Shown here piece by piece: positions 1 through 64,000 of a DNA stretch of 64,000 nucleotides. The DNA lies in assembly GCF_900112045.1 (NCBI RefSeq), contig NZ_FOJW01000002.1:69962-133961 (forward strand), given 5' to 3'. Both the position numbers and the translations under genes were made by a program. Below the pieces are notes generated by a model that was not told the origin of the DNA, did not search any database, and was given only the letters and a program-made list of their open reading frames with translations. Each line of letters begins with the position of its first letter. The first letter of the stretch is position 1. Source of the DNA: Lentibacillus halodurans (GTDB lineage: Bacteria > Bacillota > Bacilli > Bacillales > Amphibacillaceae).

Positions 1-2
1 TT

Positions 3-56
3 GTTCCAGAATACATGGATCTTGAATCGATTGAAGATCTGCAGCCGAACGAATGA
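3..56 (+). CDS. 3' end of an unidentified protein
   Basis: An open frame enters from the window edge and gives 17 residues ending EDLQPNE before a TGA stop. It is followed within 10 bases by a strong hairpin terminator, which supports a genuine gene end. In B. subtilis the neighbour of yhaH is scoC/hpr, so a ScoC-like regulator is possible by gene order only. The visible residues are too few to identify it. Confidence 0.5.
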   Translation, partial: VPEYMDLESIEDLQPNE

Positions 57-62
57 AGAAAG

Positions 63-100
63 TAAAGAGGCTATCGTATATTTTTCCGATAGCCTCTTTA
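63..100. terminator. Bidirectional hairpin terminator
   Basis: A perfect 14-bp stem (TAAAGAGGCTATCG and its complement) encloses a 10-base loop. It lies between two convergent genes and the flanks are A/T rich on both strands, so it can serve both. Confidence 0.8.
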
Positions 101-111
101 TGATGAACATG

Positions 112-474
112 TTAGCGTGATTCCTTCACTTTATCTTCTAAATCTTTTAAGCTTGATTCAATTTGTTCCAGGTATTCATGAATGTTTTCCTGATGTGGCT
201 CCACCGTTTTTTTCCATTCTTCCACAGAGCTTATCATTTCCTGTGTCAATTCCTTAACAAGGACAGCACCCTCTCTGGACGTTTCAGTAATCTGTTTTTT
301 CAGCTGCAGACTTTCATTCTTTAATTTTTCGAACAGCCCTCTCCATTCAAGGCTTTGTATCCTGGCACGACTCCGGAAGTTTTTGCCTGATTCTGGTGTG
401 CTTAGCAATGTTGCGGCAGCACTTACTGTTCCCCCTACCAGGATCCCAAGAAGTAATGATTTTCCTTTAGCCAT
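112..474 (-). CDS. yhaH: YtxH-domain envelope protein (YhaH-like)
   Basis: A 120-residue protein. It starts with a short Lys-containing segment and one hydrophobic helix (LLLGILVGGTVSAAATLL, about residues 6-23), followed by a charged helical, probably coiled-coil tail. This is the YtxH-type architecture, seen in small general-stress proteins of the membrane surface; the molecular role is not known. The ATG at 474 was chosen over longer frames because GAAAGGAG lies 11 bases upstream. Its place beside trpP and hit matches B. subtilis yhaH. It is convergent with the upstream gene across the terminator at 63-100. Confidence 0.8.
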   Translation of the reverse strand: MAKGKSLLLGILVGGTVSAAATLLSTPESGKNFRSRARIQSLEWRGLFEKLKNESLQLKKQITETSREGAVLVKELTQEMISSVEEWKKTVEPHQENIHEYLEQIESSLKDLEDKVKESR

Positions 475-616
475 AATGACGAATGCTCCTTTCAATGACT
501 CCATATTACATTTACCTTTTTGGACTATATAAAAACATGATGTTACCATATCTGATTTTAAAAAATCCTCTGACAAGTAAATGCGCCAAAGGATTGATCA
601 TGCAAGCAGTCATATA

Positions 617-1129
617 TCACGCGGGGGTCAGTGGCCATGATTGTTTTAGGATGCTTTGGACAAGTGGATAAACAATTATCATAAATACTGTATTCAATGC
701 AGCCGCTGATAATACGACTGTCACAAACAATATCGGAAACACACCTTCCATTAATCCGATAATATAAAGAGCCACTGTTAAAAATACTGAATCGCTGATC
801 ATGGTGCCGATAGCTGTTAGACAGGAACATGAATATTGTTGTTCATCCGATTTTTAACCAATAATAGTAATCCAAAAAACAGTATTCCCGTAATCGGCTT
901 ATCAATCATGTTGTGTCCGCCTGGTGTTTGTGTGGTCAAAGCAGAAATAACACCTGCTACAATGGATAATACCAGAACATACTTCGTTTTCGGAAAAAGC
1001 ATAATTCCCAAAAACATCATGGAGAGCAGATGTCAGGTTTCATTCCGTAAATGAAAGGCGGAATTATAAAATGTAATACTGCACCAATCCCCAAAAACAA
1101 TGATAAAGGACTAAAATCCTCGTATTCAT
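617..1129 (-). pseudogene. trpP: Frameshifted tryptophan transporter TrpP
   Basis: The three frames read in series give a nearly complete TrpP-like membrane protein: MNTRILV, then LSLFLGIGAVLHFIIPPF, then MMFLGIMLFPKTKYVLVL with MIDKPITGILFF, then AIGTMISDSVFLTVAL to the stop at 617. TrpP of B. subtilis (172 residues) has the same order of segments. Each join needs one base restored, near 1106, 1028 and 819. None of the three sites is a long homopolymer, so sequencing error is less likely but not excluded. If the frameshifts are real, no functional transporter is made. The gene keeps its start codon and a TRAP-like leader. It lies between yhaH and hit as in B. subtilis, but serC is missing. 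Confidence 0.85.
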
Positions 1130-1160
1130 TTTTGCCTCTCCTCATCTCAGCTATAGCCTA
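1111..1160 (-). promoter_or_regulatory. Candidate TRAP-binding triplet array over the trpP start
   Basis: The transcript carries seven GAG/TAG triplets. Five are closely spaced (TAG N4 TAG N2 GAG N2 GAG N2 GAG, 1160 to 1136), covering the Shine-Dalgarno region. Two more (1121-1119 and 1113-1111) lie just inside the coding region. In B. subtilis the TRAP protein (MtrB) with bound tryptophan represses trpP translation through such triplets. The number and spacing are seen directly; TRAP binding is inferred. A TATAAT sits about 150 bases upstream (near 1277-1282). Confidence 0.6.
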
Positions 1161-1335
1161 GTGGATACAGGTCAATTCAATGTTGCCACAAGATGTGGCG
1201 GATTAGTCGAACTTTTTTTCCAGGCTAATCATTTCCAGCTGTGCACTTATTGCCAGCTGCGAAATATACTTTCATTATAACAGAAAAGGGTTTAAATAAA
1301 CAGTATTAATTTTCTAATATTTGAAGGATGTTGTG

Positions 1336-1761
1336 TTAAAAAGCTGCATTAATTTCATCAGCGATTTGCGTCAGGTCATCTTGTGAATAATCATCGCTAT
1401 GTACTTGCCAGTTGGATGAAAATCCGTCATGATCGCCATAGCGCGGGAGTATGTGAATATGTAAATGGAATACTGACTGATCTGCAGGTTTCTCATTATT
1501 GTTCAACAGGTTCATACCGATGGGCTGATATGCTTTCTTAAGGGCATTTGCAATTTTTGGGATACGTTCAAACAGTTTCCCGGCTACTTCAGGCGGTGTT
1601 TCATAAATATTTTTTGTATGTGTTTTGGGGATGACCAGTGTATGTCCTTTTGTCACCTGACTGATGTCGAGAAACGCGTAAACAGCTTCGTCCTCATAAA
1701 CTTTCGCCGATGGTATTTCCCCATCAATGATCTTGCAAAAAATACAATCCTCATGAGCCAT
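1336..1761 (-). CDS. hit: HIT-family nucleotide hydrolase
   Basis: A 141-residue HIT protein. The histidine triad HLHIH is at residues 99-103, the active site for hydrolysis of nucleoside phosphoramidates and related substrates in this family. The N-terminal CIFC pair (6, 9) is the zinc-site half common in bacterial HIT proteins. A TTG two codons upstream is in frame, but AGGAG lies 9 bases before the ATG at 1761 and only 3 before the TTG, so ATG is preferred. The position between trpP and ecsA, and divergent from ecsAB, matches B. subtilis hit. Confidence 0.9.
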   Translation of the reverse strand: MAHEDCIFCKIIDGEIPSAKVYEDEAVYAFLDISQVTKGHTLVIPKTHTKNIYETPPEVAGKLFERIPKIANALKKAYQPIGMNLLNNNEKPADQSVFHLHIHILPRYGDHDGFSSNWQVHSDDYSQDDLTQIADEINAAF

Positions 1762-2443
1762 TTCCAATCACTCCTATACATGTTTTTAATCATTGTATAT
1801 AGAAACAGAGGTGAAAGTAAAGCTAAACGTATAGAAAAGTCGAGGTGCACCCTTGGCCTTGAATGCTAAAAAAATAAACAGGTCAGGCTCACGTTTTAAG
1901 TGAACCTGCCTGCTTTAAGAAGCAAGAGAATGACAAAGCATCTAACGTTGGGGACTTTGTAATATTCGTTAAATCGCATACTGCTATTAACGCGATTACA
2001 AAAACCGATTTGTCAGAATCCCAAATAATTGGGAGGTTCAGGCAAAAAGGTTTAAAGCATTAGATGGTACATTTAAAGACCTATGCTTTGCATCACAAGA
2101 CGCTCGGCTGCTGATCTTTGCCTGTTAATCACCTAATTATCGATCACAGACACCTCATTTGTGTGTAATGCGAAATTATATGATTTTGTTCATCCTCTTT
2201 ACTTCATTCCCTAGTCTGTACGGTGGATAATATTTTATACACATTTATCCCGCAGTAATGGTCAGCAACTCGCCCAAAAACGGCAGTCAACTACCTCTGA
2301 ATGCCCGATTCTGTTCAATTAACATGTCAGTGGAAAAAACCTCCACTGAATGAAATTTTACTTGATTGTCGAAGAGTTTGCTTTGGCATGACACGTTAAA
2401 CGTGGTAAAATTTTAACTAAGTGAAAATTCAGGAGGAACGCTT
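1762..2443. other. 682-bp intergenic region between hit and ecsA
   Basis: I find no supported gene. It holds an imperfect hairpin at about 1879-1912 (CAGGTCAGGCTCAC against GTGAACCTGCCTG), a short AAAGCAT/ATGCTTT inverted repeat near 2056-2092, and one copy of the dispersed palindromic repeat (2305-2362). The ecsA promoter should lie near the right end. Short frames here do not resemble any family I recognise. Confidence 0.5.
2305..2362 (+). repeat. Dispersed palindromic repeat, copy 1
   Basis: Starts with CCGATTCTGTTCAATTAAC and ends with TGAAATTTTACT, around a GTCAGTGGA/TCCACTGAA-type stem. It is the most diverged of the seven copies in the window (others at 6481, 10631, 10765, 29383, 42738, 52369). 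Confidence 0.7.
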
Positions 2444-3187
2444 GTGGAACCTTTGTTACATATAAATGACCTCTATGGTGGTTATACGCATAAAAACGTG
2501 CTGCATGGTATTTCGTTTGATGTTTATCCCGGAGAAATTGTCGGGCTGATTGGACTGAATGGTGCAGGGAAAAGTACAACAATTAAGCATATTATCGGAT
2601 TGATGCAAGCTAAAAAAGGAACGGTCGCGGTTAATGGAAAAACATTTCAGGAAAACCAGGACACGTACCGGAGTGAAATGGCCTATATTCCGGAGATGCC
2701 GATACTGTATGATGAACTGACATTGTACGAGCATCTTCGGCTGACGGCAATGGCCTACAATATTTCAGAAGACCTTTTTGAAAAAAGACTGCCGCCACTG
2801 TTGAAAGAATTTCGGATGGAGAAACGGCTCAAATGGTTTCCAACTCATTTTTCAAAAGGAATGCGCCAAAAGGTCATGATTATGTGTGCGTTTTTAATCG
2901 AACCGCCGCTTTATATTGTGGACGAGCCGTTTGTCGGACTTGACCCGCTCGGTATTAAGTCATATTTACAACTAATGGATGACATGAAAAAAGATGGATC
3001 CGGCGTGTTAATGTCGACACATATTTTGGCGACAGCTGAACGCAATTGTGATCGGTTTGTCATATTGCATGAAGGCCGGATCAGAGCAGTCGGTACGCTC
3101 GAGAAACTGCGGCAGGACTTTCATATGCCTGAAGCAACACTTGATGATTTATATGTGGAATTGACAAAGGAAGATAGCCATGTTTGA
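2444..3187 (+). CDS. ecsA: ABC transporter ATPase EcsA
   Basis: A 247-residue ABC ATPase with Walker A GLNGAGKST (about 37-45), signature FSKGMRQKV and Walker B LYIVDEP. EcsA pairs with the membrane protein EcsB; in B. subtilis the Ecs transporter affects exoprotein secretion, competence and intramembrane proteolysis by RasP, with an undefined substrate. The GTG start at 2444 has AGGAGG seven bases upstream. The stop overlaps the ecsB start by 8 bases, so the two are translationally coupled. Gene order hit / ecsA-ecsB is as in B. subtilis. Confidence 0.93.
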   Translation: MEPLLHINDLYGGYTHKNVLHGISFDVYPGEIVGLIGLNGAGKSTTIKHIIGLMQAKKGTVAVNGKTFQENQDTYRSEMAYIPEMPILYDELTLYEHLRLTAMAYNISEDLFEKRLPPLLKEFRMEKRLKWFPTHFSKGMRQKVMIMCAFLIEPPLYIVDEPFVGLDPLGIKSYLQLMDDMKKDGSGVLMSTHILATAERNCDRFVILHEGRIRAVGTLEKLRQDFHMPEATLDDLYVELTKEDSHV

Positions 3188-4394
3188 TTCGCATGATTTT
3201 TTCAAACAACGCTTTGCGGCGCATATGAAAGAGATAAGCCGTTATTTGCGTTATATTTTTAATGGACACATTGCTTTTGCCATGCTGTTTTTTGTTTCTG
3301 CAGCTGCTTATTATTACCAGCAGTGGCTTGCTGGTCTTCCCGAAAATTTTCCGACGGCATTGATCGTTGGGGGGACATTCGGGCTTTTGGTCAGTTACAG
3401 TCCTGTTCGCACGCTGCTGAAAGAGCCCGACCTGGTTTTCCTGATTGCCGCCGAGAATAAAATGGGTCCTTATTTCCGGGATACGCTGCTTTACAGTTTT
3501 GTTGTCCAGCTTTATATTATATTACTAGCCGGTGCTGCATTCGGTCCGTTATATTTTGCTTCTTATCCTGACCGCGCAGGAAATGCCTATTTATTGACTC
3601 TTTTTGTTGTGCTTATTTTCAAAGCTGGAAATATGATTGCCAACTGGTGGATGCTGAAAATTAGAGAACCCGGAATGCGTCAGGCTGATCATGCTGTACG
3701 TATTTTACTGAATGTTGCTGTTTTTTACTTTATCATTCGGGGTGAAATGATGTGGGCCGGTATCACAACGGTTTTGTTTGCATTCGTATTTTTATACGAC
3801 TTAAGTGTCTCTCGAAAGCAGCCCGGTATTGTCTGGGATTTACTGGTGGAGAAAGACCGCAGCCGGATGCAGATGTTCTACCGGATGGCTAATATGTTCA
3901 CAGATGTTCCACACTTAAAAAATCAGGTGAAAAGCAGACACTGGCTAGTATCACTGGTCAGCAGGGTGCCATTTGCCAATCAGCATACCTTTGATTATTT
4001 GTACCGGATTTCATTTGTGCGCGGCGGAGACTATTTGGGTATGTATGTCAGACTGATTGTTATAGGCGGTTTGTTTATTTACTTCGTACCGAACATTTGG
4101 ATGAAATTACTGTTTGCATTACTGTTTTTATACATGAGCACGTTTCAGATGATGACGTTATACCATCATCACCGGACGGTTATGTGGCTTGATTTATATC
4201 CGATTGATTTGGGCGTACGCCAGCGGTCACTGTTAAAATTGCTGTTTCAGCTGACACTGATACAAACTGTTGTATTTGCACTATTGTTTTTGAGCATGCA
4301 GGAATGGATTGGTATGGGCGTCGTGCTTGTCGGTGGTACGGTGTTTAACTATCTATTTATTCAGGGATATGTGAAAAAGAGAGTGCAGGTATAG
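3180..4394 (+). CDS. ecsB: ABC transporter membrane protein EcsB
   Basis: A 404-residue polytopic membrane protein with clusters of hydrophobic helices near residues 30-75, 105-165, 175-210, 290-330 and 350-400 and a polar stretch around 210-280, typical of EcsB. It is the permease partner of EcsA, which it overlaps by 8 bases. The ecsC gene that follows in B. subtilis is absent; a terminator follows after about 60 bases, so the operon is two genes. Confidence 0.92.
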   Translation: MFDSHDFFKQRFAAHMKEISRYLRYIFNGHIAFAMLFFVSAAAYYYQQWLAGLPENFPTALIVGGTFGLLVSYSPVRTLLKEPDLVFLIAAENKMGPYFRDTLLYSFVVQLYIILLAGAAFGPLYFASYPDRAGNAYLLTLFVVLIFKAGNMIANWWMLKIREPGMRQADHAVRILLNVAVFYFIIRGEMMWAGITTVLFAFVFLYDLSVSRKQPGIVWDLLVEKDRSRMQMFYRMANMFTDVPHLKNQVKSRHWLVSLVSRVPFANQHTFDYLYRISFVRGGDYLGMYVRLIVIGGLFIYFVPNIWMKLLFALLFLYMSTFQMMTLYHHHRTVMWLDLYPIDLGVRQRSLLKLLFQLTLIQTVVFALLFLSMQEWIGMGVVLVGGTVFNYLFIQGYVKKRVQV

Positions 4395-4455
4395 AAGGAA
4401 AAATCAATGTACTTCCTGTTTTGAAGCGTTCAGTCGTTTTACATTTTTATCTGTC

Positions 4456-4491
4456 AAAAGAGACTGGTACTAATAAGAACCAGCCTCTTTT
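4456..4491. terminator. Bidirectional terminator between ecsB and yhaA
   Basis: AAAAGAG-A-CTGGT pairs with ACCAG-C-CTCTTTT, a 12-pair stem with one A/C mismatch and a 10-base loop. The right part lies inside the last codons of the convergent amidohydrolase gene. T-rich tracts follow on the plus strand. Confidence 0.75.
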
Positions 4492-5669
4492 AACTTTTTA
4501 TTACTGTCTTGATATTCAAAATATGCTGAGATAAGCGTTTTGGCCGCTACCGGCAATGCGCGTTCATCGATATCAAATTTTGGATGATGGTGCGGATATT
4601 CATTTCCCGCTTTTTGCGCCCCTGTAAAAAAATACGCGCCGGGCTTTTCGAGCGTATAATAGGCAAAATCCTCGCCGCCCATGACCGGTTTTACTTCTTC
4701 GGTTGTGTGAATTTCATCAACATATTTTGCAGCCCGAAGTACCAGCCCGGCTTCTTCAGCGTGATTGACAAGCGGCGGATATCCCTTTTCATAATTGAAT
4801 GAATAAGTTGCATCATTCGCGACACATACGCCTTGAATGATCTTTTCCATTTCTTCAATGACTTTTTCCTGAATGTCTGTGTTTAAAAATCGGACGGTGC
4901 CAACCAATCTGGCAGTATCTGCAATGACATTGAATGTAGTCCCTGCATCAAACACACCTATCGTTACAACTGCCGTTTCAAGCGGATCAATACGCCTGCT
5001 GACGATTTGCTGGAGCTGTGATACCACTTGGGAACCAAGTACAATAGCATCTTTGGTTTCATGTGGGTATGCACCATGACCGCCGAGCCCTTGAATATTG
5101 ATTTCAAACCGGTCCGTTCCAGCCATGAATACGTTTTTCGATGTTTGCATCACACCAAATGGGGTAGTAGCCCACAGATGTGTCCCAAAAACGGCATCGA
5201 CATGATCAAGCGCACCGGATTCTACAATCGGTTTTGCCCCGCCTGGTGCATACTCTTCTGCGTGCTGATGCAGAAATACTATCGTTCCCGGCAAGTCGGC
5301 TTGAAAAGATTTCATCGTTTTGGCGAGTGTCAGGAGTGCTGCAGTATGTCCGTCATGTCCGCATGCGTGCATTACACCGTCCACTTTTGATTTATAGGGA
5401 ACATTTTTTTCATCCTGGATCGGCAATGCATCAAAATCGGCTCTCAGTGCAACGGTTTTGCCTGGTTTGCCGCCTTTTAAAGTGGCAATCACGCCATTGC
5501 CACCGACATTTTTCTGGTAAGGGATTCCTAGTTCTTCGTAAAAATCAGCGATATATTGAGCTGTTTTCGTTTCCTGAAAGGACAATTCGGGATACTGATG
5601 CAGATAACGGCGAATGTCAACCATTTCGGGGTATAGCTCATCCAGTCTTTTATGTATATCCTGTAACAA
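4470..5669 (-). CDS. yhaA: M20-family amidohydrolase (YhaA-like)
   Basis: A 399-residue M20D-type metal-dependent amidohydrolase. Family motifs are visible: HQYPELSFQE near the start, ALRADFDALP, HACGHDGHTAAL, HQHAEEYAPGGA and GGEDFAYY, which carry the metal-binding and catalytic residues. Relatives deacylate N-acyl amino acids or cleave indole-acetyl or hippuryl amides; the substrate here is unknown. A TTG at 5699 is in frame, but a TGTTATAAT extended -10 lies at about 5700-5709 and AGAGGAGAGG precedes the TTG at 5669, so transcription probably starts inside the longer frame. B. subtilis yhaA occupies the same place. Confidence 0.88.
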   Translation of the reverse strand: MLQDIHKRLDELYPEMVDIRRYLHQYPELSFQETKTAQYIADFYEELGIPYQKNVGGNGVIATLKGGKPGKTVALRADFDALPIQDEKNVPYKSKVDGVMHACGHDGHTAALLTLAKTMKSFQADLPGTIVFLHQHAEEYAPGGAKPIVESGALDHVDAVFGTHLWATTPFGVMQTSKNVFMAGTDRFEINIQGLGGHGAYPHETKDAIVLGSQVVSQLQQIVSRRIDPLETAVVTIGVFDAGTTFNVIADTARLVGTVRFLNTDIQEKVIEEMEKIIQGVCVANDATYSFNYEKGYPPLVNHAEEAGLVLRAAKYVDEIHTTEEVKPVMGGEDFAYYTLEKPGAYFFTGAQKAGNEYPHHHPKFDIDERALPVAAKTLISAYFEYQDSNKKLKEAGSY

Positions 5670-5973
5670 TGAAAAGCCTCTCCTCTTTGTAATTTCCAAC
5701 TATTATAACACTTTTTAAGGAAGAAGTGTTGATTGGAGGGTATATTTCTGAAAACACCTGTATAGGAAGGAGAAGTGTCCTATTCGGTGGAAAATATCTT
5801 CTGGGACGAGACAATCCCCAAAAGAGCAGGAACTTCGGCCGGAGAGCAGGGACTCCAGCCGGAGAAAAGAACTTTAATCTAGGAAACAGTTATTACAGCC
5901 TGACATACACAAAATTGCGAAAAACTGCACAAACTGCTCCAAAAATCCAACTTTTGAAATAGTCTTTTATCGT
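5670..5973. other. Intergenic region with A/G-rich low-complexity sequence
   Basis: It holds the yhaA promoter at its left end and an imperfect direct repeat (GGCCGGAGAGCAGGGACT followed by AGCCGGAGAAAAGAACT, near 5837-5872). No supported gene; a plus-strand frame at 5726-5962 has no homology I can recognise. Confidence 0.4.
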
Positions 5974-6408
5974 TTAATTAACTCTTGGATCAGTTAATAA
6001 CCGTTCAATCTCTTCTTTATGCCCTGTTTCATCTGCAATCATATCTTCCAATTTTACGACTAGTTCAGTGTAGCCTAATTGTTCTGCCTGTTGTTTGCGT
6101 TGTTCATAACGTTTAATCGTATCGGCCTCAGAATCGAGAGCAGCTTCCAGTAAATCTTTGACTTCTGTTGGCTGCGGAATGTCAGCGGATTTCGTTGTCG
6201 GCGTTCCGCCTAATGACTTGATTTTTTCGGATAAGTACAATGCATGCCCCATTTCGTCATTGATTTCGCCTTCGAAAAAAGGCTTCAATGCAGAACGGTA
6301 CAAGCCGGAAACGACCGATGCACTGTACGTATACTGAATCGCTGCAGCATATTCATGGGCCAAATCTTCATTCAATCCATCAATCAAATTCTGCAGATTT
6401 TGATCCAT
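5974..6408 (-). CDS. Ferritin-like di-iron protein
   Basis: A 144-residue four-helix ferritin-like protein. Two half-sites of a di-iron centre are visible: E19 with E52-x-x-H55 (DEMGH), and E94 with E127-x-x-H130 (DETGH). This fits the bacterioferritin-like small family that stores or oxidises iron; whether it forms a cage cannot be told. A TTG four codons upstream overlaps the likely ribosome site, and AAAGG 12 bases before the ATG at 6408 supports the shorter form. It is a single-gene unit, not part of the B. subtilis order, so it is a local insertion in this lineage. Confidence 0.8.
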   Translation of the reverse strand: MDQNLQNLIDGLNEDLAHEYAAAIQYTYSASVVSGLYRSALKPFFEGEINDEMGHALYLSEKIKSLGGTPTTKSADIPQPTEVKDLLEAALDSEADTIKRYEQRKQQAEQLGYTELVVKLEDMIADETGHKEEIERLLTDPRVN

Positions 6409-6480
6409 TATATATCCCAACCTTTCGCTTATAATTAGAGCACATAATTATCATTCCCCTCTTTATATTTTTGAAACATA

Positions 6481-6589
6481 AAGTGACACTACATTCAGCG
6501 GGGTGTTTCGACGGACGTGATGCTGGCGTTGCGACAGGACGTTGCGATCTTAGCCGCCCCCCGCTAAATGTTAGTAGAACAGAATCGGA
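6481..6589 (-). repeat. Dispersed palindromic repeat, copy 2 (long form, inverted)
   Basis: Left end AAGTGACACTACATTCAGCG and right end CCGCTAAATGTTAGTAGAAC plus AGAATCGGA are the reverse complement of the consensus ends. The loop is enlarged by a module containing GGCGTTGCGACAGGACGTTG and CTTAGCC, also found in the 29383 copy. Confidence 0.8.
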
Positions 6590-6711
6590 CCTTTACAGGC
6601 AGTTGTTCCCACCATAGTTTTTACGTTTGTTCTGCAACCATGAAATGGAGAACTTACAGCCCTGTTATGACGGGGGAAAATAAGATATGATGGACACAGG
6701 AGGCTTAGAAC

Positions 6712-7359
6712 GTGTTGAATAGACGGAAATATATCATGTTATTATTACTATCGTTGCAGCTTTTAATCATCGGTATTTGGGTCATGCGGATTATCAGCGG
6801 ACAAGTTGTTTACATTGATCAGATGACCCGGGGACTTGTGCAACAATTGGCAGACACTAATGTTTATACATTCTTTCGCTGGTTAACCGAATTAGGTTCC
6901 AGCACGTTTTTGACACCATTCACAATTATCACGTCCCTTTTATTGTGGTGGGCTTTCCGGGATTGGCTGCCGGCATTGGTATTTGGCCTGGGAACTTTGA
7001 GCGGTCACGGCGTGAATATACTTATGAAGCAACTTGTTGAACGTGAAAGGCCAAGTATTTTGGTTGCTGCCAATGCTGAAGGGTACAGCTTTCCATCCGG
7101 TCACGCGATGATTCCAATGGTTTGTTATGGACTGCTCGCGTATTTTCTTGCCAAAAAATTAACATCGTCTAAAGCTGCTATAACCGTTCAATTCAGTCTT
7201 GCCTTGCTTATTTTTTTGATCGGAATCAGCCGATATGTGATTAATGTTCACTATTTAACGGATGTCTTCGCAGGATTTGTTTTCGGGTTTATCTTTTTAG
7301 CAGGTTTGATTTATTTGTATGAATGGCTGCAGGAGGTAAGGGGAAGATCTCGGTCTTGA
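6712..7359 (+). CDS. PAP2-family membrane phosphatase
   Basis: A 215-residue PAP2 protein with about six membrane segments. The three phosphatase signatures are complete: K106 to RP (113-114), PSGH (128-131) and SR (173-174) to H180 and D184. The family removes phosphate from phosphatidic acid, phosphatidylglycerophosphate or undecaprenyl pyrophosphate outside the membrane. The GTG start at 6712 has AGGAGG eight bases upstream. It is followed after about 110 bases by liaF; a role in cell-wall lipid recycling would fit that neighbour but is inference. Confidence 0.88.
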   Translation: MLNRRKYIMLLLLSLQLLIIGIWVMRIISGQVVYIDQMTRGLVQQLADTNVYTFFRWLTELGSSTFLTPFTIITSLLLWWAFRDWLPALVFGLGTLSGHGVNILMKQLVERERPSILVAANAEGYSFPSGHAMIPMVCYGLLAYFLAKKLTSSKAAITVQFSLALLIFLIGISRYVINVHYLTDVFAGFVFGFIFLAGLIYLYEWLQEVRGRSRS

Positions 7360-7470
7360 GACTGATACAAAAACAGGCTGTGGACAATTATTTACACTCA
7401 GGCCATCATGTATAATGGGTACAAGAGCTTTATTCAAATGAGTTAGGTGGATGATGGGAGGGGGAACCGA

Positions 7471-8208
7471 TTGATACGTTATATTTTAGCAATTATGCTT
7501 ATCTCGTTTGGTGTTGCACTTGCCTTAGAGAATATCGGTGTCATAGACATTAGTGTTCATCATGCGTGGTTGTATATTTATCCGATTATATTTATGATAT
7601 TTGGCTTCAAATGGATAGCTGATCGAGTAAGACATCGTGGCGGCAGCTGGATTTTTGGATCTTTTTTCTTTATTTTCGGGATATTGCTTCTGATGGACCG
7701 GTTTGATTTCATCACATTCCAGTTTGGCGATGTGTTGAAATTATGGCCACTCTTGATTGTTTATATCGGCTTTACGTTTATTGGCAGCAGTAAACGAATG
7801 TTTGTTCATCGGAAGGTAAGGACCAACATGAATCATACTGATGATACAAGATTTTTTTCGGTAGGCGACCAAGAATATAACCGGCCGAACTGGAAGGTCG
7901 AACCCATGCATTTACGCAGAATGGCTGGTGATTTTTACCTGGATTTCTCCAAAGCATTTATCCCGGAAAAGGAAATACCGACTACAATTAATTCATTGGC
8001 AGTTGATGTTCATATACTTATGCCGGAAAATATTGCATTCAGAGTGGAAGCTACTGTGATGGCCGGTGAAATTACTGCTGCCGCTCAAAAAAAGGATGGG
8101 ATTAACCGAACGATTACGTATGAAACGCCGGATTATGAAAAGGCCATACAGAAACTGAATTTGTTTATAAAATTGCAGGCTGGCTCTATTAGAGTTGTCA
8201 ACATTTGA
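7471..8208 (+). CDS. liaF: LiaF-like envelope-stress regulator
   Basis: A 245-residue protein with four N-terminal membrane segments (to about residue 110) and a C-terminal LiaF/YvqF domain containing DGINRTITYETPDYEKA. In B. subtilis LiaF inhibits the kinase LiaS and so keeps the LiaR response to cell-wall antibiotics off. The TTG start at 7471 has GGGAGGGGG six bases upstream; an ATG at 7447 lacks such a site. The next genes are a truncated liaS and liaR, so this copy may have lost its partners or may serve another system. Confidence 0.85.
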   Translation: MIRYILAIMLISFGVALALENIGVIDISVHHAWLYIYPIIFMIFGFKWIADRVRHRGGSWIFGSFFFIFGILLLMDRFDFITFQFGDVLKLWPLLIVYIGFTFIGSSKRMFVHRKVRTNMNHTDDTRFFSVGDQEYNRPNWKVEPMHLRRMAGDFYLDFSKAFIPEKEIPTTINSLAVDVHILMPENIAFRVEATVMAGEITAAAQKKDGINRTITYETPDYEKAIQKLNLFIKLQAGSIRVVNI

Positions 8209-8222
8209 AAGGGGACGGATCA

Positions 8223-8600
8223 ATGCTGAAAAAACTGAGTGGTATTCGTTATATGTATATTCGTTCTCATTTATATGCGGTTTTTTTGACAGTGATATTA
8301 TTGCTATCTATCTTGTTAAGCATTTATGTCATTTTTGCTCCCGATTGGCTGTCGGTGGGAGGCATTTTTACGTTTATCCTGCTCTATATGCTATTTGCAA
8401 TTGTGATTTCTTGTTATGCCGGTTTTAAGTCAGGCGGCAAAATGAAGGAGCGGCTGGATTATCTGTCTGTATTGATTACACAGTTTGCGAACGGACATTA
8501 TGATTCCCGCATGCATTTTCAGGAAAGTGATGAACTTTCAAGAATCAGTGATGAGATGAATGAACTGGGGGAGAAGCTGCAGAACCAGGTGAAAATGTGA
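8223..8600 (+). pseudogene. liaS: Truncated sensor kinase LiaS, N-terminal part only
   Basis: 125 residues are left: two membrane helices (about 15-40 and 46-70) and a HAMP linker (YLSVLITQFANGHYDSRMHF to LGEKLQNQV). The frame then ends at TGA. The dimerisation/phosphorylation domain and the ATPase domain, more than 200 residues in LiaS, are missing. The ATG at 8223 has AAAGGGGACGG upstream and lies 15 bases after liaF. A membrane stub could still be made but cannot signal. It runs directly into a liaR fragment, so a deletion has joined the two genes. Confidence 0.9.
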
Positions 8601-8866
8601 TCGAACCCAAAGTTGCCGGAAAAATGATGTCCAGTTTCCGGAGAGACGGGAAGAAGCTGCATGATGAATTGACTGAACGTGAACTTGAGGTGCTGCTTTG
8701 TATTGGAGAAGGATTAACGAATCAGGAGATCGGGGAAAAACTGTACATCGGTATTAAAACAGTGAAAACCCATGTCAGCAGTATTCTTGCTAAATTGGAC
8801 GTTTATGACTAGACTCAGGCTGCTGTGTATGTTCACAAAAATGACTTATGGAAGCAAAAAGATTAG
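8597..8866 (+). pseudogene. liaR: Response-regulator LiaR remnant, DNA-binding part only
   Basis: From GTG 8597 the frame encodes VIEPKVAGKMMSSFRR and a LuxR-type helix-turn-helix (LTERELEVLLCIGEGLTNQE, then KTVKTHVSSILAKL), as in the C-terminal half of LiaR. The receiver domain is missing. An in-frame TAG at 8810-8812 replaces what should be the Arg codon in VYDRTQAAV; reading through gives TQAAVYVHKNDLWK and ends at 8866, the expected LiaR end. So there are two lesions: the liaS-liaR deletion and a nonsense change. It overlaps the liaS stub by 4 bases in another frame. Confidence 0.9.
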
Positions 8867-8897
8867 CGGCGAGAAGGCTTCCTTTTTGCTTTTTTTC
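8852..8897 (+). terminator. Terminator after the lia remnant
   Basis: AAGCAAAAAG (8852-8861) pairs perfectly with CTTTTTGCTT (8882-8891) and is followed by a T run. The left arm lies in the last codons of the liaR remnant. Confidence 0.75.
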
Positions 8898-8946
8898 TGT
8901 TCTTGCTTGTATAATACTTGAGAAAATGAAATGAGGGGATGACCAT

Positions 8947-9372
8947 ATGGAAAATACAAAAACAAGGGAAACATTAATTATGGTCATATGGGCGCAAGCG
9001 CTTGTTGCCACGTTGGGCAGTCTGTTTTTTTCGGAAATCATGGGCTACGTACCATGCGAACTATGCTGGATACAGCGGATTTTGATGTATCCGCTCGTCA
9101 TTATTTATGGCACTGCCCTTATTAAGAAAGACTTGAACATTGCATTACCGGGGTTGATTTTAAGTGGAATCGGGATGCTGGTTTCGATTTATCATTATTT
9201 CATCCAAAAGCTCCCGGCATTACAGGATGCAGGTGATGCGTGCGGCGTTGTTCCATGTAATACGGAATACGTGAACTATTTCGGATTTGTTACGATCCCA
9301 TTTCTGGCCAGTACCGCATTTATCATTATATTCGTATTGCATCTTTTATTACTGAAACGGGGGAGGAAATAA
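8947..9372 (+). CDS. bdbC: DsbB-family disulfide oxidase (BdbC-like)
   Basis: A 141-residue protein with four membrane helices. Two redox cysteine pairs are present: C37-E-L-C40 at the start of helix 2 and C99/C104 in the second external loop, the DsbB pattern. It passes electrons from an extracytoplasmic thiol oxidase to quinone. It is followed after 3 bases by a membrane-anchored thioredoxin-fold protein, its probable partner. In Bacillus, BdbC/BdbD are needed for ComGC and other disulfide-containing exoproteins. Confidence 0.9.
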   Translation: MENTKTRETLIMVIWAQALVATLGSLFFSEIMGYVPCELCWIQRILMYPLVIIYGTALIKKDLNIALPGLILSGIGMLVSIYHYFIQKLPALQDAGDACGVVPCNTEYVNYFGFVTIPFLASTAFIIIFVLHLLLLKRGRK

Positions 9373-9375
9373 TTT

Positions 9376-9885
9376 ATGCAAAAGAAAATGCTGATCATTC
9401 TGGGTTCGATTGTCGTGCTATTTGCTGCCCTTTATTTTGTGATTGATTATAAAAATCAGCAGGCGATTGGGGACAACGAAAACCCATATGGAAAAGATGA
9501 CCTGGAACAGGCAACGATTGACCAGCTGGATGATCCAAACTACCAGAATCAAATTGTACCGGACGAATTGAGCGAACAACTGCATAACGGAGAGGATATG
9601 GTCGTTTATTTCTATGATCCGACATGTCCGCATTGTCAGGAATTAACACCGAGGCTGGTACCGATTGCAGAAGAAATGGATGTCGATATGAAAAAACTGA
9701 ACCTGCTTGAATTCCGGGATGCATGGGATCAATATGGCATTGAAAGCACCCCGACCCTGATTTACTTTGAAAACGGTGAGGAAGTTGATCGGGTCAATGG
9801 AGCACAACAAGATGACATATTCAGAGCGTTCTTCAACGAATATGTCATGAATGATTCGGAGAATAATGATGAGCAAGCAAGCTAG
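9376..9885 (+). CDS. Membrane-anchored thioredoxin-fold protein
   Basis: A 169-residue protein with an N-terminal membrane anchor (about 5-24) and an extracytoplasmic thioredoxin domain: active site C84-P-H-C87 and cis-Pro at P126 (ESTPTLIY). The C-terminus is acidic and rich in Asn. It forms a two-gene operon with the DsbB-like gene 3 bases upstream and may be the thiol partner of that oxidase. It is shorter than BdbD and lacks the helical insert of DsbA, so thioredoxin-like is safer than BdbD. Confidence 0.85.
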   Translation: MQKKMLIILGSIVVLFAALYFVIDYKNQQAIGDNENPYGKDDLEQATIDQLDDPNYQNQIVPDELSEQLHNGEDMVVYFYDPTCPHCQELTPRLVPIAEEMDVDMKKLNLLEFRDAWDQYGIESTPTLIYFENGEEVDRVNGAQQDDIFRAFFNEYVMNDSENNDEQAS

Positions 9886-9908
9886 GGAGTACCCTGGCTT
9901 GCGTTTTT
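9878..9908 (+). terminator. Terminator overlapping the end of the thioredoxin gene
   Basis: CAAGCTAGGG pairs with CCCTGGCTTG (one G-T pair, 4-base loop), followed by CGTTTTT. The stop codon lies in the left arm. Confidence 0.85.
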
Positions 9909-10040
9909 CTTAAAAAACAAATTCGGCTAACTCGGATTGAGCAAAACGGATTTCTGCATCCAACCTTTGGAAGACTTGGGATTTGATTTAACTCTCTAAT
10001 CTTTGGCTTTCGGAGAACGGATATGACACCCGAGATTTTC

Positions 10041-10538
10041 TTAATCCATATCGATCATATGGTAACTCGTCACGAAAGGTCTGTCCAGAAAGTATGCAGG
10101 TGGTTTGACGTCACCGCCACCTTGATGTGCCTGTTTAAATTGATCCGATTTTTTCCAGTTTTCAAAGTCAGCTTTGGATGCCCACTGAGTCATAACGATA
10201 TAAGTATTTCCTTTCTTTGGTCTTAATAAGCGGAATGCCTGAAATCCGGGCATGGATTCCACGTTCTGCTGCCGCTGTTTAAACTTGTCTTCAAATGTTG
10301 CCTTGCCTTCATCGGCTACCGGGATATTATTCATGACGACAAAACCTTCTGACCGGACTGTTCCATTTTCAATGAGAATCTCATATGCTCTCCCGGAAGC
10401 AAAGATGCTTTTTCCATTGCCTTCATAATAAACTAATGTACTTGCGCTCTCCCGCATAAAATAAAAATCGATATCCGGATGCTTATCCGGGAGTTTTTTT
10501 AAAAAATCAAGTGTCCCATTTGTCATATAGGCATTCAT
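10041..10538 (-). CDS. hmoB: Heme-degrading monooxygenase HmoB (YhgC-like)
   Basis: A 165-residue protein with a C-terminal ABM (antibiotic-biosynthesis monooxygenase) fold. The region FRLLRPKKGNTYIVMTQWAS and the NWKKSDQFKQAH segment match HmoB/YhgC, which opens the heme ring oxidatively and releases iron. The start has GAAAGGAGTG upstream. It lies next to pbpF and hemEHY, the same order as in B. subtilis, putting heme breakdown beside heme synthesis. Confidence 0.88.
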   Translation of the reverse strand: MNAYMTNGTLDFLKKLPDKHPDIDFYFMRESASTLVYYEGNGKSIFASGRAYEILIENGTVRSEGFVVMNNIPVADEGKATFEDKFKQRQQNVESMPGFQAFRLLRPKKGNTYIVMTQWASKADFENWKKSDQFKQAHQGGGDVKPPAYFLDRPFVTSYHMIDMD

Positions 10539-10630
10539 GACGACACTCCTTTCATTTTTCTCTTCCTATCATAACATACCAGCTTAGCTTGAACGTAAAT
10601 CGATTGATTCACTCTAACTGCCAGTAAATG

Positions 10631-10692
10631 TCCGATAAGCTCATCTTCCAATCAGTGGGGAAAGACGCCCCACTGATTGAAGAATCACTTTA
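10631..10692 (+). repeat. Dispersed palindromic repeat, copy 3
   Basis: A perfect stem AATCAGTGGGG/CCCCACTGATT with loop AAAGACG, tailed by GAAGAATCACTTTA. It is framed by an outer ACTGCCAGT/ACTGGCAGT inverted pair (about 10618 and 10704). Confidence 0.8.
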
Positions 10693-10764
10693 TCCCGCAT
10701 GTAACTGGCAGTAAGTCCCCAATTATAAGATTTGAAGAAGTTAACAAGATAAGTGCTGACTAAC

Positions 10765-10819
10765 TGCTCATCTAACAATCAGTGGGGAAAGACATCCCAC
10801 TGATTGAAGATTCACTTTA
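10765..10819 (+). repeat. Dispersed palindromic repeat, copy 4
   Basis: Stem AATCAGTGGG/CCCACTGATT with loop GAAAGACAT, tailed by GAAGATTCACTTTA. It is the same element as copy 3, in tandem orientation 130 bases away, upstream of pbpF. Confidence 0.8.
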
Positions 10820-10907
10820 AAATTATTATTAAGTAACATCAAGTATTAATACTTTCGTCTTTGCGAAAATTGTCGTATACTAATACGTGAGGTGAATTCA
10901 CAAGAAG

Positions 10908-13037
10908 ATGAAAAAGCTAAAGTGGCTGTTGCTTTCATTGGTTTTCGTTCTGGTATCGGGCATAATCGGATATGTTGTCATTTTATTCGGCGGCGGTCTC
11001 ATTGTTGATGAGGAAAATTTGGTTCTTGATGCCACAACAACGGTTGAAACAAGCGATGGAACAGTCATCGGTAAGTTATATAAAGAGAATCGGATGCCCA
11101 TCACGCTTGATAAGATTCCCGGACATGTCCAGGAGGCATTTATATCTATAGAGGACAGGCGATTTTATGAACATGCAGGGGTTGATTTCATTTCGGTTGT
11201 CCGGGCTGTTTATCGTGATATTGTTGCGATGGCTAAGGTAGAAGGCGCCAGCACGATAACCCAGCAGCTGGCGAAGAACTTGTTCCTGACGAATGATAAA
11301 ACATGGCTGCGTAAGACAAAAGAAGTTATGGCCGCTATTCATTTGGAACGGCATTTATCAAAAAATGAAATCCTCGAATTGTACTTAAATGAAATTTACT
11401 TTGGACAAGGTGTATATGGAGTCGAGGCTGCAGCCCGAAAATTTTTTAACAAGTCAGCAGCAGATTTAACAATATCAGAAGGGGCATTATTGGCAGGAAT
11501 GGCGAAAGCACCAAATGGCTATTCACCAGTAAACCATCCCGAAAAAGCAGAAAAACGGCGAAATGTTGTATTACAAGCAATGGATGATACAGGCAGCATT
11601 ACGACAGAGACACGTACACAGGCACAGGAAAAAAAACTTGGTTTGGATGTACAGGAATATGAACCGAAACCGTGGGCGGCAAGTTACATTGATTTAGTTT
11701 TAAAAGAAGCTGAAGACAAGTACCAGTTATCCAGTGATGAATTGCGACGCGGCGGATATCGTATTGTTGCTAACATCAACCAAAATATCCAGCAAATTGC
11801 CTATGAAAAATTTCAGAATGAGGATTATTTCCCGGGTAATACCGAGGGGGCTGAAGGTGCCTACGTTATGCTGGAACAAGATACGGGTGAAATTGCTGCT
11901 GCTGTCGGCGGCAGGGATTACCAGCTTGGTGACTTGAATCGTGTTACAGTCAATCGTCAGCCAGGGTCTGCGATCAAACCAATTGCTGTTTATGGTCCAG
12001 CTATGATGCAGGAAACCTATCAGCCGTATACACTTATTCCCGATCGAAAAATGGAAATTGATGGGTATACGGCAACAAATTATGATGATCAATATACCGG
12101 GTCGATTTCCATTTATGATGCAATTGTTGAGTCGAAAAATGTACCGTCCGTTTGGCTGTTAAACGAAATAGGCATTCCTTATGCGAAAGATTATTTAAAT
12201 AAACTGGGGCTGCGAATTCAAGATGAAGGACTGGCAATAGCATTGGGCGGATTATCAGAAGGTGTGACACCTTTACAAATGGCACAAAGCTACCGGCCAT
12301 TTGCAAATGGTGGCGAAACGATTGATGCGATTGCAATCGACCAAATCCTTGACAGAAAAGATGAGGTTGTTTATGAAGGAGAGACGGACACTGCAGAAGT
12401 GTTCAGTCCGCAAGTTGCCTGGAACATGACCTCAATCCTGTCCAATGTTGTCACATCAGGCACAGGAAGTGCAGGCGAGTATACAAAAGCATTGGCAGGT
12501 AAAACCGGTACCACACAGCACCCGTATGTTGATGATGCAGTGAAGGATGCATGGTTTGTCGGGTTTACACCGGACTATATAAGTGCAGCATGGATGGGTT
12601 ATGACACATCTGATGAGAATCATTACCTGACAGCCGGAAGTGAAATGCCGACTAGGCTGACCAAAGATATTTTATCGGAATTTGATGAACAGGAAACGCT
12701 GGCAGCTTCATTTGAAAAGCCGGAAAATGTTACTGCATTGCCTGAGCCAATTGAACTGCCTGAGGATATAACATTACATGGCGACTATTCGTTTGGCGGC
12801 TTTTCCCTTTTTAACGGAAAACTGGAGTGGACAAAAGCTGGGGATGATCGCATCGTTTATCACATTTATCGGGAGGAAGAAGGCATTGATGAACGGATCG
12901 GGGAAGTAGAAGGAGATAACAAATATACGATTGATCGTATTTCATTTTTTGGATCATCCCGCTACTATGTTGTTCCTTATGATCCATTGACGAACACAGA
13001 AGGGCAAAAGTCAAATACGGTTGAACTGTCAAGGTAA
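10908..13037 (+). CDS. pbpF: Class A penicillin-binding protein (PbpF-like)
   Basis: 709 residues: one N-terminal membrane anchor (about 5-27), a glycosyltransferase domain (EDRRFYEHAGVD with the catalytic Glu, then GASTITQQLAKNL) and a transpeptidase domain with S354-x-x-K (PGSAIKP), SKN near 409 and KTGTT near 532. A C-terminal fibronectin-like tail of about 90 residues follows. It polymerises and cross-links peptidoglycan outside the membrane. In B. subtilis pbpF is also just upstream of hemEHY and is used partly in sporulation. The upstream repeats (copies 3 and 4) lie in its promoter region. Confidence 0.92.
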   Translation: MKKLKWLLLSLVFVLVSGIIGYVVILFGGGLIVDEENLVLDATTTVETSDGTVIGKLYKENRMPITLDKIPGHVQEAFISIEDRRFYEHAGVDFISVVRAVYRDIVAMAKVEGASTITQQLAKNLFLTNDKTWLRKTKEVMAAIHLERHLSKNEILELYLNEIYFGQGVYGVEAAARKFFNKSAADLTISEGALLAGMAKAPNGYSPVNHPEKAEKRRNVVLQAMDDTGSITTETRTQAQEKKLGLDVQEYEPKPWAASYIDLVLKEAEDKYQLSSDELRRGGYRIVANINQNIQQIAYEKFQNEDYFPGNTEGAEGAYVMLEQDTGEIAAAVGGRDYQLGDLNRVTVNRQPGSAIKPIAVYGPAMMQETYQPYTLIPDRKMEIDGYTATNYDDQYTGSISIYDAIVESKNVPSVWLLNEIGIPYAKDYLNKLGLRIQDEGLAIALGGLSEGVTPLQMAQSYRPFANGGETIDAIAIDQILDRKDEVVYEGETDTAEVFSPQVAWNMTSILSNVVTSGTGSAGEYTKALAGKTGTTQHPYVDDAVKDAWFVGFTPDYISAAWMGYDTSDENHYLTAGSEMPTRLTKDILSEFDEQETLAASFEKPENVTALPEPIELPEDITLHGDYSFGGFSLFNGKLEWTKAGDDRIVYHIYREEEGIDERIGEVEGDNKYTIDRISFFGSSRYYVVPYDPLTNTEGQKSNTVELSR

Positions 13038-13189
13038 TGTCAATACTTGAATTGGGCAGGCATTTAGGGGAAGACATCATATATAATTTAAACAAATTGA
13101 TGACAATACGTAATATTTTCTATACAACGACATCGGAAATCGCTATAGTTGAAAATGGGCAATTTACGCTGCTATAAAGGGTGAACTAA

Positions 13190-14224
13190 GTGACAAGACA
13201 TTTGAATGAAGCCATTTTAAAAGTATACAACGGAGAGAAAGCCGATTATACCCCTGCATGGTTTATGCGCCAGGCAGGCAGGTCGCAGAAAGAATACCGT
13301 GAACTGAAGGAAAAATATTCTCTATTTGATATTACACACCAGCCTGAATTGTGTGCCTATGTAACGCGCCTTCCTGTTGAACACTACGGAGTGGATGCAG
13401 CGATTTTATATAAGGATATTATGTCACCACTGCCGGCACTAGGTGTGAATGTGGAAATTAAAAAGGGAGTCGGTCCGGTGATAGACAACCCAATCACTAA
13501 TTTTCAGGATGTTGAACAGTTGGGCTCCATCAATCCCCAACAAGACATACCGTATGTGCTGGATACAATCCGGCTGCTGACAGCGGAACAGCTGAATGTA
13601 CCGCTTATTGGCTTTAGCGGCGCTCCATTTACACTGGCAAGCTATATGATTGAAGGCGGACCATCAAAGAATTACAGTAAAACAAAAGCACTGATGTACA
13701 GTCAGCCCGATGTCTGGTTTGCGTTAATGGACAAACTAGCGAATATGACGATTACTTATGTGCAGGCGCAAATTGATGCCGGCGCCCGGGCGATTCAAAT
13801 TTTTGACTCATGGGTCGGAGCAGTGAATGTCTGGGACTATCGTTATTATATCAAGCCGGTCATGCAGCGGATTTTTTCGGAATTGCAATCAGAAAGCGTG
13901 CCATTGATTTTATTCGGTGTCGGTGCACGTCATTTGCTGCTGGAATGGAACGACTTGCCGGTTGATGTCATCGGCCTTGACTGGCGCACCTCCATTACCG
14001 AGGCACGGCAAATGGGGGTTACCAAAGTCTTACAGGGTAATCTTGATCCGACAGTTCTGCTTGCTGATTGGCAAACGATTGAGGCAAAAACGAAAGCTAT
14101 TTTAGATGAAAGCTGGCAGCAGGGAGGACATGTTTTTAACTTGGGGCATGGTGTCACACCGGATATTAAGCCGGAAACATTGAAAAAATTAACTGAGCTT
14201 ATCCATACGTATTCGAAACGATAA
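13190..14224 (+). CDS. hemE: Uroporphyrinogen decarboxylase HemE
   Basis: A 344-residue protein of normal family length. The substrate-binding [10 protein letters not shown] loop is at about residues 22-31, and FDSWVGA and GLDWR are present. It converts uroporphyrinogen III to coproporphyrinogen III. GTG start with AAAGGGTG upstream. A possible promoter (TTGATG, 18 bases, TATACA) lies at about 13097-13126. First gene of hemE-hemH-hemY, as in B. subtilis. Confidence 0.95.
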
Positions 14225-14240
14225 TCGAGAGGTGTTACAA

Positions 14241-15179
14241 ATGGAAAAGAAAAAATTAGGACTGCTTGTGATGGCATACGGAACGCCTTACAAGGAAGAA
14301 GACATTGAACCGTACTATACAGATATTCGCCACGGAAGAAAACCATCCGAGGAAGCGCTGCAGGATTTGAAAGACCGCTATCAAGCAATTGGCGGCATTT
14401 CACCTCTGGCAAGAATCACGGAAGAGCAGACCAAAGCATTGAAAGAAAAACTGAATGCATCACAGGATGAGGTTGAATTCAAAGCGTATATCGGTCTGAA
14501 GCATATCCATCCGTTTATTGAAGATGCCGTTCAGCAAATGGCAGAAGATGGCATTGAGGAAGCTGTTTCAATTGTACTGGCACCGCATTACTCAACATTC
14601 AGTGTCAAATCGTATAACAAGCGTGCTAATGATACAGCAGCAACTTACAGCATTTCCATCGAATCAGTGGAAAGCTGGTATGATGAGCCAGGTTTTATCA
14701 AGTACTGGGCCGATCAAATCAGTGCCATTTATGATGAGTTGTCTGCACAAGAGCGGGAAAAAACTGTTCTGGTTGTTTCCGCACACAGCCTGCCGGAAAA
14801 GATTTTGCAAGATGGCGACCCTTATCCTGATCAGTTGAAGGAAACAGCCCGTCTCATTTCCGAAGCGACTGGAATCCAACATTATGCGATCGGCTGGCAA
14901 AGTGAAGGGAATACTCCTGATCCATGGCTCGGTCCGGATGTACAGGATTTGACCCGTGATTTGTATGAACAGAAAGGCTATCGTTCGTTCGTATATGTGC
15001 CGGTTGGCTTTATTGCCGATCACCTGGAAGTTTTATATGACAATGATTATGAATGTAAAGTGGTTTGTGATGAATTGGGAGCGAACTACTATCGTCCGGA
15101 AATGCCAAATACCCATCCGCAATTCATCGCAACTCTTGCTGATGTCGTTATGAAAAAGGTAAAGCGTGAAGTCCGATGA
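14241..15179 (+). CDS. hemH: Coproporphyrin III ferrochelatase (HemH/CpfC)
   Basis: A 312-residue ferrochelatase: the iron-site segment [13 protein letters not shown] and the later SAHSLPEKI and [18 protein letters not shown] motifs are visible. In Firmicutes this enzyme inserts iron into coproporphyrin III. A GTG at 14232 is in frame but overlaps the ribosome site GAGAGGTG, so the ATG at 14241 is preferred. Its stop overlaps the hemY start (ATGA). Confidence 0.94.
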
Positions 15180-16582
15180 GCGAAACAAAAAAGATTTTAA
15201 TAGCAGGCGGCGGAATAACCGGCTTATCCGCTGCCTACTACTTGCAAAAAGAAATCAGTGAAAAAGATCTCCCGTATGAAGTAAAGCTTATCGAAGCAGG
15301 CAGCCGGCTCGGCGGCAAAATAAAAACAACCAGACGCAATGGGTTTGTAATTGAGCAGGGGCCGGATTCGTTTTTATCACGGAAACAGCCTGGTGTTAAA
15401 CTGGTCCGGGAATTGGGATTAAGTGATCAGCTGGTACGCAACGGGACAGGACAATCCTATATTCTTGTGAATAATAAACTGCATAAAATGCCTAAAGGTT
15501 CCTATATGGGAGTGCCAATAAACATTCGTCCATTTTTGTTATCCCGTATTTTTTCGATGAAAGGAAAACTGCGTACAGGAATGGATTTTGTGCTGCCACG
15601 GGGAAAAACAGGTGACCAGTCACTGGGAGCGTTTTTCCGCTGGCGTTTTGGCAATGAATTGGTGGAAAATTTGATTGAGCCGTTATTATCGGGGATTTAT
15701 GCCGGTGATTTAGATGACATGAGCATCATGGCAACATTCCCGAATTTTTATCAGCTTGAACAGGACCACCGCAGTTTGATCAAAGGCTTGCAAAAGACGA
15801 TGCCGGAAAAGTCAAATCTGAAAAAATCAGACGGGAAAAAGCAGGGGATGTTTTTCTCATTTGAAAATGGACTGGAAACATTGGTTGAGCGGCTTGAGGA
15901 AGTTCTGGGCGATATGGTTTCATTGAACGTCGGAGTCGACCATGTCGAAAAGAAAGATCACGGCTACCATGTTTTGCTGAGTAATGGTGAAGTGTATAAA
16001 GCAGATGCAGTTGTCATGGCCACACCGCATGATACATTACCGAAAATGTTCAGCCAGTTTGATGTATTCGATGCATTCCACGACATTCCGTCTACATCTG
16101 TTGCCAATGTTGCCATGGCGTTTGATGAATCGGCGATTAAGCAGGATATCGACGGAACCGGATTTGTCGTATCACGAAATAGCAATTTCAGGATTACAGC
16201 ATGTACCTGGACACATAAAAAATGGCCGAATGCCGCACCGGATGGCAAAGCGCTCGTCCGCTGCTACGTCGGAAGACCGACTGACCAATCGGTGGTACAT
16301 TTATCAGACGAAGAAATTACTGACATTGTATTGAACGATTTGAATAAAACGATGAATATATCAGAGCAGCCTGAATTCAGCGTCATCAGCCGCTGGAATA
16401 ATGCAATGCCGCAATACACCGTCGGACATACCGAGCAGATTGCAAAAGTACGGGAAGATATGCAGGATAAGCTTCCGGGCCTATTTTTGGCCGGCAGTTC
16501 GTATGAAGGTGTTGGCATCCCGGATTGTATAGATCAAGGGGAAAAAGCAGTTGCTGATGTATTGGCGTTTTTGGGCAAATAA
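15176..16582 (+). CDS. hemY: Coproporphyrinogen III oxidase (HemY/CgoX)
   Basis: 468 residues, with the N-terminal FAD dinucleotide-binding motif [13 protein letters not shown] (about 11-23), EAGSRLGGK, and the C-terminal FAD motif [13 protein letters not shown]. It oxidises coproporphyrinogen III to coproporphyrin III for HemH. Start and stop codons overlap by 4 bases with hemH, so they are coupled. HemQ, the last pathway enzyme, is not in the window. Confidence 0.93.
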
Positions 16583-16677
16583 AATTGGAATCGGTATTGA
16601 ACAAAGTGTTTGGTGTCGGTTCTTTGTTTTGATTAACGGAAGCTGAACCTGGGCGAAAACGCAAAATATCGATAGAG

Positions 16678-16726
16678 AAGCGGGTGTATCAACAGAAGAA
16701 CGATAGAATCGACCGAAGTAAGTGTT
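16678..16726 (+). repeat. Short A/G-rich repeat related to 37526-37607
   Basis: Contains ATCAACAGAAGAACGATAG and AATCGACCGAAG, close to the 41-base tandem unit at 37526 (CGACAGAAGAACGAGAGAAT). No coding function is seen. Confidence 0.5.
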
Positions 16727-16761
16727 ATAAATAACATCATCCCGTACAAATCATTCAAAAA

Positions 16762-16794
16762 AAGTGCTTCAGCCAAGCCAAAGCTGAAGCACTT
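16762..16794 (-). terminator. Terminator of pepF
   Basis: A perfect 12-bp stem (AAGTGCTTCAGC/GCTGAAGCACTT) with a 9-base loop. A run of seven T follows on the minus strand. It lies directly after the pepF stop. Confidence 0.9.
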
Positions 16795-16803
16795 CTCCCT
16801 TAT

Positions 16804-18615
16804 TCATTCATAACTCTTTTCCAGATCATCAACGAGCTCGCCGACATAGGCAACTGCTTCCCTAATAGCATCCGGATTGGACATATCAATACCGGCTTTT
16901 TTGGCAAGGTCGAGCGGTTTCATAGTTCCGCCGGCTTTCAGTACTGTTAGCCAGCGGTCGACTGCAGGCTGCCCCTCTTCCCGGATCTTCTTTGCCATAG
17001 CAGTAGAAATCGTTAGACCTGCAGAATACGTATACGGATATAAACCCATGTAATAGTGCGGCTGCCGCATCCATGTCAGGCCTGCATCGTCATCGATCGA
17101 CACTGCGTCACCCCAGAAATTTTCGAGTGCTTCTTTCTTCTGTTCGGACAGTACTGCAGCGGTCAATGGTATTCCTTCCTCAGCCAAACTGTACACGCGA
17201 CGCTGGAATTCGCCTTCAAGCAAGTGTGTCACAAAGTTATGATAATAGGTTCCAAGGAGCGAGCTAATGACCCAGCGTTTCATCCGCTTGTTGTCCGTTT
17301 TGGCCAGCATATGATCAGCCAGCAGTAACTCATTTAAAGTAGATGGTGCTTCGATAAAATACGTGGATGCCCGTGTGTTGACAAGTGACTGATTTTTACC
17401 GGCAAGATAGAAGTGACCCGCATGTCCCAGCTCATGTGCCAGTACAAATGCCCCCCGCATTGTATCTGTCCACGTTATTAAAATATACGGGTGGACGTCA
17501 TATGGAGAAGAACAAAATGCTCCTGTTTGTTTTCCGACATTGTCGGCCCGGTCAACCCAGCGATTGTTAATACCCTGTTGCATGATGTCACTATACTCCG
17601 GTCCCATCACTTGAAGCGCTTCAAGAATCGTATCTGTTGCATCTTTGTATGTTGTAGCCGGATTGAATTCCGGATCAAGTGGCGCTTTCAAATCGGCGAA
17701 GCGCATCTCATCAAGGCCGAGTTTTTCCTGTTTCAGTCTTGCAAATCGGCGCATATGTGGAGCCAGTTCCCGCTGAATAACATCAAGTTGATTGTGGTAC
17801 ATATCTTTCGTTACCTGCTGTGGCTGCAGCAGCATATCGGTAACGGAGGCATAGGAACGCAGACGGGATGTTGTCACTTGCTTTGTCACTTCGGTGGCAT
17901 ATGTCGCTGCATAAGTGTTTTTATACTGGTTCAGCGTTTTAACGAATGAGCCATATGCCTTTCTGCGGGTCGTTGTATCGGATGACAGTTCATAGCTGTC
18001 CTCATAAAGTGCCGCCGACATTGGCAATTCTTCACCATTACTGTCTTTAATTGGATCAAATTCCATATCGGATGATTTGCTGCGCTGATAGATCATATAC
18101 GGTGCACTATGTACCTCATCAAGGGCTGCAAGTGTTTCTTCTATTTCAGGAGCTAACGTAAAAGGTTTTTTTTCCAAAACGTCATCAAGCATTTTCTGGT
18201 ATGTTTTCAATTCCGGTTCTTCACTTATAAAGTGTTCAATAGCATCACTTGATAACTGCAGGAGCTCATTTTCAACGAAAGATAGTTTGGCGCCGATTGC
18301 AGCCATTGCAGATGATACCTTGGCAGAGTCAGCCTGATTTTGCGGATCAGATCCATCTGAACTTGATTTAAGGTTGGCGTACGTCGCCACATGAATCAGG
18401 CGTTTTTCAAAATTCTCCTGAGCCTGCAGACCATTTAACAGGTTTTTGGCACTGGATGTCAGTCTTCCTCTATATTGGGTCACATCACTGACATTTGCCT
18501 GAAGGGCGTTTAATTCTTGTTCCCACGCTTCATGGGAAGCAAATAAATCGGTTAAATCCCACGTCTGTTCTGCCGGTACTTCAGAACGTGTCAGGCGTTT
18601 CGTTTTTGTTGTCAT
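16804..18615 (-). CDS. pepF: Oligoendopeptidase F
   Basis: A 603-residue M3-family metallopeptidase of normal length. The zinc motif H394-E-L-G-H398 is followed by the second-ligand Glu in FIEAPSTLNE. N-terminal PepF_N and central M3 domains are recognisable. It is a cytoplasmic enzyme that cleaves short peptides of about 7-17 residues. The start has GGGAGGGAG eight bases upstream. It is a single-gene unit. Confidence 0.93.
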   Translation of the reverse strand: MTTKTKRLTRSEVPAEQTWDLTDLFASHEAWEQELNALQANVSDVTQYRGRLTSSAKNLLNGLQAQENFEKRLIHVATYANLKSSSDGSDPQNQADSAKVSSAMAAIGAKLSFVENELLQLSSDAIEHFISEEPELKTYQKMLDDVLEKKPFTLAPEIEETLAALDEVHSAPYMIYQRSKSSDMEFDPIKDSNGEELPMSAALYEDSYELSSDTTTRRKAYGSFVKTLNQYKNTYAATYATEVTKQVTTSRLRSYASVTDMLLQPQQVTKDMYHNQLDVIQRELAPHMRRFARLKQEKLGLDEMRFADLKAPLDPEFNPATTYKDATDTILEALQVMGPEYSDIMQQGINNRWVDRADNVGKQTGAFCSSPYDVHPYILITWTDTMRGAFVLAHELGHAGHFYLAGKNQSLVNTRASTYFIEAPSTLNELLLADHMLAKTDNKRMKRWVISSLLGTYYHNFVTHLLEGEFQRRVYSLAEEGIPLTAAVLSEQKKEALENFWGDAVSIDDDAGLTWMRQPHYYMGLYPYTYSAGLTISTAMAKKIREEGQPAVDRWLTVLKAGGTMKPLDLAKKAGIDMSNPDAIREAVAYVGELVDDLEKSYE

Positions 18616-18753
18616 AATAATTACTCCCTCCCAATTTATTTCGTTACGCTAATTAATTATAAAATAAAAATAACTGAAATAATATCATTTTCGGATATTT
18701 TTTGGAAAATAACTGTGTGAATTCCCGGACAATCATTCAAAACAAACAAAAAA

Positions 18754-18777
18754 ATACAGCTGTATGAATAGCTGTAT
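18754..18777 (-). terminator. Terminator of yhfH
   Basis: ATACAGCT pairs with AGCTGTAT; the minus strand continues with a run of T. Confidence 0.75.
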
Positions 18778-18823
18778 CAATGGAAAGGAACTATATAGTA
18801 CAGTACAATGGAATTGGATGTTG

Positions 18824-18952
18824 TTACCTGGCTGGGTGATCACACTCGTCACACAAATTGCCGTAACAATCGGCTTTCTCAAACATCTCGTTACCGCAAT
18901 GATGGCATTTTTTCCGTGGCAGATTTCTGAAAAATTCAACAACGTTCATCAT
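18824..18952 (-). CDS. yhfH: YhfH-family small Cys-rich protein
   Basis: A 42-residue protein with MMNVVEFFRNLPRKK followed by cysteines at 16, 19, 29, 34 and 37 (CHHCG, CYGNLC, DEC), a small zinc-ribbon-like pattern. This is the YhfH family, function unknown. AAGGGG lies eight bases before the ATG at 18952. It is divergent from yhfI exactly as in B. subtilis, and has its own terminator. It is easily missed because of its size. Confidence 0.85.
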   Translation of the reverse strand: MMNVVEFFRNLPRKKCHHCGNEMFEKADCYGNLCDECDHPAR

Positions 18953-19052
18953 GGTATCATCCCCTTAGTGTTGGTAAAAACTATTGTATTATAACAGTAT
19001 GCAACAAGTCAACACTGTGTTACAACAAAATTTAAAATTGAGGTGTTTATTT

Positions 19053-19796
19053 ATGAAGTTAACGATTATCGGATGTTGGGGAGGCTATCCAGCCCCGGGT
19101 GGTGCTACCTCAGCTTATATGCTTGAGCAGGATGACTTTACTTTGCTGATTGATGCTGGCAGTGGTTCATTATCCAAATTACAATCCATGAAACATGTCA
19201 TGAATTTGGATGCGGTCATTCTTTCTCACTACCATAACGATCATATAGCAGATATTGGTGTTCTTCAGTATGCTTGGCTGGTGCAATCTTATATGAGTGA
19301 TCGAAAGGAAGTGTTGCCGATTTATGGGCATCAAGAGGATCAGTATGGCTTCAAGTCATTGACACACAAGCATACAGAAGGGGTTGCATATGACCCGGCT
19401 GCAACATTGGAAGTTGGTCCATTTTCCATCACCTTTTTAAAAACAGTCCATCCAGTACCATGCTATGGTATGCGTATTACAAACGGAGAAGATGTAATCG
19501 TTTATACTGCGGATACAGCTTTTAAGGAAGCGTGGTACGACTTTGCCAAAGATGCTGATCTCCTGGTAACGGACTGCAACTTTTATGCGGATCAGGATGG
19601 TTCGGCAGCAGGACATATGACCAGTAAAGAGGGAGCGATGATTGCAGACAAAGCGAATGTCGATGAATTGATTCTCAGCCATCTGCCGCAATATCGTGAT
19701 AACAACGATCTGGTAAAAGAAGCTAAAGCATTTTATTCCGGAAGTATTCAGCTGGCTAAAGAAGGGCTGGTCTGGGGAAAAAGTCATAATTTTTGA
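19053..19796 (+). CDS. yhfI: Metallo-beta-lactamase-fold hydrolase (YhfI-like)
   Basis: A 247-residue protein with the H59-x-H61-x-D63-H64 metal motif (SHYHNDH) and further ligands around VHPVPCYGMR and YTADTAF, a binuclear zinc hydrolase of the RNase Z/phosphodiesterase-like branch. The substrate is unknown. The ATG at 19053 has GAGGTG seven bases upstream; in-frame upstream codons lack such a site. It is 63 bases upstream of lplJ, the same pair as in B. subtilis. Confidence 0.85.
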   Translation: MKLTIIGCWGGYPAPGGATSAYMLEQDDFTLLIDAGSGSLSKLQSMKHVMNLDAVILSHYHNDHIADIGVLQYAWLVQSYMSDRKEVLPIYGHQEDQYGFKSLTHKHTEGVAYDPAATLEVGPFSITFLKTVHPVPCYGMRITNGEDVIVYTADTAFKEAWYDFAKDADLLVTDCNFYADQDGSAAGHMTSKEGAMIADKANVDELILSHLPQYRDNNDLVKEAKAFYSGSIQLAKEGLVWGKSHNF

Positions 19797-19859
19797 TTAT
19801 CCTCCGCGTTTCTATTACACTAATAGATGTTGAATAATTGTGCTAGGGGAGGTTATTTC

Positions 19860-20855
19860 ATGAAATTCATTGACAATGAAGGAATTACTGATCCGACGAT
19901 TAATCTGGCGATAGAGGAATATATATTGCAGAATTTCGGGGAAAAAGATACATATTTACTGTTTTACATCAATAAACCCTCGATCATTATCGGACGGAAC
20001 CAAAATAGTGTTGAAGAAATTAACACGGACTATGTGGATGAGAACGGCATCAAAGTTGTCCGGCGTCTTTCCGGTGGTGGCGCGGTCTATCATGATGAGC
20101 AAAATCTCAACTTCAGCTTTATTACAAAAGATGACGGGGAAAGTTTCCAGGACTTTGCCAAGTTCACCCAGCCGATTATTGAAGCGTTGAACAAACTGGG
20201 TGTGCCAGCGGAAATGAAAGGCCGGAATGATCTTGCTGTAGAAGGCCGTAAAATTTCCGGAAATGCGATGTTTTCAACTAAAGGTCGGATGTTCAGTCAT
20301 GGAACATTGATGCTCGACTCGGAAATTGAAAATGTCGTTTCAGCCTTGAACGTCAATAAGGAAAAGATCGAATCAAAAGGCATCAAATCAATTCGCAGCC
20401 GTGTTGCCAACATTTCCGAGTATCTGGATGAAAAAATTTCAATGGACGAGTTTAAAGAGATGATCCTGAAACATATTTTCGATGTGGAGGATGTCAAGGA
20501 AGTTCCACGCTATAAATTAACTGAAGCGGACTGGAAAGAAATTCACAGGATTTCCGAGAACCGTTACCAAAAATGGGAATGGAATTATGGCAAATCGCCC
20601 AAATTTAACGTACGGGCGTCACATAAATTTGATGCGGGACTTGTTGATGTAAGACTCGACGTCAATAACGGCATCATCGAAAACTGCAAAATTTATGGGG
20701 ACTTCTTTGGATTGGGAGAAGTCAGCGATCTGGAAAATGCATTGACAGGTGTACGCCATGAGCGAAAAGTAATCGAGGAAGCACTGGCAGATGTTGATGT
20801 ACCGCATTACCTTGGCAAGATTCCAAAAGATGAATTTATTAAGTTGCTGTATTAG
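19860..20855 (+). CDS. lplJ: Lipoate-protein ligase LplJ
   Basis: A 331-residue BPL/LplA-fold ligase. The lipoyl/ATP site motif VRRLSGGGAVYHD is at about 71-83 and the catalytic-lysine segment NDLAVEGRKISGNA at about 124-137, with the C-terminal accessory domain present. It activates and attaches free lipoate to E2 and GcvH domains. The ATG at 19860 has GGGGAGG seven bases upstream. Confidence 0.93.
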   Translation: MKFIDNEGITDPTINLAIEEYILQNFGEKDTYLLFYINKPSIIIGRNQNSVEEINTDYVDENGIKVVRRLSGGGAVYHDEQNLNFSFITKDDGESFQDFAKFTQPIIEALNKLGVPAEMKGRNDLAVEGRKISGNAMFSTKGRMFSHGTLMLDSEIENVVSALNVNKEKIESKGIKSIRSRVANISEYLDEKISMDEFKEMILKHIFDVEDVKEVPRYKLTEADWKEIHRISENRYQKWEWNYGKSPKFNVRASHKFDAGLVDVRLDVNNGIIENCKIYGDFFGLGEVSDLENALTGVRHERKVIEEALADVDVPHYLGKIPKDEFIKLLY

Positions 20856-20861
20856 TACAGA

Positions 20862-20897
20862 ACAACCGGCTCCTTATGATAAGCAGTCGGTTTTTTC
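20862..20897 (+). terminator. Terminator of lplJ
   Basis: AACCGGCT pairs with AGTCGGTT (one G-T pair), followed by TTTTTTCTTT. Confidence 0.75.
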
Positions 20898-21025
20898 TTT
20901 ATATATAAAGGATAAGGCTTGATAACATTTCGGGTATGTTTCAATATCAAATTGGCATTCTCGCCAATTTCCGCCGCTCTGCCCTCTAATCTCATCCTTC
21001 ACTCTAATAAGGCGGCATCCCATTC

Positions 21026-21040
21026 AGCAAACGCTTTCAC
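21026..21040 (-). promoter_or_regulatory. Candidate CcpA site (cre) upstream of lcfB
   Basis: On the minus strand GTGAAAGCGTTTGCT matches the cre consensus WTGNAANCGNWNNCW except the first base. Catabolite control of fatty-acid degradation is known in Bacillus; its use here is inferred. Confidence 0.45.
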
Positions 21041-21079
21041 TTGAATTTTTATTATCAGTATTTTACAATTAATATAAAA

Positions 21080-21097
21080 TGAATGACTATTCATTCA
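21080..21097 (+). promoter_or_regulatory. FadR operator of lcfB
   Basis: TGAATGACTATTCATTCA is an exact fit to the Bacillus FadR (YsiA) operator TGAATGANTANTCATTCA. FadR represses fatty-acid degradation genes until long-chain acyl-CoA binds. It lies 19 bases before the lcfB start, over or just after the promoter. Confidence 0.9.
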
Positions 21098-21116
21098 TAT
21101 CAAAGGGGGAGAAAAC

Positions 21117-22655
21117 GTGAATTTATCAGAACAATTATCGATGACAGCTAGAAAAAACCGTCACAAGACGGCATACATTTTTCAGGATAAGGAAACAAGT
21201 TACATGGAGCTGGACGTTGCTGTTACGAAATTTGCTTCCCGCCTGCAGCAGCTCGGCTACAAAAAAGGTGATCACATTGCCCTTGTTGTCAGCAACAGCC
21301 CATACTTTATCATCGGATTGTATGGTGCACTGCGGATGGGGGCCGTTGTCATTCCGATCAATCCATTGTACACATCACACGAAATGTCTTATATTTTGAG
21401 AAATGGTGATGTCAAGGGAATTATCACAATGGATGTGTTACTGGAAAAATTTGAAGTGATTCAGGATCAGCTTCCGGATGTAAAATATTACATATCCTGT
21501 GAAAGCGAGGATGATCTATCCTTAGCAAACAGCCCTTTGTCCTCAAAAATGAAATCGTTATCACAAATGGTGGCCGAAGGCAGTCTTGAATTCAAAGATC
21601 CGGGCACAGATGATGAAGACACGGCGATTATACTGTACACTTCCGGAACGACCGGCAAGCCTAAAGGTGCGATGCTGTCCCATCAAAACATCTATTCAAA
21701 TGCCAAAGATGTTGCTGATTATTTAACCATCAACGCAGAGGATCGTGTGATTGCTGCGTTACCAATGTTCCATGTGTTTTGTCTGACGGTAGCATTGAAT
21801 GCACCACTGATGAATGGCGGTACGGTGCTGATTATGCCGAAATTTTCACCGCAGGAAGTTTTCCGGCTTACCCAAAATCATAACGCTACTGTCTTTGCCG
21901 GTGTACCGACGATGTATAACTATTTGCTGCAAAGTGCTGATAATCATCAGGATTACTTTACCGGCATCCGTTTATGTATTTCAGGGGGAGCCGCGATGCC
22001 TGTGTCATTGTTAAAAAACTTTGAACAAACGTTTAACGTAAAAGTTTCTGAAGGTTATGGATTATCAGAGGCATCACCGGTCACATGTTTTAACCCGTTG
22101 GATCGCCCGCCCAAGTCAGGTTCGATTGGTAGGAGCATTGTCAATGTGGACAATAAGGTCGTCGATGAATTGGGCCAGGAAGTTCCGCCAGGTGAGGCTG
22201 GTGAATTAATCGTCCGCGGGCCAAACGTGATGAAAGGCTATTACAAACTGGGAGAAGAAACAGCAGCCGCCTTAAAAGATGGATGGCTGCACACCGGTGA
22301 TATGGCGCGGATGGACGATGAGGGTTATTTTTACATTGTTGACCGGAAAAAAGATATGATTCTCGTCGGCGGTTACAACGTCTATCCGCGTGAGGTGGAA
22401 GAGACGCTGTATGACCATCCAGGGATCGCAGAGGCAGCTGTTGTTGGTACACCGCATCCGGAGACAGGGGAATCCGTCCTTGCCTTCGTTGTAGCAAAAG
22501 ATACTGAATTGAATGAGCCGGATTTATTGGCGTTTTGCAAGGGTCATCTGGCTAAATACAAGGTTCCATCGAAGATTTCGTTTTTGGATGAATTACCGAA
22601 AAACACAACAGGAAAAATATTGCGGAAAAACTTACGTGAACAAATCGAACAATAA
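21117..22655 (+). CDS. lcfB: Long-chain fatty-acid-CoA ligase LcfB
   Basis: A 512-residue ANL-superfamily ligase: AMP-binding loop YTSGTTGKPKGAM at about 174-186, GYGLSEASPV, and the hinge/C-terminal motifs GWLHTGDMARMD and DRKKDMILVGGYNVYPREVE, with the catalytic Lys in PKNTTGKILRK. It makes acyl-CoA for beta-oxidation. GTG start with AAAGGGGGAG upstream. The FadR operator before it agrees with the function. Confidence 0.93.
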   Translation: MNLSEQLSMTARKNRHKTAYIFQDKETSYMELDVAVTKFASRLQQLGYKKGDHIALVVSNSPYFIIGLYGALRMGAVVIPINPLYTSHEMSYILRNGDVKGIITMDVLLEKFEVIQDQLPDVKYYISCESEDDLSLANSPLSSKMKSLSQMVAEGSLEFKDPGTDDEDTAIILYTSGTTGKPKGAMLSHQNIYSNAKDVADYLTINAEDRVIAALPMFHVFCLTVALNAPLMNGGTVLIMPKFSPQEVFRLTQNHNATVFAGVPTMYNYLLQSADNHQDYFTGIRLCISGGAAMPVSLLKNFEQTFNVKVSEGYGLSEASPVTCFNPLDRPPKSGSIGRSIVNVDNKVVDELGQEVPPGEAGELIVRGPNVMKGYYKLGEETAAALKDGWLHTGDMARMDDEGYFYIVDRKKDMILVGGYNVYPREVEETLYDHPGIAEAAVVGTPHPETGESVLAFVVAKDTELNEPDLLAFCKGHLAKYKVPSKISFLDELPKNTTGKILRKNLREQIEQ

Positions 22656-22660
22656 TGGAA

Positions 22661-22692
22661 ACAGGGTGTCCAGATCATGCGGACATCCTTTT
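22661..22692 (+). terminator. Terminator of lcfB
   Basis: GGTGTCC pairs with GGACATCC (one G-T pair) across a 9-base loop, followed by TTTT. Confidence 0.65.
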
Positions 22693-22761
22693 GTGGTTTT
22701 AACGGTCAGAAATTGACCTTTATTGAAACCATAATGGATTTGGTAAGCGTTCATATTTCTG

Positions 22762-22789
22762 AAAACAATTTTAAGAAAAATCAAATTTT
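22762..22789 (+). promoter_or_regulatory. Candidate ComK boxes in the comK promoter
   Basis: AAAATCAAATTTT (22777-22789) fits the ComK AT-box AAAA-N5-TTTT exactly. AAAACAATTTT (22762-22772) is a second, imperfect AT-box with a 3-base gap. ComK in B. subtilis activates its own promoter through paired boxes of this kind. Confidence 0.45.
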
Positions 22790-22868
22790 CTATTGCCTTT
22801 TTCATGCTGAATTGGTAAATTATACATATGCCTCTTTCTTTTCATGCTACATGAAAGGATGAAATATA

Positions 22869-23390
22869 ATGATAGACCATTTTCACTCTCCATCTTATGA
22901 AGTAACTCCCCTTACAATGGCAGTTGTTCCACAGCAGGATGAAAACGGCAATACTAGTACGTGTGTATTGGAAGAGCAGGAAGAATTCTTTATTCACTTT
23001 TCTCCAAGTAAAATCATTGATCATGCATGCAAATTCTTTGGGAGCAGTCTGCGTGGCCGTCAGGACGGAACTCGCGGCATATGCGGCATTACACATAAAG
23101 CGCCCATTTCCATTGACCCGACCAGCGGCATGTATTTTTTCCCGACAACCTCCCCAAACAACCCGAAGTGCTCATGGATTGCCCATTCACATATTAATCA
23201 GGTCAATCAGGGACCCGGAAGGCAGACGGAAATTATCTTCAAAAATCACAAATCCATTCTTCTGGATGTTTCATTTGGCTCGATGCTTAACCAGGTACAA
23301 AGGACTGCGCAGTACCGGTATTTATTGGATAATCGCATCAAGTATCTGCAGCGGCATAATGTCGATGTGGCGGCAGAGCCTTTTGCATAA
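22869..23390 (+). CDS. comK: Competence transcription factor ComK
   Basis: A 173-residue ComK: SYEVTPLTMAVVP near the start, CKFFGSSLRGRQDGT, ISHK-like THKAPISIDP, FFPTTSP and SWIAHSHI match the family's conserved core. ComK binds paired AT-boxes and switches on DNA uptake and recombination genes, including addAB, which lie 2.4 kb downstream. It is 19 residues shorter than B. subtilis ComK, lacking part of the C-terminal tail, which in B. subtilis is the MecA-binding region. Start supported by AAAGGATG. The 3' end overlaps the convergent next gene by 53 bases. Confidence 0.9.
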   Translation: MIDHFHSPSYEVTPLTMAVVPQQDENGNTSTCVLEEQEEFFIHFSPSKIIDHACKFFGSSLRGRQDGTRGICGITHKAPISIDPTSGMYFFPTTSPNNPKCSWIAHSHINQVNQGPGRQTEIIFKNHKSILLDVSFGSMLNQVQRTAQYRYLLDNRIKYLQRHNVDVAAEPFA

Positions 23391-23727
23391 GCTCCTGAAT
23401 GATTGCTTCCACTTTTTTGCGGATTGCCGGGTTAAAGTAGTTACGTTTTTCTTCACGTCCTCTGCAAAGAAATAGATAGGATGAAAACGAATCATTTTTA
23501 TTCAATGTAATGACCTGAATCTTTTTATCCTTCATTATCTTTCGCAGTTCCCTTCGTTCATTGACTGCTTCGGTATTCATTTTTTCCAAAAGTGTTATAT
23601 AAGGTTCTTTGATTTTAAAAGTTCCTTGCCGGATACGTTGCATATCTTGCTGAATCACAACCATCGCCATCGAAAGAAACAGGAAGCGTGAAGCCAGCTG
23701 TAATTCTTCATCGTTCAGATAACGCAT
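23338..23727 (-). CDS. YhjD-like protein, convergent with comK
   Basis: A 129-residue, mostly helical protein (LNDEELQLASRFLFLSMAM, later LFLCRGREEKRNYFNP). It resembles the YhjD family of unknown function, and yhjD is close to comK in B. subtilis. GGAGGAG lies five bases before the ATG at 23727. The last 53 bases overlap the comK 3' end in antisense, so transcription of one could affect the other; this is inference. Confidence 0.65.
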   Translation of the reverse strand: MRYLNDEELQLASRFLFLSMAMVVIQQDMQRIRQGTFKIKEPYITLLEKMNTEAVNERRELRKIMKDKKIQVITLNKNDSFSSYLFLCRGREEKRNYFNPAIRKKVEAIIQELMQKALPPHRHYAAADT

Positions 23728-23979
23728 GTAATCTCCTCCGTGAACGAACATTTGTTCCATGTTTATTATATGATAAAATAAACAAAAAATATACCAAAAA
23801 AAAGATTTAAGGTAAAATGAAGAGAAAGAGGCACGTGTATTCTATCAGCAGAAGCATAAAACGAGGAAACTTTTGGACAAGCGCTGCATGCATAAACGGA
23901 CGATTACTTTAAAATAAAAATAGTTATACTGAATAGCAGATGAAGAAAACCACTGAGAAGAATAGGGGACAATGAACAC

Positions 23980-24642
23980 ATGTATTTGCTTAACATCAGC
24001 ATTATGGATTGGCGAATTTGGCTTGAACAGGAAAAAATGGATGAGTTTATCCTGGAATTACTGAATGAATATGAAAGCCTTGGCCCATTGCCAGGCATTT
24101 TATTGCCGTTTATCGAGGCGTTTCTTCCATTTTTGCCGTTAGTCGTGTTTGTGTTTGCCAATGCCGCAGCGTATGGTTTATGGGAAGGGTTTATATTATC
24201 CTGGATTGGCGCATGTGTCGGTGCGATACTTGTATTTTTGGTCATCCGGAAACTGGGGGACAAGCGTATATTCAAGGTGATACAACGGAACAAGCAAGTG
24301 CGCCGGGTCACTGGATGGGTGGAACGGCATGGCTTTGGTCCGCTCTTTCTATTAATGTGTTTCCCATTCTCCCCATCATCGGTAATCAACGTCGTATCAG
24401 GGCTTTCGAAAATAAGTACGCAGCAATTTATTCTGGCAGTACTCATGGGTAAGTCGGTCATGATTTTTTCCATCGCCTTTGTAGGTTCAAGTATTTTTGA
24501 GTTTGCTAAAAATCCTGTCGGAACCATTGTTGTCGGAATCTGCATTGTATTATTTTGGGTGTTCGGAAAATATATTGAACGGCGTCTGCAGCGGAAAACC
24601 ATGATAAAAGAGATTTCCGAAAGAGACCAGGTTAAAAAATAA
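23980..24642 (+). CDS. yhjE: TVP38/TMEM64-family membrane protein (YhjE-like)
   Basis: A 220-residue protein with about five membrane helices and the VTT-domain features: LPFIEAFLPFLPL near residue 45, and FLLMCFPFSPSSVINVVSGL near 130. DedA/TVP38 relatives act in membrane lipid transport. It precedes a signal peptidase gene, as yhjE precedes sipV in B. subtilis. AGGGGACAATG precedes the ATG at 23980; a later ATG (MDWRIW) is possible. Confidence 0.82.
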   Translation: MYLLNISIMDWRIWLEQEKMDEFILELLNEYESLGPLPGILLPFIEAFLPFLPLVVFVFANAAAYGLWEGFILSWIGACVGAILVFLVIRKLGDKRIFKVIQRNKQVRRVTGWVERHGFGPLFLLMCFPFSPSSVINVVSGLSKISTQQFILAVLMGKSVMIFSIAFVGSSIFEFAKNPVGTIVVGICIVLFWVFGKYIERRLQRKTMIKEISERDQVKK

Positions 24643-24775
24643 ATGATCAGGGTATGCTAGTAGAAAAACGAGGCTCAGCATCATTTTTCCGGAGATCAGA
24701 TACCATATTATACTTTCTGATCTTAGCAAAAGCGGAAAAGTCAGCTAAGTTCCAATATCCTGGAGGAAAGCTGGA

Positions 24776-25324
24776 ATGAGAAAAAGCTATTTTCGTAGTA
24801 TAATCCCAGTCATGCTGGCAGCAGCAGTCCTGGCGATTATGTTCCGATCCTGGTTATTTGCCAGTTATGTCGTAAACGGAGAGTCAATGGAACCAACGCT
24901 GTATGATGGCAATCTGCTAATGGTCAATAAAGTTGTCTACAATCTGACAGACGTTGACCGCTTCGATATTATTGTGTTTCATGCAAATGAACAAAATGAT
25001 TATGTGAAACGTGTGATTGGACTGCCTGGTGATGAAATTACTTACGAAGATGATAAACTGTATATTAATGGAGAACATGTACAGGAGAAATTTTTAGATC
25101 CGTTTCAGAAAGTGGCTGACAGCAAACCATACACAGAGGATTTCACGCTGGAAGGTGTCACAGGCTTGGCCAAAGTGCCTGAAGGAAAACTGTTCGTGAT
25201 GGGTGATAATCGCAGGGATAGTCTCGACAGCCGCAAGATCGGCTTCATTGAAGTGGGAGAGCTTGTCGGGAAAGTCGATATCAAATACTGGCCATTTTCG
25301 GAAATGACATTAAGTTTCGGATAA
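24776..25324 (+). CDS. sipV: Type I signal peptidase (SipV-like)
   Basis: A 182-residue protein with one N-terminal membrane anchor (about 9-31) and the Ser/Lys dyad S37 (GESMEPT) and K78 (YVKRVIGLPGD); the GDNRRDSLDSR box near 146 completes the S26 signature. It removes signal peptides outside the membrane. It is shorter than SipS/SipT and closer to SipV. Followed by a good terminator. Confidence 0.9.
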   Translation: MRKSYFRSIIPVMLAAAVLAIMFRSWLFASYVVNGESMEPTLYDGNLLMVNKVVYNLTDVDRFDIIVFHANEQNDYVKRVIGLPGDEITYEDDKLYINGEHVQEKFLDPFQKVADSKPYTEDFTLEGVTGLAKVPEGKLFVMGDNRRDSLDSRKIGFIEVGELVGKVDIKYWPFSEMTLSFG

Positions 25325-25349
25325 AGATCATATGTTTGGAAAGTGTCAC

Positions 25350-25390
25350 AAAACCTGTTTCTCTGATAAAATGAGAAATAGGTTTTATTG
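25350..25390 (+). terminator. Terminator of sipV
   Basis: AAAACCTGTTTCTC pairs with GAGAAATAGGTTTT (one mismatch), 9-base loop, followed by ATTGTTGG. Confidence 0.8.
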
Positions 25391-25426
25391 TTGGCTCTTT
25401 TAACATAGATTGTTGATACTTAATCC

Positions 25427-25680
25427 GCAGCCCGAATACACATGCTCGTCATGTTGAAAGTTATTTCGGAGAAGCATATGCTCCTCGCAACTCGGAGCTT
25501 ACTCGATAGATGTTCCGCTTGTCGCTTTTCGCGGGTGACTCGTGAGCCTTCTCGCTCGTACCTCGCTGTGGGAGTCTCACTTTGGTCACTGTTCCCGCAG
25601 GAAAAGGAAGGCTTCCAGCATTACATCGCACGAAGAAAAGTGCTTTCCTTTTTCAAGGAGTCTACGTGTATTCGGACTGC
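25427..25680. mobile_element. 254-bp MITE-like element with terminal inverted repeats
   Basis: The ends GCAGCCCGAATACACATG and TACGTGTATTCGGACTGC are inverted repeats with 15 of 18 matches. The inside contains CTCCTCGCAACTCGGAGC, TTCGCGGGTGACTCG and GTTCCCGCAGGAAAAGGAAG, with GC-rich internal hairpins, the style of repeats common in Bacillales intergenic regions. No transposase is encoded. It sits between sipV and addB; frames crossing it are not genes. Confidence 0.7.
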
Positions 25681-25822
25681 TCAGAACACCTAGAATATTT
25701 CAGTTTCATTCAAAACAACCTTTAGAAAAACATCCGAAATTGTGGTTAACCTTATAAAACTGTCGGCGTTTGCTGCAAGCTCAGACAGATGCCGGTTTTT
25801 CTGATTGCAGGGGGAGAAGTTT

Positions 25823-28800
25823 ATGGGAATCCGATTTTTATTAGGCAGAGCAGGAACCGGTAAAAGTGAACGGATTTTAAGTGACATACGGAAAAAATTG
25901 GCCGAAAATCCACAAGGGTCGCCCATCTTTTATATTGTGCCGGAGCAAATGACTTTTCAGCAGGAATATGCATTATTTCAGAACGAAACAATTAAAGGAA
26001 GCATCCGTGCTCAGGTTGTCAGCTTTTCTAGGCTGGCATGGCGAGTGCTTCAGGAAACCGGCGGCGGGACAAGGCAATTTATCAGTTCAGTTGGAACCCA
26101 GATGATGCTCCGTAAAATTATCGCGGAGAAAGAAAGTGAATGGCAGGTTTTTCAAAAGGCTTTGGAAAAACAAGGATTCCTGGAACAGCTCGAGAATATG
26201 ATAACCGAGTTCAAGCGATACCGGATTACACCTGAAATGTTGTATATGCAAATGCAACAGATGCAGCAATTTGTCCATAAGGAACCCGGTGAGGCAGCGT
26301 TAACGGGAAAGTTGAATGATTTGGTCTATATCTATGAAAATTTAATTCACGCTCTTCAGGGCAAGTATATTGATAGTGAAGACCAGCTGCAAATGCTTGC
26401 TGATAAAATAAAGGATGCACCTTTGCTTGAGAATGCTGACATTTATCTGGACGGATTTCACCGGTTTTCACCGAAGGAGTTGCTCGTTGTGGAAGCATTG
26501 ATGAAAAAATGCCATTCCGTAACGGTTGCTTTGACAACAGATATCCCGGAAAAAGATACGCTTTCCGAACTGGACTTATTTTATCAGACAAAAGAAACCT
26601 ATGATGCACTGCAAACAATTGCTAAGGAGAATAGGATCCCAATAAACGGGCCAATTCTATTAGACCCGAAAGACGGCAGATTACGTGATCGTCCGTATTT
26701 TGCCCATTTGGAGCAGCATTTTGATGTAAGGCCTGCACCTGTGTATGACGGAGAAGTGCCCATCCAAATTGCTGAGGCAGTTCATCCGCGTGCAGAAGTA
26801 GAAGGGGTTGCCCAGGAAATTCTCCGTCTTGTAAGAGAGGAACATTACCGTTTTCAGGATATAGCGGTGTTTATTCGCCAGACTGATGTCTATCATGATT
26901 TGATTGATACGATTTTCGCTGACCATGATATTCCTGTATTTATTGATGAGAAACGCAGCATGTTGAATCATTCGCTGATTGAATTGATCCGTTCTGTAAT
27001 GGATATCGTTGAGGGGAATTGGCGTTATGATGCTGTTTTTCGAGTGCTGAAAACCGGGTTCATCCCGTCTACTGAAGCGAAGTACCCGCTTGATGATGAT
27101 GCGATTGATGAGCTGGAAAATTATGTGCTGGAGTATGGTATCCGGTCACGTGCGCAATGGCTTGGTGATGACGAATGGGTTTTTCAGCGTTTCCGCGGCT
27201 TTGACCAATCGGCACAAACAGATGCAGAAAAAGAAACACAACAAAGGATAAACGCATACCGGAAACAAGTTGCCAGGGCACTGCAGGCATTTGACGAGAA
27301 TATCAGACAGGCTGAAACAGTACGGGAACGGTGTGAAATCATTTATATACTGCTGGAAAAACTCGATGTACCTGCGAGACTCGAAATAATGCGGGAAACA
27401 TATGATGCAGAAGGACAACTTGAAAAAGCACGTGAGCAGGAACAGGTATGGAACGCCGTCATTCAGCTGCTGGATGAAATGGTGGAAATGGCCGGGGATG
27501 AGACGATGACGATGGAAACGTTCCGGGCTGCTATCGAGGCCGGCTTCGAATCACTCACATTTGCTCACGTACCGCCAAGTATTGACCATGTGATTGTCGG
27601 TACGATTGACCGTTCCCGAATCAGCGGTATGAAATGTTCGTTTCTGCTTGGTGTCAATGATGGCACATGGCCGATAAAGCCGTCAGAAGATGGGATGATC
27701 AATGAGCAGGAGCGGGACATTTTGGCAGAACATGGCCTGCAGCTGTCGGAAAGCAGCAAGCGGCAGCTGTTGGATGACTGGTTTTATATGTATCTCGCTT
27801 TTACCTCAGCGAATGACTATTTATGGATCAGTTATCCGCTCAGCGATGAAGAAGGAAAAGCAAAAATGCCATCACAGCTGATTAAGCGGGTAGAAGACCT
27901 ATTCCCTGAATGCTGTGACCATCTATTGCTGCAGGATCCTGATGAGCTGGTTGATGCCGAACGGTTTATCACCACACCAATAAAAACAAGAGCGGCGTTA
28001 ACGGCCCAGTTGGCCCGCAGCCGCAAAGGATATCCGATAAAAACGGTATGGTGGCATGTCCTGAACTGGTATATCCGCAATCATCCAAAATACCATACGA
28101 CTTATATTATTTTGCAAAGCCTGTATTATCAGAACCGCCCGGTTAACCTGACAAAACAAACGATCGAACAGCTTTACCCGAAACAGGTAAAGGCGAGTGT
28201 ATCAAGGCTGGAATCCTATTACCGCTGTTCCTATCAGCATTTTGCCCAGTACAGTCTCAGGCTGCAGGAACGAAAAACGTATAAGCTTGATGCACCTGAT
28301 ATTGGACAGCTTTTCCATGAAGCACTGAAAAAAATTACTGAATGGATTCAGGCTGAAGGCAAGGATTTTTCTCAATTAACCGAACATGAGAGTGCAGGGT
28401 ATGCCAAACAGGCCGTTGAAAATCTTGCACCTGTTCTGCAGCATCAGATTTTGCACAGCTCCAATCGCTACAAATATATTCAGCAAAAGCTTCAGGACGT
28501 TATTACGAGAGCAACGTATATTTTAAGTGAACAGGCACGAAAGAGTGAATTTTCACCTGTCGGGCTGGAGCTTGGGTTTGGTGATAAACAGACACTTCAT
28601 CCGGTTACACTTCAGCTGCCGAACGGGTTTGAATTAATGCTGCGTGGACGGATTGACCGTGTTGATAAAGCGGAAGGTGCAAACGGATTATTTTTACGGA
28701 TCATTGATTATAAATCGAGTGAAAAAGGACTGGATCTTTTGGAAGTGTATTACGGGCTGGCACTTCAGATGCTGACATATTTGGATGTTGTGCTGTCCCA

Positions 28801-29359
28801 GTCTGAACAATGGCTCGGGGTGAAAGCAGAACCGGCCGGCGTGCTCTACTTCCACGTACACAACCCGATGATTTCTGGCAAAATGAAAATGTCTGATGCT
28901 GAAATTGAAAAAGAGTTGTTCAAGAAATATAAGATGCAGGGACTATTGCTGTCGGATGAAGAGATCGTCAAACTGATGGATACATCACTTGAATCGGGCA
29001 GGAGCCAAATCATCCCTGCCGGCGTGAAAAAGAACGGCGGGTTCTACAGTGGCTCCAGGATTGCCGACAATGAAACATTCGGGAGTCTGCAGCAGCACAT
29101 TCACCATTTGATGATGCAAGCGGGCATTGATATGACATCCGGCGGCGTGCATCTGAATCCATATCAGCATAAGCAGCAAACAGCGTGCACCTATTGTCCA
29201 TTCAGATCCGTTTGTCAGTTTGATCCAATTCTAGAGGAAAACAACTACCGCAAGCTGACCGATATGAAGGATGAAGAAATTCTGGAAAAGCTCCGTTACC
29301 CCGCCTTAACGGGCAGCAAGATCCCCACTTCAAGATTTCAAAGAAATCAAGGAAGCTAA
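25823..29359 (+). CDS. addB: AddB helicase-nuclease subunit
   Basis: 1178 residues. N-terminal Walker A GRAGTGKS (about 8-15), an inactivated-helicase body, and a C-terminal RecB-type nuclease (GRIDRVDK, IIDYKSS). Four cysteines for the 4Fe-4S cluster are C802, C1122, C1125 and C1131, which fits the B. subtilis AddB pattern. With AddA it resects double-strand breaks and reads the Chi site. The ATG at 25823 has GGGGGAGAAG upstream. The last 18 residues (ALTGSKIPTSRFQRNQGS) are encoded inside a long inverted repeat and look like a repeat-derived tail. Confidence 0.94.
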   Translation: MGIRFLLGRAGTGKSERILSDIRKKLAENPQGSPIFYIVPEQMTFQQEYALFQNETIKGSIRAQVVSFSRLAWRVLQETGGGTRQFISSVGTQMMLRKIIAEKESEWQVFQKALEKQGFLEQLENMITEFKRYRITPEMLYMQMQQMQQFVHKEPGEAALTGKLNDLVYIYENLIHALQGKYIDSEDQLQMLADKIKDAPLLENADIYLDGFHRFSPKELLVVEALMKKCHSVTVALTTDIPEKDTLSELDLFYQTKETYDALQTIAKENRIPINGPILLDPKDGRLRDRPYFAHLEQHFDVRPAPVYDGEVPIQIAEAVHPRAEVEGVAQEILRLVREEHYRFQDIAVFIRQTDVYHDLIDTIFADHDIPVFIDEKRSMLNHSLIELIRSVMDIVEGNWRYDAVFRVLKTGFIPSTEAKYPLDDDAIDELENYVLEYGIRSRAQWLGDDEWVFQRFRGFDQSAQTDAEKETQQRINAYRKQVARALQAFDENIRQAETVRERCEIIYILLEKLDVPARLEIMRETYDAEGQLEKAREQEQVWNAVIQLLDEMVEMAGDETMTMETFRAAIEAGFESLTFAHVPPSIDHVIVGTIDRSRISGMKCSFLLGVNDGTWPIKPSEDGMINEQERDILAEHGLQLSESSKRQLLDDWFYMYLAFTSANDYLWISYPLSDEEGKAKMPSQLIKRVEDLFPECCDHLLLQDPDELVDAERFITTPIKTRAALTAQLARSRKGYPIKTVWWHVLNWYIRNHPKYHTTYIILQSLYYQNRPVNLTKQTIEQLYPKQVKASVSRLESYYRCSYQHFAQYSLRLQERKTYKLDAPDIGQLFHEALKKITEWIQAEGKDFSQLTEHESAGYAKQAVENLAPVLQHQILHSSNRYKYIQQKLQDVITRATYILSEQARKSEFSPVGLELGFGDKQTLHPVTLQLPNGFELMLRGRIDRVDKAEGANGLFLRIIDYKSSEKGLDLLEVYYGLALQMLTYLDVVLSQSEQWLGVKAEPAGVLYFHVHNPMISGKMKMSDAEIEKELFKKYKMQGLLLSDEEIVKLMDTSLESGRSQIIPAGVKKNGGFYSGSRIADNETFGSLQQHIHHLMMQAGIDMTSGGVHLNPYQHKQQTACTYCPFRSVCQFDPILEENNYRKLTDMKDEEILEKLRYPALTGSKIPTSRFQRNQGS

Positions 29360-29383
29360 GTGGGAATCAGCTGTCCGTTAAGG
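29304..29383. repeat. Inverted repeat spanning the addB stop
   Basis: CCTTAACGGGCAGC..ATCCCCACTT (29304-29330) faces AAGTGGGAATCAGC..TCCGTTAAGG (29358-29383), about 23 of 27 positions pairing, with a 27-base loop that holds the end of addB. It abuts repeat copy 5. A similar half (AAGTGGGAGTTAACGC) occurs just before copy 6. Confidence 0.75.
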
Positions 29384-29507
29384 TCCGATTCTGTTCGGGC
29401 CTGCACGAAGCAGGTCACAAAGGCGTTGCAACAGGTCGTTGCGTTCTTAGCCTTTGTTCCTTTTCATCTGTGGGGAAAAGCGCCCGCTGGATGAAGTTTC
29501 ACTTTAC
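29383..29507 (+). repeat. Dispersed palindromic repeat, copy 5 (long form)
   Basis: Starts GTCCGATTCTGTTC, then a module AAAGGCGTTGCAACAGG..CTTAGCCTTT (a hairpin of its own), then CATCTGTGGGG/CGCCCGCTGGATG and the tail AAGTTTCACTTTA. It ends five bases before the GGGAGG ribosome site of addA, so it fills the whole addB-addA gap. Confidence 0.8.
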
Positions 29508-29521
29508 AGGGAGGGATCATA

Positions 29522-32500
29522 ATGGTCAACTGGACAAAAGAACAGGAAGAAGCGATTTTCCTGGATGGTCGTGATGTGCTTGTTTCCGCTGCAGCTGGAT
29601 CGGGAAAAACAGCTGTCCTTGTGGAGCGTATTGTCCAAAAACTGGTCCGGAACGAAAATCCTGTTGATATTGATTCATTGCTCGTTGTGACATTTACGAA
29701 TGCAGCAGCACAGGAAATGCGCAACCGGATCGGGGAGGCGCTGGAGGAGAAACTGGCCGAAGATCCCGCTTCAAGCCATTTGAAAAAACAATTATCACTG
29801 CTGCAGCGCGCATCCATCTCGACTTTGCATTCATTCTGTCTTGAAATTGTCAGGCAATATGCATATTTGCTTGATATTGATCCTGCTTTCCGGATAGCAG
29901 ATGATATGGAAGCCGATTTGATCAAACAGGAAGTGATCGACGACCTGTTTGAAGAATGGTATGGATCACAAGGAACCGATCAGCAGAACTTCTTTGCGGT
30001 GGTTGATCGTTTTTCCAGTGACCGCAGTGATACAGATGTAGAAAGTCTTGTTCTTGATTTATACACATTTGCCATGCAAAACCCCTGGCCGGACACATGG
30101 CTTGATGAGCTAGCGGACGTTTATGACATTCCGGACAACTGGCAGGAAGATGATTTGGAGTGGCTGTCGATCATCAAAAAAGAATTAAAAAATGAGCTTG
30201 ACGCCATCGAGCAGGAAATGAATCGGGCGATGAATTTGACACGGGAAAGTGATGGGCCATATCAATACGCCGATGCAATTGAATCCGATCTTGCCAATTT
30301 GCAGGAAGCGCAAGTACATCTTGGTTCATGGAATCATTTGCAGACGTTTATGGTGTCCAGTTCATTTACCAGATTATCCGGAAAAAAAGTCGAGTGTAAC
30401 GAAGCGAAAAAAGAAAAAGTGAAAAATCTGCGTGACAGTTATAAAAAACGCTGGAACGAAATGAAAGAAGGGTGGTTCAGCCGTAATCTGGCAAGTCATA
30501 TTGCAGATATGCAGGAATTAGCTCCAGTTATCAGGCAGCTGACGGAATTGGTGAAGCAGTTCAAATTGCGTTTTACCGAAGAAAAGCGGGAACGGGCGAT
30601 CGTTGATTTTTCCGACCTTGAACATTATTGCCTGCAGCTGTTAATGGAAGAAACATCAGATGAAAAAGTGGTGAAACCATCCAATGTGGCGGTCAATCTG
30701 CGGGAGCAATTTACCGAGTTGCTTGTGGATGAGTATCAGGATACCAATCTTGTCCAGGAGACCATTTTGTCGCTGATAAGTGACCAGGAAGGTGCCGGTA
30801 ACATGTTTATGGTCGGTGATGTAAAACAAAGCATTTACCGCTTCCGCCATGCCGAGCCATCACTGTTTATTGACAAATATAACCGATTTAAGCGTGAAGC
30901 ACTGTCCGCCAAACGGATAGATCTGGCAAGTAATTTCAGAAGCCGGGAACAAGTCCTCACAGGCACTAATTACATTTTTCGCCAGATTTTGGATGAGGAT
31001 TTAGGTGAAATCAATTATGACGCAGATGCTGAATTGATTTATGCCAATAATATGTACGATCATTTGCCGTATACCGAACCGGAGCCTGAACTTGTCATTA
31101 TCGACCGTGAATCACCTGACGAAAAAGAGGATTTGTCATCGGAAGAGGAGGACTATCAGGATCTGGAAAAGGCGCAGCTTGAAGCACGGGCATATGCCGA
31201 AAAGATCAAAGGATGGATCGGCCAGAGGGAAGCTGATACGCTAAAGGTTTATGATAAAACAACCGATACACAACGGGATATGCAGTACCGTGATGTGGTT
31301 ATTTTATTGCGTTCGATGACATGGGCACCGACTATTATGGACGAGTTGAAAAAACAGGGGATTCCTGTTTATGCCGAGCTTTCAACTGGTTATTTCGATG
31401 CAATAGAGGTCAAAATCATGCTGAACCTGCTCAAAGTGATTGACAATCCAAGACAGGATATTCCACTAGCTTCTGTTTTGAAATCACCGATCGTCGGATT
31501 GAATGAAGAAGAACTCAGCCAGGTTCGATTAGCCGATAGACGAGGATCATATTACGACGCATTAAAGGCATTCCATCAGCAAAACACAGATGATACAGCG
31601 ATTAAAGCGGCTCATTTCCTGGAAAAACTGAAACGTTATCGCCGTGTATCACGTCAGGGCGCTTTATCAGAGCTTATCTGGCAGATTTACAGGGAAACCG
31701 GTTACTATGATTTTGTCGGCGGAATGCCTGGAGGGCGGCAGCGGCAAGCTAACCTGAGGGCACTTTACGATCGGGCACGGGGCTATGAAACAACATCATT
31801 TCGCGGATTATTCCGGTTTCTACGGTTTATTGAGCGAATGGAAGAACGCGGAGATGACCTGGGTGCCGCCCGGGCATTGAGCGAACAGGAAGATGTCGTC
31901 CGAATTATGACGATTCATAAAAGCAAGGGACTGGAATTTCCGGTTGTCATTCTTGGTGCGATGGATAAACAGTTTAATATGCAGGAATTGAATCAGCGTT
32001 ATTTACTGCATAAGGATCTCGGCTTTGCCAGTAAATATATTGACCCGGTCAAACGAATAACATATCCAACATTGTATTACCACGCTTTAAAACAAGAAAA
32101 ATTGCGAGAGGCGCTCGCAGAAGAAATGCGTGTTTTATATGTGGCATTAACACGGGCGAAAGAGAAACTTCTGATGGTCGGGAATGTGGCATCCTTTGTC
32201 AAAAAGCAGGAAAAATGGGAACAGATAATCGATCATTCCGATTGGATATTGCCGGCACATTACCGAGTGAAATCAAAGACATACCTGGATTGGATTGGAC
32301 CTGCATTAATCCGCCATCAGACGAATGATGCATTGCGCACCATGGACGTTTCCGATCAAGTGCTTGAAGCCATCCGTATTGATCCGTCCGACTGGAAAGT
32401 ATCCGTTGTACATGGAAGCTCTTATACGAATTTGGATGAGACGTCCACTCAGGAAGACGGTGATTTGAAAGAGAACATCGTAAACTGGGAAATGCTCGAT

Positions 32501-33241
32501 ATCGATGACAATGCATACCAGCAGGCGGTTGATAATCGGTTATCTTATGTTTATCCATTTCAACAGGCAGCCCATTCCCGTGCGAAACAAACTGTTACGG
32601 AAATCAAACGGCAGCGCGAGATCAAGGATGAATACAGCGGTGATCAGCTTGTTCAGAAGTTTCAGCCGCCGATTGTCAAACGACCTGCCTTTATGCAGCA
32701 ACAACAGACGATTACAGCTGCAGAGCGTGGTACCGCCATGCACACGGTGATGCAGCACATACCATTAACAAAGGCAATGCAGTCTGAAGCGATTGCCGAA
32801 TTTGTGGAATCACTGGTTGAACGTGAAATCCTCACAAAACAGGAGGCAGAGGTCATTGATTTGCTTGCGATTGAACAGTTTTACAAAACAGCTATCGGCC
32901 GACTGGTCATGAATGCGCCGACTGTTTATCGTGAGGTGCCGTTCAGTCTGACATTGCCGGCAAAAGAGGCTTATGCAGAGTGGACGAGTGAAACAGATGA
33001 ACAGGTATTAATTCAAGGTGTCATTGATTGTGCCATTCCAATGGAAGATGGCTGGATTATTTTGGATTACAAAACAGATTCCATTTCAGGTGAAGTGACT
33101 GATCGTGTAAAAGACAATCTGCTGAAACGTTATGAAGTCCAAATACGCCTTTACAAACAGGCATTGGAACGTATCTGGAAAGAACCGGTGAAATCAGCTT
33201 ATCTTTATTTCTTTTCCAGACAGCTGGAATTGGAAATTTGA
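29522..33241 (+). CDS. addA: AddA helicase-nuclease subunit
   Basis: 1239 residues: UvrD/Rep-type helicase with Walker A AAAGSGKT (23-30), VTFTNAAAQEM, LVDEYQDTN, GDVKQSIYRFR, IMTIHKSKGLEFPVV and VALTRAKEKL, then a C-terminal nuclease with VIDCAIPMEDGWIILDYKTD. It is the motor of the AddAB complex for double-strand break repair and competence recombination. In B. subtilis sbcCD follows; here it is absent and a terminator and an oxidase remnant come next. The start has GGGAGGGATCATA upstream. Confidence 0.95.
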   Translation: MVNWTKEQEEAIFLDGRDVLVSAAAGSGKTAVLVERIVQKLVRNENPVDIDSLLVVTFTNAAAQEMRNRIGEALEEKLAEDPASSHLKKQLSLLQRASISTLHSFCLEIVRQYAYLLDIDPAFRIADDMEADLIKQEVIDDLFEEWYGSQGTDQQNFFAVVDRFSSDRSDTDVESLVLDLYTFAMQNPWPDTWLDELADVYDIPDNWQEDDLEWLSIIKKELKNELDAIEQEMNRAMNLTRESDGPYQYADAIESDLANLQEAQVHLGSWNHLQTFMVSSSFTRLSGKKVECNEAKKEKVKNLRDSYKKRWNEMKEGWFSRNLASHIADMQELAPVIRQLTELVKQFKLRFTEEKRERAIVDFSDLEHYCLQLLMEETSDEKVVKPSNVAVNLREQFTELLVDEYQDTNLVQETILSLISDQEGAGNMFMVGDVKQSIYRFRHAEPSLFIDKYNRFKREALSAKRIDLASNFRSREQVLTGTNYIFRQILDEDLGEINYDADAELIYANNMYDHLPYTEPEPELVIIDRESPDEKEDLSSEEEDYQDLEKAQLEARAYAEKIKGWIGQREADTLKVYDKTTDTQRDMQYRDVVILLRSMTWAPTIMDELKKQGIPVYAELSTGYFDAIEVKIMLNLLKVIDNPRQDIPLASVLKSPIVGLNEEELSQVRLADRRGSYYDALKAFHQQNTDDTAIKAAHFLEKLKRYRRVSRQGALSELIWQIYRETGYYDFVGGMPGGRQRQANLRALYDRARGYETTSFRGLFRFLRFIERMEERGDDLGAARALSEQEDVVRIMTIHKSKGLEFPVVILGAMDKQFNMQELNQRYLLHKDLGFASKYIDPVKRITYPTLYYHALKQEKLREALAEEMRVLYVALTRAKEKLLMVGNVASFVKKQEKWEQIIDHSDWILPAHYRVKSKTYLDWIGPALIRHQTNDALRTMDVSDQVLEAIRIDPSDWKVSVVHGSSYTNLDETSTQEDGDLKENIVNWEMLDIDDNAYQQAVDNRLSYVYPFQQAAHSRAKQTVTEIKRQREIKDEYSGDQLVQKFQPPIVKRPAFMQQQQTITAAERGTAMHTVMQHIPLTKAMQSEAIAEFVESLVEREILTKQEAEVIDLLAIEQFYKTAIGRLVMNAPTVYREVPFSLTLPAKEAYAEWTSETDEQVLIQGVIDCAIPMEDGWIILDYKTDSISGEVTDRVKDNLLKRYEVQIRLYKQALERIWKEPVKSAYLYFFSRQLELEI

Positions 33242-33290
33242 TGAAGGAAATATGGTAAAATTGTTACAGATTAAACGTATTTTCCTACTG

Positions 33291-33325
33291 GCCAAACCCT
33301 GGTATGTCAAGGGTTTGGCTTTTAT
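33291..33325 (+). terminator. Terminator of addA
   Basis: A perfect 10-bp stem GCCAAACCCT/AGGGTTTGGC with a 9-base loop, followed by TTTTATTTT. Confidence 0.88.
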
Positions 33326-33453
33326 TTTGCGATGAAAAATCTTTTCTGGTTTCAAAATGTCATATAAATCACACGCTGCTGTGATACAGTTCACTTTGAT
33401 GAACCCCGATGATAAATAAAGGTAAGAAATCCAAAGGGAGGTGGTTTACGTAG

Positions 33454-33611
33454 ATGGATAACGTTAACCAAAAGAGAAAACGGACAAAAACGGGAAGCAG
33501 AGGCATTCACTAAAAGGAACATTTGCTTCATCGATGATTTTCGTGGATGGCTTTATTTTTCTATTGTATGCTGCAATCTTTTGGTTATATATGTTTCGGG
33601 TTGATATTTGA
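33454..33611 (+). pseudogene. Cytochrome oxidase subunit IIa remnant, frameshifted
   Basis: The ATG at 33454 (with AAAGGGAGGTGG upstream) gives MDNVNQKRKRTKTGSRGI and then a stop at 33511. A different frame carries on with HSLKGTFASSMIFVDGFIF and LLYAAIFWLYMFRVDI to a stop at 33609-33611. Together they give a small one-helix protein like subunit IIa of ba3-type cytochrome c oxidase, which normally precedes subunit II. One frameshift lies near 33500-33511. Confidence 0.7.
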
Positions 33612-33626
33612 AAAAGGAGGCAGCGG

Positions 33627-34068
33627 ATGATGCACCGTCACGAAAAAATTTGGCTGACATTAAGCAGTGTTATGATTCATGGTTTTATGTTATTGACAGG
33701 TTATCAGATGTTCGCATTAGGGATGGGATCGCCAAGCCAATACAGAGACCATTGATTTGCAGAAGGTCAATGATATTGAACCATTTGACGAACCTGGTTT
33801 CTATGAAACAGGTGAAAATAAATACGAAGTGATCATGACGCTTGAAGGGTTCATGTTCACACCAAGTGAAATGGAAATTCTGGCAGGATCTGAAGTGACG
33901 CCTATCATGACCTCAAAGGATGTCACGCATTGGTTTCAAATTGCCGGTACGAGTGTCAACGCAATGGTCATGCCCGGCTATATTCAAACAATAACCCAAA
34001 CATTTAGTGAACCTGGCGAATATTTAGTAGAGGGAGATTTTATTTCGGACGAAATTTCAGCGCCATAA
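33627..34068 (+). pseudogene. ba3-type cytochrome oxidase subunit II remnant
   Basis: MMHRHEKIWLTLSSVMIHGF starts a membrane anchor but ends at a stop at 33753. The next frame continues with TETIDLQKVNDIEPFDEPGF and a cupredoxin domain (YEVIMTLEGFMFTPSEMEIL, TSKDVTHWFQIAGTSVNAMV, FSEPGEYLVE) to 34068. The first CuA His (DVTH) is kept, but the Cys-rich CuA loop expected after PGEYL is replaced by EGDFISDEISAP. So there is one frameshift near 33738 and a lost copper site. Subunit I is missing downstream. The complex cannot be made from this locus. Confidence 0.8.
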
Positions 34069-34096
34069 AAACTTGATTCCGGGCCTAACAGAAAAG

Positions 34097-34128
34097 AGCT
34101 GCTCATACAATTGTGAGCAGCTTTTTAA
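34097..34128. terminator. Terminator between the oxidase remnant and gerPF
   Basis: AGCTGCTCA (34097-34105) pairs with TGAGCAGCT (34114-34122), followed by TTTTT on the plus strand and preceded by CTTTTC-type sequence on the minus strand; probably used in both directions. Confidence 0.8.
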
Positions 34129-34343
34129 GCATTTGCTGAAACGTTCTGGTCATTAATGTCAGGATCAATCGGGTTTGTTGAGCTTACCCCATTATTGGTA
34201 TTGAGAAAGTCCCCGGTATTAAAGGAACCTGAACCGGAGCTTGTTTTTGATGTGCTTTTAGGTGAAAGATAAAATGAGTCACCAAAATTGATGACGCCTC
34301 CATCCACACTATTTATTTTAATCGGTCCTACAATTGATGGCAT
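34125..34343 (-). CDS. gerPF: Spore germination protein GerPF
   Basis: A 72-residue GerPA/GerPF-family protein: MPSIVGPIKINSVDGG, FGDSFYLSPKSTSK, SGSFNTGDF and a C-terminal DPDINDQNVSANA. GerP proteins are inner-coat proteins that let germinants through the coat. Start supported by AGAAGGTG. Separated from gerPE by 138 bases holding a candidate sigma-K promoter. Confidence 0.93.
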   Translation of the reverse strand: MPSIVGPIKINSVDGGVINFGDSFYLSPKSTSKTSSGSGSFNTGDFLNTNNGVSSTNPIDPDINDQNVSANA

Positions 34344-34373
34344 GAAAACACCTTCTTCGGATTATGGTTATGA

Positions 34374-34400
34374 TAGTTTATGAATCTGACATGTTTTTGT
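34374..34400 (-). promoter_or_regulatory. Candidate sigma-K promoter of gerPF
   Basis: On the minus strand AC, 16 bases, CATAAACTA matches the sigma-K pattern (mACm, about 16, CATANNNTA), with a predicted start about 20 bases before the gerPF start codon. Mother-cell timing would fit a coat protein. Short motifs like this can occur by chance. Confidence 0.45.
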
Positions 34401-34481
34401 AACGTCAAAAAGTATAAATGATTATTGACCTTATAAGAAAAATTTCACTATTCGCTATAATACGCGGCGAATACTGTGTTT

Positions 34482-34862
34482 CTAATCTGGATCCGGTTTT
34501 AAATATATGCGGATATGCTTGATTCTGGCTTCGCTGTATACCTGGTCAATGCTGCCAATCTGGAAAATGGCCGTTTGGCTGACACCGATGATCTTCACAT
34601 TGTCCACTCGAATTGTTTCATCGTGATGAAGTGTATTTTTTTGTACTTCTTCTATGGTTGTCGGCCAGTTTGCTTCCCGTTTAAATAGTGAATAATTCTT
34701 AAAATAAATGCCATCATCTTCATGAAAAGTAGCACCTTCTTTTTGTACAGCGATCCCTTTTGCGTGTGGTCTGGCATATTTCGTGTCACCTATATTGAAA
34801 ATTCCACTGTACGTTAATCCATTAAGATTGATTTTATCAACAGCAGCAGTTCGTTTTGGCAT
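34482..34862 (-). CDS. gerPE: Spore germination protein GerPE
   Basis: A 126-residue protein with two FNIGDT/FQIGSID-type segments typical of the GerP family (SGIFNIGDTKYARPHAKGIA; GVSQTAIFQIGSID). Fifth gene of the gerP operon; 11 bases after gerPD. Role in coat permeability by family. Start at ATG 34862. Confidence 0.9.
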   Translation of the reverse strand: MPKRTAAVDKINLNGLTYSGIFNIGDTKYARPHAKGIAVQKEGATFHEDDGIYFKNYSLFKREANWPTTIEEVQKNTLHHDETIRVDNVKIIGVSQTAIFQIGSIDQVYSEARIKHIRIYLKPDPD

Positions 34863-34873
34863 AGCAAGTCACC

Positions 34874-35041
34874 TCATCCTGTTAGTGGTACAATCGATCC
34901 TAAAGCAGTTGCTTCAGGTGGTGTATCAAAAAAGGATGACAGGACAAATGCATCATTATCACCGATTAAAAATACAGATGATGCCGTAACCGTATCGACC
35001 TCTACATGGCCAACATGCATCCCCAAATTATGAACCTCCAT
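34874..35041 (-). CDS. gerPD: Spore germination protein GerPD
   Basis: A 55-residue protein: VTASSVFLIGDNDAFVLSSF followed by FDTPPEATALGSIVPL, the GerPD core. The ATG at 35041 overlaps the end of gerPC by 14 bases. A TTG at 35026 or an ATG at 35020, closer to the usual distance after GGAGG, are possible starts, but alignment with known GerPD N-termini favours 35041. Small and easily missed. Confidence 0.85.
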   Translation of the reverse strand: MEVHNLGMHVGHVEVDTVTASSVFLIGDNDAFVLSSFFDTPPEATALGSIVPLTG

Positions 35042-35594
35042 ATTCATTGTGCTGATCAGTCCCTTCCATGTATTTGTTTAATGAGTGATAAATTTCACGT
35101 TTGATTTGCTCACCTATATGAAACGTTAACTGTTCTTCATTAAGTTCTTGTTTGTTTTGTCTGGCCTCTGCTTCGTAATGTGCAATTCGTTCGGGAAGCT
35201 GTTTTGCCATATCTTCTATCAATATATTCGGATCGATATGATCCATCGCAACATGATGCTGGGCTGCAAGATCCCGAATGAGCTGCTTCCCATGTTCATT
35301 TAAATACGTGTTTAAATCCGGCAGCAATTGTTGCTTGATGGTCGAATTACCGGCTTCCGGCACCGAAAAGTCTTCTATGTTGTTTAAATCATCCGGTGCT
35401 GCGCCGATATGCAGTGTCCCATTGAGGTTTTCGATTTTCAGCTGGTCAAAGTGATATTCAATTCTTTCCGGCGTCTGCTGGTTTTGCTGATTGTTTTCAA
35501 GCTGCTGTATTCTTGTTTCCAGTGACCGGATAGTTCGATCCTGTTCATCGATACGCTGATAGAGGTTATAGACATATTGATTCCAGCTGTTCAT
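35028..35594 (-). CDS. gerPC: Spore germination protein GerPC
   Basis: A 188-residue GerPC: N-terminal coiled coil (YNLYQRIDEQDRTIRSLETR, about 9-28), a poly-Gln/Asn bridge, then IEYHFDQLKIENLNGTLHIG and a helical C-terminal part. ATG 35594 chosen because AAGGAGGG lies about ten bases upstream; an in-frame ATG at 35633 lacks a site. Confidence 0.92.
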   Translation of the reverse strand: MNSWNQYVYNLYQRIDEQDRTIRSLETRIQQLENNQQNQQTPERIEYHFDQLKIENLNGTLHIGAAPDDLNNIEDFSVPEAGNSTIKQQLLPDLNTYLNEHGKQLIRDLAAQHHVAMDHIDPNILIEDMAKQLPERIAHYEAEARQNKQELNEEQLTFHIGEQIKREIYHSLNKYMEGTDQHNEYGGS

Positions 35595-35663
35595 ATAAGT
35601 GTGCCCTCCTTGTTTAGGCAAAGACCTATCCATAACATATGCGTATCAATTTCAATTGTGATT

Positions 35664-35867
35664 TTAACCGGGCTGCTGCAGCCGGATGATCGCATGTTGA
35701 CCCACAGGCTCAGCGGGTTCAGCAGGTTCCGTGAAACCACCTGTATTATGAATATCCGATTGAGCTTGGATGCTTCCGGTACTGCCTATTTGTAAAACAG
35801 ATGAGTTTGATATGGCTCCTACTTTGATTAAATGAATGGATATCGATTGATGAATGACAAAGTTCAT
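35664..35867 (-). CDS. gerPB: Spore germination protein GerPB
   Basis: A 67-residue protein: MNFVIHQSISIHLIKVGAIS, NSSVLQIGSTGSIQAQSDIH, NTGGF. The tail has the short repeat EPAEPAEP. Start ATG 35867 has GGAGTG six bases upstream. 16 bases after gerPA. Confidence 0.92.
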   Translation of the reverse strand: MNFVIHQSISIHLIKVGAISNSSVLQIGSTGSIQAQSDIHNTGGFTEPAEPAEPVGQHAIIRLQQPG

Positions 35868-35883
35868 ACGAAACACTCCGTTA

Positions 35884-36096
35884 CTAAGTTATATTTTGAT
35901 CTGTTTTGTCTTGGTCCGATACATATGTCATGGACTGCCCGAGTCTAATATAAGCTCTGTCCCCGGTGATGAAAGACCCGCCGCCAGCATAGGTTTTTGC
36001 AGTACTTTCCGGGCACATCGAATAAACATCCCCAATATTGAAGACGCTTGCGTTATCGATTGTATTCACTTTTACGGCACCTACTTTTGCTGGCAT
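35884..36096 (-). CDS. gerPA: Spore germination protein GerPA
   Basis: A 70-residue GerPA/PF-family protein: MPAKVGAVKVNTIDNASVFN, IGDVYSMCPESTAKTYAGGG, SFITGD. First gene of gerPABCDEF; GAAGGAGG lies upstream. A candidate sigma-K promoter is just before it. Confidence 0.92.
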   Translation of the reverse strand: MPAKVGAVKVNTIDNASVFNIGDVYSMCPESTAKTYAGGGSFITGDRAYIRLGQSMTYVSDQDKTDQNIT

Positions 36097-36116
36097 CGTA
36101 ACGTCCTCCTTCTCTA

Positions 36117-36143
36117 TAATTTATGTATCAAAACCAAATTGTG
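36117..36143 (-). promoter_or_regulatory. Candidate sigma-K promoter of the gerP operon
   Basis: Minus strand: CAC, then 15 bases, then CATAAATTA, close to the sigma-K pattern. The B. subtilis gerP operon is transcribed late in the mother cell by sigma-K, which supports the call. The spacing is one base short of ideal. Confidence 0.5.
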
Positions 36144-36297
36144 AAACAGGAAAGGTGAGTATAACGTATCTATTTAGTATCATGGCAGATAATAGCATGC
36201 TGCATCCTTACATTTCAGAATGAAAAATGCAAGGAACCGGATTCGGAAATTAACTTAAAGCATATTTTTTTAATTGTTTAGAAAGGCCGGTGGAAAA

Positions 36298-37470
36298 ATG
36301 AATACTGCAGTACCTTTGCAAAAATACGAACGTATGATGTGGATTGATGCAGCCAGAGGATTTGCCATCTTAGGCATATTTGTGGTGAATATCGGAGCAT
36401 TCTCGGCGCCGTATTTTTTATATGGGGGGGAGGAGGATGCCTGGAATTCGGCAATTGACCAATTCACACAAGTATTGATTGATGTTTTCTTTCAGGCAAG
36501 TTTCTACACATTGTTCTCGATTCTTTTTGGTTTTGGCTTGCAAATTTTAAAAGAACGTCTGGTGGAAAAAAGCATTGATGTCAGTTCGTTTTTATTGCGC
36601 AGACTTGTTATATTGATCGGATTTGGATTGGTTCATGCATTTTTGATCTGGCATGGCGATATTTTATTATCATATGGTATTATCGGGCTGTTTTTCATAG
36701 CTTTTGTACACCGCGGCGATAAAACAATTTTAATATGGGGGACATGTATGCTCGGTGTCAGCGTCTATCTTTATACTGCCATGTTATACGAGGCAAAAAC
36801 TTTCCTCGGCGGTTCTAATACGGCAGGCATTTATGCTGCAAAAGAGAACTATGTGAGTGATAATCTACCGGTCATTTTAGGACAGAACTTAAATGACTGG
36901 CTGTATTCCAATGACCTATTCTCTTATTTGCTGCTTGCAACGACTTTATTGCCATTGTTTCTATTTGGGATGTATCTTGCCCGGAAACGCTGGCTGCATG
37001 ATCCTGTTAAACATAAACGGAAACTTGCTACAGCCTGGATTATAAGCCTGATCATGTTTATTGGGTTGAAAATGGGACCATACATATACGGAAATCCTGT
37101 TTGGTTTTCCTACATACAGGATAATATTGGCGGTACTGCCTCGGCATTGTTTTACTTATTGTCAATTACAGTGCTTGCCCAAAACCGATTGGGCAAAAAA
37201 TTACTGAAACCTTTCAGTTATGTCGGACGTATGTCGTTATCCAATTACATTGTCCAGTCGGTTATATGTTTTCTGCTGTTTTACGGTATCGGAATCGGAC
37301 TGTACGGTTCCGTCAGGCCGATTGAAGCAATGGGAATTGTGGCTGTCGTGTATACGCTGCAGATTTTCTTCAGTAAATGGTGGATGGCCCGATACAGGTT
37401 TGGTCCGCTTGAATGGGTCTGGCGCAGTCTTACGTATAAGCAAAAACAGCCATTGCGTGAAAAAGGGTAG
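36298..37470 (+). CDS. DUF418-family membrane protein
   Basis: A 390-residue protein with about ten membrane segments. The N-terminus (RMMWIDAARGFAILGIFVVN) and central FSILFGFGLQIL match the acyltransferase-like N-terminus of DUF418 (YeiB/YxaH-like) proteins, whose C-terminal part here is PFSYVGRMSLSNYIVQS. The substrate is unknown. ATG 36298 follows AAAGGCCGGTGG. It has no operon partner. Confidence 0.85.
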   Translation: MNTAVPLQKYERMMWIDAARGFAILGIFVVNIGAFSAPYFLYGGEEDAWNSAIDQFTQVLIDVFFQASFYTLFSILFGFGLQILKERLVEKSIDVSSFLLRRLVILIGFGLVHAFLIWHGDILLSYGIIGLFFIAFVHRGDKTILIWGTCMLGVSVYLYTAMLYEAKTFLGGSNTAGIYAAKENYVSDNLPVILGQNLNDWLYSNDLFSYLLLATTLLPLFLFGMYLARKRWLHDPVKHKRKLATAWIISLIMFIGLKMGPYIYGNPVWFSYIQDNIGGTASALFYLLSITVLAQNRLGKKLLKPFSYVGRMSLSNYIVQSVICFLLFYGIGIGLYGSVRPIEAMGIVAVVYTLQIFFSKWWMARYRFGPLEWVWRSLTYKQKQPLREKG

Positions 37471-37525
37471 CTGGTCTATACAGGAAAGGGTGAGGAATCA
37501 ACAGCAGAATTCTGAAATCAGCAGG

Positions 37526-37607
37526 AAGAACGAGAGAATCAACAGAAGAGAGTGGAGAATCGACAGAAGAACGAGAGAATCAACAGAAGAGAGTGGAGAA
37601 TCAGCAG
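37526..37607 (+). repeat. Two 41-bp tandem repeats
   Basis: Two units starting AAGAACGAGAGAATCAACAG and continuing AAGAGAGTGGAGAATC differ only in the last five positions (GACAG or AGCAG). Each unit is itself two related 20-base halves. A relative is at 16678-16726. Partial units flank the array (37505-37640). Confidence 0.75.
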
Positions 37608-37698
37608 AAGAGAACCGAATCGATCGTTAAAAGACAAAAAATCAACAGTAACTATCATATCAAAACAAACTGGCTGCCTTCCCCTGCATTCAGCACGT

Positions 37699-37731
37699 AA
37701 AGAGACTGCGCCATCAAGGGGCAGCCTCCAC
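37699..37731 (-). terminator. Terminator of rocD
   Basis: GAGGCTGCCCC faces GGCGCAGTCTC on the minus strand (two imperfect positions), followed by TTTACG. Located six bases after the rocD stop. Confidence 0.6.
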
Positions 37732-37736
37732 TTGAA

Positions 37737-38933
37737 TTATCCATTTAATACCTCTTTAATGCGTACAATGGCCCAGTCAAGATCTTCTTTCTCAATAATC
37801 AGTGGTGGGGCAAAGCGGATGACGTTTTCATGTGTTTCCTTGCACAGCAGACCTTTTTCTTTCAATTCTTCACAATAAGGTCTTGCTGCTTCAGTCATTT
37901 CAACACCAATGAACAATCCTTTGCCGCGCACCTCTTTAATGCTCGGGTTGTTGATTTTCTTAAGTTCTTCCATCATGTAGCTGCCGAGTTCCAGCGATCG
38001 GTCAGCCAAATTTTCTTCCTCCAGCACTTCAAGCGAAGCCGTTGAGACTGCAGATGCCAGCGGATTGCCCCCAAAAGTTGATCCGTGTGATCCAGGGTTG
38101 AAAACACCGAGAATGTCTTTATTGGCAACAACACAGGAAATGGGGAACACACCTCCGCCTAGTGCTTTACCTAAAATCAGGACATCCGGTGTGACATCTT
38201 CCCAGTCACAAGCAAACATTTTACCGGTACGCCCGAGTCCTGCCTGAATTTCATCAGCCATATATAATACTTTGTTTTCAGCGCAAACGTCATATGCCTC
38301 TTTCAAAAATCCATCAGGCGGCATGATGATACCCGCTTCACCTTGGATTGGTTCGAATAAAAAGCCTGCTGTGTTTTCATTAATGGCTTCTTTTAATGCA
38401 TCAATATCCCCGTATGGTATTGTTTTGATACCAGGAAGCAAGGGACCAAATCCTCGCTGATATTCCGTTTCCGATGACAAGGACACGGCTGTCATGGTAC
38501 GTCCATGGAAATTGCCCTCAGCAGCGATGATTTCGGCTTTGCCTTCCGGGATGCCTTTGACATCATATGCCCAGCGGCGGGCTGCCTTTATGGCTGTTTC
38601 AACTGCTTCTGCGCCAGTATTCATTGGGAGTGTCATTTCTTTGTTGGTCAGTTTGCACACTTTTTCATACCATGGACCGAGCTGATCATTGTGAAACGCC
38701 CGTGAGGTAAGGGTTACAGCGTCTGCCTGCTTTTTAAGTGCATTGATGATTTTTGGGTGACGGTGCCCCTGATTAACGGCGGAATAGGCACTCAGCATAT
38801 CCATGTACCGGTTGCCCTCCGGATCCTCAACCCATACACCTTCCGCTTTAGCTATTACAACAGGAAGCGGATGATAGTTTTTCGCACCATATTCCTGTGT
38901 CTGATCGATAATTTCCTGACTTGTTTTTGCCAT
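37737..38933 (-). CDS. rocD: Ornithine aminotransferase RocD
   Basis: A 398-residue class III PLP aminotransferase. [12 protein letters not shown] (105-116), D227 ([14 protein letters not shown]) and the PLP Lys K256 ([10 protein letters not shown]) are present. It converts ornithine and 2-oxoglutarate to glutamate semialdehyde and glutamate, giving arginine breakdown or proline synthesis. It stands alone rather than in a roc operon. Confidence 0.93.
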
Positions 38934-39102
38934 ATTATCCCTCCGAATTAAAAATCCACTGCAATATCAGTATAACAGTTTTTGTTCTTTTTTACTTGAG
39001 AAAACTGTTCAACAAATTTTCAAATGATTTTCCTGAAGGGACATGTTAAGATAGGTACTATGACAATAGGAAATAGTATGTTTCAAGGAGGAACGAATAA
39101 AA

Positions 39103-39468
39103 ATGAATACACATTTGCACGTAACCTCATGGGTGCTGGCATTTATTCTTTTCGTTGTTGTGATTGTACTCAATAAATCGGGTAATGCAAAAGCTGCTAA
39201 AATTGTTCAAATGATTCTCCGGCTGGACTATTTACTGATTTTATATTCCGGCGGCGAATTGCTTGCGGCCTATTTTAACGGTCCGCAAATGGGGGAAGCA
39301 ATCATTAAAGGATTGGCAGGCATCTGGGTGATTTTTGCAATGGAAAATATCAGCTTAAAATCAGGCAGGAATGAGCCGACAAAAAGCTGGTGGATTCAGC
39401 TTGCCATTGCCGTTCTTCTGACGCTGATTTTAGGCTTCGGCCGGTTGGGCTTCGGATTTTTGCCATAA
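39103..39468 (+). CDS. yisL: YisL-family membrane protein
   Basis: A 121-residue protein with four membrane helices and the UPF0344/DUF1516 pattern: N-terminal MNTHLHVTSWVLAFILF and MILRLDYLLILYSGGEL. Function unknown. AAGGAGG upstream. In B. subtilis yisL also follows the gerP region. Confidence 0.88.
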   Translation: MNTHLHVTSWVLAFILFVVVIVLNKSGNAKAAKIVQMILRLDYLLILYSGGELLAAYFNGPQMGEAIIKGLAGIWVIFAMENISLKSGRNEPTKSWWIQLAIAVLLTLILGFGRLGFGFLP

Positions 39469-39785
39469 GCTTTAGCGGGCTTCGGGACTTCCTGTTGTGG
39501 GGGAGTCCTTTTTCATGCTTGTTCGGTTCAGGCAACCTACACGAATGGTTCAAAAATGAATATCGAGTATGAGCCTTCTTTTATATCTACAATCGAAAGA
39601 AAGCATAAAAAAGGGGGGACAGGATTTTTTAAATACGTGCCGTGCCCCTTTTTACACGCCGGCTTTGATTATAACAGTAGAAAGTATGATGAAGTATTTT
39701 GGACAAATTTGCTTTTTTCATTGACTACAGGTATACGTGGTTAATAATAGGAAAGGGAAGATATTACAAATGAAGGAGAACACAT
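39469..39785. other. Intergenic region with two hairpins
   Basis: GGACTTCC/GGGAGTCC followed by TTTTT (39489-39513) is the probable yisL terminator. A second hairpin pairs AAAAAGGGG (39608-39616) with CCCCTTTTT (39645-39653) across a 28-base loop. The promoter of the next gene should be near 39700-39760. No gene seen. Confidence 0.55.
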
Positions 39786-41282
39786 ATGAAGCGCCTATTC
39801 TTTATAATACTGCTTATGTCACTATTTCCCGGTTTTTCACAAGTGGTGTCGGCAGCTGAACATGAAACAGCCATAAATGGTGAAATCATATACGATATAT
39901 TGGTTGATCGTTTTAACAATGGTGATACGTCACTGGATGCACAGGTAGACCTGGATGATCCGCTCGCTTATCATGGAGGTGATTTACAGGGGATTACCGA
40001 TCAACTAGATCATTTACAGGAATTGGGCTATACAACGCTCGTTTTATCACCAATTATGGAAAACGCTCCTGATGGCTATCACGGGTATTGGATTGAGAAT
40101 TTTTATGAAGTGGACGAGCAATTCGGAACAATGGAAGATTTGCAAAGGCTGGTGGAAGAAGCACATAAACGTAATATGAAAATTGTACTTGAATTCGTGA
40201 CGAACTATGTTTCCAGCACGCACATGATGGTGGAAGATCCTGGTAAGCATGATTGGATTAAGGAAAACAATCATGCACAGTCTTTCCAATGGCTGGATCA
40301 AACGGCTGTGCTGGATCAGTCCAATCCGGATGTACAGCATTTCATAAAGGATGTAGCAGATTTTTGGATTGAGGAAGCGGATATAGATGGTTATAAGTTT
40401 CACGCCGCTGATCAGGTCAATCAGGCATTTTTAGACGAATTAACAGCACATATTCGCGGAAATAATCCGGAATTCTATCTATTAGGCCATATTTTGGATG
40501 ATGAAGCGTATACCGGTGATCTTACCGAAAACACGTCCATCCAGGCGGTGAAAAATCATGCACTCTACACACCTATGACGAATGTGTTTGCCAAGGCAGG
40601 CACGCCAATAACGCAGATTTATGAAAAATCGCAAAATAATGGTTTAGAAGGATTAAATTATCTGGACAATCCATACAAAGAACGGTTTACCCAAAAACTG
40701 CTGGAAAATGGAAGAACCCCATTAACGACGTGGAAGCTGGCATTAACCTATTTATATACCGCCCCTGGTATTCCCATGATTTATCAGGGATCGGAAATCC
40801 CAATGGGTGGTGGGGAATTCCCCGATAATCAGCAGTTAGTGGAATGGAACAGTGCAGATGAAGATCTGGAACAATTCATTAACCGAATTTCTGCCCTCCG
40901 ATCTGAATTTCCGCCATTACAGCATGGGGACTATGAATTGTTGGGTTCCAGTGGTGCCATGAGTTTATTCAAGCGATCCTATGACGGTGAGTCCGTTTAT
41001 ATTGCCATTAATAACGACACGGAATCGCAAGTCATACCAATTGATGGAATTGAATTGGATCAACAGTTGAAAGGGTTGCTTGGTGATAACCTTGTACGGG
41101 CGAATGGAGACGGACAATTCAATATAGGACTCCCTCGGGAGACTGCTGAGGTATATGTTGTTCAGGAGGATACTGGTCTGAACTGGATGGTGATTTCACC
41201 AATCGCCGGAACCATGATCGTGTTTATTCTGGGCATAATGTATTTAACCAGAAAACAAAAAAAGCGGGAAGCAGATGCGTAA
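39786..41282 (+). CDS. Membrane-anchored GH13 alpha-amylase-fold protein lacking catalytic residues
   Basis: 498 residues: signal peptide (about 1-23, ending VSAA), a GH13 TIM-barrel (YDILVDRFNNGD, YHGGDLQGI, LSPI) with a beta-domain at the C-terminus, then a membrane anchor (about 468-487) and basic tail. Every GH13 signature is altered. Region I (D-x-x-x-N-H) reads VLEFVTNY (E136, Y141). The nucleophile Asp in region II is H206 and the Arg is K204 (DGYKFH). The acid/base Glu is H235 (LLGHILDD). The region IV N-H-D is N295-P-Y297. The frame is intact and codon use looks normal. So it is probably an exported sugar-binding or scaffold pseudoenzyme, not a hydrolase. A single gene; GGAGAACACAT precedes the start. 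Confidence 0.85.
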   Translation: MKRLFFIILLMSLFPGFSQVVSAAEHETAINGEIIYDILVDRFNNGDTSLDAQVDLDDPLAYHGGDLQGITDQLDHLQELGYTTLVLSPIMENAPDGYHGYWIENFYEVDEQFGTMEDLQRLVEEAHKRNMKIVLEFVTNYVSSTHMMVEDPGKHDWIKENNHAQSFQWLDQTAVLDQSNPDVQHFIKDVADFWIEEADIDGYKFHAADQVNQAFLDELTAHIRGNNPEFYLLGHILDDEAYTGDLTENTSIQAVKNHALYTPMTNVFAKAGTPITQIYEKSQNNGLEGLNYLDNPYKERFTQKLLENGRTPLTTWKLALTYLYTAPGIPMIYQGSEIPMGGGEFPDNQQLVEWNSADEDLEQFINRISALRSEFPPLQHGDYELLGSSGAMSLFKRSYDGESVYIAINNDTESQVIPIDGIELDQQLKGLLGDNLVRANGDGQFNIGLPRETAEVYVVQEDTGLNWMVISPIAGTMIVFILGIMYLTRKQKKREADA

Positions 41283-41366
41283 TGCACGGCCCTTTCCCGC
41301 TTAATCGGCTGACTCGCTGATTTCATGCCAATTTAACCTCTAATCTATTGAAAGACGAGCACGCAC

Positions 41367-41552
41367 TTATGCATACTCATGGGCTGAAATAGCACCCTGG
41401 CGATGAAGGTAATGATAAATTTTCCTGTAGTGATTTATGTCAATATCACCAGTGATGTATTTTTGCTGATAAAAATCCAACAGGGCATTTATGGATTCCG
41501 GCGGCTGGTTTCGCTCCGTTTCAAAAATCGTAATTAATTCAAAAATACTCAC
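41367..41552 (-). CDS. YppF-like small protein
   Basis: A 61-residue, acidic, helical protein (SINALLDFYQQKYITGDIDI, NHYRKIYHYLHRQGA). It resembles the YppF family of unknown function. GTG start with AAAGGAGG upstream. Lone gene between the amylase-like gene and degV. Confidence 0.65.
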   Translation of the reverse strand: MSIFELITIFETERNQPPESINALLDFYQQKYITGDIDINHYRKIYHYLHRQGAISAHEYA

Positions 41553-41726
41553 CCAACCCCTCCTTTACATTTCCGGTTTAGGTTGTCTTACCGGAAATAT
41601 ATGTTGGGGGCAGAAGAATCATGATAGATGATATATTTTTAATGATGGCCATAAAAATCTAGTTCTTGCCGGTGACACGGCACGACCTGTCCAAGTGACA
41701 GCTGCCAAATTTTCGCAAAGAAAACA

Positions 41727-41755
41727 CTGACCCAGAAATTCCGGATCAGTACCGA
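41727..41755 (-). terminator. Terminator of degV
   Basis: ACTGATCC pairs with GGGTCAGT (one G-T pair) on the minus strand, followed by GTTTTC. Immediately downstream of the stop. Confidence 0.75.
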
Positions 41756-41757
41756 TA

Positions 41758-42618
41758 TTACTTATAATCCTTATTTAAAAAGAAAAGGGCAAGTGTTCCT
41801 GGACCGGCATGTGCGCCGATGGTTGCGCCGACCATTTCGATCAGAATATCGTCTGTTTTGAATTTCGCTTTGATTAATGCTGCCATTTTTTGTGCTGTTT
41901 CGACATCATCACCATGACTGATGCCAATTGTCTGGCTGGAAAAGTCGGTACCGCGCTCTTCCATTATGTCGAGCATTCGGTTCAGCAGCTTTTTGGAGCC
42001 ACGTATTTTTTCAAGCGGAACCAGTTTACCATCTTCAACATGAAGTATCGGCTTGATTTTAAGAAATGAACCGACAAATGCAGCGGTTTTGCTGACGCGT
42101 CCGCCGCGGTAAAGATATTCAAGGTCATCGACGGTAAAAATATGTTCCATGTTTCTTGCATGATATCCTGCTGTTTCAACGATTTCATCACTGTCTGCTC
42201 CTTTTTTGGCAAGCTGGGCAGCGCGAAGTACAACAAGCCCGTATCCAATTGATGCACACTTTGTATCAATAACGTGAAGGTCAGCTCCCGGATATGCTTC
42301 CTTTACTTCCTGTTCCATCATTTTGGCGGTCTGGTATGTACCTGACAGTTCTGAAGAGAAAGCAAGATACACTAAGGGTTGATTTGCTTGTGCATAGGAT
42401 GTAAAAATAGCTTTAAAGGATTGCGGTGATACTTGGGATGTTTTGGGGCTCTTTCCTTCCCGCATGGCGTCATAGACTGTTTTTGGCTTGATATCGATAC
42501 TGTCTTTGAATTCCTCATCCCCCAGATGAACCGTTAATGGTACCATTTCTATGTCATATGTTTTATAATGATCTTCGGACAAATCACATGCTGAATCTGC
42601 AAGGATTTTAATCGTCAT
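41758..42618 (-). CDS. DegV-family fatty-acid-binding protein
   Basis: A 286-residue DegV (FakB-like) protein: DSACDLSEDHYKTYDI and PLTV at the N-terminus, TSQVSP loop, SSELSGTYQTA, and GATIGAHAGPGTLALFF at the end. FakB proteins bind an acyl chain for phosphorylation by FakA. ATG 42618 preferred because the in-frame GTG at 42627 overlaps the AGGTG site. Confidence 0.9.
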   Translation of the reverse strand: MTIKILADSACDLSEDHYKTYDIEMVPLTVHLGDEEFKDSIDIKPKTVYDAMREGKSPKTSQVSPQSFKAIFTSYAQANQPLVYLAFSSELSGTYQTAKMMEQEVKEAYPGADLHVIDTKCASIGYGLVVLRAAQLAKKGADSDEIVETAGYHARNMEHIFTVDDLEYLYRGGRVSKTAAFVGSFLKIKPILHVEDGKLVPLEKIRGSKKLLNRMLDIMEERGTDFSSQTIGISHGDDVETAQKMAALIKAKFKTDDILIEMVGATIGAHAGPGTLALFFLNKDYK

Positions 42619-42737
42619 TTTTTTCACCTACATTCGCTGAAATTATTATTTTTCCCGGTGTAATCGTCCGTAGAACTCCCATCACAGGAACAAAAGGGTA
42701 AATCAAATAAGTTCAAGTGGGAGTTAACGCTAACACC

Positions 42738-42800
42738 CCGATTCTGTTAAACTAACCATCAGTGGGAAAAGACACCCCACTGATGGAAGTTACACTTTAC
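42738..42800 (+). repeat. Dispersed palindromic repeat, copy 6
   Basis: CCGATTCTGTTAAACTAACC, then ATCAGTGGG/CCCACTGAT stem, then GGAAGTTACACTTTAC. AAGTGGGAGTTAACGC just upstream (42716) recalls the right arm of the addB inverted repeat. Confidence 0.8.
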
Positions 42801-42879
42801 TTTAGTTTAAAGCTATAAAGGCGAATAGTCAAAAAATAATGATAAAAAATAACCATGTGTGCTAAAAAGGAGGGGTTCT

Positions 42880-43722
42880 GTGTTTTTAGTAGAAGCCAGG
42901 CGGATCGTTATTGTCATATTTGGTGCTGTACTGAATGCTTTGTCGCTGAACTTTTTCCTGATTTCAGCAAATGTGTATGCGAGTGGGTTTACAGGTGCAG
43001 CACAGCTCTTTGCCAGTATATTTAATGATTTTCTGGGTATTGGTTTATCAACTGGTATTATTTTATTTGTATTGAATATTCCAGTTGCCATATTGGGCTG
43101 GTATAAGGTTGGCAAAGGTTTTACCATTTACAGTGTCGTGTCTGTTGCGTTTACAACAATTTTCCTGGAAGTATTGCCTGTTGTGGCGCTTTCTGAAGAT
43201 ATTATTTTAAATGCTGTTTTTGGCGGTGTTCTCGCCGGCACAGGTGTCGGTGTTACACTAAAGCATGGTGCGTCAACCGGCGGGATGGATATTGTCGCAA
43301 TGGTATTATCCCGGATGAAAGACAGACCGATCGGGACGTACTTTTTGACATTGAATGCCGTTATTATTGCGATGGCCGGTATTCTATATGAACCGGAAAA
43401 CGCATTGTACACATTATTGACACTGTATGTGACGACTCGTGTGATTGATGCTCTTCACACACGCCATGAAAAAGTAACCGCTATGATCATTACACACAAG
43501 GCCGAAGAACTGCAAAAGGCGATCCACGATACAATGGTTCGTGGAATTACCATTCTTCCGGCAAAGGGGGCTTACACAAGGGATGATAAAAGCATGATGT
43601 ACCTTGTTGTTACTCGTTATGAGCTTTATGATCTTGAACGAATTATCGGTGAAGTGGATCCGAATGCATTTACGAATATTGTACAGACAACAGGCATATT
43701 CGGATATTTCAGAAGGGATTAA
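42880..43722 (+). CDS. yitT: YitT-family membrane protein
   Basis: 280 residues: five or six membrane helices (about 8-170; GASTGGMDIVAMVLSR is a family motif) and a C-terminal DUF2179 domain (VTAMIITHKAEELQKAIHDT). Function unknown. GTG 42880 has AAAAGGAGG six bases upstream, better than the in-frame GTG at 42859. Start of the yitT..yitW stretch conserved with B. subtilis. Confidence 0.87.
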   Translation: MFLVEARRIVIVIFGAVLNALSLNFFLISANVYASGFTGAAQLFASIFNDFLGIGLSTGIILFVLNIPVAILGWYKVGKGFTIYSVVSVAFTTIFLEVLPVVALSEDIILNAVFGGVLAGTGVGVTLKHGASTGGMDIVAMVLSRMKDRPIGTYFLTLNAVIIAMAGILYEPENALYTLLTLYVTTRVIDALHTRHEKVTAMIITHKAEELQKAIHDTMVRGITILPAKGAYTRDDKSMMYLVVTRYELYDLERIIGEVDPNAFTNIVQTTGIFGYFRRD

Positions 43723-43763
43723 TACTGATGACGATTAGGGGTAAATTTACATAAAAAATATTG

Positions 43764-43913
43764 ATGATGTTAAATGCGATACTGACGCTGGCGGCTTGCG
43801 GTGACAGCTGTGACCCATCCGATGAACAAAATGACCGGGGGAAAATGAGCAACGGAAGTAAAAAACAGACAGCAACTAAAAATTGCTGTCTTGATGGTTA
43901 TGTATCGTATTAG
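43764..43913 (+). pseudogene. Possible truncated lipoprotein
   Basis: A 49-codon frame begins MMLNAILTLAACGDSCDPSD, with a lipobox-like LAAC, and continues KKQTATKNCC. There is no ribosome site, and its 3' part runs through the terminator of the convergent gene. It looks like a fragment of a lipoprotein gene or chance. Weak support. Confidence 0.25.
43867..43891 (-). terminator. Terminator of the NifU-N-like gene
   Basis: Perfect 9-bp stem AGACAGCAA/TTGCTGTCT with a 7-base loop. The minus strand continues GTTTTTTAC. Confidence 0.85.
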
Positions 43914-44173
43914 TATCCATATTTTTCAATGACCTCAATGACACGCGGCTTCAGTTCATCCCATTCAACATCAAAGGCTTTATTAACGGTAATGAAGTTT
44001 TGATAGCCAAACACGTTATCAACACCGTTTACTTCCATCAGATCATTCAAAATGTCATGTTCGCTTGTATCACCAGGCATTACGGAAATACTGTTATCTC
44101 CTTCAAAAATGAGGCTGTCAGTAGTAAATTTCAATGCATTCGGATTTGGTGTAGCTTCAGCTCTTATTCCCAT
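43910..44173 (-). CDS. NifU N-terminal-domain (Nfu_N) protein
   Basis: An 87-residue single-domain protein with the Nfu_N signature RAEATPNPNALKF, then GVDNVFGYQNFITVNK. In larger proteins this domain sits before the Fe-S scaffold of Nfu; here the CxxC scaffold part is not present. A role linked to Fe-S assembly is possible (YitW, an Fe-S-related family, is 2.6 kb away). ATG 44173 has GGAGGG upstream. Confidence 0.82.
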   Translation of the reverse strand: MGIRAEATPNPNALKFTTDSLIFEGDNSISVMPGDTSEHDILNDLMEVNGVDNVFGYQNFITVNKAFDVEWDELKPRVIEVIEKYGY

Positions 44174-44238
44174 TTTTATTCCCTCCATCGTTATCCATAC
44201 TTGGGTATATTTTAACAGAAAAATGGATGAAAGGGAAA

Positions 44239-44271
44239 CACCCTTAATCCGGAGATCCGAATAAGGGTGCT
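44239..44271 (-). terminator. Hairpin after the small-protein operon
   Basis: CACCCTTA..CCG faces CCG..TAAGGGTG (8-bp outer stem, imperfect inside), followed by TTTCCCTTT on the minus strand. It probably ends the 44736-44382 transcript. Confidence 0.55.
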
Positions 44272-44381
44272 CATGCATGTTAGAATCCCGAGCTTCATCA
44301 GAATCAATGAATGGCGGATCATTAACATGCCATGAATGAATATCTGCTGAGGTATTGTCTGACCCTCATCTTCAGCGGAGG

Positions 44382-44585
44382 TTACTGCAGCTGATTGTGT
44401 TGTCTTAACTGCTGCTCAAGCTGTTGGAGCTGCTGCTGTTCTTCAGGGGATGCCTGGTTTCTGGCAGTCTGTATCGCATTTTGTGCAGCTTGCTGTTCCT
44501 GCTGGTTTGCATTGCCTTGAGCATTCGTTAATTGGTTGACGGCATTTCTGGCGCGCTGCATTAAATTATTTTGCTGCTGTGCCAT
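44382..44585 (-). CDS. Small Gln-rich protein (DUF3813-like)
   Basis: A 67-residue protein with about 40 percent Gln/Asn (MQRARNAVNQLTNAQGNANQ, then PEEQQQLQQLEQQLRQ), predicted helical. The position between yitT and yitU and the LMQRARNAV start recall DUF3813 (B. subtilis YizC-like), but I am not sure. AGGAGGGG six bases before the ATG. Follows the next small gene without a gap. Confidence 0.6.
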   Translation of the reverse strand: MAQQQNNLMQRARNAVNQLTNAQGNANQQEQQAAQNAIQTARNQASPEEQQQLQQLEQQLRQHNQLQ

Positions 44586-44586
44586 A

Positions 44587-44736
44587 TTAAACCCCTCCTA
44601 TCGTGTGGCGGTCAGCTTGTTCCTGTTTGCGTTTTGTATCAGAAAAACGCGACCTGTACGGAAATACTTCATCATGTTTCTTGACGGAATCAGCACTATG
44701 GTGGCTGAATCGCCTTGACTTGCTTTGTTTTCCCAT
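44587..44736 (-). CDS. 49-residue basic protein, unknown
   Basis: Encodes MGKQSKSRRFSHHSADSVKK and continues HDEVFPYRSRFSDTKRKQ. Basic, His/Ser-rich, no membrane part. GGGAGG lies eight bases before the ATG, and its stop lies inside the ribosome site of the downstream Gln-rich gene, so the two form an operon. I do not recognise a family; a small spore or DNA-associated protein is possible. Confidence 0.6.
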   Translation of the reverse strand: MGKQSKSRRFSHHSADSVKKHDEVFPYRSRFSDTKRKQEQADRHTIGGV

Positions 44737-44813
44737 CGGCAATTCCTCCCTTGGAATACGCCTTGTTCCAACTGCAAGATTTCCGTTGTACTGTGTTAAA
44801 ACCAAACAAAATA

Positions 44814-44844
44814 AGAAGTGAACGCTTTATGCGCTCACTTCTAG
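44814..44844 (-). terminator. Terminator of yitU
   Basis: AGAAGTGAACGC pairs with GCGCTCACTTCT (one G-A/C mismatch in the inner part); the minus strand continues TATTTTGTTTTG. Confidence 0.75.
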
Positions 44845-44920
44845 TTTGCTCGGCTGTTTACCGAATATGAAAGGAAATTTTTACACTTGGTTTTACAAGC
44901 AGTTTTGGTGAACACGTATT

Positions 44921-45751
44921 TTAGATGGCTTCAGATTGAAGTTTCAAATAATCTTCCAAAAAGATTCCGATCCCATCGTTTTCGTTCGTTTCCGTAACGT
45001 GCTTGGCGACTGTTTTCAGCTCGTCGATTGCATTCTCCATTGCAACACCGACACCTGCATAATCAATCATTTCCAAATCATTATCTTCGTCGCCAAATGC
45101 AATAATTCGTTCGTTCGGGATATGATAATAATGAGCAATTTTTTGCAGACCTACCGCTTTATTTAACCCTTTTTTGACAATCTCGATTATATTCCATGGT
45201 GCACCCCAGTTACGATGTTCAATCAGTTCGGCATGGTAATCATCAAGATGGTTTCGTATTTCCGCAATGTTTTCTTCTTTAGGGTGAATCAATAATGAAG
45301 TTGGATCGTCTTTCAGCTTGTTTTTAAGACTTCCGATGGTGAAAGGTGAATCCTGACGGGTTGCCTGAAAAATTTCAATGATTTTTTCATCATAGTGATC
45401 CATGTGGATATGATCCATGACCTCTGCGATGATGTTATGCACATTGAGGTCATAGCATGCATCAACGATCCGATGTGCTGTTCTGACCGGCATGGGATTA
45501 TGCAGCACATCCCATTTGTGATCGGTCGGATGATGGATGAGCGCACCATTGAAGTTTACCATTGGTGTATCAAGTCCGAGCATATGATAGTAGTCAATGC
45601 TTGCGCGATGCGGTCTTCCGGTTGCGATCACCACAATATGTCCTTCATTGATGGCTTTATTGATCGTCTGTTTATTGCGTAAACTAATTTCTTTATCATC
45701 AGTCAATAGTGTTCCATCCAAGTCCAACGCAATTAGATGTTTTGTTTCCAT
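44921..45751 (-). CDS. yitU: Cof-type HAD phosphatase (YitU-like)
   Basis: A 276-residue HAD phosphatase with motif I ALDLDGTLLTDD (about 8-19), motif II VIATGRPH and motif IV IAFGDEDNDLEMIDYAGVGV. The Cof family removes phosphate from sugar phosphates or nucleotides; B. subtilis YitU has been linked to FMN-precursor dephosphorylation. ATG 45751 has GAGGTG upstream. Divergent from yitV. Confidence 0.88.
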   Translation of the reverse strand: METKHLIALDLDGTLLTDDKEISLRNKQTINKAINEGHIVVIATGRPHRASIDYYHMLGLDTPMVNFNGALIHHPTDHKWDVLHNPMPVRTAHRIVDACYDLNVHNIIAEVMDHIHMDHYDEKIIEIFQATRQDSPFTIGSLKNKLKDDPTSLLIHPKEENIAEIRNHLDDYHAELIEHRNWGAPWNIIEIVKKGLNKAVGLQKIAHYYHIPNERIIAFGDEDNDLEMIDYAGVGVAMENAIDELKTVAKHVTETNENDGIGIFLEDYLKLQSEAI

Positions 45752-45882
45752 ATATTTCACCTCGTATGCTCTATAGTTTATAAGTGATGGTGCTATATGT
45801 AAAGGATTCGTTTGCAATTTACAAAAACTTCATATTATGATAATTAGTATCAACTATTTTATAAGGAAAGGAATCGCCATTT

Positions 45883-46644
45883 ATGATAGGAGTACTTCAT
45901 AAAACCATCGCAACCATACCATGCTTAGTTATTGTTGATCATACAAAACAAAACGATACATTGCCAACCATTACATATTTTCATGGCTTTACTAGTGCCA
46001 AAGAGCATAATTTACCGCTAGCGTATCTACTGGCAGAAAAGGGCTATCGGGTTATTCTTCCGGATAGTATGTATCATGGTGAGCGTGAGCGGGAAATATC
46101 CAGCATTAAAAAACAAATATCGTTTTGGGATATTGTCATGAAAAATGTGGAGGAATTGAAAGATATCAGGGACGAATTGGATTCAGAAGATCTTGTGTTG
46201 AACGACCGATTTGGTATTGCCGGAACCAGTATGGGCGGGATTACAACCGCTGCAGCTCTTACACAATATCCGTGGATCAAAACAGCAGGAATCTTGATGG
46301 GGTCACCAAAAATAACGACTTATGCTAAAACATTGGTAGACAGTTTTAAGAAAATGGGGGATCTGCCTGTTACCGATGATGTAATCAAGGACCTATACGT
46401 CCGGCTTGAACAATATGATCTGTCGAAACAAGCCGATACACTGAATGAGCGCCCGGTATTATTCTGGCATGGTGAAAGGGATCCAGTGGTGCCGTTTGAC
46501 CACTCATATACTTTTTATGAAGATGCTAGACAGTTGTATACCAATCAGGAAAATATTCAATTCATCAAGGAAGCAAATCGTGATCATAAAGTGAGCCGGT
46601 ATGCTATACTGGAGACGGTTAAATGGTTTAAGAAGCATTTATAG
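45883..46644 (+). CDS. yitV: Alpha/beta hydrolase (YitV-like)
   Basis: A 253-residue serine hydrolase. Nucleophile S116 in GTSMGG, acid Asp in WHGERDPVVPF, and catalytic His in NRDHKVSRY. Esterase or peptidase of unknown substrate. Start has AAGGAAAGG upstream. Lies in the yitU/yitV/yitW order of B. subtilis. Confidence 0.87.
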   Translation: MIGVLHKTIATIPCLVIVDHTKQNDTLPTITYFHGFTSAKEHNLPLAYLLAEKGYRVILPDSMYHGEREREISSIKKQISFWDIVMKNVEELKDIRDELDSEDLVLNDRFGIAGTSMGGITTAAALTQYPWIKTAGILMGSPKITTYAKTLVDSFKKMGDLPVTDDVIKDLYVRLEQYDLSKQADTLNERPVLFWHGERDPVVPFDHSYTFYEDARQLYTNQENIQFIKEANRDHKVSRYAILETVKWFKKHL

Positions 46645-46765
46645 GATGTTTTGAACATGAAGTCGCCACATTCTGTGTAAGTCCCTTATCGTGTGATGCA
46701 AATCATTTAAAAATGGGATGATATATGTTTAAATAAAGATATGAACATTGAAGGAGGGGATTGTC

Positions 46766-47077
46766 ATGGATGCAGCTCTCGAGGAAAATATCATGGGTGC
46801 GCTTGAAAATGTTATCGATCCTGAGCTGGGTATTGACATTGTCAATCTTGGGCTTGTATATGGCGCTGATATGGATGACAATGGTGTCTGTACAGTTACG
46901 ATGACGCTGACAGCAATGGGTTGCCCGCTGGCAGGTCATATTGAACAAGATGTCAAGCGCGCACTTGCAGATATTCCTGAAATTGAACAAGCAGAAGTGA
47001 ATATTGTCTGGGATCCGCCATGGGGTAAAGAAAACATGTCACGCTATGCGAAAATCGCACTCGGTATTCCTGATTAA
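46766..47077 (+). CDS. yitW: MIP18-family protein (YitW/SufT-like)
   Basis: A 103-residue DUF59/MIP18 protein: NVIDPELGIDIVNLGLVY, then MTLTAMGCPLAGHI with the conserved Cys, and VWDPPWGKENMS. The family helps Fe-S cluster assembly and transfer. ATG 46766 has GGAGGGG upstream; an in-frame start at 46748 lacks one. Confidence 0.92.
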   Translation: MDAALEENIMGALENVIDPELGIDIVNLGLVYGADMDDNGVCTVTMTLTAMGCPLAGHIEQDVKRALADIPEIEQAEVNIVWDPPWGKENMSRYAKIALGIPD

Positions 47078-47135
47078 TAAGGCGTGTTTTAAAAGGGAAA
47101 CCTGAACTAATGGGTATTCGTCAAAAAAGTCACAC

Positions 47136-47170
47136 AAGGTTGATTCAGCAAATGGATCGGCCTTTTTTAT
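47136..47170 (+). terminator. Probable terminator of yitW
   Basis: AAGGTTGATT faces GATCGGCCTT (8 pairs with wobble), followed by TTTTTATAAG. Confidence 0.5.
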
Positions 47171-47217
47171 AAGATAAGTACAAAATTTACCAGTACATAT
47201 TTTTGTTGCAAAATAAG

Positions 47218-47376
47218 TCACGTCCGGCTCCAGCGCCCAGCGACTAGCCGATTTTCTTCACTTCCGTACGATAAGTTAACATCGATTCGCTTTACTTATC
47301 GTGTTTCCTTTATCCCCTGCGGTTCAACTCCAGTCCGTACGTCGCTAAAAGGGCGTTTGCGCCTTTGTTCTAAGGC
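47218..47376. repeat. Bacillales-type intergenic repeat, about 155 bp
   Basis: Left part GGCTCCAGCGCCCAGCGAC and right part GTCGCTAAAAGGGCGTTTG face each other as an inverted repeat. Inside is the hairpin ACGATAAGT/ACTTATCGT (47268-47302). I recognise this class of GC-rich repeat from many Bacillales intergenic regions; no gene is encoded. Confidence 0.75.
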
Positions 47377-47415
47377 AAATAAAAATTTTTAGGAAGTGTG
47401 CGGAGAGGAAAAAAT

Positions 47416-47922
47416 ATGCATATTTATCAGATTATCGGGTACAAACGATCCGGGAAAACAACGGTCATGAACGAACTGATCCAGTATTTTTCCGGAGAAG
47501 GGCTCAGAGTCGGTTCGTTGAAACATCATGGCCACGGCGGTGAGCCGGATATGGCAGGAGGAACAGACAGCTATCAGCATCATGCGTCTGGTTCAGTTAT
47601 CAGCGGTGTACAGGGCGCTGAGCTGACACAGCTGAATTTAAAAATGCCGGTTGAACTGCATGATCTGATTCAGATGTATGCCAGGTTCCCGCTTGATTTA
47701 CTGCTGATTGAAGGCTATAAAATGGAAGTGCATCCCAAAATTGTTTTAATTAAAAGTGAGGAAGACCTGTCGCTTTTACAGCAACTTTCAAATATAATAG
47801 CCGTAGGAACGTGGAATATGGGTTTGCGGAAAAATTGGCGCTATCCCGTGTTTGACATGAACAATCTGCAGAATAGCATACCAGCATTGGCTGATGATAT
47901 AAGAAGGGATTCTGTTGGATAA
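47416..47922 (+). CDS. mobB: Molybdopterin-guanine dinucleotide adaptor MobB
   Basis: A 168-residue P-loop protein: GYKRSGKTTVMNELI near residue 7 (Walker A), SLKHHGHGGEPDM and DLLLIEGYKMEVHPKIV. It assists MobA in making the guanine dinucleotide form of the cofactor. ATG 47416 has GGAGAGG upstream. First gene of mobB-moaE-moaD, overlapping moaE by 8 bases. Confidence 0.92.
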   Translation: MHIYQIIGYKRSGKTTVMNELIQYFSGEGLRVGSLKHHGHGGEPDMAGGTDSYQHHASGSVISGVQGAELTQLNLKMPVELHDLIQMYARFPLDLLLIEGYKMEVHPKIVLIKSEEDLSLLQQLSNIIAVGTWNMGLRKNWRYPVFDMNNLQNSIPALADDIRRDSVG

Positions 47923-48388
47923 AAAATTTTGGATAACAAAAGAGCCGATAAATCCTAATGACTGCATCAAGAAAGTCGTCAGGAATGAGGCAGGTGCGGT
48001 AAATACGTTTATCGGTACTGTCCGTGAATATACGGATGGCAAGCGGACATTGTTCCTCGAATATCAGGCATACGTGCCAATGGCGGAAAAGAAACTGGTA
48101 CAGATCGGTAAGGAAATCGAGGAAAAATGGGAAGATGCCGATACCTCCATTGTGCACCGAATTGGACGGCTGGAACTTACCGATATAGCGGTTGTCATCG
48201 CGGTGTCAACCCCGCACCGTACTGATGCGTTTGAAGCGAGCCGCTATGCGATTGAGCGGATTAAGGAACTTGTCCCGATTTGGAAAAAAGAACATTGGGA
48301 AGACGGAACAAAGTGGCTTGGGGATCAGCAGGAAAAAACATCTTATGCTGCGAATAATCCTTTAAAGGAGGGTATGCGCGATGATTAA
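47915..48388 (+). CDS. moaE: Molybdopterin synthase large subunit MoaE
   Basis: A 157-residue MoaE: AGAVNTFIGTVREYTDG, then AVSTPHRTDAFEASRYAIER and the catalytic-lysine segment IWKKEHWEDGTKW. It transfers sulfur from MoaD to precursor Z. TTG start at 47915 with AAGGGATTC upstream; overlaps mobB by 8 bases and moaD by 8 bases. Confidence 0.93.
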   Translation: MDKKFWITKEPINPNDCIKKVVRNEAGAVNTFIGTVREYTDGKRTLFLEYQAYVPMAEKKLVQIGKEIEEKWEDADTSIVHRIGRLELTDIAVVIAVSTPHRTDAFEASRYAIERIKELVPIWKKEHWEDGTKWLGDQQEKTSYAANNPLKEGMRDD

Positions 48389-48614
48389 AGTTTTATTTTT
48401 TGCCGAATTGCAGGAAGCGGCGGGCAGTGAACAGGTGAGTGTGGAAGCAAATGGCTTGTCGGTTAACGAACTGAAAGCAAAATTGTTGTCATCGTATAAG
48501 CTGGATAATTTGAATCATGTCATGATTGCAGTCAATGAAGAGTATTCTCCGGAAGATACCGTACTAAAGAGTGGCGATGTTGTCGCGTTCATTCCACCGG
48601 TCAGTGGGGGATAG
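48381..48614 (+). CDS. moaD: Molybdopterin synthase sulfur carrier MoaD
   Basis: A 77-residue ubiquitin-fold carrier ending VVAFIPPVSGG, with the C-terminal Gly-Gly that becomes the thiocarboxylate. Overlaps moaE. The earlier pathway genes (moaA, moaC, moeA) are not in the window, so this is only the end part of the pathway. Confidence 0.93.
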   Translation: MIKVLFFAELQEAAGSEQVSVEANGLSVNELKAKLLSSYKLDNLNHVMIAVNEEYSPEDTVLKSGDVVAFIPPVSGG

Positions 48615-48906
48615 TTATACGTTCTATAATAAAGCTGCTCAATTGAATGCTGTTGGAGATATAAATTCACAAACGAGCGGCTATTAATTCCACATTTTTG
48701 GCGTTATCAAAGCTTATGCTGTAATCCAAGCAGTCCGCTTACAGTCAGGCCGGCTATTCAAATAATAAAAAGCGTAAACAGGATGACACTTTTCCTCGTT
48801 GATCAATTCTTTTCATGTTGAGACTTTCCGACTGTGTTTGATAAAAAAGCTGTGAACAACATATCAATCCCAACAAAAAAATCACCCCGATGGATAATCT
48901 TTCTCC
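48615..48906. other. Intergenic region downstream of moaD
   Basis: It holds the terminator of the convergent Crp/Fnr gene (ATTATCC/GGGGTGAT with a T run on the minus strand, about 48878-48896). Short minus-strand frames near 48690-48800 (MKRIDQRGKVSSC, then GLTVSGLLGLQHKL in another frame) look like a broken small gene but are not convincing. Confidence 0.4.
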
Positions 48907-49599
48907 CTAAAACAATTCGTCTTCCAATGCATCGGTATCCAGAACAATCGCACCGGACTTGTCGGTTGTCACCAGATTTTGCATTTTTAGCTGGGTCAGT
49001 GTGCGGCTGACGGTTTCACGGCTTGATCCGATCATATTGGCGAGCTCGCGGTTGGTAAACTGGGTGGTCAGTTTGATCAATCCGTCGCTCGTTTCTTTTC
49101 CGTAGCCCCGCGAAAGCCGTAATAACAGCATAATAATTTGTTCGTATGTGTTATGAAGAATTTTTTCTTCCAGACGCCCCTGTAAATCAACAATGATATC
49201 ACCTAGTACTCGAAACAGTTTCACACTAATGTCAGGATAATTTATTAGGAAGTTTTCAAACGATTGAATCGGAATATAAATTAATACTGCTTCTTCTAAT
49301 ACTTTAGCATGTGCGGGGCAATTATCCTGTCTGAAAAAACCCTGGTGCGGAAACATATCGCCCGGCTGCAGTATGTTTACAATCTGTTCTTTCCCATGGA
49401 AGTCGGTTTTATAGATTTTAACTTTTCCCTGGTGAATAAAGTAGACATTTGTTAGTGGATCACCTTGCATAAATATGTGTGTGCGGTGTCGATACATACG
49501 GTGCTTGGCCAAGTCGATGATCGGTTCAATCTCTATGTCGGTCAGGTCTTTAAACAACGGGAATGTCTGAAGCAGTTTCTGTACCGTACCTGTCTTCAT
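48907..49599 (-). CDS. Crp/Fnr-family transcription regulator
   Basis: A 230-residue protein: cNMP-binding-like beta-roll (residues about 20-120, NVYFIHQGKVKIYKTDFHGK), dimer helix, and winged HTH with FTNRELANMIGSSRETVSRT. The Cys cluster of oxygen-sensing Fnr is not present (one Cys, in RQDNCPAH). It lies convergent to the molybdopterin genes, which often serve nitrate or formate enzymes, so an anaerobic role is possible but not shown. AAAGGAG upstream; possible promoter TTGCCG, 18 bases, TATGAT. Confidence 0.88.
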   Translation of the reverse strand: MKTGTVQKLLQTFPLFKDLTDIEIEPIIDLAKHRMYRHRTHIFMQGDPLTNVYFIHQGKVKIYKTDFHGKEQIVNILQPGDMFPHQGFFRQDNCPAHAKVLEEAVLIYIPIQSFENFLINYPDISVKLFRVLGDIIVDLQGRLEEKILHNTYEQIIMLLLRLSRGYGKETSDGLIKLTTQFTNRELANMIGSSRETVSRTLTQLKMQNLVTTDKSGAIVLDTDALEDELF

Positions 49600-49932
49600 T
49601 AAGGTTTCTCCTTTCGTTAACGAGTGCGACCTTATACGTTAATAGTATCATAAAATAAACGTACTTATTGCGGCAATTTGTGACACTTTAATGGGTGTGT
49701 GATGAATATCATGCACGTGTCGTGTTTCCGCTCATATCACCATAAACACGAGGTGTTCCAAAATCTCAGAAACCCGGATAAATATAAAGTAAATGTGGTG
49801 TGTGTGAATTCCGGCATGTGTGCGGCGGTTCAAGTCACGGGCATACAATGTGACAAGGGAATATATGGAAGTGAACCATATTGTGTTTATATTCCAAAAG
49901 CCTGGGGGAACAGCATAGGCGCGAAAGAAGAC

Positions 49933-49969
49933 AAAAGACTTCCAACTTATCAGTAGTTGGAAGTCTTTT
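49933..49969 (-). terminator. Terminator of uppP
   Basis: A perfect 15-bp stem AAAAGACTTCCAACT/AGTTGGAAGTCTTTT with a 7-base loop. It lies directly after the uppP stop; symmetric flanks allow use in both directions. Confidence 0.9.
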
Positions 49970-49972
49970 ACT

Positions 49973-50797
49973 TTACAAAAATAATATAACCAGAATTCCG
50001 GCGGCGAAACAATAATAGGCAAAATACTTCAGGTTACCCTTCGCCATAATGTTCATAAACCATCGTAATGAATAATAGGTGGCAATGATCGACGCCGCAA
50101 AGGCTAGAATAGCAGGAATGGCAACAACACTGAACTCACTATCGGTCCCAATGAGATCCCCAGCCGATAACACGGTAATCCCAAGGCTGACCGGTATGTA
50201 CAAAAGAAATGAGAACCGAAGTGCTGTTTCGGTTTTCATACCGACAAGCATCGCCGCAACGATCGTGGCACCGGAGCGGCTGATGCCGGGCACCAGTGCA
50301 ACAGATTGGGCCAGTCCGACAATGATAGCGTCACGGACTGTGATGCCACCGTCATTTTTGCGCCCCCTCAGGTTGCGAATAATCCATAAAGCAGCCCCTG
50401 TTATGAGCAATGTCACCCCCACAATGGCAACACCGCTCAGCTTGTTTTCAATATAATCCTCAAACAACAACCCGATAATCCCGGTTGGAATTGTCGCGAC
50501 CACTAAAAACAAGATAAACTGAAAATCATTTTTCGCATCTTCAGCTCGTGTCGTTATGTAGCGAATGCCATTTTCCACAAGACGATAAATATCTTTCCGG
50601 TAAATGACCAGTACAGCGATCAGTGAACCGAAATTCACCATGATTTCAAAAGAAAGACCATCGATTCCGACATCAAATAGCTCTCTAACAATGACCAGAT
50701 GTCCGCTTGATGAGATCGGGATCGGCTCTGTGAAGCCTTGTAGCAGACCAAGAACAATGTATTTGACCAATGTCCAAAATGCTTCAATCGTTTCCAT
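49973..50797 (-). CDS. uppP: Undecaprenyl-diphosphatase UppP (BacA)
   Basis: A 274-residue membrane protein with eight or so helices. E24 and S30-S31-G32-H33 ([12 protein letters not shown]) and [11 protein letters not shown] are the catalytic motifs. It recycles the lipid carrier for peptidoglycan and is known for bacitracin resistance. ATG 50797 has GGGAGG upstream; the in-frame start at 50839 has none. Confidence 0.94.
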
Positions 50798-50891
50798 AAA
50801 ACTTCCTCCCAAGTACGGTCTATTTTCAATCTCAGACATGTCACCAACCTATGGGCATGTGAATAGGATGATTGGTGAGGAGGTTGAAAAT

Positions 50892-51227
50892 ATGAACTAT
50901 AATCAACAACATATGTATGAACTGTGTAAAAAGCATATGCATTCCTATGTCCTGGCCGAAATGAATGATGGTACGCAGGTCGATGGTATTATCACCGGTA
51001 TCGACGATGAATATGTTTATATGGCAATACCAATAGGTCAGGATAACAACATGGGCTCACATCACCAGCATCACCGTCCATTCGGTTTTGGCGGATTTGG
51101 TTATGGATACCCGGGCTACGGATACGGTTTCGGGGGATATCCGGGATATGGACGTCCAAGAAGATTCAGCCGGCTGGTACTGCCATTGGCAGCGTTGACT
51201 GCACTAAGCGTCCTTCCTTGGTATTAA
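50892..51227 (+). CDS. LSm-like Gly/Tyr-rich protein, unknown
   Basis: 111 residues in three parts: an N-terminal MYELCKKHMHSYVLAEMNDG and TQVDGIITGIDDEYVYMAIP, which looks like a small Sm-type barrel; a His-rich linker and a Gly/Tyr/Pro-rich stretch (about 65-88, FGFGGFGYGYPGYGYGFGGY); and a basic, hydrophobic C-terminal helix. AGGAGG lies just before the ATG. Such proteins are often small surface or spore-associated proteins in Bacillaceae. Function not known. Confidence 0.7.
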   Translation: MNYNQQHMYELCKKHMHSYVLAEMNDGTQVDGIITGIDDEYVYMAIPIGQDNNMGSHHQHHRPFGFGGFGYGYPGYGYGFGGYPGYGRPRRFSRLVLPLAALTALSVLPWY

Positions 51228-51303
51228 ACCGTTTGCCAACGGAAAACAAACTCGCTGAATGATCAAACACCCTACCATCCCACCTGAACACTTGTAAAGA
51301 CGA

Positions 51304-51337
51304 AACCCTTGCCATCATTACCTTGAGGGCAAGGGTT
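51304..51337 (-). terminator. Hairpin, probable terminator of yjzD
   Basis: A perfect 10-bp stem AACCCTTGCC/GGCAAGGGTT; the minus strand continues TTCGTCTTT. It could also end the plus-strand gene at 50892. Confidence 0.6.
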
Positions 51338-51453
51338 GATTCAAAAGGCAGCTATTTATTCGGCAAAAAGAATCATGAATGTCGGCTGCATCGCCTTCTC
51401 CTCATTTCCGGCATTCGGGCCTCGGGCTAAACGTAATATTGGCCGTGTTCTTT

Positions 51454-51633
51454 TTAATGTTCGTTTTCAGCTTTTAATACACCCTCACCCAGTACATAAA
51501 CGACAAGTGTAAGGATGATCGCAACTATTAGTGTGCTTATTGGTTGAAATTCATTACCTGCCATGCTTGTTAATACATATGAAATAACACCACTAATCAG
51601 AATTGCCCAGAAAAAAGACCAAAAGAATCGCAT
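51454..51633 (-). CDS. yjzD: YjzD-like (DUF2929) membrane protein
   Basis: 59 residues with two membrane helices: MRFFWSFFWAILISGVISYV, LTSMAGNEF, then STLIVAIILTLVVYVLGEG. This fits the DUF2929 family (YjzD), function unknown. GAGGTG precedes the start. In B. subtilis yjzD lies next to yjaU/yjaV and fabHA, as here. Too short for many gene finders. Confidence 0.8.
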   Translation of the reverse strand: MRFFWSFFWAILISGVISYVLTSMAGNEFQPISTLIVAIILTLVVYVLGEGVLKAENEH

Positions 51634-51727
51634 GATGTATACACCTCGTTTTTTAAACTTTCCTTATACAGTTTATCAAATCGGTTTGAAAAATAAAAGG
51701 ATTTGTTTCATGAAGGAGATGATCAAT

Positions 51728-52309
51728 ATGGTTGTTTTAGTAGAAAATTGTTTTCATTGGATAGGTTTTCATATCGTGAATCATTTGCTGGAAAATGGTT
51801 ATAACGTTGATGGGACCGATAAGCTTAACACGGATAAAAAAGAGCATTTGTCAATGTTTGTCGGGCGTCATGAGTTATTCCGCCATATATCACCCCTGGA
51901 AAAACGTAACGCGTATGATGCATTCCTTCGAATTGATGATGATGAACTGAAATTGGAAAAAAATCACCCCGTAATCATCAAATTACCCATTATATTCGGG
52001 GAATGGATGCCAATGAGTCAGGAGGGCATGTATGTTCAGCATGATTTTATTCGATTTGATTCCGAGCAATTTCTATCGGAAGCTGTATATGTCAAAAACG
52101 TTTTAAAAAGCTTGCAGCAGTGGATACATTCATCGGACCTTCCATCAGTTTTGGAGGTCAAATCGTTTCACGATCGCCGAACGGACAATGTAAAACTTGA
52201 AAATGCCATCTATATTCGAAACAATAGACCTATAGCAGAAAGCATCAACATCGTCAAAGATCACTATGAAATGTATAAAAAATTTTACTCCCCCCTTAAC
52301 AAGCAGTAA
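51728..52309 (+). CDS. yjaV: YjaV-like degenerate Rossmann protein
   Basis: A 193-residue protein. MVVLVENCFHWIGFHIVNHL and LENGYNVDGTDKL follow the start of an NAD-dependent epimerase, but the dinucleotide-binding Gly motif (GxxGxxG) is mostly lost (NCFHWIG), and the usual Ser/Tyr-x-x-x-Lys active site is not visible. The conserved place before med suggests YjaV. AAGGAG lies upstream. Function unknown. Confidence 0.72.
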   Translation: MVVLVENCFHWIGFHIVNHLLENGYNVDGTDKLNTDKKEHLSMFVGRHELFRHISPLEKRNAYDAFLRIDDDELKLEKNHPVIIKLPIIFGEWMPMSQEGMYVQHDFIRFDSEQFLSEAVYVKNVLKSLQQWIHSSDLPSVLEVKSFHDRRTDNVKLENAIYIRNNRPIAESINIVKDHYEMYKKFYSPLNKQ

Positions 52310-52368
52310 GCTCCAGCTGTAAAATGTTATGCAACCAAAAAGAGGGGGGAGCAACTGTGTGTACAGGT

Positions 52369-52428
52369 CCGATTCTGTTCAACTAACATTCAGCGGGAAA
52401 TGCGCCCGCTGAATGAAGTTTCACTTTA
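52369..52428 (+). repeat. Dispersed palindromic repeat, copy 7
   Basis: CCGATTCTGTTCAACTAAC, then the stem ATTCAGCGGG/CCCGCTGAAT with loop AAATGCG, then GAAGTTTCACTTTA. It is close to the consensus and lies between yjaV and med. Confidence 0.85.
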
Positions 52429-52517
52429 CGATGTCATGAAAATGTAATGATTGTTTGCGTTTACGGTGGTCTGTTTAATCGATACAATGCAGGTACAAGC
52501 TAAGGAATGGAGTGAAA

Positions 52518-53480
52518 ATGTTGAAGAAGTTACCGATCATCATATTAACGGCTTTCATACTTGTTATTTTATCCGGCTGTGGCGATTCGGGAAATTTGCA
52601 AAATGCCGGTATGCTGGTGGAAACGTCTATTGATGATCAGCCGTGGGATCAAAAAGGTTATGAAGGAATGCTTGCGATCGAGGAAGAATTTAATGTTGAT
52701 GTTTATTATAAAGAGGGCGTCCAAACAGAACAGGATGTGAGAGAAGCTGTTGAAGAATTAGTCAATGATGGTGTGAACCTTATCTTTGGCCACAGCAATA
52801 CATATGGAACTTATTTTGAAGATATTTCGCAGGCGTATCCGGATATACATTTCGTTTATTTTAATGGGGGACAATTTGCCGAAGATGTAACAAGCATGAA
52901 TTTTAATTCACATGCTATGGGATTTTTTGCCGGAATGATGGCAGGTGAAATGACCGAAACAAATCATGTCGGGGTGATTGGTGCTTTTGAATGGCAGCCG
53001 GAGATAGAAGGATTTTTTGAAGGCGTCTCTTATCAGAATCCGGAAGCAGAAGTGCATTTTAATTATGTGAATGACTGGAATGGCAAAGAAATGGCCATGC
53101 AAATGTATGAGACCATGCGGGGTGAGGACGCTGATGTCATTTACCCGGCAGGTAATGCATACAGCGTGTCTGTCATTGAGCAGGCAAGAGGTGATGGCAT
53201 ATATGCCATCGGTTATGTTTCTGATCAATCAGAAATTGATGGGGAAACTGTTTTGACAAGTACCGTGCAGCATGTTGAAGAAATATATACACGAACTGCT
53301 GAGAATTTTAATAAAGGTGATCTTCGTGGTGGTGTGATGACGTTTGATTTCCAGGATGATATGATTTCTCTGGGGGAATTCAGTCCGGAAGTCCCTGAAA
53401 AATTTCGGGAAAAGATGCGTGAAGAAGTAGAAGCTTATAAGCATACAGGGTTGTTACCGAATGAAAGGGAAATAGAGTAA
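52518..53480 (+). CDS. med: Med-like BMP-family lipoprotein
   Basis: A 320-residue protein with a lipoprotein signal (LVILSGC21) and a periplasmic-binding-like domain of the BMP/PnrA family (DQPWDQKGYEGM, ADVIYPAGNAYS). In B. subtilis Med is a positive regulator of comK expression and sits upstream of comZ and fabHA. Here comZ is absent. ATG 52518 is preferred; an in-frame GTG at 52512 has no room for the ribosome site. comK is 29 kb away in the same window. Confidence 0.87.
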   Translation: MLKKLPIIILTAFILVILSGCGDSGNLQNAGMLVETSIDDQPWDQKGYEGMLAIEEEFNVDVYYKEGVQTEQDVREAVEELVNDGVNLIFGHSNTYGTYFEDISQAYPDIHFVYFNGGQFAEDVTSMNFNSHAMGFFAGMMAGEMTETNHVGVIGAFEWQPEIEGFFEGVSYQNPEAEVHFNYVNDWNGKEMAMQMYETMRGEDADVIYPAGNAYSVSVIEQARGDGIYAIGYVSDQSEIDGETVLTSTVQHVEEIYTRTAENFNKGDLRGGVMTFDFQDDMISLGEFSPEVPEKFREKMREEVEAYKHTGLLPNEREIE

Positions 53481-53487
53481 GTCATTC

Positions 53488-53532
53488 TTGCACAATTGTA
53501 AAGGATGCATTAAAATTAGTACCAAGTCATAA
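53488..53532 (+). promoter_or_regulatory. fabHF promoter with FapR operator
   Basis: TTGCAC (53488), 17 bases, TAAAAT (53511-53516). The operator ATTAGTACCAAGTCATAA (53515-53532) overlaps the -10 and start region and matches the FapR box of Bacillus fatty-acid genes. FapR with malonyl-CoA controls these promoters. Strong agreement with the genes that follow. Confidence 0.88.
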
Positions 53533-53570
53533 GAATTGCTCTTAATAATAGTGGATAAGGAGATGGGAAT

Positions 53571-54512
53571 ATGGGCGTCGGCCTGCTAGGTACCGGGCAT
53601 TATGTTCCGACTAATGTTGTTTCAAATAAAGATCTTGAAAAAATAGTGGATACAAACGATGAATGGATCAGGACAAGAACAGGAATTGAAGAGAGACGTA
53701 TTGCCGATGATAATATAGATACATCGGATATGGCGTTTTATGCAGCACAGAATGCATTAAAGGAAGCAAACGTAAAAGCCGAGGACTTGGACATGATCCT
53801 CGTTGCAACCGTGACGCCGGATACACCTTTTCCATCTGTTGCAAACACGCTGCAGGATAGATTAGGTGCAGGAAAAATTGCTTCAATGGATGTCAGTGCA
53901 GCTTGTGCCGGATTTATGTATGGCGTGATTACCGCTAAACAATTTATTGAAACTAGTGCCTATGAAAAAATTTTAGTGGTTGGTACTGAAAAGCTTTCCA
54001 AAATTACTGACTGGACCGATCGAAATACGTGTGTTCTGTTCGGGGACGGTGCCGGAGCGGCTGTTGTCGGACCTGTTTCGGAAGGGAAGGGCATTCTTTC
54101 ATTTGAACTTGGTTCGGATGGTTCAGGTGGAAAAGATCTCTATCAAAGTAAGGAAACAGACTATATATTTATGAATGGGCGTGAAGTGTTCAAGTTTGCT
54201 GTCCGACAAATGCCGGAATCATCGGTCAATGTTGTTGAAAAAGCCGGATATCAGAAAGAAGATGTAGACTATCTGATTCCGCACCAGGCAAACATCCGGA
54301 TTATGGAAGCAGCCCGTGAACGATTGGGTATTGCAGAAGATAAGATGGCCACTTCGGTCAAAAAGTATGGCAATACATCTTCTGCCTCTATTCCAATTGC
54401 TTTATCAGAAGGCGTCAAAAGTGGTAAAATAAAGGATAATGATTTACTCGTTCTCGTCGGTTTTGGCGGAGGATTAACGTGGGGAGCCGTTGCTTTGCAC
54501 TGGGGCCTTTAA
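53571..54512 (+). CDS. fabH: 3-oxoacyl-ACP synthase III FabH
   Basis: A 313-residue KAS III: catalytic C112 ([11 protein letters not shown]), His in IPHQANIRI and Asn in YGNTSSAS. It starts type II fatty-acid synthesis; Bacillus FabH prefers branched acyl-CoA. First gene after the FapR operator; fabF starts 29 bases later. Confidence 0.94.
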
Positions 54513-54541
54513 TGACTTAAAAGTAAATAGGAGGAGTAGAA

Positions 54542-55792
54542 ATGGTGGAAAGAAGAGTAGTAGTTACCGGTCTCGGAACCATATCCCCTAATGGTAACGA
54601 TGTCGGTACAATGTGGGACAATGTTGTTTCCGGGAATAGCGGAATCGATGTTATAAGCCGTATTGACCACAGTGAATTGCCAGCATCTGCAGCTGCAGAG
54701 GTCAAAGATTTTGATCCGACCAATTATATGGAAAAAAAAGATTCCAGAAAGATGGATTTGTTTACGCAATATGCTGTTGCTGCGGCACGAATGGCAATTG
54801 ATGATGCAGAGCTTGCGATAGATGAAAGCAATGCCGATCGTGTTGGGGTTTGGGTCGGCTCCGGTATTGGGGGCATGGCAACCTTGGAAGATCAGCACAC
54901 CAAATTGATGGAAAAAGGACCGCGTCGAATCAGTCCGTTTTTTGTACCGATGATGATCCCGGACATGGCAGCCGGTCAAGTATCCATTCAGCTCGGTGCG
55001 AAAGGAATCAACTCTTGTACGACAACGGCCTGTGCTTCTGGTGCCAATTCAATTGGTGATGCGTACAAGGCGATTGAACGCGGAGATGCCGATTATATGA
55101 TTGCAGGTGGAACAGAAGCGCCCATTACGAACATGGCATTCGCCGGTTTTTCCGCGATGAAAGCATTGTCGACAAATGAAGATCCGAACAAGGCAAGCCG
55201 TCCGTTCGATAAAGACCGTGATGGGTTTGTCATGGGTGAAGGTGCAGGTATTGTAGTCCTGGAAACACTGGAATCCGCTATTGATCGCGGCGCACATATT
55301 TATGGCGAAATCATCGGTTACGCCGCTACAGGTGATGCTTACCATATTACGGCACCAGCAGAGAATGGGGAAGGTGCAGCACGCGCGATGCAGCAGGCTG
55401 TTCAGGATGCCGGCATTTCATTTGAAGAGGTAGATTATATCAATGCGCACGGCACAAGTACAGCTTTAAATGATAAATATGAAACCGAGGCGGTTAAAGC
55501 TGTTTTCGGTGGTCATGCAAGGAAATTGGCCTTGACATCAACGAAGGGTGTAACAGGTCATTTACTTGGTGCTGCCGGCGGACTGGAATCTGTGATTTCG
55601 GTCAAAGCGATTGATGATGGTGTCATCCCGGCAACGATGAACTACGAGACACCGGATCCGGATTGTGACCTTGATTATGTGCCGAATGAATCAAGAAAGC
55701 AGGATATTAACGTCGTTATGAGCAATTCACTTGGATTTGGCGGACATAACGCCACACTGATTTTCAAAAAATATAATGAAGGAAAAAACTGA
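54542..55792 (+). CDS. fabF: 3-oxoacyl-ACP synthase II FabF
   Basis: A 416-residue KAS II: C164 ([14 protein letters not shown]), HGTSTALND with the first His, and [12 protein letters not shown] with the second. It elongates acyl-ACP. AGGAGG precedes the start; operon with fabH. A terminator overlaps the stop. Confidence 0.95.
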
Positions 55793-55815
55793 CTGCTTCG
55801 GTGGTCAGTTTTTTC
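55787..55815 (+). terminator. Terminator of fabHF
   Basis: AACTGAC (55787-55793) pairs with GTCAGTT (55804-55810), followed by TTTTTC. The left arm includes the fabF stop codon. Confidence 0.85.
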
Positions 55816-56076
55816 ATGTCGTCTGTTGATATAGCGGATCAATTAATGAATTGGCCCAAATCATGTTCGAACCGGCCTTCTATAGTTGTGAAGTGGCCGA
55901 AATAATAAACCGCACAATGCGTGAAGATGGCTGTATCAGTGTGTATGACAGCCAAGCTGAAACAAACCCGACAGATTACAGCAGCCATTACCTGTCAGAA
56001 ATCAAACAATCATCATGAATCACATTCCCATGCATAAAATGAAAATAAATGACTGGACAAGCATGGGGTGTAGGCA
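55816..56076. other. Intergenic region with a possible gene remnant
   Basis: A plus-strand frame at about 55847-56018 has coding-like content (ELAQIMFEPAFYSCEVAEII, NRTMREDGCISVYDSQAETN) but no start or ribosome site and no family I recognise. It may be the 3' part of a lost gene. Nothing else is supported. Confidence 0.3.
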
Positions 56077-56283
56077 TTGATACTTATATTTCTTTTTTTG
56101 ATCGGATTTGGACTAGCTGTATCTGGTGGTGTAACGATTATTGCCTATATGAATTTTTTACCTGTTGGGGTTTCCTGGGGAGATTACTTTATTTTTCTTG
56201 CGGGACGGCCCGAATGCTACTTTTTGCCGATTGGAATCATTTTGATGGCGGTGACACTATTACGTTATCCAAGCAACCTTTAA
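56077..56283 (+). CDS. Small two-helix membrane protein, unknown
   Basis: 68 residues from a TTG start with GGGGTG upstream: MILIFLFLIGFGLAVSGGVT as the first helix, the polar NFLPVGVSWGDYFIFLAGRP, and LPIGIILMAVTLLRY as the second helix. I do not know the family. It is 92 bases upstream of yjbA on the same strand. Confidence 0.6.
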   Translation: MILIFLFLIGFGLAVSGGVTIIAYMNFLPVGVSWGDYFIFLAGRPECYFLPIGIILMAVTLLRYPSNL

Positions 56284-56375
56284 TTTCTGTTGAATCGAAT
56301 AATTTTTTTCATGATGGTCATAATGTATCTTAAATACATTTTCTTTAAATGATTCATTCAAAGCGAGGGTTGTTT

Positions 56376-57131
56376 ATGCTATATTTACACGATGTCTGGG
56401 TAAACTGGTTTGAGGGCGAAGAAAATGGTTATAGTGTCTGCTATTTTCATGAATGGCGAAAGAATGATGGAATTGAGCTGCTGGATCAGGTTCCATTATT
56501 ATACATAACTGAAGATCTGTATGAATACATCGAAAATGACATGCATGATTTGCCTGAAGAAATGATGGACCAAATATACAAACGTGCATATATGCGTAAA
56601 GGACAAGAACGTAATAGCCTTGAATGCGCAGCCGTTGTGACAGACGGGAATGATATTGTTGCATTTGATACGATCGGCTACCAGATACCAGTTCGAAAAA
56701 GCAGGCTGATCCCAAGGCAGGAGCAGCTTGTATTTGATATGATTAAAACGACGAAACCGGAATCGTTTCATTTTAATGGAAACAATGTCAAAAAAGAATA
56801 TCACATGCTTTCAATGGAACCAAAACTTGTATACGGATTGACACGTCGGGAACGTCAGCTGAAGCAACTCCTGATGATTGCGCTTGATCAGCTGAAGACA
56901 GTTGATAATCTGGAGGAACTCCGGTATTGGCTCACCGAGTGGGATCCGAAACAGTATCCTTATCTAAGATACATGGACAAGGAAACCGTTTGGGATACGT
57001 TATATGAAGGTGTGAAGTATGGATGGAGCAAATCGCATGAAGACTTATGTGGCAAACTGATTAAAGGACAGCCGTTTCTCGAGAAAATGTGGGAATTGGA
57101 GCAGGCACCGAAACAAAATACATCGAATTAA
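56376..57131 (+). CDS. yjbA: YjbA-family protein (DUF3603)
   Basis: A 251-residue soluble protein: MLYLHDVWVNWFEGEENGYS at the start, then WRKNDGIELLDQVPLL and a helical C-terminal half. Matches the YjbA/DUF3603 family, function unknown, which lies next to trpS in B. subtilis. ATG 56376 chosen for the conserved N-terminus; the upstream site is weak (GAGGGTTG). Confidence 0.85.
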   Translation: MLYLHDVWVNWFEGEENGYSVCYFHEWRKNDGIELLDQVPLLYITEDLYEYIENDMHDLPEEMMDQIYKRAYMRKGQERNSLECAAVVTDGNDIVAFDTIGYQIPVRKSRLIPRQEQLVFDMIKTTKPESFHFNGNNVKKEYHMLSMEPKLVYGLTRRERQLKQLLMIALDQLKTVDNLEELRYWLTEWDPKQYPYLRYMDKETVWDTLYEGVKYGWSKSHEDLCGKLIKGQPFLEKMWELEQAPKQNTSN

Positions 57132-57235
57132 GATACCTCATGAAACGCTAAATTTTGGCATAAAGTGCTGAAGTTCGAAAAACCGCTTAAGTTATAACAC
57201 CCATATACAATTAAATTTTGAAGAATGAAATAAAT

Positions 57236-57270
57236 AGGGTGGTCTGCAGCATTCTGCGGATCACCCTTTT
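57236..57270. terminator. Bidirectional terminator of yjbA and trpS
   Basis: AGGGTGGTCTGCAG faces CTGCGGATCACCCT (12 of 14 pairs), followed by TTTTATT on the plus strand and ATTTATTT on the minus strand. Confidence 0.88.
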
Positions 57271-57274
57271 ATTG

Positions 57275-58276
<1,002 letters not shown>

Positions 58277-58297
58277 TCACTCCTTCATTTCCATAAA

Positions 58298-58506
58298 AAA
58301 GATCCATTAATCCCATTCAAAAGGGACGAATGAACCGCGGTGCCACCCTATTTATCATGTCTGATAGTACATGATCTCTTTTGGCAAAAAGCTCCAAAGC
58401 CCAATTCCAATTTACCATAGTGCTTGTTTTCACCGGCCACAAGCTCTCTAAAGTTCTAGAGGGTAATTGTACTTTAACTCCATCATAGCTTTTATTCCTA
58501 TTTATT
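58298..58506 (-). promoter_or_regulatory. T-box riboswitch controlling trpS
   Basis: The minus-strand leader carries the AGAGAGCTTGTGG and GGTGAAAACAAGC features, an AATTGGAATTGG stretch with UGG as the likely Trp specifier, the T-box GGTGGCACCGCGG (about 58337-58349), and a terminator pairing GGTTCATT with AATGGATC, extended by GTCCC/GGGAT, then TTTTTT. Promoter: TTGAAT (58536-58541), 17 bases, TATGAT (58513-58518). The structure is read directly; the specifier position is inferred. Confidence 0.93.
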
Positions 58507-58688
58507 TTACTTATCATAACCAAAAATGAATTCAAATTCAAGTGAAAGGAGTTTGAGTACAGAAATATTAATAACAATAGTAGTGAGGGGATGGACCACA
58601 TAAATTCATGAAGATTCAGGAGCATGAGTGGATATGTTACAGTATAATAAGCTATTTATAAAGATATCGACAAAGGGGTATATTCCAG

Positions 58689-59636
58689 ATGAAGCTATTA
58701 ATCCTTGGCGCCGGGGCTATGGGGAGTTTATTTGCGGGAAAATTAAAGCAAGCCGGTATGGACGTCACGTTATACAATCGGTCGAATGACCATACCAGAG
58801 CCATACAGAATAATGGCCTGACACTAACCGATACCGATGGGAATGCCTCAACTGCTGTTCTTTCGGTTGTGACAAATCCTGCCGGGCTCACAGACAATTA
58901 TGATCTTGTTCTTGTACTCGTTAAAGCGTTTGCGACGCAAAGTGTGCTTAAAAACGTTTTACCGGCTTTACATAAAAATACACCAATTCTTACGCTGCAA
59001 AACGGAATCGGAAATATGGAAAAAATCGAGCGTCTAGCACCAGCACACGATGTGATGGTTGGTGGAACACGGGCAGGAGCAGGCATTAAAGAACCTGGAG
59101 TTGTTGTACATCGAGCATGGGGCAGCACGTTTATAGGCGTTTCCCAGCCTGGTGATAACCAAGCGTTGCTTGATAAGATTGCATTGACTTTTTCAGCAAG
59201 CGGCCTGGAAACTCATGTGTCGGAAAATGTGCAGTCCATTGTCTGGAGCAAATTACTCGTTAATGTAGCGTATAATGGATTGACAGCAGTCACAAGACTC
59301 AAAAACGGGGATACTTTACTTGTTCAGGAAGGAGAGGACATCGTGGCAAAGCTTGTTCATGAAGCGGTACAGATTGCAAAAGCCAAGAAAATACCTTTAT
59401 TGTTTGATGATCCGGCAGCTGAATGCATCCGGCTGGGCAAAGTAGAGATTGGCATGAATACATCTTCTATGCTGACAGATGTTCTCCATGAGCGCAAGAC
59501 AGAAATAGATGTGATGAATGGTGCGGTTGTGGAAGAAGGAAGAAAACACAGAATACCGACACCTTATAATGACATGATGACGAAATTAATCAAAGTCATG
59601 GAAAATACTTATCAGCATAGCGTTCATTTGGCTTAA
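58689..59636 (+). CDS. panE: 2-dehydropantoate 2-reductase PanE
   Basis: A 315-residue ketopantoate reductase: NADPH motif GAGAMG (7-12), LTLQNGIGN, VWSKLLVNVAYN with the catalytic Lys, and SSMLTDVLHERKTEID. It makes pantoate, used by PanC. Convergent with the panBCD operon. Confidence 0.9.
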   Translation: MKLLILGAGAMGSLFAGKLKQAGMDVTLYNRSNDHTRAIQNNGLTLTDTDGNASTAVLSVVTNPAGLTDNYDLVLVLVKAFATQSVLKNVLPALHKNTPILTLQNGIGNMEKIERLAPAHDVMVGGTRAGAGIKEPGVVVHRAWGSTFIGVSQPGDNQALLDKIALTFSASGLETHVSENVQSIVWSKLLVNVAYNGLTAVTRLKNGDTLLVQEGEDIVAKLVHEAVQIAKAKKIPLLFDDPAAECIRLGKVEIGMNTSSMLTDVLHERKTEIDVMNGAVVEEGRKHRIPTPYNDMMTKLIKVMENTYQHSVHLA

Positions 59637-59653
59637 TATAACTTTATATATTA

Positions 59654-59698
59654 AAGAAAACAGCCAGATTTATCGAACGAGTCAGACTGTTTTCTTTT
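59654..59698. terminator. Bidirectional terminator between panE and panD
   Basis: AAGAAAACAG pairs with CTGTTTTCTT (10 perfect pairs), with partly paired inner bases, followed by TTAC on the plus strand and TTTAATAT on the minus. Confidence 0.8.
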
Positions 59699-59725
59699 AC
59701 ACTTCTATGTTGTTAATGGTGATTC

Positions 59726-60087
59726 CTATTCCAATAGTTCGCTTACCTCATTCTTTTCATTCATAATGGTAATGAGCGGCTTATGAGCTGCTAAATCCTC
59801 ATTGGGAATGGAGAGCATAGGAAATAATAATAACGATGTCATCTTTTTGTACGAGTCTTGCTGATGCTCCATTTAGACAAACAACACCCTGATCCTCTCT
59901 CACCAGGAATAACATATGTTTCCAATCGGGCACCATTATGGTTATTGACAATTTGTACCTTCTCATGCGGTACAATGTTGACCTGATCCAAAATATCTTG
60001 ATCAATTGTTACACTGCCGACATAATTTAAATCCGCCTCTGTTACACGTGCACGATGAATTTTACTTTTCATCATAGTACGAAACAT
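59726..60087 (-). pseudogene. panD: Frameshifted aspartate 1-decarboxylase PanD
   Basis: [32 protein letters not shown] with the self-cleaving Gly-Ser, and [16 protein letters not shown] are intact. An extra base near 59888 then shifts the frame; the next frame reads [20 protein letters not shown] and SYAL. A second extra base near 59805 shifts again to [20 protein letters not shown] and the natural end at 59726. Two +1 changes in 360 bases leave no complete enzyme. The ribosome site AGAAGG is seven bases before the start and panC ends 11 bases upstream. If real, beta-alanine must come from elsewhere. Confidence 0.85.
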
Positions 60088-60098
60088 ACCGTTGCCTT

Positions 60099-60971
60099 CT
60101 AATTGTATCGGGTGATTATTTCTCCATAATTGTCGAGAATCAGATTATCGATTAATCTAGCCTTGTCAAAGTGAACAGCAGTAGCAAGTATGACCTGTTG
60201 ATCAATGGATGAAACAAATTCTAATGACGGATAGCTCAGTAACTCGACATAATCAATTTTACCCGAAATATGCTGTTCAATTGTTTTCGTTACTAGGTGA
60301 ATGATGTTATCCGGGTAATGCTCACCGTTACGGATAAGCTGTTGCCCCTGCTGTAATCCTTTATAAAGCCAAGCAGCTTCGTTTCGTTCCTGTTTGGTCA
60401 GATGAACATTGCGACTGCTTTTCGCCAGTCCATTTGCTTCCCTCACCGTTGGCAGTCCAACGAGTTCAATCGGAAAATTGAAATCATCGATTAATGCGTC
60501 CACAACGGCTGTTTGTTGGGCATCTTTCAAGCCAAAATACACTTTGTCCGGACTGATAATATGAAATAATTTCGTCAATACGGTCAGTACGCCATCAAAA
60601 TGTCCGGGACGGGAACGCCCGCATAAAACATCAGTCCGGCCTTTTATCCTCATTTGCATGAGCATTGGCTTTGGATACATTTCTGTAACGGTTGGCATGA
60701 ATAATACATCGACCCCGGCTTTTTCGGCATGAAGTGTATCAGCCTGCTCATCTTTTGGGTAACGTTCAAAATCTTCATTAGGCCCAAACTGTAACGGATT
60801 AATAAAGATACTGGCTACAACGACATCATTTTCTTTCGTCGCTTCTCGCATCAAGTTCAAGTGACCTTCATGAAGAAATCCCATTGTTGGAACAAAGCCG
60901 ATCTGTTTCTTAAGGTCCCGGTAATGTTCAATCGATTGTTTCATGTCTTGAATCGTACGTATAATTTTCAT
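60099..60971 (-). CDS. panC: Pantothenate synthetase PanC
   Basis: A 290-residue synthetase: [17 protein letters not shown] with the HIGH-like motif and the KMSKS-like [10 protein letters not shown]. It joins pantoate and beta-alanine. ATG 60971 preferred; an in-frame GTG at 60983 overlaps the GGTGGGAG ribosome site. 12 bases after panB. Confidence 0.94.
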
Positions 60972-60983
60972 AGATACTCCCAC

Positions 60984-61817
60984 CTAGTCACTTTCAGGCA
61001 ATGAATCTTTATTTTTGATCAAGAATAAATGACTATCAGAAGGAAAGCTTTCTTGCTTTACGTCTGAAATGTAAGCTTTCAACGCTTCTGTACCCTTTTC
61101 ATTAAAATCAGCATATGGTTTAACAAATTTAGGCAACCGCTCAACACCGTATTTCATAATATCGTGATATACAAGCACTTGTCCATCACAATCTGGTCCC
61201 GCACCAATGCCAATAGTTGGGATGTTGATAGATTCTGACACGATTGCAGCCAGTTCTGTTGGAACACATTCCAAAACGAGTGCCGCAGCTCCATGATCTG
61301 CCACTTTCTTTGCATCATCCAGAAGTTTTTTTGCGGCGGTTTTATCTTTCCCTTGAACTTTAAACCCACCGAGCACATGAACAGTTTGAGGTGTTAATCC
61401 TAAATGTGCAATAACCGGAATCCCTGCCTCTGTTAATCGTTCTATAAGGCGCAACGTTTCTTGGGATGCACCTTCAATTTTCAGACTTTGGGCATTCGTT
61501 TCCTGAAAAATCTTTTTTGCATGACGCATAGATTCTTCCAATGAGATGTGATAGGACATAAATGGCATGTCAACCGCAATGAATGTATTCGGTGCTCCCC
61601 GTTTGACTGCTTTTCCGTGGTGGATCATGTCTTCAATTTTTACCTCAACGGTTGACTCATACCCAAGGACAACCATTCCCAATGAATCACCAACGAGGAT
61701 CATATCAATGTCAGCTTGTTCTGCCTGTTTACCAGAAGGATAATCATATGCAGTGACCATGGTAATCTTGTCGTTATTTTCTTTCATATTTTTCAAATCT
61801 AATATACTAAGCATCAT
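60984..61817 (-). CDS. panB: Ketopantoate hydroxymethyltransferase PanB
   Basis: A 277-residue TIM-barrel enzyme: [42 protein letters not shown] and the catalytic Glu before ECVPTEL. It makes ketopantoate. The start (ATG 61817, or 61814) has AAGAAGGG upstream. First gene of panB-panC-panD. Confidence 0.94.
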
Positions 61818-62175
61818 AGAACCCTTCTTTCTATATTCATAACTTAACGCCGTTTAGGATATATGGCTGTTTAGTAGACAAATATGCCTATAGAAAAATG
61901 ACATGACTTCTTTTCGATATCAAACAGCAGGGGTTACATTGCTGAAATACGATGTATCATGTTTGTTGCAAAGTTATTCGTGAAATTCACAAACATTCAT
62001 TATTGCATTCACTGATCAACTTCATTGTACTATATTTTTAGCCATGATCATAACATATGCATGTGTCAGCTATTATCTTCCAAATACTGTTGTCGTATTT
62101 TGAAATTTATTGTTCTATTAATGGTCGATTTCCTTTATAATAGATCTAAAAGGGAAAATGGGAGATTGATAGATA
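61818..62175. other. Divergent intergenic region panB / DUF4015 gene
   Basis: It should hold both promoters. I see no strong operator, hairpin or gene. Short frames here do not have ribosome sites. Confidence 0.4.
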
Positions 62176-63396
62176 ATGAAGAGAAAACACTTCATGATTA
62201 CTGTTGCAGCAATTATTCTCCTTCTTATCGCAACGGTTATACCGATTACGGCACAACAAACGAGTGGTGAGGGGACATTGAAGGCAAGTCCGCATACAGA
62301 AAAACAAACGATGCTTTCCACGATTGATACCGAACAAAAACTACAGCGTTTTACATACGATTCCGGACTTGATTTTGAATACCCGGATGCCATCAGGGGA
62401 ATTTATGTGACAGGCCCTTCAGCAGGTGGAGAGAAATTTAATAACCTCGTCAATCTAATCGATACATCCGACTTGAATGCCATGGTCATTGATATCAAAG
62501 AAGACCACGGGAACCTGACGATTAATGTCCCGGAAGACTCCCCATATAGCGATGCTGCTGTAAATTATATCGATAACCCACGGAAAATGCTCGAGTATTT
62601 AGAAGAAAAGGGGATTTATCCGATTGCCAGAATCGTCGTCTTCAAAGATTCTGTGTTGGCTGAACAACGCCCCGACCTGTCCTTTCAAAAAAATGGAAAG
62701 GTCTGGTCGAATAACAAAGGGGAGGCATTTGTCAATCCATATCAAAAGGAAGTATGGGAATATAATCTGAAAATAGCTAAACAGGCTGCCGAGCTGGGTT
62801 TTCAGGAGATCCAGTTTGATTATGTTCGTTTCCCGGAAGGATTCGAAAACAAGGACAGCGAATTAGACTATAGTCAGGGCGACTATAAAAATGAAGATAT
62901 GAGTAATGTGAAGCGGCGTGTCAAAGCAGTTACTGAATTTGTCGAATATGCCAGGGAAGAACTGGATTATTATGATGTTGATGTTTCTGTCGATATTTTT
63001 GGTTATACAGCGACAATTGAAGAAGCGCCTGGAATCGGGCAAAATTTCCCTAAAATCGCAAGCAATGTGGATGTTATTTCGTCAATGATTTATCCGAGTC
63101 ACTGGACATCCTATTTTGACATTGAATTTCCGGATAAAAAGCCATATGAAACGATAACCGAATATGTAAAAGTTGAAAATGGCATTCTCGATCAATTGGA
63201 AAATAAACCTGTATCACGCCCATGGATTCAGGACTTTGAGGCACCATGGCTCTATAGTGGGGCTCCGACTGAGTATGGCAAAGGAGAAGTGGAAGCGCAG
63301 ATTAAAGCATTAAATGAAAACGGCATAAACGAATTCTTAATTTGGAATGCCGGTAACACTTATACGGAAAATGTAGATTATACACCGATGGATTAA
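62176..63396 (+). CDS. Exported DUF4015-type putative glycoside hydrolase
   Basis: 406 residues: N-terminal signal/anchor (about 7-24), then a barrel domain with AIRGIYVTGPSAGGEKFNNL, AMVIDIKEDHGNLTI, EIQFDYVRFPEG and VSVDIFGYTA, and a conserved C-terminal FLIWNAGNTYTE. This matches the DUF4015 putative glycoside hydrolase family; the acidic residues in FDYVRFPEG and DIFGY may be catalytic. Substrate unknown; cell surface likely. GGGAG precedes the start by 11 bases. Confidence 0.85.
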   Translation: MKRKHFMITVAAIILLLIATVIPITAQQTSGEGTLKASPHTEKQTMLSTIDTEQKLQRFTYDSGLDFEYPDAIRGIYVTGPSAGGEKFNNLVNLIDTSDLNAMVIDIKEDHGNLTINVPEDSPYSDAAVNYIDNPRKMLEYLEEKGIYPIARIVVFKDSVLAEQRPDLSFQKNGKVWSNNKGEAFVNPYQKEVWEYNLKIAKQAAELGFQEIQFDYVRFPEGFENKDSELDYSQGDYKNEDMSNVKRRVKAVTEFVEYAREELDYYDVDVSVDIFGYTATIEEAPGIGQNFPKIASNVDVISSMIYPSHWTSYFDIEFPDKKPYETITEYVKVENGILDQLENKPVSRPWIQDFEAPWLYSGAPTEYGKGEVEAQIKALNENGINEFLIWNAGNTYTENVDYTPMD

Positions 63397-63470
63397 GTAC
63401 GATCACTGTGAATCTGGTGATAGTCGATATGTTTATTTTTGTCCATTGTAGTGATGGTTGTTTCTGTGCT

Positions 63471-63509
63471 AAAAAAACCGGGCTTTTTTGAATAAAACCC
63501 GGTTTTTTT
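63471..63509 (+). terminator. Terminator of the DUF4015 gene
   Basis: AAAAAAACCGGG pairs with CCCGGTTTTTTT (12 perfect pairs) across a 15-base loop; T-rich end. Confidence 0.9.
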
Positions 63510-63633
63510 AATTATAATAAGTTCATATAAAGCTAAACGGGGTAATAAAGGAGATGACAGCCTTTTAACCGGTTTAACATAAACGTCTGCTGTCGTTATA
63601 ATGGAAAAGACTACTAAACGAAGGAGTAGGTCT

Positions 63634-64000
63634 ATGAACTGGTATGAAAAATTGAACAAGTATTTCCCTGTTGAGGAGATGAAATCCAGAAAGCATATGG
63701 AAATGCTGCTGAAGGAAAAAGGGGATGTTTACCATAAAGATGAGGGACCTTACCACGTATTAATGTATGCGGAATTTGATACATTCCTTTTTATTGACTA
63801 TGTCTGGGTTTCCGCGCAATCAAGAGGACAAGGGATCGGACATAAACTGATGGAAAAGCTGAAAGAACGGAATAAACCGATTATTTTGGAAGTGGAGCCT
63901 GTTGATTATGATGATACAGATACCGGGAAACGCCTTCACTTTTATAAACGGGAAGGGTTTACTCACGCCCGTTACATTGATTATAACCGCCGATCACTGA
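63634..64000 (+). CDS. yjbC: GNAT acetyltransferase YjbC, 3' end outside the window
   Basis: At least 122 residues, open to the window edge: MNWYEKLNKYFPVEEMKSRK, then GPYHVLMYAEFDTFLFIDYV, the acetyl-CoA loop RGQGIGHKLMEKL and EVEPVDYDDTDTGKRLHFYK. It matches YjbC, which lies just before spx in B. subtilis. AAGGAG upstream; possible promoter TTTAAC, 18 bases, TATAAT (63597-63602). The rest of the gene and spx would follow. Confidence 0.88.
   Translation, partial: MNWYEKLNKYFPVEEMKSRKHMEMLLKEKGDVYHKDEGPYHVLMYAEFDTFLFIDYVWVSAQSRGQGIGHKLMEKLKERNKPIILEVEPVDYDDTDTGKRLHFYKREGFTHARYIDYNRRSL

Follow-up and report, generated by a model that had tools for sequence, protein, structure and literature searches.

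Altered catalytic positions have been reported before among GH13_45 proteins. In the passages of Sarian et al. (2017; PMC5347038) that were available, BmaN1 is reported to be active with Lys, Glu and His at the three catalytic positions, i.e., with two of them changed and the Glu acid/base kept, and seven relatives near BaqA (Nos 28-34) are described in which the whole triad is substituted without obvious regularity. Those passages give no gene context, selection or function for Nos 28-34, and in the open-licence literature no papers on synteny or selection of aberrant GH13_45 proteins were found. A later paper, likewise seen in excerpts, places the aberrant enzymes in GH13_45 (PMC11239784), and, like the protein described here, BmaN1 has a membrane-spanning C-terminal helix according to excerpts of another (PMC11448133). 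A membrane-tethered, GH13-fold ectodomain is also found in the SLC3 heavy chains 4F2hc and rBAT, for which the part of the source consulted gives a non-catalytic role in transporter stability and trafficking (PMC8537225).

The window, i.e., the whole stretch of 64,000 nucleotides from Lentibacillus halodurans that was analysed, contains at 39786-41282 (+) a gene for a membrane-anchored, GH13_45-derived protein of 498 amino acids that is presumably catalytically dead, and that is called here, for short, the dead protein. Since triad-substituted proteins have been known since 2017 (PMC5347038, as far as the passages at hand go), what is new here is the scale, the synteny with missing transporter genes, the repeated loss of catalysis and the evidence of selection. 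Compared with the preliminary description of this DNA, the link to the missing transporters, the repeated losses and the existence of an earlier published account of such proteins are additions.

The window protein and its catalytic positions

The gene is a single uninterrupted frame of 498 codons, and its product consists, in this order, of a signal peptide, an alpha-amylase barrel, domain C, a single C-terminal membrane helix and a basic tail (all coordinates in this section refer to the forward strand). The signal peptide (residues 1-23; 39786-39854) has its hydropathy peak from residue 4 onwards and a putative cleavage site, read by eye, near VSA-AE. Domains A and B, forming the (beta/alpha)8 barrel (residues 30-380; 39873-40925), are recognised by Pfam, by the AlphaFold model and by Foldseek, and domain C (residues 381-457; 40926-41156) coincides with a match to PF22026; the barrel itself matches Alpha-amylase PF00128 in two stretches with 153.8 bits. 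The membrane helix (residues 468-489; 41187-41252), supported by AlphaFold and hydropathy, is preceded by a GxNW motif and followed by KQKKRE. In a 19-residue hydropathy scan the top six windows all fall within residues 4-23 or 467-488, and the maximum between residues 30 and 460 is far below these terminal peaks. The AlphaFold model, computed from an alignment of 62 sequences (the window protein and public genome records), has a mean pLDDT of 90.9 and a pTM of 0.87, shows a helix at 467-497, and finds in Foldseek its best solved match in the Anoxybacillus amylase 5a2c, with a TM-score of 0.92 by target length. The protein thus has the GH13 fold, a (beta/alpha)8 barrel with domain C, by both Pfam families, the model and the 5a2c match, and the intact frame, signal peptide, barrel and C-terminal anchor of the preliminary description are all confirmed. 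The number of cysteines is zero.

The catalytic residues present a different picture. When the window protein is aligned with 5a2b and 4e2o, two solved GH13_45 enzymes to which it is 43% and 40% identical, their Asp/Glu/Asp triad corresponds to His206 at the nucleophile position (40401-40403), His235 at the acid/base position (40488-40490) and Tyr297 in region IV, where the canonical N-H-D is replaced by N295-P296-Y297 (40668-40676); region I ends in N140-Y141 (40203-40208) in place of N-H. These are the positions that had been read from the sequence beforehand, so the possibility that a corrected alignment would place the catalytic residues elsewhere did not materialise. The hallmarks of the subfamily are affected too: the LPDlx motif of region V is missing, with TAVLDQSNP aligned to LPDLAQENP, and of the two adjacent Trp residues in helix alpha3 W194 alone is kept (ADFWIEE vs AKWWIQE). 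The nearest kin, by best PDB hits and by trees, are nevertheless enzymes of the BaqA/GTA type.

Orthologues, repeated loss of catalysis and selection

Some GH13 match is present in all 159 family genomes searched, and an orthologue of the window gene, according to our reading of the hit table, in 132 of them, 27 being without it. These genomes yield a set of 133 aberrant sequences (many of the residue counts below cover the first 103), which form one clade with support of 1.0 in one tree and, for 21 sampled members, of 100 in another; the closest named relative of the window protein is from Lentibacillus kapialis (65%). The full triad occurs in 0 of the 133, none of its residues being present in 124 and one residue in 9, so that the change in the window copy is not due to chance or to a sequencing error, and simple decay of this copy alone among normal orthologues, the other outcome considered at the outset, is not what is found. 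The expectation that the H206/H235/N-P-Y set would be conserved failed: position 206 is His in 83, Tyr in 28 and Gln in 10 of the 133, position 235 is Asp in 99 and His in the window copy only, and position 297 is Tyr in 35. Because His235 is confined to the window copy, a metal site formed by His206 and His235, as had been speculated, is unlikely as a family function and was dropped.

The first 103 orthologues are split into clade A, with 86 sequences including the window protein, and clade B, with 17. In clade A several pocket residues are conserved (E136 in 78/86, Y141 in 79/86, H206 in 74/86, D209 in 79/86), with positions 296 and 297 free to vary, and clade B has different pocket residues, with His206 in 1/17 and Tyr in 12/17. 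The residues around the anchor are constant throughout: G464, N466, W467 and F480 are invariant in the first 103 sequences, and GxNW precedes the membrane helix in 132 of the 133, the exception being a split copy. As the GxN part is common to many active enzymes, the anchor is inherited and not new. Frames shorter than 470 amino acids are limited to 2 of the 133, a split copy (L390, genome G022) and a fragment at a contig edge (L389). In another genome (G150) a second copy, L107, is broken into two frames. More divergent aberrant relatives were also seen (L351-L357, from G333, G188, G322, G181, G237, G176 and G254, respectively), several of them gapped near regions I and V, which retain domain C and mostly GxN ahead of the membrane helix.

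Catalysis has been lost more than once. A tree of 88 rows, built without the signature columns, requires several changes between active and aberrant, and the topology test rejects a tree that unites the 48 sampled aberrant rows (p-AU 5e-5). Uniting the main clade with nine Neobacillus-type rows is compatible with the test (p 0.1), and five Halobacillus-type rows already join the main clade in the tree, without starred support. The clearest recent loss is that of the aberrant L228, which adjoins the active L224 with support of 99. At least two losses are therefore supported by these trees, and three or more are likely.

The proposed dN/dS comparison was carried out on pairs with dS between 0.1 and 1.3 (35 aberrant and 37 active), beside a separate set of 18 chosen pairs; medians are given because the pairs overlap and some are near saturation. 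The active sets exclude L201, L202, L203, L207, L208, L211 and L212 (in residue and pocket comparisons L209 as well), and the broken copy L107, the partial frames L245 and L249 and the repeat loci L214-L218 were also left out. For the whole gene the median is 0.108 in aberrant vs 0.036 in active pairs (means 0.164 vs 0.039), for the barrel 0.123 vs 0.029, for the linker, membrane helix and tail 0.107 vs 0.046, and for domain C 0.067 vs 0.059 (means 0.142 vs 0.058). The dead gene is thus under purifying selection, with a barrel that is relaxed, yet far from neutral, and a domain C whose constraint is roughly kept, close to that of the active enzymes. When barrel identity was matched, domain C appeared even tighter than in active enzymes, an effect that was discarded since it is gone when scaled by dS. 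The preliminary view, in which all catalytic positions are gone from an undamaged frame under selection, is hence partly upheld, by the family-wide triad loss, the intact frames and the purifying selection, and not in its two further elements, the conserved residue set and the two-His metal site.

Genomic setting and upstream elements

The window gene is flanked upstream by rocD, for ornithine aminotransferase (37737-38933, -), and yisL (DUF1516; 39103-39468, +), and downstream by a degV family gene (41758-42627, -) and a yitT family gene (42859-43722, +), all of them conserved neighbours. Within the stretches fetched around 20 aberrant genes from 20 genera, yisL is found in 20, rocD in 16, degV in 12 and yitT in 10, and malE, malF and malG in none. 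Many of the intact-triad relatives (in Rossellomorea, Sutcliffiella, Jeotgalibacillus, Fictibacillus and others) lie within a maltodextrin-type cluster composed of a GH13_20-type amylase, a MalE-like binding protein, MalF- and MalG-like permeases, the GH13_45 amylase and a LacI-type regulator, and in several genera, e.g., in Rossellomorea aquimaris (L160), this cluster is directly upstream of degV and yitT. The names MalE and MalF rest on similarity below the curated NCBIfam cut-offs and MalG denotes a general permease family; the MalE-like protein has its top score, likewise below cut-off, with a galactooligosaccharide binding protein. In a table of 110 non-identical loci, picked by similarity and by ourselves and containing relatives that are not independent (the Fisher p ignores kinship and was not used), at least two of the malE/F/G-like genes accompany 43 of 45 intact-triad loci, and 64 of 65 aberrant loci are without such a pair. 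Six loci (L202, L203, L207, L208, L211, L212) and identical proteins were left out of this table, and L201, in which the His of region IV is absent, was counted as intact by its three catalytic columns. Either yisL or degV is in the fetched flank of 59 of the 64 transporter-less aberrant loci and of 17 of the 43 intact loci, the remaining 26 of the latter being elsewhere or of unresolved position.

Two sister loci are intermediates between the active, clustered gene and the dead, lone one: L342 (G246) keeps the triad and the LacI-type regulator with malEFG absent, and in L341 (G274) both of these are missing. At 5 of the 64 aberrant loci there is still a gene for a regulator or a GH13_20-type protein. 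The reverse combination was observed in L350 (G190), where an aberrant GH13_45 gene (D/D/D, region IV R-Y-D) is accompanied by the full set of mal genes. At least six family genomes carry an intact-triad GH13_45 gene alongside the aberrant one, and the extra intact genes with a fetched neighbourhood (L180, L360) are accompanied by mal genes. PF02903, the N-domain taken as a marker of GH13_20, is missing from 8 of the 12 genomes of the genus, including that of the window, and all 12 have the dead gene; it is present in 92 of 155 family genomes, 76 of which also carry the dead gene. For this reason a genome-wide loss of maltodextrin use is not supported as the cause, and it is more appropriate to speak of loss from the locus, since in many of these genomes the cluster may simply have been relocated. 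The genome of the window encodes one other GH13 protein and seven SBP_bac_8-type binding proteins, and no match to glycogen phosphorylase was found in it.

A terminator-like hairpin follows yisL (39484-39509, +), which suggests separate transcription units, and a sigma-A-like promoter (TTGACT-16-AATAAT; 39721-39748, +) is predicted 65 nt ahead of the start codon, so the dead gene seems to be a transcription unit of its own. At 13 nt before the -35 box lies an element (39690-39707, +) for which the relatives have the consensus TGAAnnATTTTCRACAAW, with GG for CR in the window copy. As promoter-like matches are common in the shuffled window, the evidence is the conservation among relatives: the loose promoter pattern occurs in 62 of 103 upstream regions, and 28 of these 62 also have the strict element, from which the window copy deviates; all 28 are in clade A. 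When up to one mismatch is allowed, the full pattern is found at the dead gene only, in 11 of 12 genus genomes, and the short box at 70 sites in the 12 genomes, vs 22 for the reversed control, 11 of the 70 being at the dead gene. Sites beyond the dead gene are therefore in excess, and the short box may have a wider regulon; among 14 other sites read, 11 fall within larger open frames, and the other 3 (L312, L333, L340) precede a gene. Sites for Spo0A, PhoP, WalR, GlnR, CodY and Fur were considered for the upstream element and none was kept.

Between yisL and the dead gene, one locus (L142) contains genes of an iron-siderophore transporter (identified in a family search as a binding protein and FecCD permeases) and a flavin reductase; L130 has the same kind of insert, its flavin reductase being read by eye, and in L114 and L134 a similar one is probable from gene lengths and order. 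These genes are taken as insertions because at L005 the gene that lies behind them still has a promoter that follows the common pattern. Elsewhere in the window there are two matches to the Rfam Bacillaceae-1 RNA (29400-29466 and 1157-1222, both -) and a T-box leader (58319-58495, -) just upstream of a gene at 57275-58270 (-), which we take to encode tryptophanyl-tRNA synthetase.

Interpretation and comparison with known systems

The reading that we favour, with a probability of roughly 0.55, is that the window gene encodes a non-hydrolytic, membrane-tethered surface protein left from a maltodextrin cluster, which putatively holds a partner or a ligand. The ancestor would have been an alpha-amylase of GH13_45, anchored on the outside of the membrane and encoded beside MalE-, MalF- and MalG-like genes upstream of degV-yitT. 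In the lineage of the window the transporter genes would have vanished from the locus, the amylase gene remaining there under a promoter of its own, and the catalytic residues of the retained amylase would then have been replaced, all three of them, an order of events that we infer. The product would be exported, fold as barrel and domain C, held by one C-terminal helix, and would not hydrolyse starch by the GH13 mechanism, and its ectodomain and membrane-near part may bind either another protein or a ligand such as a sugar or a wall component. As BmaN1, with two changed positions, is reported to be active in the passages of PMC5347038, the inactivity of the window protein is no more than presumed. 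Since separate lineages have kept the dead protein, the second role probably predates the loss of catalysis and was already present in the active enzyme. Of the points on which this reading rests, computation shows the fold, the anchor, the lost triad, the recurrence of that loss, the synteny and the purifying selection. Several observations count against this reading: no partner or ligand was found for the dead protein, whose conserved neighbours look like housekeeping genes; the gene is absent from 27 of the 159 genomes and L350 is aberrant within a complete mal cluster; the seven SBP_bac_8-type proteins and the 76 of 92 PF02903-positive genomes with the dead gene fit it poorly; and the dN/dS of the barrel and of the linker and membrane helix is two to four times that of active enzymes.

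A serious rival, which we nonetheless consider rather unlikely, is a glycan sensor or binder whose old cleft binds maltodextrin, exopolysaccharide or wall glycan without cutting. The cleft does keep H99 and R300 in 103/103 sequences and an aromatic residue at 101 in 100/103, clade A shows a conserved remodelling of the pocket on its beta3/beta4 side, and the sites that clade A has fixed differently from active enzymes are enriched on the catalytic face (7/12, p 0.003, for a face of 85 of 428 positions that we defined post hoc; stricter cut-offs give 5/8 and 4/5). By contrast, the canonical sugar-contact positions 204, 206, 296 and 297 are changed or variable, the pockets of clades A and B are unlike each other, and in other aberrant lineages the mean identity of the pocket shell is just 0.18-0.19. 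That the pocket of clade A has been partly remodelled and then fixed also fits a ligand or a new chemistry there. Residual or new catalysis, in which E136, H206, D209 and D235 would make up an alternative active site that might bind metal, as has been claimed in another version for BmaN1, could draw on the 43 of 86 clade A sequences that have this E/H/D/D set and on the activity reported, in the excerpts of PMC5347038, with Lys and His at two catalytic positions; it is improbable, given that the window copy has His for D235, that clade B is without E136 and mostly without H206, and that BmaN1 keeps its Glu acid/base, whereas the window protein keeps none of the three.

We are about equally sceptical of slow decay, i.e., of a functionless gene on its way out. 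The median barrel dN/dS, four times that of active enzymes, the broken second copy in G150, the split copy in G022 and the genomes that lack the gene are all compatible with it, but a whole-gene median of about 0.1, short frames in L390 and L389 alone, the conservation of domain C and of the residues at the anchor, and the retention of a promoter in many relatives speak for maintenance. The label "alpha-amylase", usual for such a fold, is probably wrong for a large group, and the absence or presence of transporter genes next door offers a simple genomic predictor of dead vs active members. At a single locus, working enzymes, an intermediate and dead proteins also make up a natural series, from which one can trace whether the cluster or catalysis was lost first, and it leads to the testable claim that an industrially studied type of amylase has a hidden second function.

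Among known systems, the closest are the GH13_45 amylases of the BaqA/GTA/ASKA type (PDB 4e2o, 5a2a-c), with which the window protein shares the fold, the domain order, the signal peptide, about 40-43% identity and, in the related genes read, the C-terminal membrane helix; in some genera (L160 of Rossellomorea aquimaris) the active gene also occupies the same spot upstream of degV-yitT. Unlike them, the window protein lacks the three catalytic residues, the LPDlx motif and the Trp pair, and its gene has no adjacent transporter genes and a predicted promoter of its own. BmaN1, compared here by its description in the passages available, is likewise GH13_45-like with altered catalytic positions and has Glu for Asp at the start of region I, but the pattern of its group (Lys, Glu kept, His) differs from the His/His/Tyr of the window protein; its reported activity now stands among relatives in which members without the catalytic residues are common. 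The window protein fits the text on the second group of Sarian et al. (2017), again by description, and its position in the trees is compatible with that text; it may be kin of Nos 28-34.

SLC3 heavy chains have an N-terminal membrane helix and type II topology. In the account of them consulted, 4F2hc and rBAT resemble the window protein in their membrane-tethered, GH13-fold ectodomain. They have, however, an N-terminal part before the helix, where the window protein has a signal peptide and a C-terminal helix, they are vertebrate proteins linked covalently to SLC7 transporters, whereas the window protein has no cysteine, and human rBAT retains the triad that the window protein lacks. With the helix at the other end and no cysteine for the disulfide link, membership in SLC3 is ruled out. 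We take the membrane-near half to be the constant part of the surface protein, in a mode that would resemble 4F2hc. It is a tentative idea, somewhat doubtful as it stands, that GH13_45 amylases have a second, non-catalytic job at the surface that predates the loss of catalysis, and that an amylase left behind when Bacillaceae and their relatives lose the cluster from this locus loses its triad and is kept for that job, as an independently evolved bacterial counterpart of the 4F2hc type of dead-amylase partner.
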